A DNA stretch of 64,000 nt from Tethya wilhelma. Lineage: Eukaryota > Porifera > Demospongiae > Tethyida > Tethyidae. A program made the position numbers and the translations under genes. The notes beneath the pieces are model-generated. The model worked only from the letters and a program-made list of their open reading frames with translations, was not told the DNA's origin and searched no databases. The stretch is taken from NCBI GenBank assembly GCA_964030475.1, contig CAXIPT010000003.1, positions 3,219,720 to 3,283,719 of the forward strand, written 5' to 3'. Shown piece by piece: positions 1-64,000 of this stretch (position 1 is the stretch's first letter; every line of letters begins with the position of its first letter).

Positions 1-3000
1 TCATATTGCTACAGAAACAGTTTGCTACCTGGTTCAAATGTTGTTCCCTGAGTGAGTCGTTCTCCCTGGCCAGCTGCTCCACCTTCCCCTCCAGCTCGGT
101 CCTCATCTCGTGGCTCACATGATCTCTTTGACGGAGAGTCTCCAGTTCCATCTTTAAAACATCAACCTCCTTTGTCTTGGCCACACCCACTGACTCCACC
201 TCTTTCAGTTTCACTTGCAATGTTGTGAGCTCAGTATCCTATCAAACACATCTTTCATTATACCCCCCTGTCTCTCTCCCTCACACACTCTCACTCACCT
301 TGCTCTGCAGCTCTCGGTTGGTGGTACTGCTCAAAGTGTGCCCGGCATTCTCCAGGAGCTTCACCTTGAGGCTCAGTTCCTCCACTGCTCTCTGAGAGTC
401 ACTGTACTTGATGGTCAGCTCCTCCAACTCTTGGGTGCGAGTTCGAAGGTCAGCCTGTCGCTGTGAGAATGTTCGTTCCAGCTGCAGTCTCTTGGCTGTG
501 GTGTCAGCCTGATGGGTGCGGAGGAGACCGTCCATCTCAAGGACCTACAGGTCAACGATCATGAATCAGAATCAGTGGGTGTAACATGATGTAACACAAT
601 ATCTATAGCACTATAGTTAAACTGAACTGAAAAGGTAAATAATGTTGGTCAAAGTGAACTCAAAGCGTTAAGAGTCAAATGAACTGTAAAAGAATTCAGT
701 GAACACATATCACATGACTGTGACCCTGCCTCACCTGCTGTGCCCTCTTAGCCAGCTCCTGCTGCATGTGAGCGATGGTGTCCTCCATCTCTTTCTCCCT
801 CTGCTCTACCCTTGTCTCATCGTCGGCCATCTTGGAGTGGTAGCCTTCTACTTCACTCTTTAGCTGTTTCACCTGTGACCTCAGAGCCACTAGCTCTCTG
901 TCCCCTTCTTCCCTCAGCTGCAGTTCAATATGGTGCTTCATTTCAGCCGCCTCCAGCTTGCACTGAAGATCCTCCATCTTGCCTCGCAGCTGTCCCATCT
1001 CCACCAGGAGTCTCTGCTTCTCCTCACGCCCAGCTCCTTCGTCTCGCTCGTACTCACGACACCTCTCCTCCATCGCCATGACGACACCTTCCAGCCGCTC
1101 AACCTCACTCTTACACTTGGTCATCTCCTTCAACTTGTCTTGCTGCTCACTGATCTTGGAGGAGTAGCTGGCCAGCTCATGGTTGGCCTGCTCCACCTGG
1201 TGCAGCAATGACTGCCTCACTGTCTCACTGTGCTCCAGGCTCTGCCTTATTTCAGTTTCCACTCGTCTCCATGACAACTGGCCTCTCTGCAGCTCACTCC
1301 TGGTGTCCATCACCTCCCTCTGGAGTGAGGTCGCTAGCTCCGTCTTCTTCAGCAGCTGACGCTGTGATTGTTCCAACTCATGAGAAAGAACCTCCACCTA
1401 CAATTGGGAGGGGCAGTACATACCATTGTTGCTAGGCAACCAATGATAGGCATGTATACCGTATAGCTCCAAATTTTCGTGGTACAATATTTCCGTGAAT
1501 TTCGTGATTTGACCGTATATCACGAAAATTTTCTCCACGTAAATTTAGAAAACCGTATATCGGCAATATAATTTCAGAGATCGTGATTCACGAAAATTAG
1601 CTCAAAACGGCAAAGACAGACTTTTCACGAACTTTTTGAACCACGAAAATTTGGAGCTATACGGTATACCTGTTGTTTCAACTGGTCAGCCTCTGTTCTA
1701 TGATGTTGTGTGGCTTCCTCAACACGGGTCACATGACCTGTCAACTCATTGCGACACTCCTCCAGTGCCTGTTCCAACTGGGCGACTCTATCGCTGCCAT
1801 CCTTCACCTCCGTGTGGAGCCACTGGGTGGCCTCGGAGTAGGAGGACCTCTCCTGGTCCAGCTGCCTCTGGAGGGAGGACACCCTCTCAGACAGACCAGC
1901 ACTCTCGGACACAGCGGCTGCAGGCACAGAGACAAATGATAGAGTAAATCATTGCAAATATCTGGTAAGTATATATGTACATAATACACACATAATTTAA
2001 TAATGTAATATGTAATCTATAATATTCTTATGTTATGCATTATTGTAGGTGCATATCTATATATGCTTGTACTTCTATGTTAGTAGTTTGTAACAAGCTC
2101 ACTAACTCACGCTACCTTTCAACTCTCCCTTGCATTTCACCATCATCTTCTCCAGTGTCAAGTTCTCAGCTCTCAGTTTCTCCAGCTGTTCACTCAGCTC
2201 TGAACACTGTCTTGTGTGGAGAGCCCGGGCACGGCCCAGCTCATTGGCCACACTCTCTCTCAGCTCCTTCTTCAACATGCTCACAGAGGACCTCTCTCGT
2301 GACAGCTCTGTCCTCAGGTCAGTCAGCTCCTTCACATAGGCTTGGGCCGACTGGGTCTTGTCCGCCAGCTGCTGCTCCAGGAGGGTCACCTAACGCAGGA
2401 GAGAGACAACGACTAGTGAAGGGACAGATAGTGCTTGTTTAATTAAATATATTGTTATTGTTTTTGTCTAGTCCCACACCACCACTTGTTTCTGTTCATG
2501 TTTGCTTGCATTGCTGTTGGTCACTTTACTTTTGTTTGCTTTACTTTCTGATCAGTCTTTGCAATAGCTCATGCTAGCTGACTGTTCCATTGCTACTCTC
2601 ATTGGAAAGATTTAAAAAAAAACAAAAAAACTGGTAAACCATATAGTGGATAAATTTGGCGGGCTTAAAATTTAGCAAATCCCATTTTAACATGATTGGC
2701 AATTTTAAATTGATGATTTAATTCTACACACTGCATTGTTTATATGTGCGCACGACCCACGTACATATAAAACTGTTAGGTGATTTTTAATTTGGCGATT
2801 TGATAGTTTGAAAAGTGACTACCAAATCAGTACACTCACTGCAAAAGTACACAAGCCAGTGCATAAAATTTAATACACGGGTATGGAAGCATGGAACATG
2901 TATGTATGGAAATGTGACAGGTGCTGAATATTCATACCTCCTTTTGTAGTTGTCTGATTTTAGCCTGAGCCCTCTCCACCTCGGCACTGGGAGAGGTGAA

Positions 3001-4000
3001 TGGAGACACTCCACTCCTAGCAACACCTTCGCCTGCCGAACCACCAGTGAATGGGACACTGCCATTTTGTCTCTCAGCATCACGGACCGACCCTGGTGGC
3101 TTCCCCTTCACAGCCTCTCCCTCAGACGAGGCTCTATTGGCCGCCAAGAATGATGATGCACTGCTGGACTTCAACGGGTACTGCTTGTGGGTGGAGTTTC
3201 TCAGCGAGGGATAACCACTGTCAGTGGTCCTCTTATTAGAGGAGGAGAGAGGTTGGTAGTCTCTGGACTTCAGTGATTTGTAGCACTCAAAGCTATCCCC
3301 AATCCTAGGCTGTCGACCGTTGGTAGCCGAACCTGATAGCGGCCTGTGCTTGAACAGTGATGTGTGAGGGTTGGAGAGTGATGTGTGAGGGTTGGAGAGT
3401 GATGTGTGAGGGTTGGAGGGTGTGTGATGGTAGTGGCGAGGATTAGCAGTAGAGAATTCTCGTGCTGATTGAGTTGATCTGACGCTGTTCAAACTGGATG
3501 TGCTCTCACTGAGGTGAGACTGACTCAGGAGTGTGCTGTTGGCCAACGGAGTTACTGTTAATGATATGGTGGGCTTTAAATGGGAACCATTCTGAGTGGC
3601 AGTAGCAGATGTGGCTGGATGATGATTGGTGGAGAGGTTTTGGAAGGAAGACGACTGGATGAATGAGAGAGAGAGAGTAGCTTTTTGAATCAAAGGAAGA
3701 TAAATACATATACCTACCTTGTGAAGGTGTATGGTGCTGGCAGCTGGTGAGGTAGTTCTACTGCTTCTCTCGGTTGAACAGGCTTCTTTGAGACGTCTGC
3801 AGGGAGAGAGATACCATCTCCTAACATCTTTACATGTCTAGCCGTGGGTCTACTCACCTACACTCCTCCTGCACATCATCAAGCTGCTTCTCAAGAGACT
3901 GACGTTTCAATCTCCACACATCTTTCTCCTTCTCTTGCTGACTCAGCAACTGTTCCAACTTGGAAGGACCAGCTGTACTAGTTCCCTACAACACACACAN

Positions 4001-4095
<95 letters not shown>

Positions 4096-4901
4096 AGAGA
4101 TGAACCAGCACCAGGTTTATTTAAGAGTCTGATCCTCCATTCCATACTCCATACCTTGGCTAGTGTCTCCTGCCTGGCTCTGACCTGTGCCTCCAGGTGC
4201 ACTGGCTGGCCACCAGGAGGGGCAGCTGCTGATGAAGAGGTTGACTTTTCCTTCACCAGCTCACCACGCAGGGAGTTGATCTACAAAAGAGAAAGGAACA
4301 TCACTGAAACAGTTTTCTTGAAATTGCTAATTAATTTAAATACCCACTAAAATTAAATGTTTGAGAAAGTAATACATACAAATAGAGATTTAGAAGAAAG
4401 TTTTTTTGATTGCTAAAATTAAAAGGTGCCAAATCTGCTTTGCTTTAAATCTGCTAAAATTAGTACCCACGAATAATACTATGTCCTTAGGGTAACTAAT
4501 TAGCTCTATATCAGATAATGATATCAATTTAAAGTATACCCACAATGAAATGACCCACCTACCTCAGAGCTGGCCTCCAGCAGACTGTGGGAGGTATCCT
4601 CTAGGTTAGATATCAGTCGGTGGTTTTGAGTGACAAGACGAGAGTTCTCGTCCCTGAGCTGACTCAGCTGCTGCTGGAGGGAAGACTGGAGGAGAAGACA
4701 TTCATCAGTGAATCATTCTTCAATATGTGCTGTTGGATATTCTCCAATTTGGAGCATACCTGGTGGGTGGGGACATTAGCAGTGCTACCGCTGTGAGGTC
4801 TACTTGGTCTGATGTGACCGCCATCTGTGGACCCTCTCTGACTTCTCTTGGAATGAACACTTTATGAGCAGGACCAAGTATAATTTTCATAGTATGTGTG
4901 T

Positions 4902-4966
<65 letters not shown>

Positions 4967-5069
4967 TTTGTGAGCTATTGAAATTATGAAATTTGCTAAT
5001 ATTCTCTCACCTGACAGTGGCTGGTTTATCCTTCAAGATGGAGGAGGTTTTGCTGGTGTTCTTGGACAT
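1..5069 (-). CDS. Large coiled-coil protein, C-terminus beyond window start
   Basis: Multi-exon minus-strand gene with start codon at 5069 (protein begins MSKNTSKTSSILKDK). Exons joined by GT-AG introns lie near 4760-4847, 4565-4686, 4153-4280, 3859-3987, 3720-3796, 2940-3656, 2105-2390, 1680-1918, 734-1396, 301-543 and 33-180; the gene continues past base 1. A short basic and Ser-rich head is followed by a first coiled coil, a low-complexity Ser/Thr/His region of about 240 residues (2940-3656) with a SNPHTSL tandem repeat, then a long Glu/Gln/Leu-rich coiled coil. I see no other domain. It resembles centrosomal or golgin-type coiled-coil proteins only in composition, so I do not name it. It diverges from the SHIPPO gene across about 190 bp. 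Confidence 0.75.
1428..1440. promoter_or_regulatory. Possible RFX/X-box motif in intron
   Basis: GTTGCTAGGCAAC, an inverted-repeat RFX-type half-site pair, followed directly by CAAT. It lies in an intron of the coiled-coil gene just upstream of a MITE. The motif match is seen; a function in this location is only a possibility. Confidence 0.3.
1454..1669. mobile_element. Palindromic MITE with near-perfect terminal inverted repeats
   Basis: A 216-bp element in an intron. The left end reads GTATACCGTATAGCTCCAAA and the right end is its reverse complement; inversion symmetry extends about 27 bp each side (including the ATTTTCGTGG core). The interior holds further copies of the CACGAAAAT motif. 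No coding capacity. The GTATAC ends are compatible with TA target duplication as in Tc1/mariner-type MITEs, which is inference. A degenerate relative sits at 53986-54201. Confidence 0.8.
3358..3420. repeat. 21-bp coding tandem repeat, 3 copies
   Basis: A 21-bp unit (unit starts gatgtgtgagggttggagag) is repeated three times within the coiled-coil gene exon and encodes the heptapeptide SNPHTSL three times. Confidence 0.85.
3978..4092. repeat. (CA)n microsatellite with an N
   Basis: About 110 bp of CA dinucleotides in an intron of the coiled-coil gene, interrupted by a single N at 3989 that probably marks a contig join. Confidence 0.9.
4907..4964. repeat. (TG)n microsatellite
   Basis: A TG dinucleotide run in an intron of the coiled-coil gene with one GC interruption. 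Confidence 0.9.
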
Positions 5070-5210
5070 CTTCAGAGCCTTCTAGCTGGACAAACACACC
5101 TGTCTCTCCCCTCGGTAGCTACCAGGCAGAGCTTGTGGCTACCGCATTTCCACTCACATCTATGGATTCAACTTGAGCAAGCAAAAGGGTTAACATTTCA
5201 ATTAGCTGTA

Positions 5211-5218
5211 TGACGTCA
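5211..5218. promoter_or_regulatory. Palindromic CRE (TGACGTCA) in divergent promoter
   Basis: Perfect TGACGTCA palindrome, the full CREB/ATF site, in the roughly 190-bp gap between the divergent start codons of the coiled-coil gene (5069, minus) and the SHIPPO gene (5263, plus), 45 bp upstream of the latter. Seen in sequence; use as a shared promoter element is inference. Confidence 0.5.
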
Positions 5219-5262
5219 TAGTCAAGTTGGTGGGAGTGGCATTTTCTGTGCATGAAAAGCTG

Positions 5263-6459
5263 ATGGCTGGATCTTCCCCGTTTAAAGATCCTGCTCGCAG
5301 TTTCAGTCCTCTGGGTAGACCAATGAGGAAGCCGAAGAAAGTTGTAATGAGATTAGCAAGGTATTCGTTTTACATGCATTGATTGTGGGTGGGGCTGAGC
5401 ATGCTCAGATGCAGAAGAGAACTGATGCAGTGATTATGATTTTTTTTCCAGTCTCAGCTCAACTCCCAGAAGTGAGTTGGAGGACTACCTCGTTATAGAG
5501 AGACCCACCAGAGCATGGAAGTACATGAGTGAGTCTACACCAATATAAGCATTTTGTTTGAGACATAAAAATAACTATTCAAGTGTTTCTTTAACCACAT
5601 AATGTTGGTGTTTGCAGGTCCCCAGGAGAGAACAGAGTCCAGGCCTCCCATTCTTGGTGATCTAGATGGTCCCACCCCATGTACCTACTCTGTGAGACCA
5701 CAGCAACTGACAGTCGGAGGGACAAAGATCAACCCAAAGACAAAATACAAACGAGGTACACGTTCTGTCATGTTGTTGCAATAGTGTGCAAGATACTAAT
5801 TTCAATTGCCTTCTGTTCAGATGCTCTGCCTTATCCCAATACTGAGATATGGACACATAACGTTTGTGTCTCTGGAAAGGTAATTTAAAATGCTGACACA
5901 GCATTCATTGACAGCAACAAGTGTATGTAGTTAGCACACTTCTCTCATGCAATGTGTGTGTGTATGTAGTGTCCAGGCCCAACAAGATACAGACCAGCAA
6001 ATGTGCTTGGAAGAAACTGCCCCACTAAACAAGATGCCCCTGCATTCACCATGGGTCACAGGAAGACCATGGCCATGGCAAGAAGAGGTGAGTTCAAACT
6101 TAATACTTAAAACTTGACATAAACCAATTACTTGATTGATTTAATCACAGGAGCTGACAAAGAACCAGCTCCCAATTCTTACTTCACTGCACAGTCCCTG
6201 GAACACACCTTCACCAGTTACCCATCCTTCACCATGGGAACCAGGAATGATCGCAAGAGATCCAGTGAGTTGGTTATGCCATAGATGTAAGATATTCTCA
6301 CCCTACACCGTCAAAATATTACCCTATTACCCCTGGTTACTGATGATACTATTGCATGCAGCCTCCACCCCTGGACCTGCTCACTACCACCCAAACTACT
6401 CCACTACCCAGTACACTAGCCCATCATTTTCTTTCAGATACAGAACAGCAACAGTTTGA
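5263..6459 (+). CDS. SHIPPO-repeat protein, outer dense fibre 3 / CIMAP-like
   Basis: Seven exons (5263-5360, 5452-5528, 5618-5757, 5821-5879, 5970-6087, 6151-6264, 6362-6459), all GT-AG, give about 230 residues. It carries the Pro-Gly-Pro repeats of the SHIPPO family: GPTPCTY, CPGPTRYRP and STPGPAHY, with interspersed PAFTMG and PSFTMG segments. SHIPPO proteins (ODF3/CIMAP1, found in sperm tails and inside ciliary doublet microtubules) are of similar length, so this is probably complete. The start at 5263 opens a continuous frame into exon 2; an ATG at 5252 stops after two codons. The exact ortholog within the ODF3/CIMAP group is not resolved. Confidence 0.85.
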
Positions 6460-6604
6460 AGTGAACAAATAGTGCAACAATATTACTATTTACAACAATC
6501 TTTGTACAGTCTAATAGTTGTCTACGTTTTTGACATAAAAAGTACAATCAAGTCAAATGGTTATTAGTCTTAACCACTGATTAAAGGGGCATGACATTTA
6601 ATCC

Positions 6605-7952
6605 TCATGGAGTGGATGCTGGCAGGACCGACTTGTCCAAATCGTTAAAGTAAGGATGCTTCATGGCTGCCTTGGCTGAGATACGAGAGCCAGGATTGTA
6701 CAGGAGCATTTGCTACAGATAACAGAAGACACACACAAACCACTGTCATTGAAGCAAACCAAACCAACTGGGGGTTGTCTACACACAGTCTGATGTGGGC
6801 TGTACTTGCACGAAATCAGCCAACCACTAATATGTAGACCACATTAAATCATCTCTTCACACTCACCTCGAGGAGATCACAGCCTGAGCTTTCTAGCTTG
6901 GGTACCACTTGAGAGAGAGGTTTGCTACTCCATTGAGGGAAGTTTGGCTTGAAGTCTGGCAGCTCTTCAACTCCAGGCCACACAGTATTATTAGGAGTGC
7001 CCAGCACCCTATTGAAATAGAGAGACATAGTGTAGTGTCTTTACTGTGTAGAGAGAATAATTTTTGTTGTAATCTCACCTGAATATTCTAAACAGCTGGT
7101 CAATTTCAGAGTCTCCGTGAAACAGAGGTCTCTTGTTGACCATTTCTGCAAATATACAAGCAATACTCCACACATCCACTGGGCAGGAGTAGCGCTGTGA
7201 GCCAAGGAGGACCTCGGGTGCACGATACCACAGCGTCACAACCTGAAAGCAGATAAAATGTTTATGCTTGTAATCTTTAATTTTTCTTTTGCCAAGTAAA
7301 GTGCCAACCTCATGGGTGTAGGCTCTGACAGGGATTCCAAATGGTCTGCCTAGACCAAAGTCGGCTAGTTTGATGGCACCATCCTTATCAATGAGAAGAT
7401 TCTGTGGCTTCAAGTCACGGTGTAGAACTCTTCTTGAATGACAGAACACAATGCCTTGCAGTATTTGGTATGTGTAACTCTGGTAAATGGAAAGATATTG
7501 AACACATTATAAACACACTAGGCAATTTTTAAAACTAGGACAGACCTTAACCAGTAGAGGGTCCATGTCTCTATCTAAAGTGTCCATGTACTTTTTCAAG
7601 TCCATTTGCATGAATTCAAACACCAGATAAAGCCTGCACGACTTGCCATCATCATAGTGAAGAATGTCTTCAAGTCTAGAGTTCAAAAAAGGTCACAAAT
7701 CATACTGATAAATAATTTATTCATGAGAAAGCATTTTTTTTCACAAACTCACAGCACAATATTAGGATGTCTCAGTTCTTTGAGAAGTGAAATTTCTCTG
7801 ATAGCAGTGCTGGGCACCCCTTCTTCCTCTGACTCAAGGCGAATCTTTTTCAGTGCGGCTAGTTTGCCCGACTTTTTGTGTCTGGCTTTGTATACCACTC
7901 CATAGGTACCCTCGCCTATCTTCTCAATCTTTGTATAGTCGTCTACTGACAT
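6605..7952 (-). CDS. CDK1: Cyclin-dependent kinase 1
   Basis: Six exons (7753-7952, 7546-7675, 7309-7479, 7079-7242, about 6867-7010, about 6605-6712) encode a full kinase of about 300 residues. Key elements in order: glycine loop GEGTYG with the inhibitory Thr-Tyr pair, PSTAIRE helix in the CDK1 context [19 protein letters not shown] (CDK2 has TETEG), catalytic [11 protein letters not shown], activation segment YTHEVVTLWYR, then [13 protein letters not shown] and a C-terminal HPYFNDLD. The residue after DFGL is Gly (DFGLGR), where human CDK1 has Ala. This is the only complete copy in the window; the first four exons and most of the fifth recur at 8939-9963. It lies just downstream of syntaxin-6 on the same strand. 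Confidence 0.93.
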
Positions 7953-8030
7953 TTTCTCCGAAATTACCGCTGAAAACGAGTGTGAATCTACAGGCACAAA
8001 AGCTTCTCACTCCTGCTTCTCCCTCCTAGT

Positions 8031-8043
8031 TTCAAATTTTATA
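8031..8043 (-). promoter_or_regulatory. CDK1 TATA-like / CHR-like element
   Basis: On the minus strand TATAAAATTTGAA lies about 80 bp upstream of the CDK1 start codon. TTTGAA matches the CHR motif of cell-cycle promoters, and a GCATGCGC NRF1-like core lies just upstream (8048-8055). The duplicate copy is at 10042-10054. Motif match only. Confidence 0.4.
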
Positions 8044-8183
8044 CTGAGCATGCGCAGTTGGTTAGAAAACAATTTTCATAATGACATCACTGAAATTCGT
8101 TTAATAAGATAGTGCAACAAAATAGTACAGTGGACACAAAACATCGACAGAAACATACACATACACACCTACACAATAAATAC

Positions 8184-8936
8184 TCAGAAGGGAATGAAGA
8201 AAAACACAATTACAATTATCAAAACAAGTACCAGTACCAAAATGGTGATAATTTGACATTTATCTGGAAAGAAGAGTGTGTGTATGTGTACGTGTGTTTA
8301 AAAAGACATTGTCAAACAGTGCACAATCAATCACCGTATGATTCACAACTTACCACCACTCTTTTTGATGGCTTTATTAACTCGTGTTGTAAGTGATCTC
8401 ATTCGAGAGTCTGTGTGTTCCATTTCACGGTCAAACTCTTCCAACATTCTACAAAAAGAGAAAGAAGAAAGGCAACTTGAAACCACCACCAGTCAATGGA
8501 TCAAAAGACTCCTTGTCTGGGCCCTTGGCATGTTTACAACATCCCAGTCTGTTTAGGTTACAAAAGAGACCGCAAGAAGCACACACAACACTTCTCACAA
8601 TACCAACGAAATGAGACCTTATTGTATTTCACATTCCTAGCTAAATACAGTGAACCCGGACGACAGACTAAACCATCCCTCCCTCTCACACTCAACACTC
8701 ACAGCTGCTGCTCATCCAGCTCATCTCCAATGGTCTCTCCCATCTTCTTCAGAGTCTGGACACTTGTACCAACTCTATCTAACTGTTCATCTTGGTGAGC
8801 TATGACCATTTGCTGTTGGTGTCTTTGTTGTTCGATGTAGTCTTGGTTCGACCGCTCCAACTCATCATCCAATCTTGCAAATCTTCCACGAGGTTTCTTT
8901 TCTCTGGCACTGCTTAACAATGACTGTTGAGAGAGA
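8184..8936 (-). pseudogene. Syntaxin-6 3' exons, duplicate fragment
   Basis: Contains only the last three syntaxin-6 exons (SNARE motif and transmembrane segment), identical to 10195-10947. It is cut at the N at 8938 in the middle of the intron tract that precedes the SNARE exon. Interpreted as an assembly duplicate rather than a genuine pseudogene. Confidence 0.85.
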
Positions 8937-8938
8937 AN

Positions 8939-9963
8939 CTCCATTGAGGGAAGTTTGGCTTGAAGTCTGGCAGCTCTTCAACTCCAGGCCACACAGTATT
9001 ATTAGGAGTGCCCAGCACCCTATTGAAATAGAGAGACATAGTGTAGTGTCTTTACTGTGTAGAGAGAATAATTTTTGTTGTAATCTCACCTGAATATTCT
9101 AAACAGCTGGTCAATTTCAGAGTCTCCGTGAAACAGAGGTCTCTTGTTGACCATTTCTGCAAATATACAAGCAATACTCCACACATCCACTGGGCAGGAG
9201 TAGCGCTGTGAGCCAAGGAGGACCTCGGGTGCACGATACCACAGCGTCACAACCTGAAAGCAGATAAAATGTTTATGCTTGTAATCTTTAATTTTTCTTT
9301 TGCCAAGTAAAGTGCCAACCTCATGGGTGTAGGCTCTGACAGGGATTCCAAATGGTCTGCCTAGACCAAAGTCGGCTAGTTTGATGGCACCATCCTTATC
9401 AATGAGAAGATTCTGTGGCTTCAAGTCACGGTGTAGAACTCTTCTTGAATGACAGAACACAATGCCTTGCAGTATTTGGTATGTGTAACTCTGGTAAATG
9501 GAAAGATATTGAACACATTATAAACACACTAGGCAATTTTTAAAACTAGGACAGACCTTAACCAGTAGAGGGTCCATGTCTCTATCTAAAGTGTCCATGT
9601 ACTTTTTCAAGTCCATTTGCATGAATTCAAACACCAGATAAAGCCTGCACGACTTGCCATCATCATAGTGAAGAATGTCTTCAAGTCTAGAGTTCAAAAA
9701 AGGTCACAAATCATACTGATAAATAATTTATTCATGAGAAAGCATTTTTTTTCACAAACTCACAGCACAATATTAGGATGTCTCAGTTCTTTGAGAAGTG
9801 AAATTTCTCTGATAGCAGTGCTGGGCACCCCTTCTTCCTCTGACTCAAGGCGAATCTTTTTCAGTGCGGCTAGTTTGCCCGACTTTTTGTGTCTGGCTTT
9901 GTATACCACTCCATAGGTACCCTCGCCTATCTTCTCAATCTTTGTATAGTCGTCTACTGACAT
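8939..9963 (-). pseudogene. CDK1 5' exons, duplicate fragment
   Basis: Repeats CDK1 exons 1-4 and most of exon 5 exactly, starting inside exon 5 directly after the N at 8938. The start codon of this copy is at 9963. It lacks the C-terminal lobe. Interpreted as an uncollapsed contig overlap. Confidence 0.88.
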
Positions 9964-10944
9964 TTTCTCCGAAATTACCGCTGAAAACGAGTGTGAATCT
10001 ACAGGCACAAAAGCTTCTCACTCCTGCTTCTCCCTCCTAGTTTCAAATTTTATACTGAGCATGCGCAGTTGGTTAGAAAACAATTTTCATAATGACATCA
10101 CTGAAATTCGTTTAATAAGATAGTGCAACAAAATAGTACAGTGGACACAAAACATCGACAGAAACATACACATACACACCTACACAATAAATACTCAGAA
10201 GGGAATGAAGAAAAACACAATTACAATTATCAAAACAAGTACCAGTACCAAAATGGTGATAATTTGACATTTATCTGGAAAGAAGAGTGTGTGTATGTGT
10301 ACGTGTGTTTAAAAAGACATTGTCAAACAGTGCACAATCAATCACCGTATGATTCACAACTTACCACCACTCTTTTTGATGGCTTTATTAACTCGTGTTG
10401 TAAGTGATCTCATTCGAGAGTCTGTGTGTTCCATTTCACGGTCAAACTCTTCCAACATTCTACAAAAAGAGAAAGAAGAAAGGCAACTTGAAACCACCAC
10501 CAGTCAATGGATCAAAAGACTCCTTGTCTGGGCCCTTGGCATGTTTACAACATCCCAGTCTGTTTAGGTTACAAAAGAGACCGCAAGAAGCACACACAAC
10601 ACTTCTCACAATACCAACGAAATGAGACCTTATTGTATTTCACATTCCTAGCTAAATACAGTGAACCCGGACGACAGACTAAACCATCCCTCCCTCTCAC
10701 ACTCAACACTCACAGCTGCTGCTCATCCAGCTCATCTCCAATGGTCTCTCCCATCTTCTTCAGAGTCTGGACACTTGTACCAACTCTATCTAACTGTTCA
10801 TCTTGGTGAGCTATGACCATTTGCTGTTGGTGTCTTTGTTGTTCGATGTAGTCTTGGTTCGACCGCTCCAACTCATCATCCAATCTTGCAAATCTTCCAC
10901 GAGGTTTCTTTTCTCTGGCACTGCTTAACAATGACTGTTGAGAG

Positions 10945-10947
<3 letters not shown>
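8939..10947. repeat. 2009-bp direct duplicate, copy 2
   Basis: Second copy of 6928-8936. On its high-coordinate side it continues into the TG tract and the upstream exons of syntaxin-6, as a genuine chromosomal copy should. Confidence 0.95.
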
Positions 10948-10987
<40 letters not shown>

Positions 10988-12544
10988 ATCCAATGCTCTC
11001 AGCTCTCAAAAATACTTTGGAGTAAGCACATAGACAGCCAATAACTGCTTCAAAGGAGAACTCTATTAACCCCATGCCACAGGTGTTTCAAAGACCAACA
11101 ACCTTGTTACATGTGGACACAGGCAAACCACCAGATGGTCAGCATAACCAGCACTCACCACTAATTGCAGTCAGCTCATTATCACACAAAGAGACACCTA
11201 AATCTATTATGGTCACATGCTAATTTGAAAAAGGAAATCAGTTTATGTCCAGAAATGGAAGTGGTGGGCAAGCTTTCTTTGCCTCTTGCCATGTTAGAGT
11301 CACACACTCCCCCACACACAACCCCCGTGCATGACTTCCACACAGCAACAGTGACACTGACATCACCTAACATGTATCTCCTACCTTTCTCTTGACAGCT
11401 TCTAGTTTTGACTGGGAAGAATCACTGTTCATGTGGTCTTTAATTTTCTGTTGTATGTGTTTGTTGGTGTGTAGAGAATTGAAATTATAACCCCTTGGAC
11501 AACAAGGAGAGTGTGATGTCATTGAAAGTACACCACCACAACATGCTAGCAGTTCAAGCTGCCAGTTTTTAGGGTACACAGGATAATTGTATTCATCCTG
11601 AACATTCTTGGTACCTTGGTGACATCACAAACAACACAACCACAAGCTACCTTCATGTAGCTAGCGGACACAAGTCAAAGGCTCACCTTTACAACTGATC
11701 TTGTGTCTCTTATGAATTGTTTCCTGGACTCTAACTCAGCATAATCAAGTCTAAACTTGTGTGGATTAGTTTCTGCTATTTCTGTGTAGACATTTTATGG
11801 GTTAAGGGAAATCACAAAAACTGCCAGCAGATCATAAGTGAATTACATCATCAAAAGAAACTCCCCAGACATCAATCACAAACAACCATTACTGCTGAAA
11901 AGGCACAACCATGTCTTGCTTTGATCAGCAGAAACTTGGCCAGCCAGAGCAAGCAAAGAAACAAGATGTTGACAGCAAGACACAACCTAACCAACCCCTA
12001 TCCACACATAACTTCATCAGACAGGTGTGTGCCTGGGGCCTTTGTTACAATAGACAATGGTCTCTGACTAACACACCCACCCACACTTCACACATACACT
12101 ATCTGAAGGATACTTATTGTCTGTTCCAAGTCTTCCAGATCCCATTCTATACTCTTAATACAGTTCTTTAGTTCTGATCCGACTGACTGGACTTTGTCAA
12201 TGTTCACCTCATTGTCAAGTAGCATACACCATTGTGAATACTGGGACTGAGCATTGCTGAGAGACTGACGAACCTCACTGTGTGTGTGTGTGTGAGTGTG
12301 AGTGTGTGTGAATGGGCGTGAGGCCATAACTAATGCCAGTGTACATTGCACCAACCATAACACATACACACCCAACAGGTGTCAATGCCAGAAAAAGGGA
12401 TAATTTTCAACTAATTTACACTTTCACACACAAACACACGTACACACAGACTTCATTCAAACCAGATAAGCTACACAAGTTATGTACACACAAACAATTC
12501 CCAACTTACTCCCTGACAACAAAGAAAGGATCCTCCAGAGACAT
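10195..12544 (-). CDS. STX6: Syntaxin-6-like SNARE
   Basis: Seven exons. The first (12510-12544) encodes MSLEDPFFVVR, the hallmark start of syntaxin-6/10 proteins. The exon ending near 12277 carries the N-terminal helix with SIEWDLEDLEQTISIL. Short exons near 11690-11752 and 11390-11440 follow, then an exon ending near 10943 with the Qc SNARE motif (RFARLDDELE, HQDEQLDRVGTSV), an exon at about 10363-10459, and a last exon ending at 10195 whose protein finishes DKCQIITILVLVLVL plus further hydrophobic residues, a C-terminal membrane anchor. Syntaxin-6 works in trans-Golgi and endosome fusion. The length matches the family. Exons from the SNARE motif on are duplicated at 8184-8936. Confidence 0.92.
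10949..10984. repeat. (TG)n microsatellite at contig join
   Basis: TG repeats in the syntaxin-6 intron at the position where duplicate copy 1 breaks off at the N at 8938. It is the likely reason the assembler failed to extend. Confidence 0.85.
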
Positions 12545-13088
12545 ACTTTACACAGATACGGTAGACAAACGAAGATAAATAAACGGGCGATGTACTCGCG
12601 ACGGACTTTGTGTCTTTTAAATCTAAGAGCGCTTGATTTCTGTCAGTCCCTTCTGCTACCACTAGCTATATAGCTAGGAAGGTAGTGACATCAGGACGTT
12701 CCCCACCGCTACCGTTTCGATTTCCTGACAAACTTCCACCTTGTTGGGAAAAAGAATCTTCAGTTGCTCAGGACAATGGAATGAGCACTCGTGATTTATT
12801 CCATTACCTAATCTGCCACACCCATGGATACTAATTACAAGGTAATGTTTTAGGGATATCCCCATACTACACAGCGGCGCATGCAGGGGGTATGAAGTGG
12901 GTGGGTGCAATCAACTATTGAACTACCGGCTGGGCAGTGGACAGTTTATGGCGATTATTGTACAGGATTAGCAGCACAAAGAGACTTCTTCACAAAGTAA
13001 AATTTAGGAAATATTAGACTTAGTTCTTAGTGGAAAACGGATCATAGTTTGTTTGAGCCCCGCCCCCTTATCGACAAGTTTGCACAGC
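12545..13088. other. Intergenic, divergent promoter region
   Basis: A gap of 544 bp between the syntaxin-6 start (minus) and the PDZ gene start (plus). I found no coding exon, RNA gene or clear repeat in it. Confidence 0.6.
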
Positions 13089-14756
13089 ATGGATCTCTCA
13101 TTCACATCAGAGCTGGTTCACTCCATGCTGGATGCAGCTGGAAGCATGCAGAGACTCACAGATGAACTAGAACGTATCAGCCTACACTCCTTCAGTGGTG
13201 GACAAGAAGAGGACCATCATCCTGATGGCTGGATGGCCCCCTATGATTCAGCTAGTGAATCCCAATCAAGAGCCAGTAGCCAAGCCAGTTCCAAGTTTGA
13301 CAGTGCATTTGGTTCACAAACAGACAGCGAGTCTCTACACGAGCATCATGTGCCAATGAATCCTCCAGGCTCATCAATCTACAGTCACAGTGGCAGTCAG
13401 TACACATCATCGGCACATCGAGGAGGTGGTGGCCATGGAAACTATCAGAGAACAACTCATGACCACCATGATAGTTTCTCAAGAGACCATCGGCATCACA
13501 AACGAAGAAGAAAGCCAAGAACACAACTAACCCATCGTGGAAGCAGCACACCTAGTCCCCGGTCCATCAGCAGAAGGACTCGCCCCACTCTGAAGGGTGA
13601 CTCTGGATCCATTCCTCTCTCCCAGTCCATGAGAGTGCCAGCAATACCACCAGCTGTGGACAGACTGCGGAGAGGGAACTCTACACGTTCAAACAGTAGC
13701 TCTGATTACAGTGGAAGTTCAAGAATATTAGCACTGGGGCTCTCCCGTGAAGACTTGAGAGACATTTCTCAACGTCCTCATGAACCCAGTCCTGTTCTGA
13801 GAAGATACCAAATGCAATTACCTAGCACTGATGTGAAACCAAGGGAGAGCCACAAGCCCAATGTAAATCACCAAACTAGTACAAAGGAACGAAAACGTCC
13901 TGAAGTTATTTGTGTTAGCGCTGAAGTTCACGATTCTGACACAGATGTGATCAGCAGTAATGGATCTACTCCAATTGTGCAGACCAGATTTGAGCATCAA
14001 ATGTCTTCTCACTTTCAACCATTTGAGAGTGAGAGATCGAAGGAGGAACCAGAGATTGTTGTCATTGAGTCATTTGAGCCAACTGCAGCCACTGCTGCAT
14101 CGAATCAGACTGAAAACTGTGACAATAACTCCCCAACCCCCCATACTGCCACTCATCACCATCACCCCACCCCTAGTCATCTCGTGCCAAAGAGATATGC
14201 TAATTCTAACAACAATAACAAAGCTACATCAGCTGTAGGAAGACGAAATCCTCCCAAACGAAGTGCCAGTCTCCTGCAACGACTCAGAAAACGAAGCACA
14301 AGTTTCAAAACTACTCTTGAGAAGAGGCCAAAGAGACGAGTGCCAGTGAGGAGGTCTCTCTCAGATAGGATCACTTACCAAATCAAGAAGGGGTGGATTC
14401 AGTATGACGAAGACTTGAATTTCATCAGCACGCCTAGCTATCCAAGACCGGTTGGCAGGATGATTGACAAGAAAGGTGGAAGTGTTCACATTGTACAACT
14501 TTATCGACCTCCTAGTGGCAAGTACGGGATCTACATATCTCAAGACTCGTCAAAGAAAGGAATCTACATCTCACGATTTGCAGATGCAAATGCAGCAAAG
14601 TTTTACACTGGCTTGATTTCACCAGGAGATGAAATTATCAAAGTGAATACTCATCCAGTCAAGGACAAGTCTGTGGACTATGTGTATGACATGTTAGCCA
14701 CCTTAGATTCTGTTGTGTTCACCATCATTCCTATTACTTCCCGCCCTGATTGGTAA
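13089..14756 (+). CDS. Single-exon PDZ-domain protein with long disordered basic region
   Basis: Uninterrupted frame of 555 residues from ATG 13089 (MDLSFTSELVHS). Residues 1-50 are a short helical stretch; about 50-440 is low-complexity, rich in Ser, His, Arg and Asn with many phosphorylation-like RRxS sites. The last about 110 residues form one PDZ domain: binding-loop region GKYGIYISQ, then GIYISRF, GLISPGDEIIKVN and a closing strand VVFTIIP. The protein ends RPDW three residues after an isoleucine-rich tail. It lacks introns although neighbours are intron-rich. The PDZ core weakly recalls polarity-type PDZ domains such as Par-6, but I cannot assign a family. Function unknown; probably a membrane or polarity scaffold. 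Confidence 0.85.
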   Translation: MDLSFTSELVHSMLDAAGSMQRLTDELERISLHSFSGGQEEDHHPDGWMAPYDSASESQSRASSQASSKFDSAFGSQTDSESLHEHHVPMNPPGSSIYSHSGSQYTSSAHRGGGGHGNYQRTTHDHHDSFSRDHRHHKRRRKPRTQLTHRGSSTPSPRSISRRTRPTLKGDSGSIPLSQSMRVPAIPPAVDRLRRGNSTRSNSSSDYSGSSRILALGLSREDLRDISQRPHEPSPVLRRYQMQLPSTDVKPRESHKPNVNHQTSTKERKRPEVICVSAEVHDSDTDVISSNGSTPIVQTRFEHQMSSHFQPFESERSKEEPEIVVIESFEPTAATAASNQTENCDNNSPTPHTATHHHHPTPSHLVPKRYANSNNNNKATSAVGRRNPPKRSASLLQRLRKRSTSFKTTLEKRPKRRVPVRRSLSDRITYQIKKGWIQYDEDLNFISTPSYPRPVGRMIDKKGGSVHIVQLYRPPSGKYGIYISQDSSKKGIYISRFADANAAKFYTGLISPGDEIIKVNTHPVKDKSVDYVYDMLATLDSVVFTIIPITSRPDW

Positions 14757-14774
14757 AAAAACCAACAATTTATT

Positions 14775-14788
14775 GTTGCTATGACAAC
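14775..14788. promoter_or_regulatory. X-box (RFX site) upstream of WDR47, distal
   Basis: GTTGCTATGACAAC fits the X-box consensus GTHNYYATRRNAAC at every position and is followed directly by CAAT (so ACCAAT, an NF-Y-like box). It sits about 90 bp before the WDR47 start codon. Confidence 0.65.
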
Positions 14789-14816
14789 CAATTTAATGGC
14801 AGTGCATTAACCGCTT

Positions 14817-14830
14817 GTCGCTATGGTAAC
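14817..14830. promoter_or_regulatory. X-box (RFX site) upstream of WDR47, proximal
   Basis: GTCGCTATGGTAAC, a second full match to GTHNYYATRRNAAC, again followed directly by CAAT, 49 bp before the WDR47 start codon. Two such sites within 56 bp are unlikely by chance. Confidence 0.68.
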
Positions 14831-14879
14831 CAATAAACGTATTCTAAATAAAGCCCACCAAAGCAAATAACTGTTGAAC

Positions 14880-17324
14880 ATGTCTTCCACGGTTGCAGTC
14901 GATGAGAAGGAAATTCTGCAGCTCTTCAGAGACTATCTTGAAGAAAGTGGTCACAATGAATGCCTGGCCTCGTTTGAAAGGACTACGAATACTGTACCAA
15001 TTGGTTTGCCATCTGAACTCTGCTGGTTGAGAGAACTAGTGCTAGGTGGATCATGGGAAGAGGTGCTGTTCTTTCTAAAGGCATTGAACAACACTGGGGA
15101 TGACAAAGGTTATAACGAGTGTCAGTTGAAGGTTGTGAAGCAACAGTATCTGGAGGCCATTGAGAGTCACTCCATGGGAGCTGGGACCACTCAGCCTCGA
15201 ACTCCAGGCCCTGCAAAGAGAGAAGAGAATGAGAAAATGCAACTTCTAATGAAACTGCTACAACAGCTGGAACAATTATGCCCAACAAAAGACAGCTACA
15301 AGTCTCTCTGCTCACTCGTAACCCTCCCTTCTCTCAGCGCTAGCCAGGAGTACAGTAACTGGAATAAGTACACCTATAGGCTCGACTGTTTCTACACAGT
15401 GGGTCAATGGGTGTCTCGCCTCCTCTATCCCAACATGGAGTTCAAAGTGCCTACACTGCAATCTCTTCATGAAAGAGTCAGCACTTCAAATCGCCTCTCA
15501 CAGCTGGTGTGTAAAGGACTCCTCTTTGAGAAGTGTGAGTCCATGTGTGCCCAGAGGAGTGGTGAAACAGAGCTGCAAACAATGACCGAAATCCTCGATC
15601 TGTGCAGCTGGATTCAACACCAACCAGACAGTGCATTTCAAGCCACCCCCCTCAAGATTCAACTGGTGCTCATCCCTGATCCTGGTCCTTCCAGTGTAGC
15701 CACAGCAGGGAGCTCTCTGGAGACACACACTCACACCTCCAGGAGCATCAGCATCGCAGGGAACGGAGGGAAGACACCAGAGAGACTGCAACTGACCTCC
15801 CAGTCTGTGCCAGAGCTGCAGAGGATGGTCACAGATGCTAAGCCACCACTGGAAGTGAAGCAAACTGAATTGCATCCAATACCACCCGGTGGTTTGGATG
15901 CTGGGAGGGAGCACACAGACTCTGGTCCTGCAAGTGATGGAACTCATCCAAATTCCACTGAGAAATCTCCACAAAGACAAGCTGAGGATGAGCAGCCAAT
16001 TAACAATTTCTCCTCTGATTTTGTGAGCACTCCTAGCGTGAGAGTTCCCAGACCAGGTCGTGACTCATCCACCCCCAAACCAGCCGGCATGAGGTCAGCT
16101 GCTCACTTGCAATCATCTCCTCAGGCGTCTCCTGTACTTCATGTCACCAGCAGCCCTCCACTGAGAGAGAGAGGACCAACACCAAGAGGACCAGGAGTCA
16201 AGAAACACATCAACTTCAATGAACAGAGTGTGCCATTCCCAGCAGTGAGGATGCTGAGCAAAGTCACAGACTCACAGGTAGTATAATTATGGACACTCAC
16301 ACTTACACAGGCACACACACACACACTCACTCTAGCGTACATTCTTTTCTGCTGTAGGTTGTGAGATCAGTTTCGTTCTCTCGGTCTGGGAAGGTGGTTG
16401 CAATTGGAGCTAATTCCAAGACACTGCGAGTGTGTCTGACAGAGCCTCTGCTGCAGAGAAGACCAAGGTCAGGCTCATTAAGATGGACCACTCTGTCTGT
16501 CTATGATTCCATGGTTGACATTTCCATTCATCTCTCCTCCCAGTGATGAGGAGCTCCCTGTCTATTACCACCATCCACGCTACCACAGAGGCTCTATCTA
16601 TTGCATGGCTTGGTTTGAGGATGGCCTCTTGGCGTCGGGATCCAACGACCAGGCCATACGACTCTTATCCTACAACCCAGAGCTTCCCAATGACCGCTGC
16701 AAGACCCAAGGACACCTCAACATTCACAATGGAACAATCAGAGACATCATTTTCACTGAATCTGGCAAGCTGGTGTCGGGAGGAGCTGGTGATCCGGTGA
16801 TAAAACTCACAGACCCTCACACCAGTCAAACACTGGCCGTCTATTCCGGACACACAAATCAGATCCTTGCTCTAGTCACTGTCCAACCGAACGTGATTGC
16901 ATCAGGTAGCCAGGACAAGACCATCAAACTATGGGACTTGAGACAGAAGTCTTCCTTCAACACGGTCGAGCTCCCTGAAGCAGCTCTCTCTCTGACAGCA
17001 ACTGGCAGTCATCTGGCTTCCTCTCATATTGATGGCTCGTGTAGCATCTATGACCTCACCTCTCTCAAGCCTCTGGTCTCTTACAGCGCCCACAGTGGTG
17101 AGTGTAGGACATTGAGGTACTCTCCCAATGGTGGCAGGTGGCTGCTGAGTGGATCGTACGATGGGAGCGTGTGTATCTGCAACACAGTCACCCTGGAGTG
17201 GCAGCAGGTGACCCAGCACAGTGACAAGGTGGTGCAGTGTCGATGGCACCCTGGGGGAGATGTGTTTGCTTCCACTGGAGCTGATAAAATGGCTTGCTTC
17301 TGGATGCTAGACAATGATTCTTAG
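14880..17324 (+). CDS. WDR47: WDR47 ortholog (LisH/CTLH plus WD40 repeats)
   Basis: Three exons: 14880-16277, 16358-16467 and 16544-17324, GT-AG, about 760 residues. The N-terminal about 230 residues carry the LisH/CTLH helices (EILQLFRDYLEESGHNECL, then LRELVLGGSWEEVLFFLKAL), followed by a Ser/Pro-rich linker. The C-terminal seven-blade WD40 region has close WDR47 landmarks: IGANSKTLRVC, HHPRYHRGSIYCMAW, HNGTIRDI, SGSQDKTIKLWDL and DKVVQCRWHPGGD. WDR47 is a microtubule-associated scaffold that works with CAMSAPs in neurons and in the central pair of motile cilia. The two X-boxes just upstream fit a ciliary role. It is shorter than human WDR47 because the linker is shorter. Confidence 0.93.
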
Positions 17325-17432
17325 TTGTAACAAGTTGTTCTTTTGAACAATAATACAAGCTGTACTATTATGGTGTAAAACATTATGACAATGTAAAAAC
17401 ATGATACTATAACAAGAGTGAAGAATGTGTTT

Positions 17433-18279
17433 TTATGATTTAGTGTGAAGAGGTTTCACTCTGGCATTTCTAGACAGTCCCACACGAATCCCAGGTGCCC
17501 CTCTGCCAGTGCCCCCCAGTGTCCTTGCTGGTGGTGATCTCACACTACCCACGGAGGATGGAGGAGTCCATTTTGGTCTCACCCTTGACGTTCCAAGAGC
17601 TGGGCTGTTTCTAGCGGAACTCACAACAGGAGAAGGGTTTGTTTTGTTGGCAGTTTTAATCTTCAAAGCAGCTGCTTTCTTGGTGGATTGAATGGACTCA
17701 TTTCTTGTTGTTTTCATAGCAGGTGATGGTGGCGGGTCAGAGACAGAGATCTTTGAATTATTTGTTCGTTTCTTGTCAGCTGGTTGCTTCTTCTTGGCAG
17801 CGGACATCTTGGTGGGGTTCTTGTTGCTTCTCTTTGTTCTCTTGTTTGGAGGAGAAGAGCTGAAATCAGAGTCGCTGTCTTCATCAGTGAAACTCTCATC
17901 ACTCGACTCTATCTCTTTAGGTTGAGGGAGAAAATCACTGTCTCCTTGTGAGGATGGCTTCACAGGAGCCTCTTCAGGAGCTGGTTCAGTCTTTGGGGGT
18001 GGAGTGATTTCAGTAGTCTTTGACATTGAGATGGCCTGCTCAATCTGTCGGTTGAACACCTTATCATCACGAGAGAGTCTGAGAGGAAGGGAACATCATA
18101 ACAGCAGCAATATGTCGGTGAGGTTGTGCAGTAATGGCTCACCTAACTCTCGGGGAACTATTGGTCACGATGACAGGTGCATCTTTCTTTTTATCCTTCT
18201 TCTTCACCTCTTTGTTCTTCTTGGCCACTGGGGCACTAATGAAGTCATCTTGGTAGGGAGAAACACATTAGCATGGCAG
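17433..18279 (-). CDS. RAD51AP1: RAD51-associated protein 1, 5' end missing at contig gap
   Basis: Two visible exons, about 18143-18252 and 17433-18078. The upstream part is lost at the N at 18280. The first visible residues (DDFISAPVAKK) correspond to the start of vertebrate RAD51AP1, followed by DDKVFNRQIEQAISMS (vertebrate: KLYQRDLEVALALS), an acidic Ser/Asp stretch and Lys-rich disordered sequence. The C-terminus has the diagnostic RPKWTPP motif and the RAD51-binding end GLSRNARVKPLH. RAD51AP1 stimulates RAD51 D-loop formation in homologous recombination. Only the first exon(s), including the start codon and any KKPVxY-type motif, should be missing. Confidence 0.9.
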
Positions 18280-18280
18280 N

Positions 18281-18381
18281 TTCACCCCTCACAGCATCAA
18301 AACAGGCAAGATATAGTGTCACAAACCAGTCTAGTATGATTGACCACACTTACCTCTCACTCTACAGGGAAGCACCAGCAA
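18281..18381. repeat. 101-bp inverted repeat, left arm
   Basis: Exact reverse complement of 20297-20397. It begins directly after the N at 18280. The arm holds a ZFAND4 intron 3' end, the acceptor CTCTACAG and the first 14 bases of the AN1 exon. Confidence 0.95.
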
Positions 18382-18649
18382 AAGACGGAACCGTTGCATG
18401 CAGTGTGGTAAGAAAATGGGACTAGCAACAGCTTATTCTTGTCGGTAAGACACCACTCTATCTTTGATCGTTTGATTGTCCATTTCATTCTGCCCTTGTC
18501 TTCTCCATGTCAGATGTGGGGGGATGTTCTGTGCCCTTCACCGCTATGCTGAGACTCATTCTTGTACGTTTGACTACAAGACAGAAGGGAGGCAGATTAT
18601 TGCAAGAAATAACCCTGTTGTGACAGCTCCTAAATTGCCCAAAATATAA
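18368..18649 (+). CDS. ZFAND4: AN1 zinc-finger C-terminus of ZFAND4, inverted relative to its gene
   Basis: Two exons, 18368-18444 and 18514-18649, encode about 70 residues ending at TAA. The finger reads [36 protein letters not shown], then the AN1 family tail [13 protein letters not shown]. The last is typical of ZFAND4 and ZFAND5/6. No upstream exons exist on this strand. On the opposite strand the ubiquitin-like part of ZFAND4 (22380 downwards) lacks a finger and runs into the same 101-bp sequence at 20397-20297. Inverting 18281-20397 would join the two parts into one normal ZFAND4 gene. I therefore read this as the 3' end of that gene in flipped orientation. Confidence 0.88.
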
Positions 18650-18892
18650 TGTCACAATTTATGTTTTGTATGTAGATGTTACATGTTATGGTGTACGTGT
18701 GTGTTTGTTTTTTTCCCCGTTTAAATAAGTGGTCATTTTATATGTTACAGCAAACATGTTGCATGCCTGCACAATACAAGTCCCTGCATTTTTGACCTCA
18801 CACGTAATCATAATTGAATTGCTATGCTAATGGTCGGAGCATCCCCCTTTTGCATTAATTGCGTGTCAAGTTTCTTGACGATACTTACCAAT

Positions 18893-18900
18893 CCACGTCA
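18893..18900 (-). promoter_or_regulatory. UPRE-like TGACGTGG element
   Basis: CCACGTCA on the plus strand (TGACGTGG on the minus), the XBP1/ATF6-type core, abutting a CCAAT box at 18888-18892. It lies about 90 bp upstream of the TATA box. Relevant because the downstream gene encodes a secretory-pathway calcium protein; single-motif evidence. Confidence 0.4.
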
Positions 18901-18991
18901 TCAAAAAAAATCATCACTTTGTTTAACAAAAAGGGACAATTCTTGAGTGGCTGGTGATCATTGACGTATTTGGGATTGTACATAGTGGCAG

Positions 18992-18998
18992 TATAAAA
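18992..18998 (+). promoter_or_regulatory. TATA box of nucleobindin gene
   Basis: TATAAAA, 43 bp upstream of the preferred start codon at 19041. This spacing puts transcription initiation near 19022, after an ATG at 19008, which supports the 19041 start. Confidence 0.65.
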
Positions 18999-19040
18999 GG
19001 TGGAGTCATGACAGTCCCTTCATTCTTGGTGACTGTAGCC

Positions 19041-20315
19041 ATGAGAGCGGTTCAAGTGTGGATCTGTGCCGTCTGTCTGTTCACTTTGGTGGGCCTTGCT
19101 GCTCCATTCGATGCTGAGGCCCACAGGAAACAAATGGACGAGCTCCGAGAGAGGATGGAGCGTCTCAGAGACCTGCCTGGACTCAACAGGGAGGAGTATG
19201 CTCGCTACTGGGAGGAGGCCATGAAGAATGACCCCAGTCAGTAGTGATTAAATTAGAGTACAATTTGTATTTATTTCAAAGTGTTTAATTTTATCAACTA
19301 CTTTTTCATCTTTCTTTGTTCTGTATATATTTTCAGGAAATTTTGATCGTGCGAGTAAAGAGTTCATCAAACGAGGTGCTGATCTGAGGGGAATGAACTT
19401 GGACAAACTGGGAGCCAATCATCCGTTGGTCGGAGATCGTTTGGCTAGAGGATCTGATGATATTCGCAGTCGATTGGACGAAGCCCGACGTGTGAACATA
19501 GAAGAGATGAGGCAGCTGCAGCGGTGGGTGGAATGGGTCCTGTTGTGTGTTTGACGTTAGCAGTGTCTCGTTTCACAGGCTTCAAGCTCTACGAGAGGAC
19601 AACTTGTTGAAAGACGGAGACTGGATGGCCAAGAGAGAGGCCATGAGAGAGAAGCTCCCTCCTAGGTTCACTAATGAGGACATCCAGGCCAGACTGAAGG
19701 AGGTGAGGGTGGCAGTGCTGCTCCATGGGGTCACTGTGTGATATGTGGTATGGTTCTTGTCATCAGCAACAACGCATCATGGAAGAGCTGGACCAGCGTC
19801 GCAAGGACGAGTTCAAACGCTACGAGATGCAAATGGAGCACGTTCGCCAACAGAAGCTGAAGGAGATGAATGAAAAGCAGAGACTGGAAGCAGAGGAGAA
19901 ATACAGACAACAACAAGAGGAGATGAAGAGACATGAGAAACTGAAACACCCGGCTAGCAAAGAACAGCTTGAGGATGTGTGGGCCAACGAAGATGGTTTC
20001 GGAAAGGAAACTTTTGACCCCAAGACATTCTTTCATCTACATGGTGAGTAGTGAGTGGCTGTACACCGACTACTACTAATACACATGTGGGACTTGTCAT
20101 TGTGTGTATCTCTACAGACAAGAATGGAGACAAACATCTTGATCCTGTTGAACTAGAAGCCTTGTTTTACGCTGAGGTAGAGATTGTGTGTGTGTGTGGT
20201 TATTGTCGAGTAAAATCAACCATTCTTACATCACTCAGATTCGCAAAGCCTATCCCAAACAGATGGAGGGGATGGAGGCTCATGAAGATATGGCCATTGC
20301 TGGTGCTTCCCTGTA
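19041..20315 (+). CDS. Nucleobindin, C-terminal part missing
   Basis: Starts at 19041 (GCCATGA) with a signal peptide, MRAVQVWICAVCLF plus VGLAAPF. Exons lie at 19041-19233, 19338-19517, 19580-19702, about 19768-20050, 20117-20176 and 20239-20315. The product matches nucleobindin: DPKTFFHLHDKNGDKHLDPVELEALF is in two pieces here, FDPKTFFHLH before and DKNGDKHLDPVELEALF after an intron, and gives the first EF-hand, preceded by a long Glu/Arg/Gln helix with the DNA-binding-like basic region. It ends early at a TAG inside the inverted repeat (20297-20397). The second EF-hand (DTNQD-type loop) and Gln-rich tail of the family are absent. The truncation is most likely a product of the rearranged junction. 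Confidence 0.88.
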
Positions 20316-20397
20316 GAGTGAGAGGTAAGTGTGGTCAATCATACTAGACTGGTTTGTGACACTATATCTTGCCTGTTTTGATGCTGTGAGGGGTGAA
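20297..20397. repeat. 101-bp inverted repeat, right arm
   Basis: Exact reverse complement of 18281-18381. On its left it joins nucleobindin coding sequence mid-codon, with no N at the junction; on its right it continues into ZFAND4 intron. Confidence 0.95.
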
Positions 20398-22380
20398 GAA
20401 GCTATGGACAATGGTGGAAGACTGTGGGGAGCAGGACCTGAGATGTCCAGAATCAAAACACAAGTCAAGCCCGAGTTCATTTATTGCACGCTAGCAAACA
20501 TTGTAAGTAGTGTACCTTTTGTTTTATTGGCGTGTGTGGTTGTGAGAGAGACTGGGGAGTAGGCAGAAGGGATGGAGGGGAGGAAGCTCCCTCTTGGCTC
20601 ACTGCCAACAATGTCAGTGTCCCTCTTGTCCAGAGCTAGTCGAGAGATCTGGCCATTCAAATCATTCACAGTACCTAGCGTGGAACACACACAGTCAATC
20701 ACTGATAGCATGACAATGACTATATATACTCACTGGTCACGTGTGCTGGTTCGTTTCTACGGCTGTGTCTTCTAGCTCTTTTCGGAGCCTTCCTCAATTC
20801 CCAGTGGGGTGGTGGGTGTGGCTGATCATTGACCACGCCCATCTCAACATCAGTACTCTAGAGAAGACACAGTCCATTAGCAGCTATTGTGGCACACATC
20901 AACCAGGACTAGCAAGTGACTCACTTGAGAGAAGTACTTCTTGTTGAGTAGAGGGGTTCCATCATCAGGGCTTCTTGTCCTCTTGGCAGTGAGGCTTCCT
21001 CCAGAGCTGCCTGAATGTTGATTGCTATCATCGCAAGAAAACATTAGCCTTCTTTGAGCTGTTGACACCCTAGGCTCGTTATGGTGTAATTGAGGTAGGG
21101 GTGTCTCTCTTGATGAGGATTTGAGCAATCGACTAGAGGCTCTACTGTTCAAAACAAGTACTTTAGCTGCTGTCGTCCCTTTCCTCTGGAGTTGGGTGGC
21201 AGAGGACCTGGCAGTGAGAGGAGGAGCTGGGACTTGACGAAATGAACGGACTTTCCTCAGTTTAGACATAAGTTCTTTCATTTTGTCTCGAGTCACAGCG
21301 TGCTCTGTCTGAGTGGTCTGTGGGAGGGAGAGAAACCATGCTTAAACAACTCTGTGACTCAATTCACTGTTTAGTGTCCTTACAACATTATACCAAATTA
21401 TATTATAATATTATTATCTTCTAATTGGCAAAATAAAATAACAATGTCCTTTCACTAATTGATGTACTCTCACCTTGGAAGTGACCACACCAATGCCATG
21501 CTGGGACTCCGATACTTGCACTGGACTGCAACTAACAAACACAAACAAACAAACAAACAAACAAACAAACAAACAAACAAAACATAAACTTCCATCTATT
21601 ATTGCACTGCTATCACTGAGATGGGATGGCTACCTGACAGAGTCACAACTCTCCTCTTCGTTGTACATCTGAAGATGTAGGAAATTAGTGTTATCAATGT
21701 CCTCTCCATTCTTCACCAACATCACAGTGTACTTCTCTCCAGGCTGGGCGTCCAAGAGTTCAGCAATTTCCAGAAGTGTAGGGTCATCCAAATCAAGTTG
21801 AACTGTGTAGTGGAGTACAATTAGTGAACCTGACCCAAACAGGAAATGGTCTTCAGCCACATAAAAGGCCGGCTACCACATGAAGGGGATGTGATATCAG
21901 CCTCACATGATGACCTACCTCTCTGAGCATGGATGGGTCCTCCTCTCATGGCAATCATCAGCTTGAGCTGAGCCCCAGAAGGAATGGAGTACTCCTCCAA
22001 ACAGAACTCATCCTGCAGCTCTGTGCCACCGTAGACAAGCTGTTGTTGGTACACTGGTATGCCTATCAGGGTGAGGTGATAATATAATCACTAGTTAGCA
22101 CCTGACCACCTTGAGAGGAGCGGTGTAAATGAGTGTAAATCTCAAGTAATACCACATCTATCAATTATCATGCCACCACAACATTTGGACACACATGTTC
22201 CAACTCTTTTTTAGCCAGCCACAGAGCTACACCTCAACACACAGTCCCCTAACCTTCCAGTCTCTGTATCTTCATCTTGATGCCCAGGATGGTCTCAAAG
22301 GGACTCACACACAGGTCGTAGACGGTGCCTGTCAGAGCCTCTATTGTCAAGTCTATCGTTTCATTCATCCCTTCTGCCAT
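20398..22380 (-). CDS. ZFAND4: ZFAND4, ubiquitin-like and middle part
   Basis: Starts at 22380. Exon 1 encodes MAEGMNETIDLTIEALTG then SPFETILGIKMKIQRLEG, and exon 2 (about 21919-22063) continues the ubiquitin-like fold through VYQQQLVYGGTELQDEF to LKLMIAMRGGPI, the ZFAND4 (ANUBL1) signature. Further exons near 21634-21803, 21474-21531, 20925-21318, 20740-20856 and 20515-20673 encode a disordered middle region. The expected C-terminal AN1 finger is not downstream on this strand; it lies flipped at 18368-18649. After 20515 only intron sequence runs into the 101-bp repeat. ZFAND4 is a poorly characterised ubiquitin-linked protein. Confidence 0.85.
21538..21580. repeat. (CAAA)n microsatellite
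   Basis: About ten copies of a CAAA unit in a ZFAND4 intron. Confidence 0.9.
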
Positions 22381-22774
22381 TTACACGGTATCTCTGAGTG
22401 TAGAAGGTACCGTCGTAAAAATCATCACTAGTGAAAGGTTGCGTTTATGTTTACGCAAATTAGTTAGCTTACTCACCACTGATCTTCTCTTCTAACTATC
22501 TCTCTTTGTTCATGGGTTAGTTTGCGTAGCTTTAGGCCACATAGCTTGTTCCCTCCTGAGCTGTGCCATCGGCGCTACGCACATTATATTGACCACTGAC
22601 ATGTCGCTAGGCGTGGTTTCTACGCCACGCCTACTTTCACATTGCGCATGCGCAGTTAGCAACACGTGTCGCACCGATTCAACATGTTCAGTGTTTGATA
22701 TCTTTATCAAGTGCTGTACGAGAACAAATGCACAGAGATCCAATTACACAAATCAAAGCAGTTTTTCTGGAGTT
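22381..22774. other. ZFAND4 5' region and RPL39 3' flank
   Basis: A gap of 394 bp between the ZFAND4 start codon and the RPL39 stop codon (both genes on the minus strand). It contains an NRF1 palindrome at 22643-22654 and no visible coding sequence. Confidence 0.6.
22643..22654. promoter_or_regulatory. NRF1 palindrome upstream of ZFAND4
   Basis: TGCGCATGCGCA, a full NRF1-type palindrome, about 265 bp upstream of the ZFAND4 start codon. Confidence 0.5.
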
Positions 22775-23124
22775 CTACAGATGCATCTTTGTTCTTCTCC
22801 AGTGCCTCCTCTTAGCATTGTACCTGATACAGATAGATGAACACAATCACAATTAACCTTTATTTTAAACAATCACATCTTGTTACTTTACCTGATTTTA
22901 TTGTTGGTTCTTAGTCTGATCCATTGTGGAATAGGCCTGTTCATCTTGGCTCTGTGGGCCAGTACGCGTTTAATCTTGAACGATTTGTATGCACCCTACA
23001 AAAACACCCATAAAATAAGAGTTAGAACGATTGAAAGAACTATTTACCGCTCAAAGGGAAAAAGAAGATTCATGCTATTGATATACGACCACAGAGAAGT
23101 GGATTGACACTTCAAACTCACCAT
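22775..23124 (-). CDS. RPL39: Ribosomal protein eL39 (RPL39)
   Basis: Three exons: the start codon alone (23122-23124), 22892-22995 and 22775-22823, with GT-AG introns. The spliced frame is exactly 51 residues, the same as human RPL39. It reads [14 protein letters not shown], then [19 protein letters not shown], then [24 protein letters not shown] and RRHWRRTK are the invariant core of eL39, a small basic protein lining the exit tunnel of the large ribosomal subunit. Each exon is too short to stand out as an open frame. A minus-strand TATA box and a pyrimidine-rich start region lie upstream. It diverges from the reticulocalbin gene across about 250 bp. Confidence 0.95.
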
Positions 23125-23212
23125 TATCTTGGATTCTTCCCGACACCTAAAGAACACCCCAGCACAGTCGGTAAGGAGAGAATTTTCATACAAAATTACT
23201 TTCTATTTATAC

Positions 23213-23221
23213 GAAACACAT
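23213..23221 (-). promoter_or_regulatory. TATA box of RPL39
   Basis: TATAAATAG on the minus strand, about 90 bp upstream of the RPL39 start codon. A pyrimidine run TTCTCTCC (23175-23182, minus strand) follows at a suitable distance and may be a 5' TOP start. Confidence 0.55.
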
Positions 23222-23377
23222 GCGGTTGTGACACGTAATCCAGTCCACGTATACGCGTAAGGGGGCGGAACGGAGGCAGTTACTCAGATATTGGATTTGC
23301 AGCAGCATCTATAACTTTGAGTCTCAGGATCTCTCCCTCCAGCATTCTTTGTACCAACAGATCTGTCCCATTGGAAC

Positions 23378-24167
23378 ATGATGAAAGTTACTGTGCTGAT
23401 TTTGCTACTCTGTGTGGCTCTCCCTGCTTGCAAAGCAGAAGATGAGTAAGTCTCATAGCAAATTTTATACTGGCATATTGAATGTTCATGTGATGTCTGT
23501 CTACAAGCTGTACACTCCCTCTCTACTCAGCTCTCCTGGACCTATGGGACAAGTGAAGGAAGAAGATCGTGACATAGAGTTTGATCAAGAAGCTCTTCTT
23601 GGCAAAACACGTCTTGATGAACTTGCACCAGAAGACGCAAAAGCTGAGATCAGGTGAGGACTAAGAGCTGGGCTGTGCGGATCAGCCTGTATTGAAGCTC
23701 TAATTACAATCTTTGCCTCCAATAAGTATGGGTGCACTTCCATTGGCAGCTTTAATTGTTTAGACAACAACCAATTCTTGCTGTGTAGTAACTTCCCCTG
23801 TGGCAGCAGGGTCAGTGAGGGGAGTTGAGGTTAGGCTAGAAGCACGATCCATGTAGCTCACCTGTAATAGGCTGTTCATTCCTGTGGAAGTTTCACCTCA
23901 TGTGAATGGACTGGTCTCTTTAGCAGTACACTGATTCCTCTCTCTCATTGCAGGAAGCTTCTGGTCCATATTGATACCAATGAAGACGGGCAGATGGACA
24001 AAGAGGAGCTGCTGAAATGGTTGAAGATCATGGATGATAAGACCTTCCTGGAAGATGTGAAGCATGTGTTTGCGAAGGAAGACAGTAACCATGATGGATT
24101 CATCACCTTTGAAGAGTATATGAGGAACAATGATATACCAGGTAAATTGAACCATATCCACACACAC

Positions 24168-24198
<31 letters not shown>

Positions 24199-24204
24199 CA
24201 CACN

Positions 24205-24262
<58 letters not shown>

Positions 24263-25172
24263 CTTTTGTTAACAGAGGAGTACATCAAAGCTGTTGAGAA
24301 CATGCAGCCTTTTCACAAGAACCTCAAGACCAAATTTGATACAGCTGATCGTGATGAAGATGGCCAACTCACACCAGATGAGTTTGCTGCAGTGGTTCAC
24401 CCTGATCGTCACGATCACATGATAGAGCACCTCGTCCGAGATCAACTCATTTCCTACGACAAAGATGAGGATGGACGCATCAGCTTTGATGAGTACTGGG
24501 GTGTGTGACGCTAGTCTCTCTATGACACTAGTCTTTGACTTGTGTTCTGGAAACTTCACGTTTGTGAAATCTTAACTTGTCTTCTCTCCATCCTTTCTCT
24601 CTAGCTCATTTCAACCCCAGCAATAAGGTTGATGCTGATCTTCCTGACTGGGCTCTCCATGAGAGGGATGAGTTTGAGGCGACTCTGGACAAAAACAATG
24701 ATGGCTACCTCGACGCAAAGGAGATTGAGAAATGGCTAGCTTCGGATGATCAGGAGTTCTACAATGAGGAGATTGAGCATCTTCTTCAAAATGCTGACAA
24801 AAACATGGCAAGTGCATCAACCAATGCTAGGCAATAGAGAGGGTGCAATCAAATACTTCCATATGGCAAATGTACAGCAGTGATACAGAGAAACAGGCAG
24901 CTGTCATTTACTCCAGAATGGCAAAAAAAAATTATTTCCATTATCAATAATTTATTCACAAAATACTTTTTTGCTAACGTAATTGCACCCGCTCTATCTT
25001 TACATTGTGCTAGTAGGTAGCTACAGCTAGAGGATGTTAGTATAATGGTCATTGCTTCATGATTCAGGATGGCAAGTTGAGTGTGGAGGAGGTGATGGAT
25101 GAGTTCCATGTGTTCATTGACAGTCCAATAACAGACTATGGCATGATTGGCAGGACACACGAAGAGCTCTAA
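23378..25172 (+). CDS. Reticulocalbin/calumenin-family ER calcium-binding protein
   Basis: Six exons: 23378-23445, 23531-23653, 23954-24141, 24276-24500, about 24604-24804 and about 25069-25172, about 300 residues. It has a signal peptide (MMKVTVLILLLCVALPACKA) and six EF-hand loops of the CREC family, such as DTNEDGQMDKEE, DSNHDGFITFEE, DRDEDGQLTPDE, DKDEDGRISFDE and DKNNDGYLDAKE, plus a last loop split by an intron. It ends in HEEL, a variant of the HDEL/KDEL ER-retrieval signal. The last intron begins with GC rather than GT; this choice restores a perfect final loop, DKNMDGKLSVEE. An N at 24204 lies in an intron. Reticulocalbin versus calumenin is not resolved. Confidence 0.92.
24171..24260. 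repeat. (CA)n microsatellite with an N
   Basis: CA repeat in a reticulocalbin intron with a single N at 24204, probably a contig join. The exons either side are consistent with one gene. Confidence 0.9.
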
Positions 25173-25345
25173 TCCAATAACTTAACTTGTGACTATCCAG
25201 CTTCATTTAGGTGACAATTATTTGTTTTATGAGTACATTAACTTTTCTTGAGTTCAAACATTAATATCATTAAATAAAACAAGATTACAGTTGTTGATTG
25301 ACACGTCAAACTACATAGTAAATGTGAGGCAATGTGTACATAATG

Positions 25346-25350
<5 letters not shown>

Positions 25351-25386
<36 letters not shown>

Positions 25387-25412
25387 CGTGTGTGTATGTG
25401 TGTGTGCATGCT
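25351..25412. repeat. (TG)n microsatellite
   Basis: TG-rich run between the convergent 3' ends of the reticulocalbin and METAP1 genes. Confidence 0.85.
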
Positions 25413-25462
25413 TTAGTATAATTATACATATCTACAAAAATGAAACAAAGCTGAACACCATT

Positions 25463-27012
25463 TCAAGAGTCAGTCATAAAGTGTGGCAGTCCATCATGAT
25501 CAGTTCTGAGTGTGAGGATCTCACATCCTGTCTCTGTCACTAGCAGAGTCTGCTCAAACTGTGCCGACCGCTTCCCATCCTGTGTACGACAAACCAGAAC
25601 ACAAACCATGAATAAACAGAAATCAGAGAGAGAAATGTCTTTACAACTCACAGCTGTGGCAGCTGTCCAATTGTCAGGCCATGTCACATCTCTCCAAGTC
25701 CCTGTGTAGAGTCAGAGGGCACGTGACCATAGTGCACACCCACCCACACTGTCACACACCCACACACAATGTACCTTCATTGATCATGGGTTCAATGGTG
25801 AAGGTGTGGCCAGGCCTCATCACTCCAATGGCTTTGTTCTCTGTAACAGGCGAAAAATGAAAAAATAAAAAAATAAATAAATGCGATCAAAATTAAACTC
25901 TACTACTTACTTGAATAGTGAGGTACATTTGGCAGCGTATGGAACAACCTGTGAGTGAGCGTATGTGTGAGTGAGTGTGTGAGTATGTGCATGTGGTACA
26001 TGAGGAGATGTTGAAGATGCACACAACAACAAAGTCTTCATCTCTCACTGGTTTATGCCGTGGCCACAGTAAGTCTTCACCACAGAGAACCCATTAGCTG
26101 AGGCGTGTTTCTGTATCTCATTACCAACATTTCGATACCTCTCTCCAGGTCGAACTGTACACCATTAGTAATAACCTTTGAACTTTAACCCCCTCTGCCC
26201 CCACTCAACGTACCAATGCCGATGCCTTTCATCATACACTCATAGGCCGTCTCCACGAGCTTCTTACTGGCATCATCAACCTTTCCAATGAAGAACGTCT
26301 CGTTTAGGTCACCATGGAAACCACCATGGTAGACAGTGATATCAACTGGGTAGCAACACAATAACATTCAAAGAGTACAAACAGCAAGCCCCTGTCATTA
26401 ACGAAGCTAATCAATTGTGCATCGTGGTCCTCACCATTACAGATGTCGCCTTCCTGCATCTCTCTAGTGTCTGGTATTCCATGGCAGATGACCTCATTCA
26501 CAGAGCTGCCGTGTGTGTGTGCATGAGGAGCCATCTTGGTGCATAAGATGCTCTCCTATCAATGCTTTTAAATAGTCATCTTCTCTTACGTGCAACATGA
26601 CTTGGGGAAGTTGAAGTAGTTGAGAGGTGAGGGGTAGCAGTCCCGCTCAACACTGGCCTGTTGGCGAGCAATTTAATCATGATGTCATACACTAGATCAA
26701 ACCACACCCACCTCATGAACAACCCGGTCAATCTCGTCTGTGGTCACGCCTGGTTTAGCAACACTGGCAGCAATGTCCAGCACCTCGCGGCCCAGCTGAA
26801 AGGAAAGGAAGACGATTGCATTGGACATCATCTCACAGAGACCCACGGCCTACAACCATACCCTGCAGGCTTTCCTCATTCCATTGATCTCCTCAGGTGA
26901 CAGCTGCCTGATGATTGAAGATCTCTTTGCCTCTCTCTCGCTCTCGGCTATCCCACTCTCGGCATAATCGGGTCGTGGAATGTGAGCAGGGACCTCTCTT
27001 GTCTTACTCTAA

Positions 27013-27043
<31 letters not shown>

Positions 27044-27478
27044 ACCTCAACCCGTAGCCACTGACCCCACACACCCAATGAGAGACTCACCAGTGGATGG
27101 ACTCTCAGTTTACCAGTGTAGTGGAAATGAGGCCAGGGGTTGTAGTGGGAGGTGGCTGCAGGCTTGCTACTGGGAACTGCTGTGCACATCAGTTAATAAA
27201 TTGATGCAGAAATTTTAGCATGTGGTGTGATTACCTGATTTCTTGTGGACCACTTTATGCTCCTTCCAGAATCCTTTGAAACAATCCTAAAGTGATAAAA
27301 CCAGTGATTGACTATGACTTTAACACGAACAGCTTTCAATCTTTTGTCTTGATCTCACCTGTGAGCAGAAGTAGCTCCCTGCAATGCTCATCTTGAGGCA
27401 GGTGGGACACTGCAGAGAGGCTGGCAATGAACAGCCAGTCGTTACACATGTTCTAATAGGATCTGCAGGAGCAGCCAT
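25463..27478 (-). CDS. METAP1: Methionine aminopeptidase 1
   Basis: Start at 27478 ([16 protein letters not shown]). The N-terminus carries the ribosome-linked zinc finger: C-x5-[22 protein letters not shown]. Exons near 27000-27170 give [12 protein letters not shown], and the catalytic part follows: [39 protein letters not shown] (metal-binding aspartates), YCGHGIN (metal-binding histidine), and [15 protein letters not shown] near the stop at 25463 (metal-binding glutamate). It is a dinuclear-metal enzyme that removes initiator methionine from nascent chains. About 12 short exons; a GA/CT tract directly precedes one splice acceptor (about 27012). It shares a short divergent promoter with RPL34. 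Confidence 0.92.
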
Positions 27479-27550
27479 AATTCTGCTGAGTCACTCTTCT
27501 CTTCATTTACTAAATACCTCCAATTAATGCGCACCCCGAGTTGTATTAGT

Positions 27551-27560
27551 GCGCATGCGC
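27551..27560. promoter_or_regulatory. NRF1 palindrome in METAP1/RPL34 divergent promoter
   Basis: GCGCATGCGC, the exact NRF1 palindrome, 73 bp upstream of the METAP1 start codon (27478) and just before the pyrimidine-rich presumed RPL34 transcription start (about 27570-27582). Confidence 0.6.
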
Positions 27561-27683
27561 GGTAGGTTCTTCCTTTCTTTTAGACTGCTGTGGAGGTAAG
27601 TCCATGTGGTGAATATCTCTTCTAATCCTTGCTCCCCGTAGCTCTCTCGCTAGTACTGACCGTGTGTGTCTGTTCCTCTGTAG

Positions 27684-28330
27684 ATGGCTAACAGGTTGAC
27701 GTATCGAAGGAGGCTCTCTTATAACACAAAGTCAAACAAGACAAAAGTGTAAGTCTCCACTCCAGCGTAGCTTTTATAGCTACTTTAGGTACTACTGCAC
27801 GTTATTTAATCCTGGGCAAGCCTATTCAGTCGTTATAGTAACTGTGTGGAGTATGTGTCATGTGTGTATGTGTGGTGGTGTACCAATAGTTCTAACTAAT
27901 GCCCATCCATTATAGCTCAAAGACCCCTGGTGGACGGCTTGTCTATCTGTATGTCAAGAAAAGGACAGCAATACCAAAATCCTCTGATGGTGTTAAGTTA
28001 AGAGGGGTAAGTGACAGACCTGTTCCGGTGGCAACGTGGTCAGGGTCTTGATGTTTCTTGTCTTCAGATACCTGCAGTCCGGCCAATCAAATTAAAGAAA
28101 CTATCTAAGCCAAAGAAGACTGTTTCCAGGGCTTATGGCGGGTGTTTGTCTCACAAGTCCGTGAGGGAGAGGTGAGATACTGCTAGTGTTGAGATTGGTT
28201 GATCAAACTGTTGCAATTTAATACTGTTTTTTTTTTGTTTTTGTTTTTAAGGATAATCCGGGCATTTTTGATTGAAGAGCAGAAGATTGTTGTACGAGCA
28301 CTGAAAGCTGCTCAGCAGCAAAAGAAATAA
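27684..28330 (+). CDS. RPL34: Ribosomal protein eL34 (RPL34)
   Basis: Coding exons 27684-27748, 27916-28006, 28068-28171 and about 28252-28330, GT-AG, about 113 residues. MANRLTYRRRLSYNTKSNK, GGRLVYLYVKKR, VSRAYGGCLSHKSVRERI and RAFLIEEQKIVVRALKA match eL34 closely. The CxxC zinc residues of many eL34 proteins are replaced in part. A 5' untranslated exon ending at a GTAAGT near 27595 follows a pyrimidine stretch (CTTCCTTTCTTTT), a likely TOP start that would put its translation under mTOR control. Component of the large ribosomal subunit. Confidence 0.94.
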
Positions 28331-28457
28331 CTTCTCAATTCTCTATTAAAATTTTAATTATGTTAGTTTGTGAATTCACTTCCAATTACGCGAGTTGCGC
28401 GAATTGTCCGCATTGTGTAGCTGTATGGCCATATGGGTGGAGTAAATCAGCAAAGTA

Positions 28458-28471
28458 GTTGCCATGACAAC
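28458..28471. promoter_or_regulatory. X-box (RFX site) upstream of DPY-30 gene
   Basis: GTTGCCATGACAAC, a complete match to the ciliary X-box consensus GTHNYYATRRNAAC, ending 6 bp before the start codon at 28478. Confidence 0.7.
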
Positions 28472-28477
28472 TAAATA

Positions 28478-29348
28478 ATGGAGGCTGAGTACTTGAAGAA
28501 GAGTGTGGCTGGTGCACTAGCCGAGGGACTGGCTGAAGTGGCCAGCAGGCGGCCAGCCGATCCAGTGGAATATCTTGCACTGTGGCTTCTCAAGCATAAA
28601 GTCAACCTCCAAACAAGAGAAGTATAAAGCATGCTACAAAGTCAATGATTTTTAAATAAATTACATTTAAAAACTCGAAATAAACTAGGAACAGGGTGCA
28701 CTCTATGTGGCTCAGCCGCCACCAGCAAAGGCTGATGAAGAGATAACCAAACCAAGTGGTGCTGACAGTGAGAGTCCAGGAGGTAAAGAGGAAGAGAAAC
28801 AAACCACAGAAGAAGTGTCAAGTGAACCTCCTCCTCAGGAGAGTGCACCACCGACCAAAGAAGACCAACCAGCAGCAATCGATGTGCCAACAATCTCCAT
28901 TGAAGTTGAGAGATCCACCTCCAAACTGAGTAGAATCGAAGAGGAACCAGAGGAACAAGAAACCACTGGGTAAAAGTCAGTGTGGTGCATTCAAGCATAT
29001 AATTATAGTAGTACACAAGATTCATTCATTTTTTGTCCTTGTATTTTGTGCAGTGATAAAGAGAAGCCTCTCTCAGAGCAACCACCAGACACTCCTCAAA
29101 CAGAGACAGAGCAGCCACCAGGCAATGAACCTCCTGCACCTGATGAGCAGCCAGCAGGCAATGAACCTCCTGCACCTGGTGAGCAGCCAGCAGGCAATGA
29201 ACCTCCTGCACCTGATGAGCAGCCAGCAGGCAATGGACCTCCTGCGGATGAGCAGCCACCAGGCAATGAACCTCCTGCACCTGATGAGCAGCCATCCACA
29301 CAACCACCACCCACTGAAGATACAGCAGCCAATGAAAACTCCACTTGA
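28478..29348 (+). CDS. DPY-30 motif protein with Pro/Glu-rich repeat tail
   Basis: Three exons: 28478-28621, 28689-28971 and about 29053-29348, about 240 residues. The first exon encodes a DPY-30 dimerisation motif: LAEGLAEVASRRPADPVEYLALWLLKH, given here as LAEGLAEVASRRPADP followed by VEYLALWLLKH. This motif is found in Set1 complexes (DPY30 itself), in adenylate and nucleoside kinases and in ciliary proteins such as DYDC and radial-spoke components. The rest is disordered, acidic and proline-rich, ending in about five copies of a 12-residue unit (GNEPPAPDEQPA). With the X-box just upstream, a ciliary DYDC-like role is more likely than chromatin DPY30. No homolog of the tail is recognised. 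Confidence 0.85.
29118..29300. repeat. 36-bp coding minisatellite, about 5 copies
   Basis: In-frame repeats of a 36-bp unit encoding GNEPPAPDEQPA in the last exon of the DPY-30 gene; one copy is one codon shorter. Confidence 0.88.
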
Positions 29349-29584
29349 ATATTTGAAATCAATGTAAATAAGTTATACATCCATATTATGTAGATACATC
29401 AATATACATAACTTAGCAATCAAAGCCAGGAAAAAACAAAAACAAAAAAAGGATTTCTAGAATACTTTATTGTAAATTTAATTATACAAATGGCCAATCT
29501 ACAATGTTCCACAAACATGTTGATCCTACAAGTCACACACACATGGGGACAGATACATTACTAGTTAGTAGCAACAACAAAGAA

Positions 29585-31560
29585 CTACATATTATCAGCA
29601 GTGCACTGAGCACAGTGGAGTTCCAAGTCAGTCTGAGTCCTGAAGTCTTTCTTGCCACACAGAGGACACGAGGCCATTGGAGGAGCAGTGTTCATTACCT
29701 CCCCGGGACTAACATAACGCCCCTGTAATTATCATACAAACTATCAATAACAGGTCATATAGTCGTGGAAACCTAATGTTATACGTACCTGTTGTCCAGT
29801 GGGCAGACCTATTGTTGTCTGTAGAGGCATATCGAGATCATTGATGGGTATCTGAGCAGGGGCCATGGTGGAGGGGCCAGGGGGGCCCACAGCCCTCAGG
29901 GGACCACGCTGGTTCAGATCATTCTAAATAATGCACACCAATAAAACACAACTGGTACATGTTATTGAATGCCATTGTCTTAATTACCGTTGGGTCCATG
30001 CGAGAGTTGGCCATTGGTTGGTCCATGCGAGAGTTGGCCATTGGTTGGTCCATGCGAGAGTTGGCCATTGGTTGGTCCATGCAAGAGTTGGCCATCGCTA
30101 GACCTTGAGAGACCGTCATTGGGTGGACTCTAACAAAATAAGAGATTATGAATGCACAAAGAAGATCTTAATTGCTCTCTCTCTCTCTTACCTCCCTGAT
30201 GGCTGCACCGTGGGGAGTGGCTGCTGGTGGGGGAACTGCTGTGTCAGCCAGGGTTGGTTGACTGCCGGCTGTAAGGGGTACCCTCCCCCTCCTCCGCTAG
30301 CAACACTGACTGGGAGTTGAGCCTGTTGAGGTGGTCTCTCCCTCGGAGGGAGGGCTGGGGCAGCCTCATGGTGACCAGTAACCATGGAGTGCTGTGGCTG
30401 CTGCTGCTGTGGCATGAAATTTGCTGGCTGTTCCCCAGACCTTCTTGCTGTCGGTTGAGGGGGTGTGACATATTGCCCACCTTGAGCAAACTGCTGTGGC
30501 TGTCCGTACATCTGGTTGCCAGAGGTGTTGAGGGGCGGCTGGTGTGGACCAGACAGGTTCCTCTGCTGCTCACCAGACAGACGGGCCTCTTGCATCACAG
30601 CAGCAGACGAGGCTACACCAGTCTCTTCATACTGATGGGGGCAAAGGACAATTACCAATGAAAACTATCTATTTGTGGGTACTAATTTTAAGCAATTTTA
30701 GTGAATAAAAGCACTGACTGATGAAAGTGCCATCAAAATGAGAAAATTAGAAATGAAAAATTTTAAACTACTACCCACAAGTAATAATTATTTTATGATA
30801 ACAGTGTCTCTAAGGTATGCACACTCCTACACTCCCACACTCCCACACTCCCACACAACTCACGGGATCCTCCTGCAGTCGTTTGGCTGCCTGACGGTTC
30901 AACCTCTCTCGAAGGTCTTTCATGTCTCTCTCCATCTTCTTCATTCTCTCCTCGGCAAGGGTCTTGACCTTGATGGATGCCTCACGCGCCTGCCTCTCTC
31001 TCTCAAAGTCCTCGTGATAGAGCTTCAACTGCAGAGAAACAATGTGAGAGATCAGAACAAAGTCTTATAAAGATCCCTTCCTCCAACCTGGGCATCCATG
31101 TGAGAGAGCCTCTCTGAGGATTCATCTCTCTGCTGTTCAACCTGCCTCATCTTGTCGGCACTCTTGGAGACCTCCATTGTCAACCTGGTCACCTCCGAGC
31201 GAAGAGAGTCCCTCTCCTTCGTCATTTCGTGCAGTCGCTGGGCACATGTGTCATAGTCCTTCAAGATGGACTCCGACTCCTTCTGGAACTCACTGCAGGT
31301 TGTTTCAACGTCTGCCTTCTCCTCAATTAGTACTGTCCTCTGTTTTGATAGCTCATCTCTCTCCGTGTTGAGCTCGTGGATACGAGATATAAACCGCTCT
31401 TTGGTGTCTTGGAGCTCTTGCAGCTCAGTCTTGGTCTTGGTGTACTGGTCCTGCAGGCTGGACAACTTCTCCTCAAGACGTTTGACACGGCAACTGTGTA
31501 GTTTGGGTAGCATGTGTGGGTGGGTGTGCATATATAAACTCGCTGTGTGTGTGTGTGTGN

Positions 31561-31645
<85 letters not shown>

Positions 31646-31934
31646 ATTTCAAGACCTGTGCTCATTCTTTGTATATTCCTCAACTGATAGTTGTTGCTGA
31701 ACTTGAGCCAGACTGCCAACTAGTTGTTCGTTTTCTCTTTGTCTCTCTGTCAGCTGTCTCTGGATGGAGCTCAGTCTGCTCTCAGCATCACGAAGGTTGC
31801 CCTCTCTCAGTGAGAGCTCCTGACGCAGCCTCTCCTTTTCCTGGGAGTGTTGAAGACTCTCAGTTACTAGTCTTTGTTCTTCTTGTTCGTAGTCAGTGAT
31901 CTGTCGTTGGAGCTGTGTGACACGATTCTAAACC

Positions 31935-31990
<56 letters not shown>

Positions 31991-33635
31991 AATTCCATCT
32001 AAGACATCTAGAGACTAGTAGTGCTATCATTACTGGTACCTCTGTGGACTGGAGTCTGTGCTCATAATCCGTTAGCACTTCTTGCTGAAGCTTGGTGTTC
32101 TGTTGAGCAAGAGAACCCTTTTCTTCCTCAAACCTCTCTCTCTCTTCACTCAACTGCCTCTGGAGCTGTTCTATCTCCTGTAAGAAGACACACACACACA
32201 CACACACACACACATAATCAAGAAAGAACTCCATCTCATTACACTAAAACACATACTGATTCTTTCTTTTTGAGTTGGCCCAGTGCATCATTCAGTCGTA
32301 TCCTCATCTGCTGTTGAGGCTTACCCCCTCGAGGGGCAGCTGTTGGAGCTGGTGAAGACTCACTCTCAGAAGGTTTCAAACTCAATTTCTGCAGCTGTTC
32401 TTCCAGCTCAGATATCTTCCTGTCCTTGTCACGTTTCACTCTGCCCACTTCTTTTTGCTTCTCCTCTCTTACCATTTCCACCTGTTGCCGCTGCTCCGTC
32501 ACAGCCTTCTCCAGCTGGGCCACCCTAGTCTGTAGTGAAGTCTTGTCATCATTCAGCAGTGCTAGTTGCTTCTCTTTCCTATCAATGTTTCTCTGCAGTT
32601 GCTCCACGAGGACTTTGTCTCCTGAGCCGCTGGAAGCTTGCGCTCTCAGTGTCTGCAGCTGCTCGGTCATGCTTGACTCCTGGCGGCTCTTCAACTCCAG
32701 CTCTGATCGCAGTGACACCACATTGTGTTCAAGGTGGTTTTGCTTTTCAATCATTTCCTGTAGTTTCTGGTTCTCTTTGCTCAGTCGTGACTCCACCCTC
32801 TCACGCATGCTCTTCTCACGGTCTAGCAGCTCTTGAAGCTCTCTCTTCTCACTCTCCAGCTGTTCCTTGACTTGGAGTGGGATTCCCTGGATGTTGGTGC
32901 GGGGCTTGGGAGTTGGGGCCTTCTGTTTCACCGGGTGTTCTTGACTCTGTCTCTCGAGTTTAGCATGAATCGCTGATCGACTTTCCTCTAGCTCATTCAC
33001 CTTGTGAAGAAGGTCACTGTTTCTCTTCCTCACGTCTCTCAACTGGCGGTCAATCTTACCCCTCTGTTCAGTCAGTTCTTGCATGTGTCCTTGCATTGCG
33101 CTACGGTCTGCCTGAAGGGTCTGGAGTTCTCTACGCAGCTGGCTTACCTGATGACCAGGGTGTGGTTGGGAGGAGAATCATCAAATAGAGCATTAATTTT
33201 GTTAAGTTTTAAAATAAATGCTTCTCTCTTACTTCTTGTTCAAGTTGGTTCCCATCTCTGAGGGCTGCATCTTTCTTGGACTGGACTTCCTCCAAGTCAT
33301 TGGTCAGCTGAGCAACAATGGCCATGTAGTTTTTCTTCTCTGCTTCTAGTTCATACTTCTCTCTCTGCAGTGCCTGTACGTCACGTGCACACAACTACTA
33401 ACGACCAGCATGAGATACCTGAACACATAGAAGGTCTGCATGTCTAGCCAAATGTGTACCTGAAAGTTAGCGGCACTAGCTCCTCCTGGATTGGATCTCT
33501 TCAGCTGCTCATTCTCAGCCTCCAGTCTCTGTATACGCTGCTTGAGGTGGGCATCATTTGGAGTAGCAGCAAAGGAATGAGGCTGTCCGGATCCCTGCAT
33601 CCAACAATTTCAACACAAAATGGTAATGTATGCGT

Positions 33636-33677
<42 letters not shown>

Positions 33678-34588
33678 GTTGCTGCATTGCATATCCCTTT
33701 TCTTTCAGCTCGCCTGCCAGTTGCATGGTCCGACACTTGTAGCCTAGCACGGCCACCCTGGCCTCAAAGAACTTGTTAGTAGACTCAGTATGTTGTTGAC
33801 GGAGCTCTGGAGAACAGAAGAGAACACACGATCATCACTTATAGGGTAACTCAAGTACCTAAAATACAACTCACGTTGGACTTCCTTTGTTAACTCTTCG
33901 TTTTTTTCTCTTAGCTCTGGATATAATCAGAAATGTGATTTAATCACGACCATGGACTGATGGTGGCACATGCAGTGTCAAGACTCACTCTTGGTGGTCT
34001 CCATGTAGCGCTCTATCTCCTGCAACTTGGACTCCAACTGTTCATTGGTCTCGTGAAGAACGTCCACTAGTTTGGTGTTCTCTTTTGATGCAAAATCAAG
34101 TTTCCTACAAATTTCATTAACTGAGACAGCCCCTGAGGTATTGGATCGTTCCCCCCCTCCCTGGGACATTGACGTTGGAACAGCACCATTGTATCCGATT
34201 GGTCCACGAGTCGATCCAGGGTCATGTGACTGAGGAGCTGGGCGTGGCACTGGGGTGGGCCTACAGTGAGATGCAATCACCAGAAGTGTTGTGTACATAA
34301 AATAATAGCATCGGTTTCAATTTAGGCTATACCTCACCTGTACTCCCCGTGGGTAACTTGGCTGTGCCCCTGCTGATTATGGAGGCTAGGGGGCAGCTTC
34401 ACATTGGATGGCAGGTTAGTGAACTGACCATCATTGTACCTTGACCCCTGTTCCTGGACAGCTGCACCGAATCCAAAAGAGTCATGTCCCATACTGGACC
34501 CCCGAGATGAGGTTGAACCCCCCGTGGAATAGCCACCAGAGGGGGGCTGGGCGAGCCGAGCACGGGAAGGAGATGGCTGATGGGACAT
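29585..34588 (-). CDS. UBAN-domain coiled-coil protein with C-terminal zinc finger (NEMO/optineurin/ABIN class)
   Basis: About 18 exons give roughly 1100 residues from ATG 34588 (MSHQPSPSRARLAQPP). A disordered N-terminus is followed by about 700 residues of coiled coil (34080-31090), one exon (about 32255-33147) being very long. The exon at about 30867-31028 encodes LKLYHEDFERERQARE and then LAEERMKKMERDMKDLRERL. This fits the UBAN motif (xxxYxxDFxxERxxRE) that binds linear ubiquitin in NEMO, optineurin and ABIN/TNIP. A Gln/Pro-rich region with a MDQPMANSR repeat follows, then a C-terminal C2HC finger CPLCGKKDF...LELHCAQC, as in NEMO and optineurin. Much longer than NEMO (about 420) or optineurin (about 580). 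A ubiquitin-receptor role in NF-kB-type signalling or autophagy is inferred. Confidence 0.85.
29995..30090. repeat. 27-bp coding minisatellite
   Basis: About 3.5 copies of a 27-bp unit encoding MDQPMANSR in the UBAN gene's third-last exon. Confidence 0.85.
31543..31644. repeat. (TG)n microsatellite with an N
   Basis: About 100 bp of TG in a UBAN-gene intron with one N at 31560, probably a contig join. Confidence 0.9.
31939..31988. repeat. (GA)n microsatellite next to splice acceptor
   Basis: About 25 GA units. On the transcribed minus strand this is a CT tract a few bases upstream of the acceptor of the exon ending near 31929. Confidence 0.9.
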
Positions 34589-34897
34589 TGTTCAACTACC
34601 TCAGCATTTCTACATGGAAATCATCCATATTCATGTATTAATCACATAAAATTCTTCTTTACAGTCTTTGATCTAAGTTAGATAGCATCTACAATCATCA
34701 CATAAGAGGTAAAACTTACCAAAAAACCTTTTTCTCGTCAACTAGAACGGAATTGGAACAGCACTTTCAGCAAATCTCTACTCACCCGATCCCAAACAAA
34801 GCTAAAAAGAGTGCCGTGTAATGCGGGGGATACCCTTCATGCTAATGAATGACGTAATAGCTAAAAGTACTGGATATCTGGATCTGGAGCTGGAGAG

Positions 34898-35947
34898 ATG
34901 GTATGCATACTTGAAATGTCTATAAATTTGTATGACTTTACTCATCCATCGTAGGCAGGGACTCCAGTCAAAGATGTGGTGCTCCCTGACAATCCAGCCA
35001 AGAAATCACTGCTCCTGGAGAAGCATGCTGACTACATTGTTGCCTTTGAGAAGGACAAGGATGACTATGTATGTGTACATGTGTGTGTGTCATACAGGCA
35101 ACATTGTGTGATATGAATTTATATTATGCTGCATGCTGCTGTACCTCCAGGAGTACTGTACGATGGAGTTCCTCCGTATGAGTGGTGTCTACTGGGGTCT
35201 CACAGCCATGGACCTCATGGACCAGCTGGACAGGATGAGCAAGGACGACGTCATCCAGTTTGTCAAGTCGTGTCAGCACCCAACTCTTGGCGGGTTCTCA
35301 CCAACATTGAACCATGACCCCCACCTACTCTATACCCTCAGTGCCATACAGGTGAGTTATAGCCAGGTGCTGCAGCTGGTGCACTGGTAGGCCAAGAGCA
35401 GCTTTTTACTATTACACGTTCTTACGGTGGCCCTGAAGTTTCAAACTGATTTTGCTAACCGATTTTTGATCTAAGCTATTTCTAAGGGATTTTCAAAGTC
35501 ATCTAAGCCGTTTTGTCTAAGCAGTTTTAGTCTAAGCCATTTTCATCTAAGTGATTTTCTTCCAAGTCTAAGGCTAGGGCTAGGAGCTAGATGAAAGCCG
35601 TTTTCATCAAAGCCCTAGCCCATATCCCCTAGCCCCTAAGTGATTTTTTTCCAAGTCTAAGGCTAGGGCTAGGGCTAGGGGTTAGGGGCTAGGAAATAGA
35701 GGCTAGGAGCTAGGGGCTAGGGCTTAGCCCTATCCTACTAAGCCCTAGCCCCTAGCTCCAGCCCCTAGGTGAAAATCTCTTAGATAAAAATCTCTTAGAA
35801 GGGGTTGAAAATAGCCTAGATCAAAAATCGCTTAGATAAAAATCGCTTAGAAATAGCTTAGATAAAAAATCGGCTAGCAAACCAGTTTGAATCTTCAGGG
35901 CCTCTGTACGTTCTTGTCAGATCTGCCTATAATGCATGAAATCACGT

Positions 35948-35987
<40 letters not shown>

Positions 35988-36618
35988 CACAGATCCTCGT
36001 CCTGTACGACAGTACTGATGCAGTGGATGTGGAGGGTGTGGTCAGCTATGTCCACTCCCTACAACAGACTGACGGCTCATTCATTGGAGACAAGTGGGGT
36101 GGGATAGTGATGATGTCATAATTTGAACAATATGTCATGATTATGTCATTGATAATTATTTTGCAGGAGAAGTGGACACGAGGTTTTCATTCTGTAGTCT
36201 AGCCACATTGGCACTGTTGGTGAGTGCTGACACACCTCCAACAAGTCATGTGATTATCATATGATATAATTAAATAGGGTCGTCTTGATGCAGTGGATGT
36301 GGATAAAGCTGTGGAGTATGTACTGAAGTGCATGAACTTTGACGGTGGGTTTGGTACGGTGCCCGGATCAGAGTCACATGCTGGTCAGGTGATGACAAAC
36401 TACCCCTGGGGTAATTAGGCAATTATTAATGAGTGTCCCTATCAATAATTCAGGTGTACTGTTGTGTTGGAGCCCTCGCAGTGACTGGTTGTCTTCATCA
36501 TGTTGATGCAGACCAGCTGGGATGGTGGCTGTGTGAGAGACAACTGCCTTCAGGAGGGCTCAATGGTAAGACCGCTGAGCTAGGCCATGAGATAGTACAC
36601 TATTTAGTATTTTATGAC

Positions 36619-36666
<48 letters not shown>

Positions 36667-37110
36667 AGGTCGTCCTGAGAAGCTGCCAGATGTGTGCTAC
36701 TCATGGTGGGTGTTGGCCTCTCTCAAGATGATTGGTCGTATTCACTGGATCAGTAAGGTAAAGGAACACACTGGAATACTGTCCACTTTATTAATGGCGG
36801 GCTATGTCACGATGCTTGCAGGAGAAACTGATAGAGTTCATTCTAGCCTGTCAAGATGAAGAGACTGGGGGATTCTCAGACAGACCAGGAGACTGGGTGA
36901 GAAGATGTTGCATTTATCATGGCCATGTCTCATCATTCTAGTGTTTTGTTCACTAATTATCAGGTTGACCCCTTTCATACCCTGTTTGGATTAGCCGGTC
37001 TATCGTTGCTAGGCAACAAGCAAGTCAAAGCAGTGAACCCAGTAGTGTGTATGCCAGAGCATGTGCTCGAGAAAAGAGGGATCAAATTTAAGCTATTGTC
37101 ACAACACTGA
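34898..37110 (+). CDS. RABGGTB: Rab geranylgeranyltransferase subunit beta
   Basis: Ten exons: 34898-34900 (start codon only), 34955-35068, 35151-35351, 35993-36098, 36167-36219, 36278-36388, 36454-36565, 36669-36757, 36822-36896 and 36964-37110, about 330 residues. Very close to human [84 protein letters not shown] (zinc-site Asp and Cys), [16 protein letters not shown] and [17 protein letters not shown] (zinc-site His). It is the catalytic subunit that attaches geranylgeranyl groups to Rab GTPases. Intron 3 holds a hAT-like MITE. The gene diverges from the UBAN gene across 310 bp. Confidence 0.96.
35424..35907. mobile_element. hAT-like MITE with 8-bp target duplication
   Basis: A 484-bp foldback element inside RABGGTB intron 3. 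Ends are inverted repeats (ACGGTGGCCCTGAAG left; reverse of right end ACAGAGGCCCTGAAG), with symmetry continuing through ATCTAAGCTATTTCTAAG. It is flanked by identical 8-bp sequences ACGTTCTT at 35416-35423 and 35908-35915. Subterminal regions carry repeated ATCTAAGCGATTTT units and the centre has GCTAGGGCTAGGG tracts. There is no coding capacity. An 8-bp duplication is typical of hAT elements. Confidence 0.82.
35949..35985. repeat. (CA)n microsatellite beside splice acceptor
   Basis: CA run ending a few bases before the acceptor of RABGGTB exon 4 (35993). Confidence 0.9.
36621..36664. repeat. (TG)n microsatellite at splice acceptor
   Basis: TG run ending four bases before the acceptor AG of RABGGTB exon 8 (36669). 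Confidence 0.9.
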
Positions 37111-37194
37111 CTCATTTTTACCTTGATCAACATTGTCCCTTGTTTGTTAAAATGCTATGAGTGAATTATTTTATTATTACTACACAAAATCAAA

Positions 37195-39872
37195 TTATCT
37201 AGCTTTGGATTTCTTCCTGAAAACTTTGCCTGCTGATTTCTTTACTCTAACTTTAGTCTTGTCAGTTGCTGATGTTCTGAACTGAACTTTTCCTCTCATA
37301 GTTCCTTTCTTCTTTCCTTTAGTGTCACCTTTCCTCTTTAATATCCCTCTTCTTGGGGCAGGGGCATCCCCACTAGCTCGATCTGGTTTCATCCTCTTAG
37401 CATCAGGCACAGAGGGTGGCGGACCACCAAGACGCTTCTTGGAGAGTGTGGCACCTCCGAACAGAGCTGCAGGGATAAAATGTAGCGAGGGACACTTATA
37501 ATGAAGGCACCAATGGTGCACAAGCCTCGGCACATTCAACTAGCTAGCTAGCGCATGCTAATTACACTGTGTAAGAGTGCATCATAGCAACATGAATACT
37601 ACAAGTTCATGTATTTGAAAACAATCACCTTATAGGTGCACAGTGACACTGTCACAGCCACATCGCAACTCTCAGTGTGATGAAGCAGCACTGAGTAAGT
37701 CACACATAACAAAGCCTGATCCGTGTGTCAGCCTAGTTCTGAGCCAATAGATCTGGCTCAGTAAGAAAATCAGTGGAATGGTAAAACTTGAACGGTTATA
37801 CTAATTTTTATACTGCTCTAAAGCTGATATTCAGCTAGCCTGAACCATTCAGGCCACATGTACTGCATGACATGATGAAACACAATTGATTTTGTAGGTT
37901 AAATTTAGTGAGATAATATTTTGTAGAACTATGCATCATAGTTTACTTCTTAGTTCTTGAGTTTAATAATACTTACCTGTGCAAGCAGCTAAGCCAACTA
38001 AACCAAGCACATCCTGATCAGATCCAGAGCTCTGATCTGATGGTGTCCAACTGTATTTCTAGATAACGCACACTATACATGGGCATGATCGATGGGTGTG
38101 GTTTCGAAGCTAAGCGTTCAAAGAAGCACAAAAGCCTCAAATCTCAGAAACTACAGCGTTTTGTAAGATTCTACACAACAAATACCTAGATAATTTCGAT
38201 TCATGAACGTAAGTACCTTCCGTTTGGATCACAGAGCTGCCATTCTTCAGATAATCTAGTAACAGACACACAGACGAAACGACTACCGTAATCCTCTGCA
38301 TGTGCTTTGCACGTGCCGAGGCTTAACTAGTGGAGAACCCAAGAACCTTTTCTCATTAAAACTACTGGAGAACCCAAGAACCTTTTCTCATTAAAACTAC
38401 TGGAGAACCTAAGAACCTTTCCCATTATAACTATACTGGAGAACCTTTCCCACTAAAACTAGTGGAGAACCCAAGAACCTTTCCCACTAAAACTAGTGGA
38501 GAACCCAAGAACCTTTTCTCATTAAAACTACTGGAGAACCCAAGAACCTTTTCTCATTAAAACTACTAGAGAACCCAAGTCTTGACCAAAGGCTATAATC
38601 CATTGGTTTCTCATCACGTATGATGGTTTTAGGTTCTTGGTTTCTCATCACTGTATGATGGTATAGGTTCTCAACACATTATCAAGAATATCTCAGCATA
38701 GGAAGGTCGTATTGAGCTGGGATTGGTACCATTTTGATCAGCGTGAAGAGATCTTTCAAATGATATATTTTGATGCCAGATTTAAATTTTGATGAAAATC
38801 ATCAAAAACCAGAACCCAGCAACACATTACCAGGCTTGTCTCAGCCTAGGAAGGTCGTATTGAGATGGGACTGGCACCACTGTGGACAGAGTGATGAGGG
38901 CTTTCAAATGATATGGTTTACTTGTGAAATTGGAAAATGGTAATTTTTGTCAAAATCGCACTTGACCAAATGATTTTCATTAAAATTTAAATCTGGCCTC
39001 AAAATATATCATTTGAAAGATCTCTTTGTGCTGATCACAATGGTACCAATCCCAGCTCAATACGACCTTCCTAGGCTGAGATATTCTTGATAATGTGTTG
39101 AGAACCTATACCATCATACAGTGATGAGAAACCAAGAACCTAAAACCATCATACGTGATGAGAAACCAAGAACCCAGCAACACATTACCAGGCTTATCTC
39201 AGCCTAGGAAGGTCGTATTGAGATGGGACCGGCACCATTGTGGTCAGAGTGATGAGAGCTTTCAAATGATATGGTTTACTTGTGAAATTGGAAAATGGTA
39301 ATTTTTGTCAAAATCGCACTTGACCAAAGGCTATATATTCATGGTTTTTGATGATTTTCATCAAAATTCAAATCTGGCAATAAACCATACCTATTGAAAG
39401 ATCTCTTTGTGCTGATCACAATGGTACCAATCCCAGCTCAATACGACCTTCCTAGGCTGAGATATTCTTGATAATCTGTTGAGAACCTACATGTATATAT
39501 ACCATCATACAGTGATGAGAAACCAAGAACCTATAACCATCATACGTGATGAAAAACCAATGGATTATAGCCTTTTGGCAAGACTTGGGTTCTCTAGTAG
39601 TTTTAATGAGAAAAGGTTCTTGGGTTCTCCACTAGTTTTAGTGGGAAAGGTTCTTGGGTTCTCCACTAGTTTTAGTGGGAAAGGTTCTTGGGTTCTCCAC
39701 TAGTTTTAGTGGGAAAGGTTCTTGGGTTCTCCAGTATAGTTATAATGGTAAAGGTTCTTAGGTTCTCTAGTAGTTTTAATGAGAAAAGGTTCTTGGGTTC
39801 TCCAGTAGTTATAATGAGAAAACTGCACGTGCAAAGCATGTGCAGAGGATTAGGGTAGTCGTTTTGTCTGTG

Positions 39873-39903
<31 letters not shown>

Positions 39904-40995
39904 TACTAGATTATCTGAAGAATGGCAGCTCTGTGATCCAAACGGAAGGTACTTACGTTCATGAATCTAAATTATCTAGGTATTTGTTATGTAGAATCTT
40001 ACAAAACGCTGTAGTTTCTGAGATTTGAGGCTTTTGTCTGCTTTTGTGCTTCTTTGAATGCTTAGCATCGAAACCACACTCATTGATCACGCCCATGTAT
40101 AGTGTGCGTTATCTAGAAGTACAGTTGGACACCATCAGATCAGAGCTCTGGATCTGATCAGGATGTGCTTGGTTTAGTTGGCTTAGCTGCTTGCACAGGT
40201 AAGTATTATTAAACTAAATTGATTTTGTAGGCTAAATTTAGTGAGATAATATTTTGTTGAACTATGCATCATAGTTTACTTCTTAGTTCAAGTGTGTCAG
40301 TGTTTCAATGCAGTACATGTGGCCTGAATGGTTCAGGCTAGCTGAATATCAGCTTTAGAGCAGTATAAAAATTAGTATAACCGTTCAAGTTTTACCATTC
40401 CACTGATTTTCTTACTGAGCCAGATCTATTGGCTCAGAACTAGGCTGACACACGGATCAGGCTTTGTTATGTGTGACTTACTCAGTGCTGCTTCATCACA
40501 CTGAGAGTTGCGATGTGGCTGTGACAGTGTCACTGTGCACCTATAAGGTGATTGTTTTTCAAATACATGAACTCGTAGTACTCATGTAGCTATGATGCAC
40601 TCTTACACAGTGTAATTAGCATGCGCTAGCTAGCTAGTTGAATGTGCCGAGGCTTGTGCACCATCGGTGCCTTCATTGTTGCAGTAATGCTTGTATTGTT
40701 TTGATTAATTGGGGGTAGGGGAATATTTCGTTTAACAATATTTACCTTTATTTGCTTAAAAATTAACGTCTTTTTCTTTTCTTGTTGTGATTTAAAATTT
40801 TTCACGCTGCCAGTAAAGAAGTACATGTACATATTTGCTTAAATATTTGTTTACCATGTTGGTTGGATTTTTAGCTGTTCATGGTAACTGTGAAATTCAA
40901 TCAGTAGACAAAATGTTATGCAAACAGAATGAAACATGCACAAAGGCATCTGTCCTGAACTACGCCAAAATAAACTAACTTCTTACCAATGTCAT

Positions 40996-41026
<31 letters not shown>

Positions 41027-44000
41027 ACACACTCACACACTCACACACACACACACACACATGTAGCCCCTCCATGAAGGCAACCTCCCTCAGGCAAGAG
41101 ACCCCCCTCTTCCTCCTCCCAGTGAGGATCCCAACCAGTGGTCCATCTGGAGCATCCCGTCCTCTCACCCTCACTACGGCCCGCCCCATGCCCCACGTCT
41201 GTACCCCTCTCTCACACCCTCTGNACTAGAGAACCTAAGAACCTTTCCCACTAAAACTAGTGGAGAACCCAAGAACCTTTTCCACTAAAACTAGTGGAGA
41301 ACCCAAGAACCTTTTCCTAGAGAACCTAAGAACCTTTCCCACTAAAACTAGTGGAGAACCCAAGAACCTTTTCCCATTAAAACTAGTGGAGAACAACCTT
41401 TTTCCACTAAAACTACTGGAGAACCCAAGAACCTTTCCCATTATAACTACTGGAGAACCCAAGAACCTTTCCCACTATAAAACTAGTGGAGAATCCAAGA
41501 ACCTTTCCCACTAAAACTACCAAGAACCTTTCCCACTAAAACTAGTGGAGAACCCAAGAACCTTTTCCCATTAAAACTAGTGGAGAACCCAAGAACCTTT
41601 TCTCATTAAAACTAGTGGAGAACCCAAGAACCTTTTCTCATTAAAACTACTGGAGAACCTAAGAACCTTTCCCATTATAACTAGTGGAGGCTCAGAACCC
41701 AAGAACCTTTCCCATTAAAACTAGTGGAGAACCCAAGAACCTTTCCCACTAAAACTACTGGAGGACCCAAGAACCTTTCCCACTAAAACTAGTGGAGAAC
41801 CCAAGAACCTTTTCCCATTAAAACTAGTGGAGAACCCAAGAACCTTTTCTCATTAAAATGAAGGCACCAAGGCGCACTCAACTAGCTAGTACACTTATAT
41901 GCATACAGTGTAAAAGAGTGTAACATAACTCAGTATCACTGAAAACTTCAAAACTACAGGCTATGATCCATTTAGTGGCCGGCATAGCTAACACGGCTAT
42001 GGTGAAGCAGCACATTACAGACTATAAACCACATGAGCAAAGTCTAGCACTGATGAGCTGGGCCTCAGTAAGAGCCTAGCTAACCACAGCTAGATGCATT
42101 AGCTAAAATGATCTATAGCTTGTGTAAAGTCTTTGCATGCCCTATATGCTTACATAGAAAGCAGACCAACTCATGTCTGTCTTGCCAAACAACACTAACC
42201 AATAGCCATGCATGCAAAGAGCCATGCAGCATTGGACCTCAGCAACACAAATTCTAGATAACGCACACCAAATTAGTAGGCGTGGCCTCGAAGCTAAGCG
42301 CTCAAACAGAAGCACAAAAGCCTCAAAACTCAAGAACTACAGTGTTTTGGACAGCAAAAAATATATTTTTACAAGATCATTCAGAGTTATGAACGTAAGT
42401 ATCATCAATTTTGTCGCTAGAGCTGTCTTTCTTGAGATTTCGATGGGACAGACAGACAGACAGACAGACAGACAAAACGACTACCGTAACCCTCTGCACG
42501 TGCTACGCACGCGCCGAGGCTTAATTATTATGGTCAAAATAATAGTCGATTAATGATGTCATCGAACCTGGATCAGGGGTTTCCCCCACTTCTTCCCGAT
42601 ACCATTCTTCATCACTATTGTCATTTTGATCCTCATTGGCCACACCCACTTCTTGCTGGCCAGCTAGACTGCGCTGTTTGTGGAGCTCTTTTTCTTTCTT
42701 CTTTCTTGCCACATTCCTCTCCTGTTCTCTCCTCCGCTGCTCCCTCAGTCTCTTTACCTCCCTGGCCTTCTTCCGTCGGCTGCGAACCTCACTCTTGGAC
42801 TTGTGAACTGAAAACAACCAGTGTACACAGAAATGTTTAGACTAACAAATGTAGTGAATGTCTTGAAAATTGGTAACCTAGAACCTCAAACAGCCTAAGT
42901 CCATTTGGTTTGAGAATGCCAGTAGAAAAATTTGAATAACACCCAATCTATTTCAAAATTTCAAGCACAATTGGAAAGCGCTCATTCTCCCTCTTCTGTC
43001 AAAAATTAGCTAATGAAAACTATTGCATGAATCTCATTATTTCACATCCAGCGGTATTCTGAAACTAGATGGACTTTATGCAGTGCATTTCACAGACAGT
43101 GTCAGTTGGGGGTTCCACCCTACCCATTGAAGCCATTATCCTCCGAGTGTCTTACCATAGGCATGATAGAGGACCTCCCCGCCGCACACCCCTGCCTCGA
43201 TCTTCACCAGACTCAGTTGGAGACGAGGACCAAGCTAAAACAGACATCAAGACAAGTAATACCAGGGACCTTTGTACCACAGCTGACATCTATCCCACCT
43301 CTGATAATCTCACTGTACTCTGTTCGGACCGGACGTTCCCTCGTCCAGGAAGATCCTGGGGGAGTGTCACATCTCCCTCCCCTCCCATTTCCTCTCCATC
43401 ACTCTCGGATGCATAACCCCTGCAATTAAACAATCTATGATGTAATGCAGATGGCCTCTCTTGCACCAACACACCCGGTGAGGTAATCACTGATGTCATT
43501 GAACTGACTCAGGTTGGGCACTTGAGAACGATTCAGTTTCTTGACTCCTCTACTGACGCCCCTGGCAACAACCTTGATGACACTGCAACCACCACCCACA
43601 ATAGATAGAGAGGATAAAGTATGCAGTTATAAGTCACACATGCAGTTATAAGTCACACATGCAGTTATAACTGACACATAAAGTTATAACTGACACATGA
43701 AGTTATAACTGACACATTCACAGTGCAGGTTGTAACTCACAGACGAACACACAGCTACAAGAGAAGGACTCACTAGTGCCTGAACTCCAAGCTATTGGTA
43801 GAGGAATCAAACTGGAAGAGAACACACCTCTTGATGTCGGCTAGCTTCACCTAAGGAACAAATGAGACAAGCAACCAATAATGAGAGGCAGCACCATGTG
43901 GGCTATAAGCTGCTCACTGTAGTGACTGAAATGGGAGGAAACATGTTCTGTAGCATGGCCGACATCAGCTTGGCTGGCTTGTCTGTGCATGAAAACCCGT

Positions 44001-44742
44001 TCAAAATCACCTACAGAACACATTCATGTTCACCAGCAGCACTAAAACCAGTGTATTGCAATTAGCACCCACCATTGGAGGGGTCTGGTAGTAGATTAAA
44101 CTGGAGACTGGTTTCTTGACAGTGGCCAAGACTTCACGGGAGAGACAGAACTAGGAGGGGCCAACAAACACTGCATCATAACATGTCAGCAATCACACGA
44201 CTATCACACACTGACTCTGTTGACGTGGAAGGAGAGGGTGGGGCCATGGGGAAGGTGACAGATGCGCAAGTTGACGTACTGTCCACTAGTGGACACCATG
44301 ATGAAATGACTCACCCCGAGGGGACCAGCCACCTGAACAAAGTCCTTGAGAGTATTTCGATGACGAACCTACACCAACAAGACAAGGATCACAGCCTGGC
44401 CAGGGACAAACCCATCCATTCATGCATACAGGTTTCGCATAATTTTAATGCTCACATACCTTCAGTTTTGAAGCGGTATATGGTTCCATCACCTGCCGCA
44501 GATCCAGGATGAGCTGATTCAGCACACTGCCCACCTTGCCTCGCTCCATGACGAACGTCATGGGCACTGACTGGCCATCACCCTCAGCCGCCACATGGGT
44601 GTGCTTCTTCCTCTACAAGTGGTGGGTATTAATTAGAATAAAGTAGCTACTTTATGCAAAGCATTTACAAAACACTAATGCCGTTCTCTCATTAGATACA
44701 GAGAGGTGCTGTAGAACAACTAACCCGTCGTGTTCGGCCCAT
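37195..44742 (-). CDS. PPAN: Peter Pan / SSF1 Brix-domain ribosome biogenesis protein
   Basis: Start at 44742 (MGRTRRRKKHTHVAAEG). Exons near 44465-44614, 44213-44370, 44074-44154, about 43900-44008, 43784-43855, 43478-43587, 43291-43417, 43170-43237, 42568-42806 and 37195-37467. The Brix domain is clear: TFVMERGKVGSVLNQLILDL, RQVMEPYTASKLK, LKDFVQVAGPLG, then GRGNVRSEQSTVRLSEV and LGPRLQLSLVKIE. The penultimate exon is charged coiled coil ending VGETPDP. I join it (donor at 42567) to the isolated last exon at 37467, which begins LFGGATLSKKRLGG and is Lys/Arg-rich, as the human tail is. That gives a final intron of about 5.1 kb filled with repeats. PPAN acts in 60S subunit assembly in the nucleolus. 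The last-exon link is inference. Confidence 0.87.
38333..38580. repeat. 35-bp tandem repeat array A
   Basis: About 7 variable copies of a unit built from GAGAACCCAAGAACC plus TTTTCTCATTAAAACTACTG (about 35 bp). The same unit appears inverted at 39570-39820 and direct at 41225-41860. Confidence 0.85.
39570..39820. repeat. 35-bp tandem repeat array B, inverted
   Basis: Reverse-complement orientation of array A, in the right arm of the foldback. Confidence 0.85.
40678..41223. other. Intron sequence between repeats
   Basis: Part of the PPAN last intron between the foldback and array C. It has a C10 run and a CA/CACT-rich stretch (41010-41060), then a short high-GC segment ending at the N. The segment at 41065-41223 does not resemble the surrounding repeats. 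I see no supportable gene. Confidence 0.5.
41225..41856. repeat. 35-bp tandem repeat array C
   Basis: About 18 copies of the 35-bp unit in the same orientation as array A, starting immediately after the N at 41224, so the true array may be longer. Confidence 0.87.
41855..42530. mobile_element. Diverged half copy of the foldback arm
   Basis: Begins AATGAAGGCACCAAGG and ends GCACGCGCCGAGGCTTAATT. It matches the left arm of the foldback (37501-38330) in order, including the TCTAGATAACGCACAC segment, a GACA repeat and the ACGACTACCGTAA motif, but with many substitutions and deletions. It therefore represents an older insertion or a second family member. Confidence 0.7.
43619..43722. repeat. About 20-bp tandem repeat in PPAN intron
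   Basis: Five degenerate copies of a unit resembling ATGCAGTTATAAGTCACAC. Confidence 0.85.
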
Positions 44743-44856
44743 TACAGCTCCTTAGCAGACTTTCAACTCACTTGCACCAGACTTGGCACTTTGACCCTGC
44801 TACACGTGGCACAGTTGAATATTCCCGCGATTTCGCGGCAACTGTTTCCACTCAAA

Positions 44857-44875
44857 CCAATCAAATCCCTCCACG
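44857..44875 (+). promoter_or_regulatory. ERSE (CCAAT-N9-CCACG) of BiP promoter
   Basis: CCAAT at 44857-44861, exactly nine bases, then CCACG at 44871-44875: a perfect ER stress response element, bound in vertebrates by NF-Y and ATF6/XBP1. It lies 131 bp upstream of the TATA box. Confidence 0.85.
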
Positions 44876-44940
44876 GTTGGACAACTGACCAATCAAATGT
44901 ATACACCATATGATAGGCGTGGCTTGCTTGTTGAAGTGGA

Positions 44941-44959
44941 CCAATCAGATTGCTCCACA
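44941..44959 (+). promoter_or_regulatory. Second ERSE-like element
   Basis: CCAAT at 44941-44945, nine bases, then CCACA at 44955-44959: one mismatch from the ERSE consensus with correct spacing, 47 bp upstream of the TATA box. Confidence 0.75.
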
Positions 44960-45005
44960 TGCCCGGGAAATAGAAGGAACTTGAACATTCTGCACAAAGT
45001 GTGTG

Positions 45006-45012
45006 TATAAAA
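45006..45012 (+). promoter_or_regulatory. TATA box of BiP gene
   Basis: TATAAAA, 106 bp upstream of the start codon, downstream of the two ERSE elements. Confidence 0.75.
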
Positions 45013-45117
45013 TCATTTGCGATTTGGTACCACCTTATCCAAACTGAACTAAGAGAGACTATCCCCCGAGAGAGACAGTAAAACTTTTATCCCTTGAGAG
45101 GTCTTCGACAGTAAACC

Positions 45118-47462
<2,345 letters not shown>

Positions 47463-47778
47463 TCAGACTGCTTTGTATTAGGGATGTCTTTTTTCATTTT
47501 GGAAGTAATATAAGTGTCTTTATCAGTACAGTGTCCTTGCTAGCTAACAATAATTCACTGGTATATTATATGTAAGACAAAGTATGTGCATTGTTTAGCC
47601 TAGCATGATTGATCTGTGTACTATATACCATGATGCTGTGTCACTCCGTGCCATGTTTTCATTCTCATTCCAATTATACCAAACCACGCCCCTTGTGTCA
47701 ACAATATTTATATCAAGAACATGAGCTTGCCATATTCAGCATGACAACGCAAGTAAACAGCAATCATTTGAGCGAAAG
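47463..47778. other. Intergenic, BiP 3' flank
   Basis: A gap of 316 bp between BiP and NUDT18; I see no further gene. Confidence 0.6.
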
Positions 47779-49171
47779 ATGGAAGAAGTAGGATCTCTAG
47801 TGAAATGGTCTCCTACAGCTCAGCCGGCAGGCTCTGACATCAGAGCCATAAGCCAGAGTAAGACATTTTAGAACCGCATGCAACCTAAATTGATTAGAAA
47901 CCGCACACACATGACGTAGACCTCCAGGTAAAGTACAATGTGACCTACATCGTGGCAGCCGTGGTGATAGACGGAGACAAGGTACTCATGGTCCAGGAGG
48001 CCAAGATCTCATGCCGAGGGTCCTGGTACCTTCCAGCCGGTCGCATGGAGAGGGACGAGACCATTGTGGTAAGAGAGAGAGGGGAGGGGGTGTGGTCTAT
48101 CAGTTCCTGATTATATCGGAGTGATTCCTTATTAGGAAGCTGTCAAGAGAGAGGTGCTTGAAGAGGCCGGTGTGAACTTTGAACCAGAAGCTCTCGTAGC
48201 TGTTGAATTTAACTCCCACATGTGGGTCAGATTCACACTGACCGGTAATTAATCCACGTCTTGACATCTGCATGTATTTATTTCCATTGCATGTCCAATT
48301 ATAGCAAGACTTATTGTATAAATTATTATAGATAGTACTATCTATGTTATTATTATTGTGCACACATGTATGATGGATCAGGACACATCACTGGAGGTAA
48401 ACTGAAGACAACTGCTGAGGCAGACAGGGAATCTCTCCAGGCTGGGTGGTTTTCAGCGGATGTGAAGAAGCTCTCTAATGAGGTGACACTCCGAGCTCAT
48501 GACATCATCCCTCTCATAAAACATGCTGGAGAATGGTACAAGAGTCGTCTCTACGTGGGCCTGCCCTCTCTAGTGGGTCATGTGTCCCAGTCCCTCCGAC
48601 TCCTGGTGGTGCATGCAGCTGGAGAGAGCCTGAGAGTCCTCACAAAACACACCAAAGTTGAAGGAACTTCGTCTGTTCTACCAGTGGTCAGATGTTCCAA
48701 GGAATGGATAGACGCTACCTTGAAGGTGAGTGGCCTGATCAGGGTCTAACATTAAACCACTGCATAATACTCCGTGAATACTCCAATGCATTCTTTCAGT
48801 ATTTTCGTAACAAAGTCCAAATGTTTGTACCTTTCATCACTAGTTGATGTTTGTCCTTCCACCAAATAATGTAGTTTCATTTTTAACATTTCAGTTTGGG
48901 CTGTAAGCTATTATTGTTGTCAATATTCTTTCAGTCGTGTGGCTGTTCTGGTGTATACACTACCCATGGTGTTCTTTCAATGGAACATCTTGGTAAACCA
49001 AGTGGTGTTCATGATGGGTTTTGTATCTGTGTGTTGATATCAGCCGAGAGTTCCTCTCTGGAGAAGAAGTCAGAGTACCATTGGACCACTGTTGAAGACA
49101 CCCCCACAGTTGAGAGACTCAGGATAGCAATGACTTCTGAAATGGGTACTGCCAAACTCATTGACTATTAA
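47779..49171 (+). CDS. NUDT18: NUDT18-like Nudix hydrolase
   Basis: Five coding exons: 47779-47857, about 47922-48069, about 48137-48245, 48382-48725 and 48935-49171, about 305 residues. The Nudix box is intact: [17 protein letters not shown] then LEEAGV. Flanking motifs [40 protein letters not shown] in two parts, and [10 protein letters not shown] match NUDT18 (MTH3), which hydrolyses 8-oxo-dGDP and related oxidised diphosphates, cleansing the nucleotide pool. Length is close to human NUDT18 (323). The last two introns have tolerable GT-AG borders; an alternative acceptor near 48894 was not used because it breaks the frame. Confidence 0.9.
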
Positions 49172-49238
49172 ATATTTGTTGCATATTAATATTTTTAAAC
49201 TTATGTTAATGATTTAGATTGAGGTCTACTATTGTAAC

Positions 49239-49248
49239 GCGCATGCGC
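49239..49248. promoter_or_regulatory. NRF1 palindrome upstream of FAAH-type gene
   Basis: GCGCATGCGC, 109 bp upstream of the start codon at 49357. Confidence 0.5.
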
Positions 49249-49356
49249 AATAATCTATGGGAGGGGCTCCAGTGCAGCATAGCAGTGTGCACGTGAGCTC
49301 TCCGTTGAATCATGAACTCAGATCAGCTAGCTGCATGCATCTGAACTCTGAAGAAA

Positions 49357-51204
49357 ATGATTTGGGTGTTAGTTTTCCCCCTGGGCTTCATCTACCTCAT
49401 TCTTCGCTTCTGGTTCTCTAGGAGGCCCATACTGGAAGGAGGAGGCGAGTATAAACCACCAATAAAATGTATCCTCGAGAATCCTGATCGAATTCGCTAC
49501 TGTGTCAGGAATTTCCGCGCTCCTGAACTGACTGGGAAACTGTTTCAGTTTGTTGCATGGTTGTCCTACACACGTTTCGGTCAGATCTTCATTGCCCCTA
49601 CAATTAGGAAACAGAGTAACTTGAATCGCATGAGAAACCTCTACATCCCAGAGCGTCCCACTTTCTATCCGACCCCACCCACCCCTCCTGGTGGTGAGGA
49701 CCATGCTCAGAGGAACAAGGAACTCATTGAAATGTTAGTTGGAAATGAAGTGAAGGAAAAGGACAAGGGATTTCGTTTCCTAACCATTGCTGATTTCATC
49801 CGAGCCTATCGGTCTGGTCTGTGCACTCCCAGTGATGTAGCTGAGGCCATCTTGACTGCCATTGAAGACTCCAACAAGATGTCTCCTCCTTTGAGAGCCA
49901 TTGTCCAGACAAACCGTGAAGTTGTCCTAGCCATGGCAGAAGCATCCACCCAGCGATGGAAAGAGGGTAAAACCCTGTCCGTTATGGATGGAATTCCCGT
50001 AGCAATCAAGGAAGAGTTTCGTGTTGAGCCATACGACCATCGTGGGGGGGCTGTGTTCACACCCATCCTCTCCCGTGGTCTCCCAGAGGCAGCCTCCGCT
50101 CAGAAGCTCAAGCAAGCTGGAGCAGTGATCATTGGTGTCTCAAACATGCACGAGTTTGGAACTGGTACGATTGGTTCCAACCCCAACCGTCTTCATCTTA
50201 CAGCTCGTAACCCTTACAACCCTCACCACTATCCTGGAGGGAGCTCCTCAGGATCAGCTGTGTGTGTCGCTGCTGGACTCTGTCCCGTTGCCTTGGGAAC
50301 GGATGGCGGAGGATCTGTCCGAGTCCCTGCTGCTGCTTGTGGAGTAGTTGGAATGAAGCCCACCTATGGGTTGATTGATGGAGCTGGAATATTGCCGTCC
50401 AATTACACTGTGTGTGCATCTGGTCCTCTTTGTTCCAGTGTGCTAGATGCAGCTATCACCTTGGACATCATGTCTCGAGAAACTGATGGAGATCGCAAGC
50501 TAGCCTCTCTTGAAGGAGTTGGGGAGACTAGACTGGAAGGGCTCAATGTTGGTGTCTACTGGGACTACTTCCAGCACGCTGACAAGGAGATTGTTGTCAA
50601 GTGTAAAGCAGCTGTCAGCAAGTTGCAATCTCTCGGAGCCAACATTGTGGAGATCAAAATTCCTGAACTTGAAGACTCACGAGTAGCTCATGCTATTTCT
50701 ATTGTTGGTGAGTTTGCTAGTGCCATGGGCATGGACATGGAGAAATACTATCATGAATTCAACCTGGAGACACATTTTCTCGTTGGAAATGGATTCCACT
50801 TCACTGCAATTGACTACATCAATGCTCAGAAGCAACGCACACGGGCCATTGAAGCCATGAAGTACTTCTTCAACGAGCTGAAGGTGGATGTGATTGTCAC
50901 TCCAGCCACTGCTTGTCCTGCTCCGGTCATCAAACCAGCCCACATCTCACACGGTGTAATCTTGGCTGACACATCCACTGAAATGATGCGATTCAGTTTC
51001 CTTGCTAATCTGACGGGAGTGCCCGGACTGGTACTGCCCGTGGGCTACACTGGGAGTGGTCTGCCTGTCAGCCTGCAGGTGCTGGGGAGATGGTACGAGG
51101 AGAACCAGCTGCTGAGGGTTGGCTGGGCTCTGGAGAAGACCGGCTTCTTCCCCACAAAGAGACCTAAGGTCTTCTATGACCTGCTTAAAATGGCAACTGA
51201 ATGA
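49357..51204 (+). CDS. Fatty-acid amide hydrolase-type amidase, copy A
   Basis: Uninterrupted 615-residue frame. It starts with a membrane helix (MIWVLVFPLGFIYLILRFWF), then an amidase-signature domain. The Ser-Ser-Lys triad is visible: lysine in MDGIPVAIKEEF, cis-serine in YPGGSSSGSAVCVAAG, nucleophile in GTDGGGSVRVPAA. This is the catalytic set of FAAH and related amidases, which cleave fatty-acid ethanolamides such as anandamide. The N-terminal region resembles FAAH homologs of invertebrates and plants more than mammalian FAAH1. It is paired tail to tail with a paralog (51390-53288), and nucleotide similarity is very high in the catalytic part. Substrate is not predictable. Confidence 0.9.
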   Translation: MIWVLVFPLGFIYLILRFWFSRRPILEGGGEYKPPIKCILENPDRIRYCVRNFRAPELTGKLFQFVAWLSYTRFGQIFIAPTIRKQSNLNRMRNLYIPERPTFYPTPPTPPGGEDHAQRNKELIEMLVGNEVKEKDKGFRFLTIADFIRAYRSGLCTPSDVAEAILTAIEDSNKMSPPLRAIVQTNREVVLAMAEASTQRWKEGKTLSVMDGIPVAIKEEFRVEPYDHRGGAVFTPILSRGLPEAASAQKLKQAGAVIIGVSNMHEFGTGTIGSNPNRLHLTARNPYNPHHYPGGSSSGSAVCVAAGLCPVALGTDGGGSVRVPAAACGVVGMKPTYGLIDGAGILPSNYTVCASGPLCSSVLDAAITLDIMSRETDGDRKLASLEGVGETRLEGLNVGVYWDYFQHADKEIVVKCKAAVSKLQSLGANIVEIKIPELEDSRVAHAISIVGEFASAMGMDMEKYYHEFNLETHFLVGNGFHFTAIDYINAQKQRTRAIEAMKYFFNELKVDVIVTPATACPAPVIKPAHISHGVILADTSTEMMRFSFLANLTGVPGLVLPVGYTGSGLPVSLQVLGRWYEENQLLRVGWALEKTGFFPTKRPKVFYDLLKMATE

Positions 51205-51389
51205 CTGAATTATTAATTGTATTATATATTTTAATAGTTTGCATTGTGATGCAGATTCTAAATTTATTATACAACTAAGGGTGTATAAAAAAGTTAGTAA
51301 ATAAAAAATTAATACAATTTTTTTTTAAATTTTTTTTTTTCTTAATCTCTAACGTAAGCACACCATTAATTGTCTCAAAATACAATACA

Positions 51390-53288
51390 CTAAGCTTGGG
51401 TAGCAGTTTGAATGACGTCATAAAACACCTTTGGTTTCAGAGCAGGAAAGGCACCACTCTTCTCCAGCGCCCTGCCAACCCTCAACAGGACATTCTCCTG
51501 GTGCCACGCCCCCATCAGCTGGAGACTGATTGGTAGACCTGCTCCAGTGTAGCCCACAGGGAGGACAAGGCCTGGCACTCCAGTCAGGTTGGCGAGGAAG
51601 GCAAATCTCATGAGGAGAGAAGACAATTGGCCGTCGGCAATCCCTACAGAGAGAGCAGCTGGTTTAATGACCGGAGCAGGACAGGCAGCAGCCGGAGTGA
51701 CAATCACATCCACCTTCAGCTCATTGAAGAAGTACTTCATGGCTTCAATGGCTCGTGTGCGTTGCTTCTGAGCATTGAGGTAGTCGATAGCTTTAAACCT
51801 GGTGGACCCAAGGAGGATGAGATGAGTCTCCAAGGTAATCTTGTGGAAGTTGGTATCGGCATCTTTGGCTAAGGAATTGCTAAACTCTGAGATGATCGTT
51901 AAAGCGTGAGCCACTCGCGAGTCTTCAAGTTCAGGAATTTTGATCTCCACAATGTTGGCTCCGAGAGATTGCAACTTGCTGACAGCTGCTTTACACTTGT
52001 CAACAATCTCCCTGTCAGCGTGTTGGAAGTAGTCCCAGTAGACACCAACATTGAGTCCTTCCAGTCTAGTCTCCCCAACTCCTTGAAGAGAGGCTAGCTT
52101 GCGATCTCCATCAGTTTCTCGAGATATAATGTCCAGAGTTATAGCTGCGTCTAGCACAGAAGAGGTCAGAGGTCCATGTGCACCAACAGTGTGTGTGAGA
52201 GGCATGTATCCAGTTCCGTCAACACCTTGGTTCGTAATCTTCAGACCAACCACTCCACAAGTAGCAGCAGGGATTCGGACAGATCCTCCACCATCCGTTC
52301 CCAAGGCAACGGGACAGAGTCCAGCAGCGACACACACAGCTGATCCTGAGGAGCTCCCTCCAGGATAGTGGTGAGGGTTGTAGGGGTTACGAGCTGTAAG
52401 ATGAAGATGGTTGGGGTTGGAACCAAGAACCCCTGTACCGAATTCTTGCAAATTAGCTACACCAATGACCACTGCTCCAGCTTGCTTGAGTTTTTGCACC
52501 ATTGTTGCTTCAGGAACTCCTTTGCCAATGTTAGGGATGAAACAAGCACCTCCTAGAAACTCGTATGGTTCAACACGAAAGCCTCCTTTGATTGCTACGG
52601 GAATTCCATCCATAACGGACAGGGTTTTACCCTCTTTCCATCGCTGGGTGGATGCTTCTGCCATGGCTAGGACAACTTCACGGTTTGTCTGGACAATGGC
52701 TCTCAAAGGAGGAGACATCTTGTTGGAATCTTCGATGGCAGTCAAGATGGCCTCAGCTACATCACTGGGAGTACACAGTCCAGACCGATAGGCTCGGATG
52801 AAATCAGCAATGGTTGGGAAACGAAATCCCTCACCCTTTTCCTTCACTTCATTTCCAACTAGCCTTTCAATGAGTTCCTTGTTCCTCTGTGCATGGTCCT
52901 CACCACCAGGAGGGGTGGACGGGGTCGGATAGAAAGTGGGACGCTCTGGGATGAATATGCTCCCCATCCGATCAAAATTGCTTCTTGATAAGATTTTAGG
53001 TACGACAAAATTGATCCCAAATGGTGTGTATGAAAGCCATATCAAAATCTTGAACCTCCAGCCTGTGACCGCTGGGATGACAAGATCTTTCAGATCATAC
53101 TCGATTGCTTGGGGGTTTTCAAGCACACTATTGATGGGAGGGCGTTCTTCCCCGGGGTTCTTTCCACCACTCATCATTGGCCGTCTGGTGAACCAATACT
53201 TCAGCTTGAGTATCGTGGAAATGATCACTAGAGCTCCAACCACAGCTACACTGGTGGTTGCCAAGGTCGGGGAGACGTTAGGCAGCAT
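51390..53288 (-). CDS. Fatty-acid amide hydrolase-type amidase, copy B
   Basis: Uninterrupted 632-residue frame from ATG 53288, paralog of copy A in convergent orientation. Transmembrane helix at residues about 10-30 (VAVVGALVIISTILKL). Triad present: VAIKGGFRVEPY, GGSSSGSAVC and GTDGGGSVRIP. The N-terminal 90 residues and the loop after the lysine (EFLGGACFIPNIG versus DHRGGAVFTPILS) differ from copy A. By contrast, residues around AYRSGLCTPSDVAEAIL to the lysine are almost identical at the nucleotide level, including silent positions. This suggests gene conversion. Both copies keep intact catalytic residues, so both are probably active. Confidence 0.9.
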   Translation of the reverse strand: MLPNVSPTLATTSVAVVGALVIISTILKLKYWFTRRPMMSGGKNPGEERPPINSVLENPQAIEYDLKDLVIPAVTGWRFKILIWLSYTPFGINFVVPKILSRSNFDRMGSIFIPERPTFYPTPSTPPGGEDHAQRNKELIERLVGNEVKEKGEGFRFPTIADFIRAYRSGLCTPSDVAEAILTAIEDSNKMSPPLRAIVQTNREVVLAMAEASTQRWKEGKTLSVMDGIPVAIKGGFRVEPYEFLGGACFIPNIGKGVPEATMVQKLKQAGAVVIGVANLQEFGTGVLGSNPNHLHLTARNPYNPHHYPGGSSSGSAVCVAAGLCPVALGTDGGGSVRIPAATCGVVGLKITNQGVDGTGYMPLTHTVGAHGPLTSSVLDAAITLDIISRETDGDRKLASLQGVGETRLEGLNVGVYWDYFQHADREIVDKCKAAVSKLQSLGANIVEIKIPELEDSRVAHALTIISEFSNSLAKDADTNFHKITLETHLILLGSTRFKAIDYLNAQKQRTRAIEAMKYFFNELKVDVIVTPAAACPAPVIKPAALSVGIADGQLSSLLMRFAFLANLTGVPGLVLPVGYTGAGLPISLQLMGAWHQENVLLRVGRALEKSGAFPALKPKVFYDVIQTATQA

Positions 53289-53430
53289 CTTCGACGTTTG
53301 GTTTGACCGAGTGTGCAGACTGAGTGGAAACTGTGGAATGCAGAGTGCTGGGGTTGATAAGTTCCGTAAACTTTCTAAGTTTCCGTAAAATTATCTAATT
53401 GTCTTGTAAATTATCCACGTGGAGTTGAAT

Positions 53431-56386
53431 ATGGAGGGCAGTGCTGATACCGAGCGTTCTGCCATCAACAGTAGTGAGCTGTCCACTCCCCAAAGCGTTC
53501 ATGAGTCTAGCGATTCTCTTACACCGGCAGCTAGCCTCGCTGGTACGAGTTTGGAGGCTGGCCGTGTGAAAGAAGAGCCATCTGATTCCCCAGCTCGCCC
53601 TCCATCCCCTCCCAGTGCTGACAGAGAGGAGCAGGAGGAGGAGAGCCTTGTTAGCGTGCCTGTACCAACCAAGAAGGAGCGATTCTATTTTGAGTCAGAC
53701 GCCTTAGCGCTCAAGAACAATCCAGAGTGAGTTAATTAGTGGGTGTGGTCACATGGCACTGGGTGCTGCTCAATGGTGTATGGTTTGCTATAAGAGTGTG
53801 TGTTGGATGCAGCTATCAGAAACTGCTGAAGACTCTTGCTATCTTAGAAGCTCAGAAAATGCAAGCAATTCAGGTTAGTTGATTTTTTTTTTTTTTTTTT
53901 TTTTGATTACGTATGATAATTATGTCATACCTTTTGGAACATGGTGGGTGAGGCTCATCAATCTCTGTACATTCATGTCATGCAAATACCGTATAGCTGG
54001 AAATTTTCGCGGGGGAGAATTTTTGCGTTTTCGTCTTGAATAGAAATTTGCGGAGAAAATTTTCATGGATTGCGTCTCAACTATACGTGACGACCACATA
54101 CCTTACAAATTTCGTGGGGGAAAATTTTCGCGGAAAGCTGCCAAACCGTGAAATTCACAAACATTTTCCCCCATGAAAATTTCCCACTATATATATGGTA
54201 CCTATGATTTTGTTCATGTCTCTAGAATAGTCTGCATTCTGTCCATTTCATGACTAGACATTATCATTATGTTCTCCTATAGGACATGGAGTTACTTGCT
54301 CAGGCCCAAGCCAAAGCTGAAAAAGATCCATTGAAGTTTGTAGACTCTTTGAAGAATGGAGTAAGTGCCTATCATGATTGTGAGTAGGCCTTGATAGATT
54401 ATGCCAGCATAATTTCTAGCATAATAGGTACTCTTGAGGATCAAGAATTATGCTAGCATAATAGGCTGAATTTTGTGACCATCCCAGCATAATAGGCTGG
54501 TATTTTTTTTGTTAGAATAACAGCACCTAACTGGAGTGAATGCTCTGCCACGGTATATATATAGTCTTCGACTGTTTCAGCAGTCACAGTATTGTCCGTT
54601 ACACATTCTTTAGTGTTGTATTGATGAAGAAAGTTAACTCACAAAATGTGAATTAACTACAGAAACACATAACTATCGTAATGGTCTTTAATTTGTTTGT
54701 GCTTCTGTTCATCGAAAATTGATAATTTCTGCGACATATATTATTGGTAGTAATAAGCATAATAGACAACTTGAGAAGCATAATAGGAAGATTTTGGAAC
54801 ATAATTGGGCCATTCTTTGAGCATAAAAGAAAAGAAAAATAGGCAGAGTCTTGAGCATAATCTATCAAGGCCTAATTGTGAGTGTCCCCACCTGCAGCTG
54901 CCTGTACTATTGGTTGATTGTTACAGAGTTTGGAGCCTCTTCCTCAGCGCCAGTGTGTGGCTGAACTGCCAGAGATAGAGTGGAAGGGTTACATGGAGAG
55001 CTTGCAACAAGTTGCTAAGCAACACGCAAGCCTCTTTCTCAGCACTCGAAGACAACACAGACCACTGATTGCTGAGCTCAATGAGAAACCACTAACAACC
55101 ATGGTAGGTATATGGAAGTGTGACAAACTCATGAACATTGTTTCAAAGTTAATGCACCTAACAACAGGCCCAAGGTGGTAGCAAGGGGAACAAACCAGCC
55201 TCATTTCGTCAACCATGGACTCCAGAGGAGCAGGCCAGGCTGGAGGAGCTGCTCAAGATCCATCCTCCTGAAGCTGTGGAGAGAAAAAGATTTCAGAAGA
55301 TAGCCAAAGCACTTGGCACGAGGACAACACAGCAGGTACCATGGAAACAATCACGATATTGCATATTATAGTCAACTATATCACTATGTATGCACACATA
55401 TATTTGGTGTGTAGGTGGCCAGTCACATTCAAAAGTATTTCATAAAGCTAGCTCATGCTGGTTTGCCAGTACCGGGACGAATGCCTAACATGGCAAAATA
55501 CACTAGAAGCAGAAAGGTACTGCCCTTCCCTCTTTCTTGTTACAACAGACAATAGATGCACGAGACCATCTGTTGTAGGGTAAAGGGAGGCGTGGCTTGA
55601 GGAGACCCTCAACCTTCTTCACATCCCTCGCTCCTCAAGTGTTGATGACGGAAGGGGCCGTTGGTAGTGTGAGTGGAACACCGAGTGTCGATGGGTCTTC
55701 CTGCCAGGATGAGGATTCCTCTGTAAGCATTTTGACGTTGATTTTAGGCATTAAACTTGTTTCAGTGGCTGTTTTGTTGATTGCCGTGTGTTTTATTCTC
55801 AGGCAGGTGAAGACAGTGACACGTACTCTGAGATGGTTGGCAGTGACATCATTGTCAGCGATGAGATAGAGTCTGGACATTCAACACCTCACCTGCTGAC
55901 AATAAAAGTGAGCAATTTTTGTTCCTGAGAGTCAGACGTTTTGATTGCTTTTTAAACAAGCACATTCTCTGACTACAACTACAATATGAGGCTGTGATGA
56001 TGCTGTGTTGGTAACCATGCCTTCTCTTTCCTTCCCTGCCCCTGCAGTGTGTCAGCTGTGGAGCTGAGGTGAACCAGGGAGTGTATTGGCAGTGCTCCGA
56101 GTGCCCTGAGCAGTCTCCCACCCATCTCTGTACCAAGTGCATTGACAAGTACTGCACCTATCCATCTATTGTGTGCGATGTGCCCCCATACATTGTGTTC
56201 TCTCCTTCTAGTGACTATCGCAGTAGAGGCCACTCTCCCTCCCACGACCTTCAGCTGGTCTCTCTCGGTGCTGAGGGAAGAGGATCAATGGTTCTGGATA
56301 AAGATTACACCTCTTTCAATAACACAGCGACTCTACAGACCCAGTACAACTATCTTGATCCTAACTTCTTTCCTGCAAACTCTTGA
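53431..56386 (+). CDS. ZZZ3: ZZZ3 ortholog (SANT plus ZZ finger, ATAC complex)
   Basis: About ten exons from ATG 53431: 53431-53727, about 53813-53871, about 54284-54359, 54927-55103, 55168-55336, about 55416-55516, about 55579-55722, 55802-55909 and 56048-56386. Landmarks of ZZZ3: [52 protein letters not shown], the SANT core [13 protein letters not shown] and [19 protein letters not shown], and a ZZ finger [19 protein letters not shown] with [14 protein letters not shown]3 is a histone-reading subunit of the ATAC acetyltransferase complex. A degenerate MITE and an A/T-rich repeat lie in introns. It starts 142 bp from the FAAH copy B start, so a shared divergent promoter is likely. Confidence 0.92.
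53986..54201. mobile_element. Degenerate MITE in ZZZ3 intron
   Basis: Begins ATACCGTATAGCTGGAAATT and ends with a partly decayed inverted copy (AAATTTCCCACTATATATAT). It shares the ACCGTATAGC end and GAAAATTTTCGCGG-type interior with the intact element at 1454-1669 and has the same length, so the two are members of one family. Confidence 0.65.
54371..54880. other. Repeat-rich ZZZ3 intron segment
   Basis: A/T-rich intron with dispersed AGCATAATAGG units in direct and inverted orientation and matching end segments (GCCTTGATAGATTATGC near 54390; its reverse complement near 54860). It is probably another decayed foldback element. No coding potential seen. Confidence 0.5.
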
Positions 56387-56513
56387 CATTCTCTGTTATG
56401 ACTATTAACTCTTATCTTGGCAAATGGTTAAACACCCACGCACTTTGTTCATGTGTCATTAATTTTGGCCACGTGCTCAGATATGAGTGAGGGGAGAGGT
56501 CAAAGGTCAGGAG

Positions 56514-58073
56514 ATGAGTCGACCAGGACTTCTCGTCCAGTTGCTAGCCGTTGGATTCGCCTTCACGTTGGGCTACGTGCTCACCATGATGCTGTGGGGA
56601 CTGAACATTATTAATACAACTCCTAAAAGTCTCCAGAATCGGTTCACTCGAGGCTTGGCAGTGATAGGTGTTGACACCTCTGATCATGAACAGGTCGAGT
56701 GGAAGTTGTTCGGAGAGAATTTGCTCCCTGATGAAGAGTTGAACAGCATCCAGCAGTCTTACCAGAGCAACGACCTGTCCCTATTGCAAACTAGAAACAT
56801 TGTACAACGACACACTGGCTCTAGAGCCCTCCTAGAGTCCATCCCCAAGGGGTTCCAAGAGCAGCTTCACGCCAGCATACCCCTCTCCTGCCACTCAGAA
56901 GAGGACGGTCTGATCTCAAGCAAATACCAACGATTTTTAAGAACGTTAATAGACTATTCTTCTTTCCACAAGACCTTGAGGGAGAGTGGCGCCCGTACTC
57001 TTGTCTGGCAGTGTACTCTGTTGGACCACTGCGGAGGACTGGCAGACAGAATGAAGGGCATCACGTACGCTCTGTTGTTGGCCATGTTCAGTCGTCGAAG
57101 GTTGATCCTCTACTGGGGAGGTCCCGAGCACACCCACCTCCGTCCCAACATGATAGATTGGACCGATGACCTAATCTACAACTACATTGGACAGTATGAG
57201 GCGTTCACTGATGAATATGATGTTGAATTTGATAAGAAACGACCCAATATTGAGCAAGCTGATGATAATACCATGCAGTATGAGTTCCACATGTTCAGTA
57301 TCCTCTCCACCTCTGGTGTTGATGTTTCTGAGGATGAACTTCGTTTCAACCTTGAGGTCATTGGTGGTAGAGCTAAGACCGTCATCCTCTCCACGAACCT
57401 TGAACCCCACGTTCTTCTCAGCTACTCTCCCAAGTACCACAAGTGGGTCGAGGATGGGCTGAGGTGGACCGGCCTCGTCTCTCTCTCCCCACGGGATCTT
57501 GACAATGTGGTTGGCATTGTGTTTAGGTACTTATTCCAAATGGACCCTGGGCTAATTCTTGAAGTAGACCGTGCTCGAAATGTATTAGGACTGGATATTG
57601 GTTCACTGTATTTGGGCGTACACATTCGAACAGGGTTTGCAGGATCACCTCATTCCAGTGAGTACGATAGCCACCCTAAACTGATGCACAGAGAGACAGC
57701 CTGGCAAGATGTGTTGAACTGTGCCGTCTCTAAAGCAGATGCTCTCCTTGGCAACAATAGCTTGGTGTTCTTAGCAACGGACTCTGTGCTAGTGAAACAC
57801 ATGGCTGTCTCGAAGCATGGAGCTAGGATACGAACACTGGACAACACTCTGATTCATCTGGACAAGATGAGGAAGCAACCTGGCAGCCAGCTCCAAAATG
57901 AAACTGAAGGTGTTCTAACAAGTTGGGTGGATTTTCTCCTCCTGGCCGAAGCTTATTCTCAAGTGCGTGGCAACAGTGGTTTCCCCTGGGCAGCTGGGTT
58001 GCTCTGCTCCATTCCCAATGAGAGAGTGATTGATGGAGACACCTGCCTACCTCAACCTCAGAGTCGTTCGTGA
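56514..58073 (+). CDS. Type II membrane glycosyltransferase, fucosyltransferase-like
   Basis: Uninterrupted frame of 519 residues from ATG 56514 (MSRPGLLVQLL) in a single exon. A signal-anchor helix covers residues about 5-30, giving a Golgi type II topology. Conserved-looking motifs: CGGLADRMKGITYALLLAMF, a nucleotide-sugar domain start like those of GT37/GT65-type fucosyltransferases; GVHIRTGFAGSP; and a late VLTSWVDFLLLAEAYSQV followed by GFPWAAG. The HxRTG element resembles the HxRRxD-type GDP-fucose contact. The exact family and acceptor are not resolved; a GT-B fucosyltransferase is my best reading. An overlapping out-of-frame ATG at 56483 opens a small upstream frame. Confidence 0.72.
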   Translation: MSRPGLLVQLLAVGFAFTLGYVLTMMLWGLNIINTTPKSLQNRFTRGLAVIGVDTSDHEQVEWKLFGENLLPDEELNSIQQSYQSNDLSLLQTRNIVQRHTGSRALLESIPKGFQEQLHASIPLSCHSEEDGLISSKYQRFLRTLIDYSSFHKTLRESGARTLVWQCTLLDHCGGLADRMKGITYALLLAMFSRRRLILYWGGPEHTHLRPNMIDWTDDLIYNYIGQYEAFTDEYDVEFDKKRPNIEQADDNTMQYEFHMFSILSTSGVDVSEDELRFNLEVIGGRAKTVILSTNLEPHVLLSYSPKYHKWVEDGLRWTGLVSLSPRDLDNVVGIVFRYLFQMDPGLILEVDRARNVLGLDIGSLYLGVHIRTGFAGSPHSSEYDSHPKLMHRETAWQDVLNCAVSKADALLGNNSLVFLATDSVLVKHMAVSKHGARIRTLDNTLIHLDKMRKQPGSQLQNETEGVLTSWVDFLLLAEAYSQVRGNSGFPWAAGLLCSIPNERVIDGDTCLPQPQSRS

Positions 58074-58986
58074 CACCATGGTGGAGAGAGATTTGTTCAC
58101 ACTTGTAAGCTCACTCTGCTTGTGGTGTCACAGGTGTAGGTTTATACCACATGATGTGCAAGAGTCATGCATAACAGTAGGTACATAGTATTTCACGAAT
58201 CACTATTATAGTGCATCACTTCATGTGTGTGTGTGTGTATTCAGTGTTCCTCAATCACTCTTAAGTTCGTGTAATAACATTGTTGCTTGGTTACGGCATC
58301 CTTACTTAATGCAGATAATCATGCATTGATGTGATGCATCTATATCGGCATCATTACATCATCAGCAACTAGCATGTGCATGCTCATGACCATGTGCAGT
58401 TCAGGCAGATCAGTTCCAATTAGGTTGCTTGCATGTGTTTCTCCTTGACGCTACATGCTTGGAAGATTACTGTGGCCTTTGGCTTAAGTTTCCAATCCTT
58501 TGTTTGTTTGATGTTATAGCATTCTCTAAATGCCAACAGTTATTTATTTGAATTGGAGCTATGCAATCAGGTGTCACATACTCTGCCGTATGCAGACATT
58601 ATGAGGGATTATGTGTGTGTGTGTGAAATTGAAGGGCTACCATTAAAGCATGCTACTAATCAGATAGTGTGCGATCCATTTCAACTTATCAACTCCCATT
58701 TCCATACTTAGGTTGTGTACAATTGCTCCCATTATATGATACCATACGATTCCTACCATACTTTTGAAACTCAATTTGGCAGAAAGGAATTTTATTGGTC
58801 ATAAACAGGACCTACATAAACAAGGTTCCAAGTGACAAGAGCTCATAATCAGTAACGTACAGACAGAGTCAGAACTAGCTGTTAGCTTAGCTGCTAAGCT
58901 GCATTTTCTCTGCATGTTCTTCAACAACATTTTCCCACGCGCGGGCTTTTTATCGTGACGTCACATCTACCAGCTGTACCGCAACC
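58074..58986. other. Intergenic between glycosyltransferase and GPSM
   Basis: A gap of 913 bp with a short TG run near 58224 and another near 58613. I see no coding exon, RNA gene or element; a CRE lies at the end near the GPSM start. Confidence 0.6.
58956..58963. promoter_or_regulatory. Palindromic CRE near GPSM start
   Basis: TGACGTCA, 23 bp upstream of the start codon at 58987, preceded by an E2F-like TTTCCCACGCGCGGG stretch at 58931-58945. Confidence 0.5.
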
Positions 58987-60352
58987 ATGAATACTGACAG
59001 TACAAATAGTGCCGTTGGCGGTAAATTACAAAGACGACCAAGTTTGAAGTTTCGTATGTCATTCAAGTCCAAGAAAACGCGCCAAGCCATGGTGGAAAGA
59101 AACTGCAGGGAGTTAGCTTTGGAAGGAGAGCGGTTGTGTAAGCAGGGAAGGTGGTTGGAAGGAATTGAGAAGCTGGAAGCTGCAACAAAGAGTGGTACTC
59201 AGGACCTGAGGACACTCAGCGCCCTGTACAGCCAGCTAGGCAATGCTTACTTCTACATGGAGGACTACAGCAAGTCATTGGAATACCACAAGCAAGATTT
59301 AACACTTGCACGCAGCCTGGGAGACAAGCTAGGCGAAGCTAAAGCGTGTGGCAACATTGGAAGTGCCTTGAAGCTGCTGTCCCAGTTTGACGAGTCCATT
59401 GCCTGTTGCAGAATGCAGCTGGACCTGTCTAGAGAGCTCCAAGATAAAGTGAGTTTGTCTGTCTGCTTCTCTTTGTGCTGTCTGTGCTTGCAACTTTGTA
59501 CAATTATACAAATATGTGTGTATTTAGAGGGAGTATTTGAATCTGCTAATGAATTGAGCAGATAGGTAATAACTGTTTACTACAAATGGAGGCTATTCAC
59601 CCCCTCCTGTTGTAGTTATACCACAACAAAAACACAAGCTCTGTGAGTAACAGAAGCTCAATGTCACCTTCTCCCTTTGCAAACCAATATCCCACTGACT
59701 CAGCTGTTATTTAGGAACAACCCACAACACAGGTCAGCACTTTGTACACCTGTGACACACACACACACTACTACATGACGTGATGTGTGTATGGGAAGTA
59801 TGGTAGCTTGCACCTGCCATTGATGAGCTGGGCATTGTGTGTGTAAGGTGCATCCTCTATTAATGCTGCACTGTACACTTTGAATCTGTCCATGACAGTT
59901 TTCTTTCTTGTGAAGTTAATAAAAAGGGCAGTGTTGCAACAGGCTGACTGACACACACGAGACATTCTGTCCCTCTCTCTTGGGAGCATTCCACGACACA
60001 CACTCACTTACCAACCGTCTCATCTATTTCTGCTATGTATTCATCAGTGAATGAAACCATTAGCTACAAAATGTGCACACTTTTACTGATGGTGAACAAA
60101 TTTGAAGGAATTGACTACAAGTCTCGAAGCTTTGAGATCATTTAAACATTTTTAAGCTCTTCCAAGTGTTTACGTACGTAGCTACATCCATTGGGTGGGT
60201 GGGCTGCCAGTTGAATTGAGATACACCCACTGTCAGTGGATGGTCTGGCCCAGGGAGTTGGCCTTCAACGTGAAATATAGACACAGAAGCTGTTTTATCA
60301 GTCATTTCTGTCTTTGACACATGTGCACACACATACGCACGCATACATATGT

Positions 60353-60390
<38 letters not shown>

Positions 60391-60760
60391 NCTTGCTGTC
60401 ATGATGCCCTCCTCATCTCCAAGCTGGACAGACACTTGGAGATGCTTGCGAGCAAAATGGCGGGCTTGACGGAGATCCTTGAGGGCAGAGTATGCATTGC
60501 CAAGACTCCAGTAGGCACGAGACTCACCAACCCTGGGAGTGAGAGAATTGGTAAAGGGTCGTCAAATGTAAATGCTCAACTTCAATGCAAGCACATTGCA
60601 ACTCACCTGTCATCCAGTTGGATAGCAAACTTCAAGTGAGTGAGGTGGTACTCTATGGCCTTGTGATAGTCCTCCATGAGAGTGAAGGTGTTTCCAAGAC
60701 TGTAGCAAGACTGAGCCTCAAAGGCAGTGTCTCCCATTTCCCGAGAGACCTCCAGAGCAT

Positions 60761-60822
<62 letters not shown>

Positions 60823-61148
60823 GTAAAATACACATACAGTTGGAAACAATACACTAAAAGGAAGCACTATCCATGGAAGCATGTTGAATTGAATAAGGGT
60901 CACATTTCACTGATATTGTTAGCTAGAGCATGAGTGTGAGTGTATCAAGTGTGCAAGTGATCGTGTTTGTGCGTGACGTTCCTGAAGCACTTGACATTAG
61001 GTCAACGATGACATCAACTCACTCACAGGTAGTATTGAGCTGCTGGGCTGTACTTGCCCAGGAACACTTGAGCATTACCCAGGTTACTGTAAGCCCTTCT
61101 GATGGCAATCTTGTCATTTAACAGCTCTGCTATTGCCAATCGCTGCAT

Positions 61149-61196
<48 letters not shown>

Positions 61197-61393
61197 TGCA
61201 CTAGATACACATTTACATTGAAATTCATTTCTTCCCTACCTCTTCATGGTACTTGATGGCTTTCTTGTAGTGCCCAAGGAGATAGTGAGTGTTGCCAAGG
61301 TTACCAACTGTTCTACCTTGAGCTTGGTAATCTCCCAATTCTCTAACAATCCTTAAATTAGACCTGCAAACACATGCAGAATGAGAGAGGATG

Positions 61394-61442
<49 letters not shown>

Positions 61443-62383
61443 GTGATGATGGGCTGATGTGTCTCTCTTGGGAGTGTACAAGCTAGAGTGGACACACCTC
61501 TGTTCTCTCCTTGTATCAAAAACTTCATTTAAGAATGCAGGCACACACACACACTGTTCAACCGTACTGTTCTATTGTTGTACAATTTCTTTGAAAAATT
61601 TTGTTAGCTATTGTCTAGACACTTTGAGGAATGGATGATTTAGCAGTGAGTGTGTCCATCAGTACATGAATAGGGAGAGCATGTTTGAGCATTTCAGCGT
61701 AACTTGATTACTCAGCTCTCTGTTAGCCATTGATCTCCAGTAGGTGGATGGGTGCACACACTCCTTGTCTGTGTGCCCTCCTGGGAAGGAATCAACAGAC
61801 AGACAGAGGGTGATGGAACTATCAAATAAGATGCTAATTCGCAGTAATGTCAGTGGACACATTTGGAAGTGTTCAATCCTTTGTTAATTTACAAAAACAA
61901 CCTGCAGCACTAATAGTTTCCATGGCGATGATTGCACCTCTACCACGTACATAGATTGACCAGTGATCACCATCACAACAACTGCTGCAAGATCTTACAA
62001 GTGGTGACCCTTGCAGCCATCCCTAGCTGTCCTAGCACAGATAAACAGTGGGGATTGCTCTATTCTCTATCTTGTAAGGCATTGCTCCCATAACAACATT
62101 TATTGCATGTCTTTCAGAAGGTAACCCAATGCTTACCTTAGCTAGCAGATGTAGAACTCTGTGTACTCTCTCTCACTCTCTCTCAGTTGGCTCAGCCTTC
62201 ATTCTAACAATGGCAACCATCATTCTTGATAAGGTTACCGACTAATTGTTGTGTCCTTACACTTCCCTAATAGGGGACCTGTTTACTGCCATACCCCCTG
62301 TCCCCTGGCCTGCCCCACACAGAGTACCTCTGGCCTACCCCACACAGTGTGTGTGTGTGTGTGTGTGTTTGTGTGTGTGTGTT

Positions 62384-62461
<78 letters not shown>

Positions 62462-62615
62462 AGTACATTGTGTATCCATGTAAGTGTGTACGTTTACATA
62501 ATAAATTGTTGTATGTGTGTCCGTACGTGTGTGTTTGTATTGTTCAACTGCACAAATGTGCCAATGAGTAACAGGTATGAATTTCGAGATATTTGAGGTC
62601 ACTTACACAAGAATN

Positions 62616-62684
<69 letters not shown>

Positions 62685-62878
62685 CATCCTCTCTCATTCT
62701 GCATGTGTTTGCAGGTCTAATTTAAGGATTGTTAGAGAATTGGGAGATTACCAAGCTCAAGGTAGAACAGTTGGTAACCTTGGCAACACTCACTATCTCC
62801 TTGGGCACTACAAGAAAGCCATCAAGTACCATGAAGAGGTAGGGAAGAAATGAATTTCAATGTAAATGTGTACCTAGT

Positions 62879-62931
<53 letters not shown>

Positions 62932-63257
62932 ATGCAGCGATTGGCAATAGCAGAGCTGTTAAATGACAAGATTGCCATCAGAAGGGCTTACAGTAACCTG
63001 GGTAATGCTCAAGTGTTCCTGGGCAAGTACAGCCCAGCAGCTCAATACTACCTGTGAGTGAGTTGATGTCATCGTTGACCTAATGTCAAGTGCTTCAGGA
63101 ACGTCACGCACAAACACGATCACTTGCACACTTGATACACTCACACTCATGCTCTAGCTAACAATATCAGTGAAATGTGACCCTTATTCAATTCAACATG
63201 CTTCCATGGATAGTGCTTCCTTTTAGTGTATTGTTTCCAACTGTATGTGTATTTTAC

Positions 63258-63319
<62 letters not shown>

Positions 63320-64000
63320 ATGCTCTGGAGGTCTCTCGGGAAATGGGAGACACTGCCTTTGAGGCTCAGTCTTGCTACAGTCTTGGAAACACCTTCACTC
63401 TCATGGAGGACTATCACAAGGCCATAGAGTACCACCTCACTCACTTGAAGTTTGCTATCCAACTGGATGACAGGTGAGTTGCAATGTGCTTGCATTGAAG
63501 TTGAGCATTTACATTTGACGACCCTTTACCAATTCTCTCACTCCCAGGGTTGGTGAGTCTCGTGCCTACTGGAGTCTTGGCAATGCATACTCTGCCCTCA
63601 AGGATCTCCGTCAAGCCCGCCATTTTGCTCGCAAGCATCTCCAAGTGTCTGTCCAGCTTGGAGATGAGGAGGGCATCATGACAGCAAGGCAGAACCTCTC
63701 TGACCTGGAGACAGCTCTGGAACTGAGCACAAAGTGAGCAATATAGCATGTGACGTGGGCCACTTTGGTGGACAATAGAGTAACTGTCAACTAATAGCCT
63801 CCCACCCTGCTACGATTGCAGTGATACTTGTGCAATAGTATCACATGGCATATAATAATTAGATGGTGGGATAGGGATTGCATCATCCCACTTGTATCGC
63901 TGTCGTCACATGATTCCTGTCTTTGGTTTCACCCTCCCCAGGTACGAGTGTCCCTCCCCCTCCCCACGCCTCTCCTCTGCCTCCAACTCCTCCTTCAGCT
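58987..64000 (+). CDS. GPSM/Pins (LGN-AGS3) TPR protein, 3' end beyond window
   Basis: Exons: 58987-59448, then 62715-62838, 62938-63053, 63318-63473, 63548-63733 and 63942 to beyond 64000. After a basic head, TPRs follow the LGN pattern: ELALEGERLCKQGRWLEG, LSALYSQLGNAYFYMEDY, GEAKACGNIGSAL, then GRTVGNLGNTHYLLGHY, RRAYSNLGNAQVFLGKY, EAQSCYSLGNTFTLMEDY and SRAYWSLGNAY. These match GPSM1/2, adaptors that link Gai-GDP to NuMA for spindle orientation. The TPR exon(s) expected between the first exon and 62715 are missing, and the GoLoco motifs would lie past 64000. The gap region is occupied by an inverted contig (60392-62614), so the missing exons may be absent from the assembly. Confidence 0.9.
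60392..61440 (-). pseudogene. Inverted duplicate of GPSM exons (contig artefact)
   Basis: Exact reverse complement of 62640-63688 (coordinates sum to 124080), carrying the four GPSM exons in reverse order, the first of them cut at the N. The segment lies between the Ns at 60391 and 62615. It is best read as a contig placed backwards whose true overlap with the next contig was not collapsed. Confidence 0.92.
61441..62614. other. Non-duplicated remainder of the inverted contig
   Basis: No recognisable exon on either strand. It contains a long TG/TTTG microsatellite (62346-62459). In the corrected order and orientation it should be GPSM intron just upstream of 62640. Confidence 0.6.
62616..62674. 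repeat. (CA)n microsatellite at contig start
   Basis: CA run starting directly after the N at 62615. Confidence 0.9.
63263..63316. repeat. (CT)n microsatellite forming the polypyrimidine tract
   Basis: About 26 CT units running directly into the acceptor CAG of the GPSM exon at 63318. The inverted copy is at 60764-60817. Confidence 0.92.

Follow-up and report, generated by a model that had tools for sequence, protein, structure and literature searches.

Results and Discussion

Does the locus at positions 29585–34588 of the window, the 64,000-nucleotide stretch of the sponge Tethya wilhelma analysed here, encode a giant reader of ubiquitin chains, and if so, where does this protein belong among NEMO, optineurin and the ABINs? 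Judging from its sequence, the gene probably encodes a giant UBAN ubiquitin-chain reader of NEMO/optineurin-like design. The coding sequence runs on the minus strand over 15 exons (34588–34338, 34260–33989, 33916–33875, 33806–33676, 33594–33460, 33373–33233, 33147–32257, 32177–32040, 31927–31656, 31493–31088, 31028–30864, 30631–30192, 30129–29988, 29923–29789 and 29722–29585), which join to one protein of 1232 residues with a single terminal stop and no internal stop, and not to the about 1100 residues estimated in the earlier note. All 14 introns are GT-AG and their phases are compatible. With its first intron penalty an exon-chaining script broke the gene up into 27 pieces and half of the finger was missing, and only after raising the penalty did it return the identical 1232-residue protein; as the script had been trained on these same exons, this agreement is no independent proof. 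A candidate polyadenylation signal AATAAA can be read about 115 bases past the stop (29466–29471, minus strand).

The protein (all features on the minus strand) starts with a head of about residues 1–130 (34122–34588, exon 1 and the first part of exon 2), which is rich in serine (16.9%), glycine (15.4%) and proline (11.5%). It is followed by a long coiled coil of about residues 131–948 (30864–34121; ~820 residues, start approximate), assigned from coiled-coil profile matches that all lie below their curated cut-offs. The CC2-LZ/UBAN region at its end is encoded by exons 10 and 11 (30864–31493), exon 11 starting at 31028 after a phase-0 intron, and is delimited by profile and PDB matches. Exons 12–14 encode a P/Q-rich linker (residues 949–1187, 29789–30631; residues 976–1190 contain 16.7% P, 15.3% Q and 0% K) with a 27-bp tandem repeat of 3.8 copies and MANSRMDQP units inside (29993–30095), and the last exon carries a C-terminal C2HC finger, CPLC-X13-H-X3-C (residues 1206–1227, 29603–29668). 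The great length, the long upstream coiled coil, the Gln/Pro-rich insert and the NEMO/optineurin-like two-part design of UBAN and finger, all described in the earlier note, are supported by the gene model. The nearest sequence match of the finger is the UBZ of FAAP20 (E 0.003), and Foldseek also lists FAAP20 UBZ first, with a non-significant E of 0.7 and with further UBZ entries among its rows, so the finger weakly resembles UBZ fingers.

Evidence for the UBAN

Exon 11 (31028–30864, minus strand) translates to LKLYHEDFERERQAREASIKVKTLAEERM. In the earlier note it had been placed at 30867–31028. Its motif LKLYHEDFERERQARE (residues 894–909) contains the DFxxERxxRE core with an aromatic residue at −3, the core DFERERQARE itself spanning residues 900–909 (30981–31010). 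A search with the Pfam CC2-LZ profile, which had been proposed as a check, gave a match of 29.0 bits (E 1.5e-6) to a 126-residue UBAN segment and of 21.5 bits (E 3.2e-4) to the whole protein, but both stay under the curated cut-off of 35.3. The same applies to L037, an ABIN1-type gene of this genome, with 33.7 bits. On the whole protein the coiled-coil profiles CCDC113/96, APG6_N, ERM_helical and ATG16 outscore CC2-LZ, all of them under their own cut-offs, and the UBAN exon is absent from the matches of a CC2-LZ genome scan at E<=0.001. In the PDB, 15 of the 16 rows at E<=0.1 for the UBAN are NEMO (best E 0.0015, 66 residues aligned without a gap) or optineurin (0.0056), and no ABIN is among them. 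None of ten heptad-preserving shuffles of the 126-residue segment matched CC2-LZ at E<=0.1; nine of them matched other families, with a best E of 7.1e-4 compared with 1.5e-6 for the real segment and CC2-LZ. When residues 131–975 were shuffled 20000 times with the heptads preserved, the core D[FY]xxERxxRE appeared in 5 of the shuffled sequences.

Residues D900, E904 and R908 align with NEMO D311, E315 and R319, and optineurin E478 aligns at E904. Disease mutations at these three NEMO positions lead to defective ubiquitin binding and optineurin E478G disables linear-chain binding, according to passages in PMC11854354. From these conserved residues we infer that the UBAN may bind linear ubiquitin. 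The segment ASIKVKTLAEE past QARE, called unusual in the earlier note, does diverge from NEMO, but it is not an insertion, as it aligns with KLAEKKELLQE there.

The UBAN family in the genome

Further UBAN genes were found in the same genome. The CC2-LZ scan gave matches at four places outside the window gene, one of them over the cut-off, and of the four matches that a protein search of the genome with the window UBAN returned, two lie in the window gene itself and the others at new places (E 0.0028 and 0.52). UBAN exons were read in L005, L006, L007, L008 (two, one per strand), L036 and L037. Each of the eight UBAN genes read, among them that of the window, has a GT-AG intron of phase 0 exactly six codons ahead of the D in the DF/DY motif; these eight are the genes found and not an exhaustive list, and their upstream exon ends were picked by reading frames. 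This common intron position is evidence for homology that does not depend on the profile. A paralog, L036, is located on the same contig at a distance of about 75 kb; it is 28% identical to residues 525–955 of the window protein (E 5e-20) and has DY instead of DF, and no finger was found in the frame past its UBAN, which runs to a stop. L037 matches ABIN1 best in the PDB (E 5.1e-7), followed by optineurin (6e-5), and the plus-strand UBAN of L008 matches ABIN2 (4.7e-4) and, next, ABIN1, neither NEMO nor optineurin being among its rows at E<=0.1. L006, a UBAN gene without a kinase, has more than 1600 predicted residues, so that the window gene is not alone in its great length, and a C2HC finger ends the last long frame of L006. 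In both L006 and L037 the UBAN exons are followed by P/Q- or N/Q-rich frames ending in a C2HC finger, which the exon-chaining models of these two genes spliced out.

The signature of the window protein, ERQARE, follows the ERxARE pattern also seen in NEMO and optineurin. ABIN1 and ABIN2 have ERxDRE instead, and so do six of the seven UBAN genes read besides that of the window, L036 having ERRSRE. An unrooted tree built from 12 segments over 42 columns joins the window protein and L036 with a support of 91. The phylogeny, also proposed as a check, separates NEMO, the window protein and L036 from the rest (UFBoot 82), but on those 42 unrooted columns and with optineurin on the other side. The branches of the UBAN tree are long. 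BLOSUM sums of the window protein over the core are 77 for NEMO, 63 for ABIN1 and, both over a shorter overlap, 49 for optineurin and 37 for ABIN2; L005 is ambiguous by this measure (NEMO 92, ABIN1 93). Identity over the 42-column core is 36% to NEMO and also 36% to the ABIN1-type L037. The N-terminal IKK-binding domain of NEMO (PF11577) gave no profile match in the protein or in the exon-by-exon genome search, which is weak for short domains and had no true positive control, and a PDB search with residues ~125–232 did not find the NEMO kinase-binding domain. Taken together we lean towards placing the window protein on the NEMO side of the UBAN family.

Kinase-linked siblings

On the plus strand of L008 a kinase domain (PF07714, 135 bits) is continued within one open frame by a coiled coil whose last residues are SAQAQ, and a 149-base intron separates this frame from the UBAN exon. 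Hence this ABIN2-type sibling appears to be fused to an IRAK-like kinase, as far as the reading frames tell. The minus-strand kinase of L008 (PF07714, 128.6 bits) has IRAK4 as its best PDB match (9.2e-25). This kinase of L008 minus and two kinase-like frames identified by eye, one in L007 and one in L005, likewise lie upstream of UBAN exons; these three further UBAN siblings may be kinase-fused too. P/Q-rich frames ending in C2HC fingers are located downstream of kinase and UBAN in L008 minus and, in L007, after a further kinase-like frame, which has a coiled coil and two fingers and in which a canonical UBAN was not found.

A tentative and rather doubtful extension would be an expanded UBAN-finger system that has the window protein as its kinase-less NEMO-type scaffold. 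One sibling or more, perhaps four, would carry an IRAK4-like kinase and an ABIN-type UBAN on one chain, P/Q linkers and C2HC fingers being present in part of the contig C4 cluster. Chain reading would then cluster and activate the kinase directly, the window protein acting as a shared scaffold or competitor. If so, the UBAN-kinase, as a naturally occurring ubiquitin-sensing kinase of a single chain, would accomplish with one polypeptide what takes two in the case of NEMO and IKK.

Pathway context and database searches

The genome contains a HOIP-like gene with an E3_UbLigase_RBR C-terminal domain (HOIP-type LDD) of 99.4 bits (cut-off 23) and IBR_1 of 55 bits (27), PUB (28.5, cut-off 34.3) and UBA_HOIP (21.6, 22.4) both being just under; therefore the host could make M1 chains. 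Rel-homology exons over the cut-off were found in two regions separated by almost a megabase. Neither the NEMO-binding motif of IKKbeta nor OTULIN was found in the genome by exon-by-exon searches without a true positive control.

In the protein database the whole protein had no match at E<=0.001 among 7968 candidates scored, and residues 900–975 had none at E<=0.1 among 217 candidates. These negatives are weak evidence, because short exon frames of relatives would escape the length filter. The joined L008 kinase-UBAN query matched 1176 proteins at E<=0.001. Among the 120 of these matches listed, kinase frames were up to 70% identical, most were 300–400 aa long, a length suggestive of gene calls on animal DNA that ignored introns, and no UBAN core or C2HC finger was found by pattern. 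No description of such a giant UBAN-finger protein was found in the openly licensed literature.

Alternative explanations

That the gene encodes just another coiled-coil protein, in which a UBAN-like stretch arose by chance, is hardly credible. CC2-LZ does stay under its cut-off and several coiled-coil profiles score equally or better on the whole protein, but the match was seen in 0 of 10 shuffles and the core in 5 of 20000, and the intron position common to 8 of 8 UBAN genes and the ungapped 66-residue NEMO alignment argue for homology. It is also very improbable that the UBAN and finger exons come from two different genes: intron 11 between them, at 232 bases, would leave some room for this idea, but exons 11–15 are phase-compatible without a stop and the same order of UBAN exons, P/Q- or N/Q-rich frames and terminal finger recurs in L006 and L037. 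As the window copy keeps the core residues at which disease mutations are described, a decoy or CEP55-like structural scaffold whose UBAN no longer binds chains is unlikely, even if the helix past QARE diverges from NEMO and the paralog L036 has the F-to-Y exchange and no finger found.

More serious, and a possibility we give considerable if less than even weight, is a UBAN protein of its own lineage that reads chains without being a NEMO or optineurin ortholog and serves neither IKK nor TBK1. It shares the chain-reading mechanism with our preferred explanation, so that the probabilities of the two overlap. The missing match for the NEMO N-terminal domain in protein and genome, the long branches and the equal identity of 36% to NEMO and L037 over the 42-column core are in its favour, whereas the PDB rows at E<=0.1, in which all UBAN matches are NEMO or optineurin, the ERxARE form as opposed to the ERxDRE of ABIN1, ABIN2 and 6 of 7 other genes, and the split of NEMO, window protein and paralog (support 82) speak for a closer relationship. 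A pre-split ancestor was also considered, as the earlier note had suggested a resemblance to the ancestor of several adaptors. This reading was rejected because separate ABIN1- and ABIN2-type UBAN genes and a HOIP-like gene coexist in the same genome, and because the window protein falls together with NEMO and L036 in the small unrooted tree.

For a chain reader of NEMO/optineurin-like design, which we prefer, the long coiled coil would form a parallel dimer, and the UBAN dimer would grip ubiquitin chains via the conserved Y/DF/ER/RE face, M1-linked ones more strongly than K63-linked ones, with the UBZ-like finger as a putative second ubiquitin contact. The P/Q-rich linker and the N-terminal head could let chain-bound dimers gather into clusters, and such clusters might either attract client kinases of an innate-immune or autophagy pathway or hold them back.

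Conclusion

If our reading is right, one genome combines a giant NEMO-side reader with ABIN1- and ABIN2-type UBAN genes, a HOIP-like gene and Rel-homology exons, and the toolkit for reading linear ubiquitin was thus already split in this animal. Among the known systems NEMO (IKBKG) shares with the window protein the YxxDFxxERQARE core, the upstream coiled coil, a flexible linker and the C-terminal C2HC finger, its finger spacing being X12 compared with X13 here. The window protein differs in its long P/Q linker with 27-bp repeats, in the kinase-binding N-terminus, which was not detected, and in its 1232 aa compared with 419 aa as given for NEMO in a passage of PMC11854354. Optineurin (OPTN), the second molecule in the list of PDB matches, likewise has an ERxARE UBAN and is shorter than the window protein. 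It also has a C-terminal finger. ABIN1 and ABIN2 (TNIP1/2) belong to the UBAN family too and are the best matches of other genes here, with an ERxDRE signature unlike that of the window protein. The UBZ fingers of FAAP20, the best sequence match, and TAX1BP1 are of the C2HC type, as is the finger of the window protein.

UBAN genes associated with kinase-like frames

Scanning the genome of T. wilhelma (G000) with the CC2-LZ profile, which covers the UBAN region, led to further UBAN genes, in one of which (L008:383-2037, at about 0.715 Mb of contig C4) an ABIN2-type UBAN is predicted to share a single gene with an IRAK-like kinase domain. Here the kinase runs into a coiled coil within one open frame, followed by a clean intron and the UBAN exon. 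This gene belongs to a cluster that spans the loci L007 and L008 (G000:C4:699000-724999) and holds at least five kinase-like frames, two of them confirmed by Pfam and the remainder judged by eye. Downstream of three kinase-like frames of the cluster lies a UBAN exon, and downstream of two a P/Q-rich frame with C2HC fingers. The same order of kinase-like frame (by eye), coiled coil and UBAN exon is present at L005 (G000:C3, about 7.82 Mb), whose UBAN exon is the top CC2-LZ match among those listed.

UBAN genes without a kinase and the surroundings of the window gene

The gene model at L006:1923-9318, which has no kinase, is predicted to encode a second giant UBAN protein of more than 1600 aa besides that of the window gene (29585..34588, minus strand), and a C2HC finger closes its last long frame. 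A paralog of the window gene (L036:5004-7309) lies on contig C3 at a distance of about 75 kb; its UBAN carries DY in place of DF, and no finger was found in it.

The window gene stands head to head with plus-strand frames at 34955-36941 that resemble a Rab geranylgeranyltransferase beta subunit, and tail to tail with a plus-strand frame containing a 36-bp tandem repeat (29109-29294, 5.2 copies) with PGNEPPAPDEQPA-like units. The minus-strand frames at 25752-27490 resemble a methionine aminopeptidase of type 1 that carries a zinc motif at its N-terminus. A large foldback structure occupies 37500-40677. Among its inverted arms are 37618-37868 and 40308-40558 (251 nt, 100% complementary), and it contains repeats of ~35 bp that recur at 41204-41858.

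A HOIP-like gene

The genome also contains a HOIP-like gene (L038-L039, G000:C1, about 4.76 Mb), near a frame on the opposite strand that we assume to be forkhead-like, and this gene comprises PUB, UBA, IBR and LDD parts.
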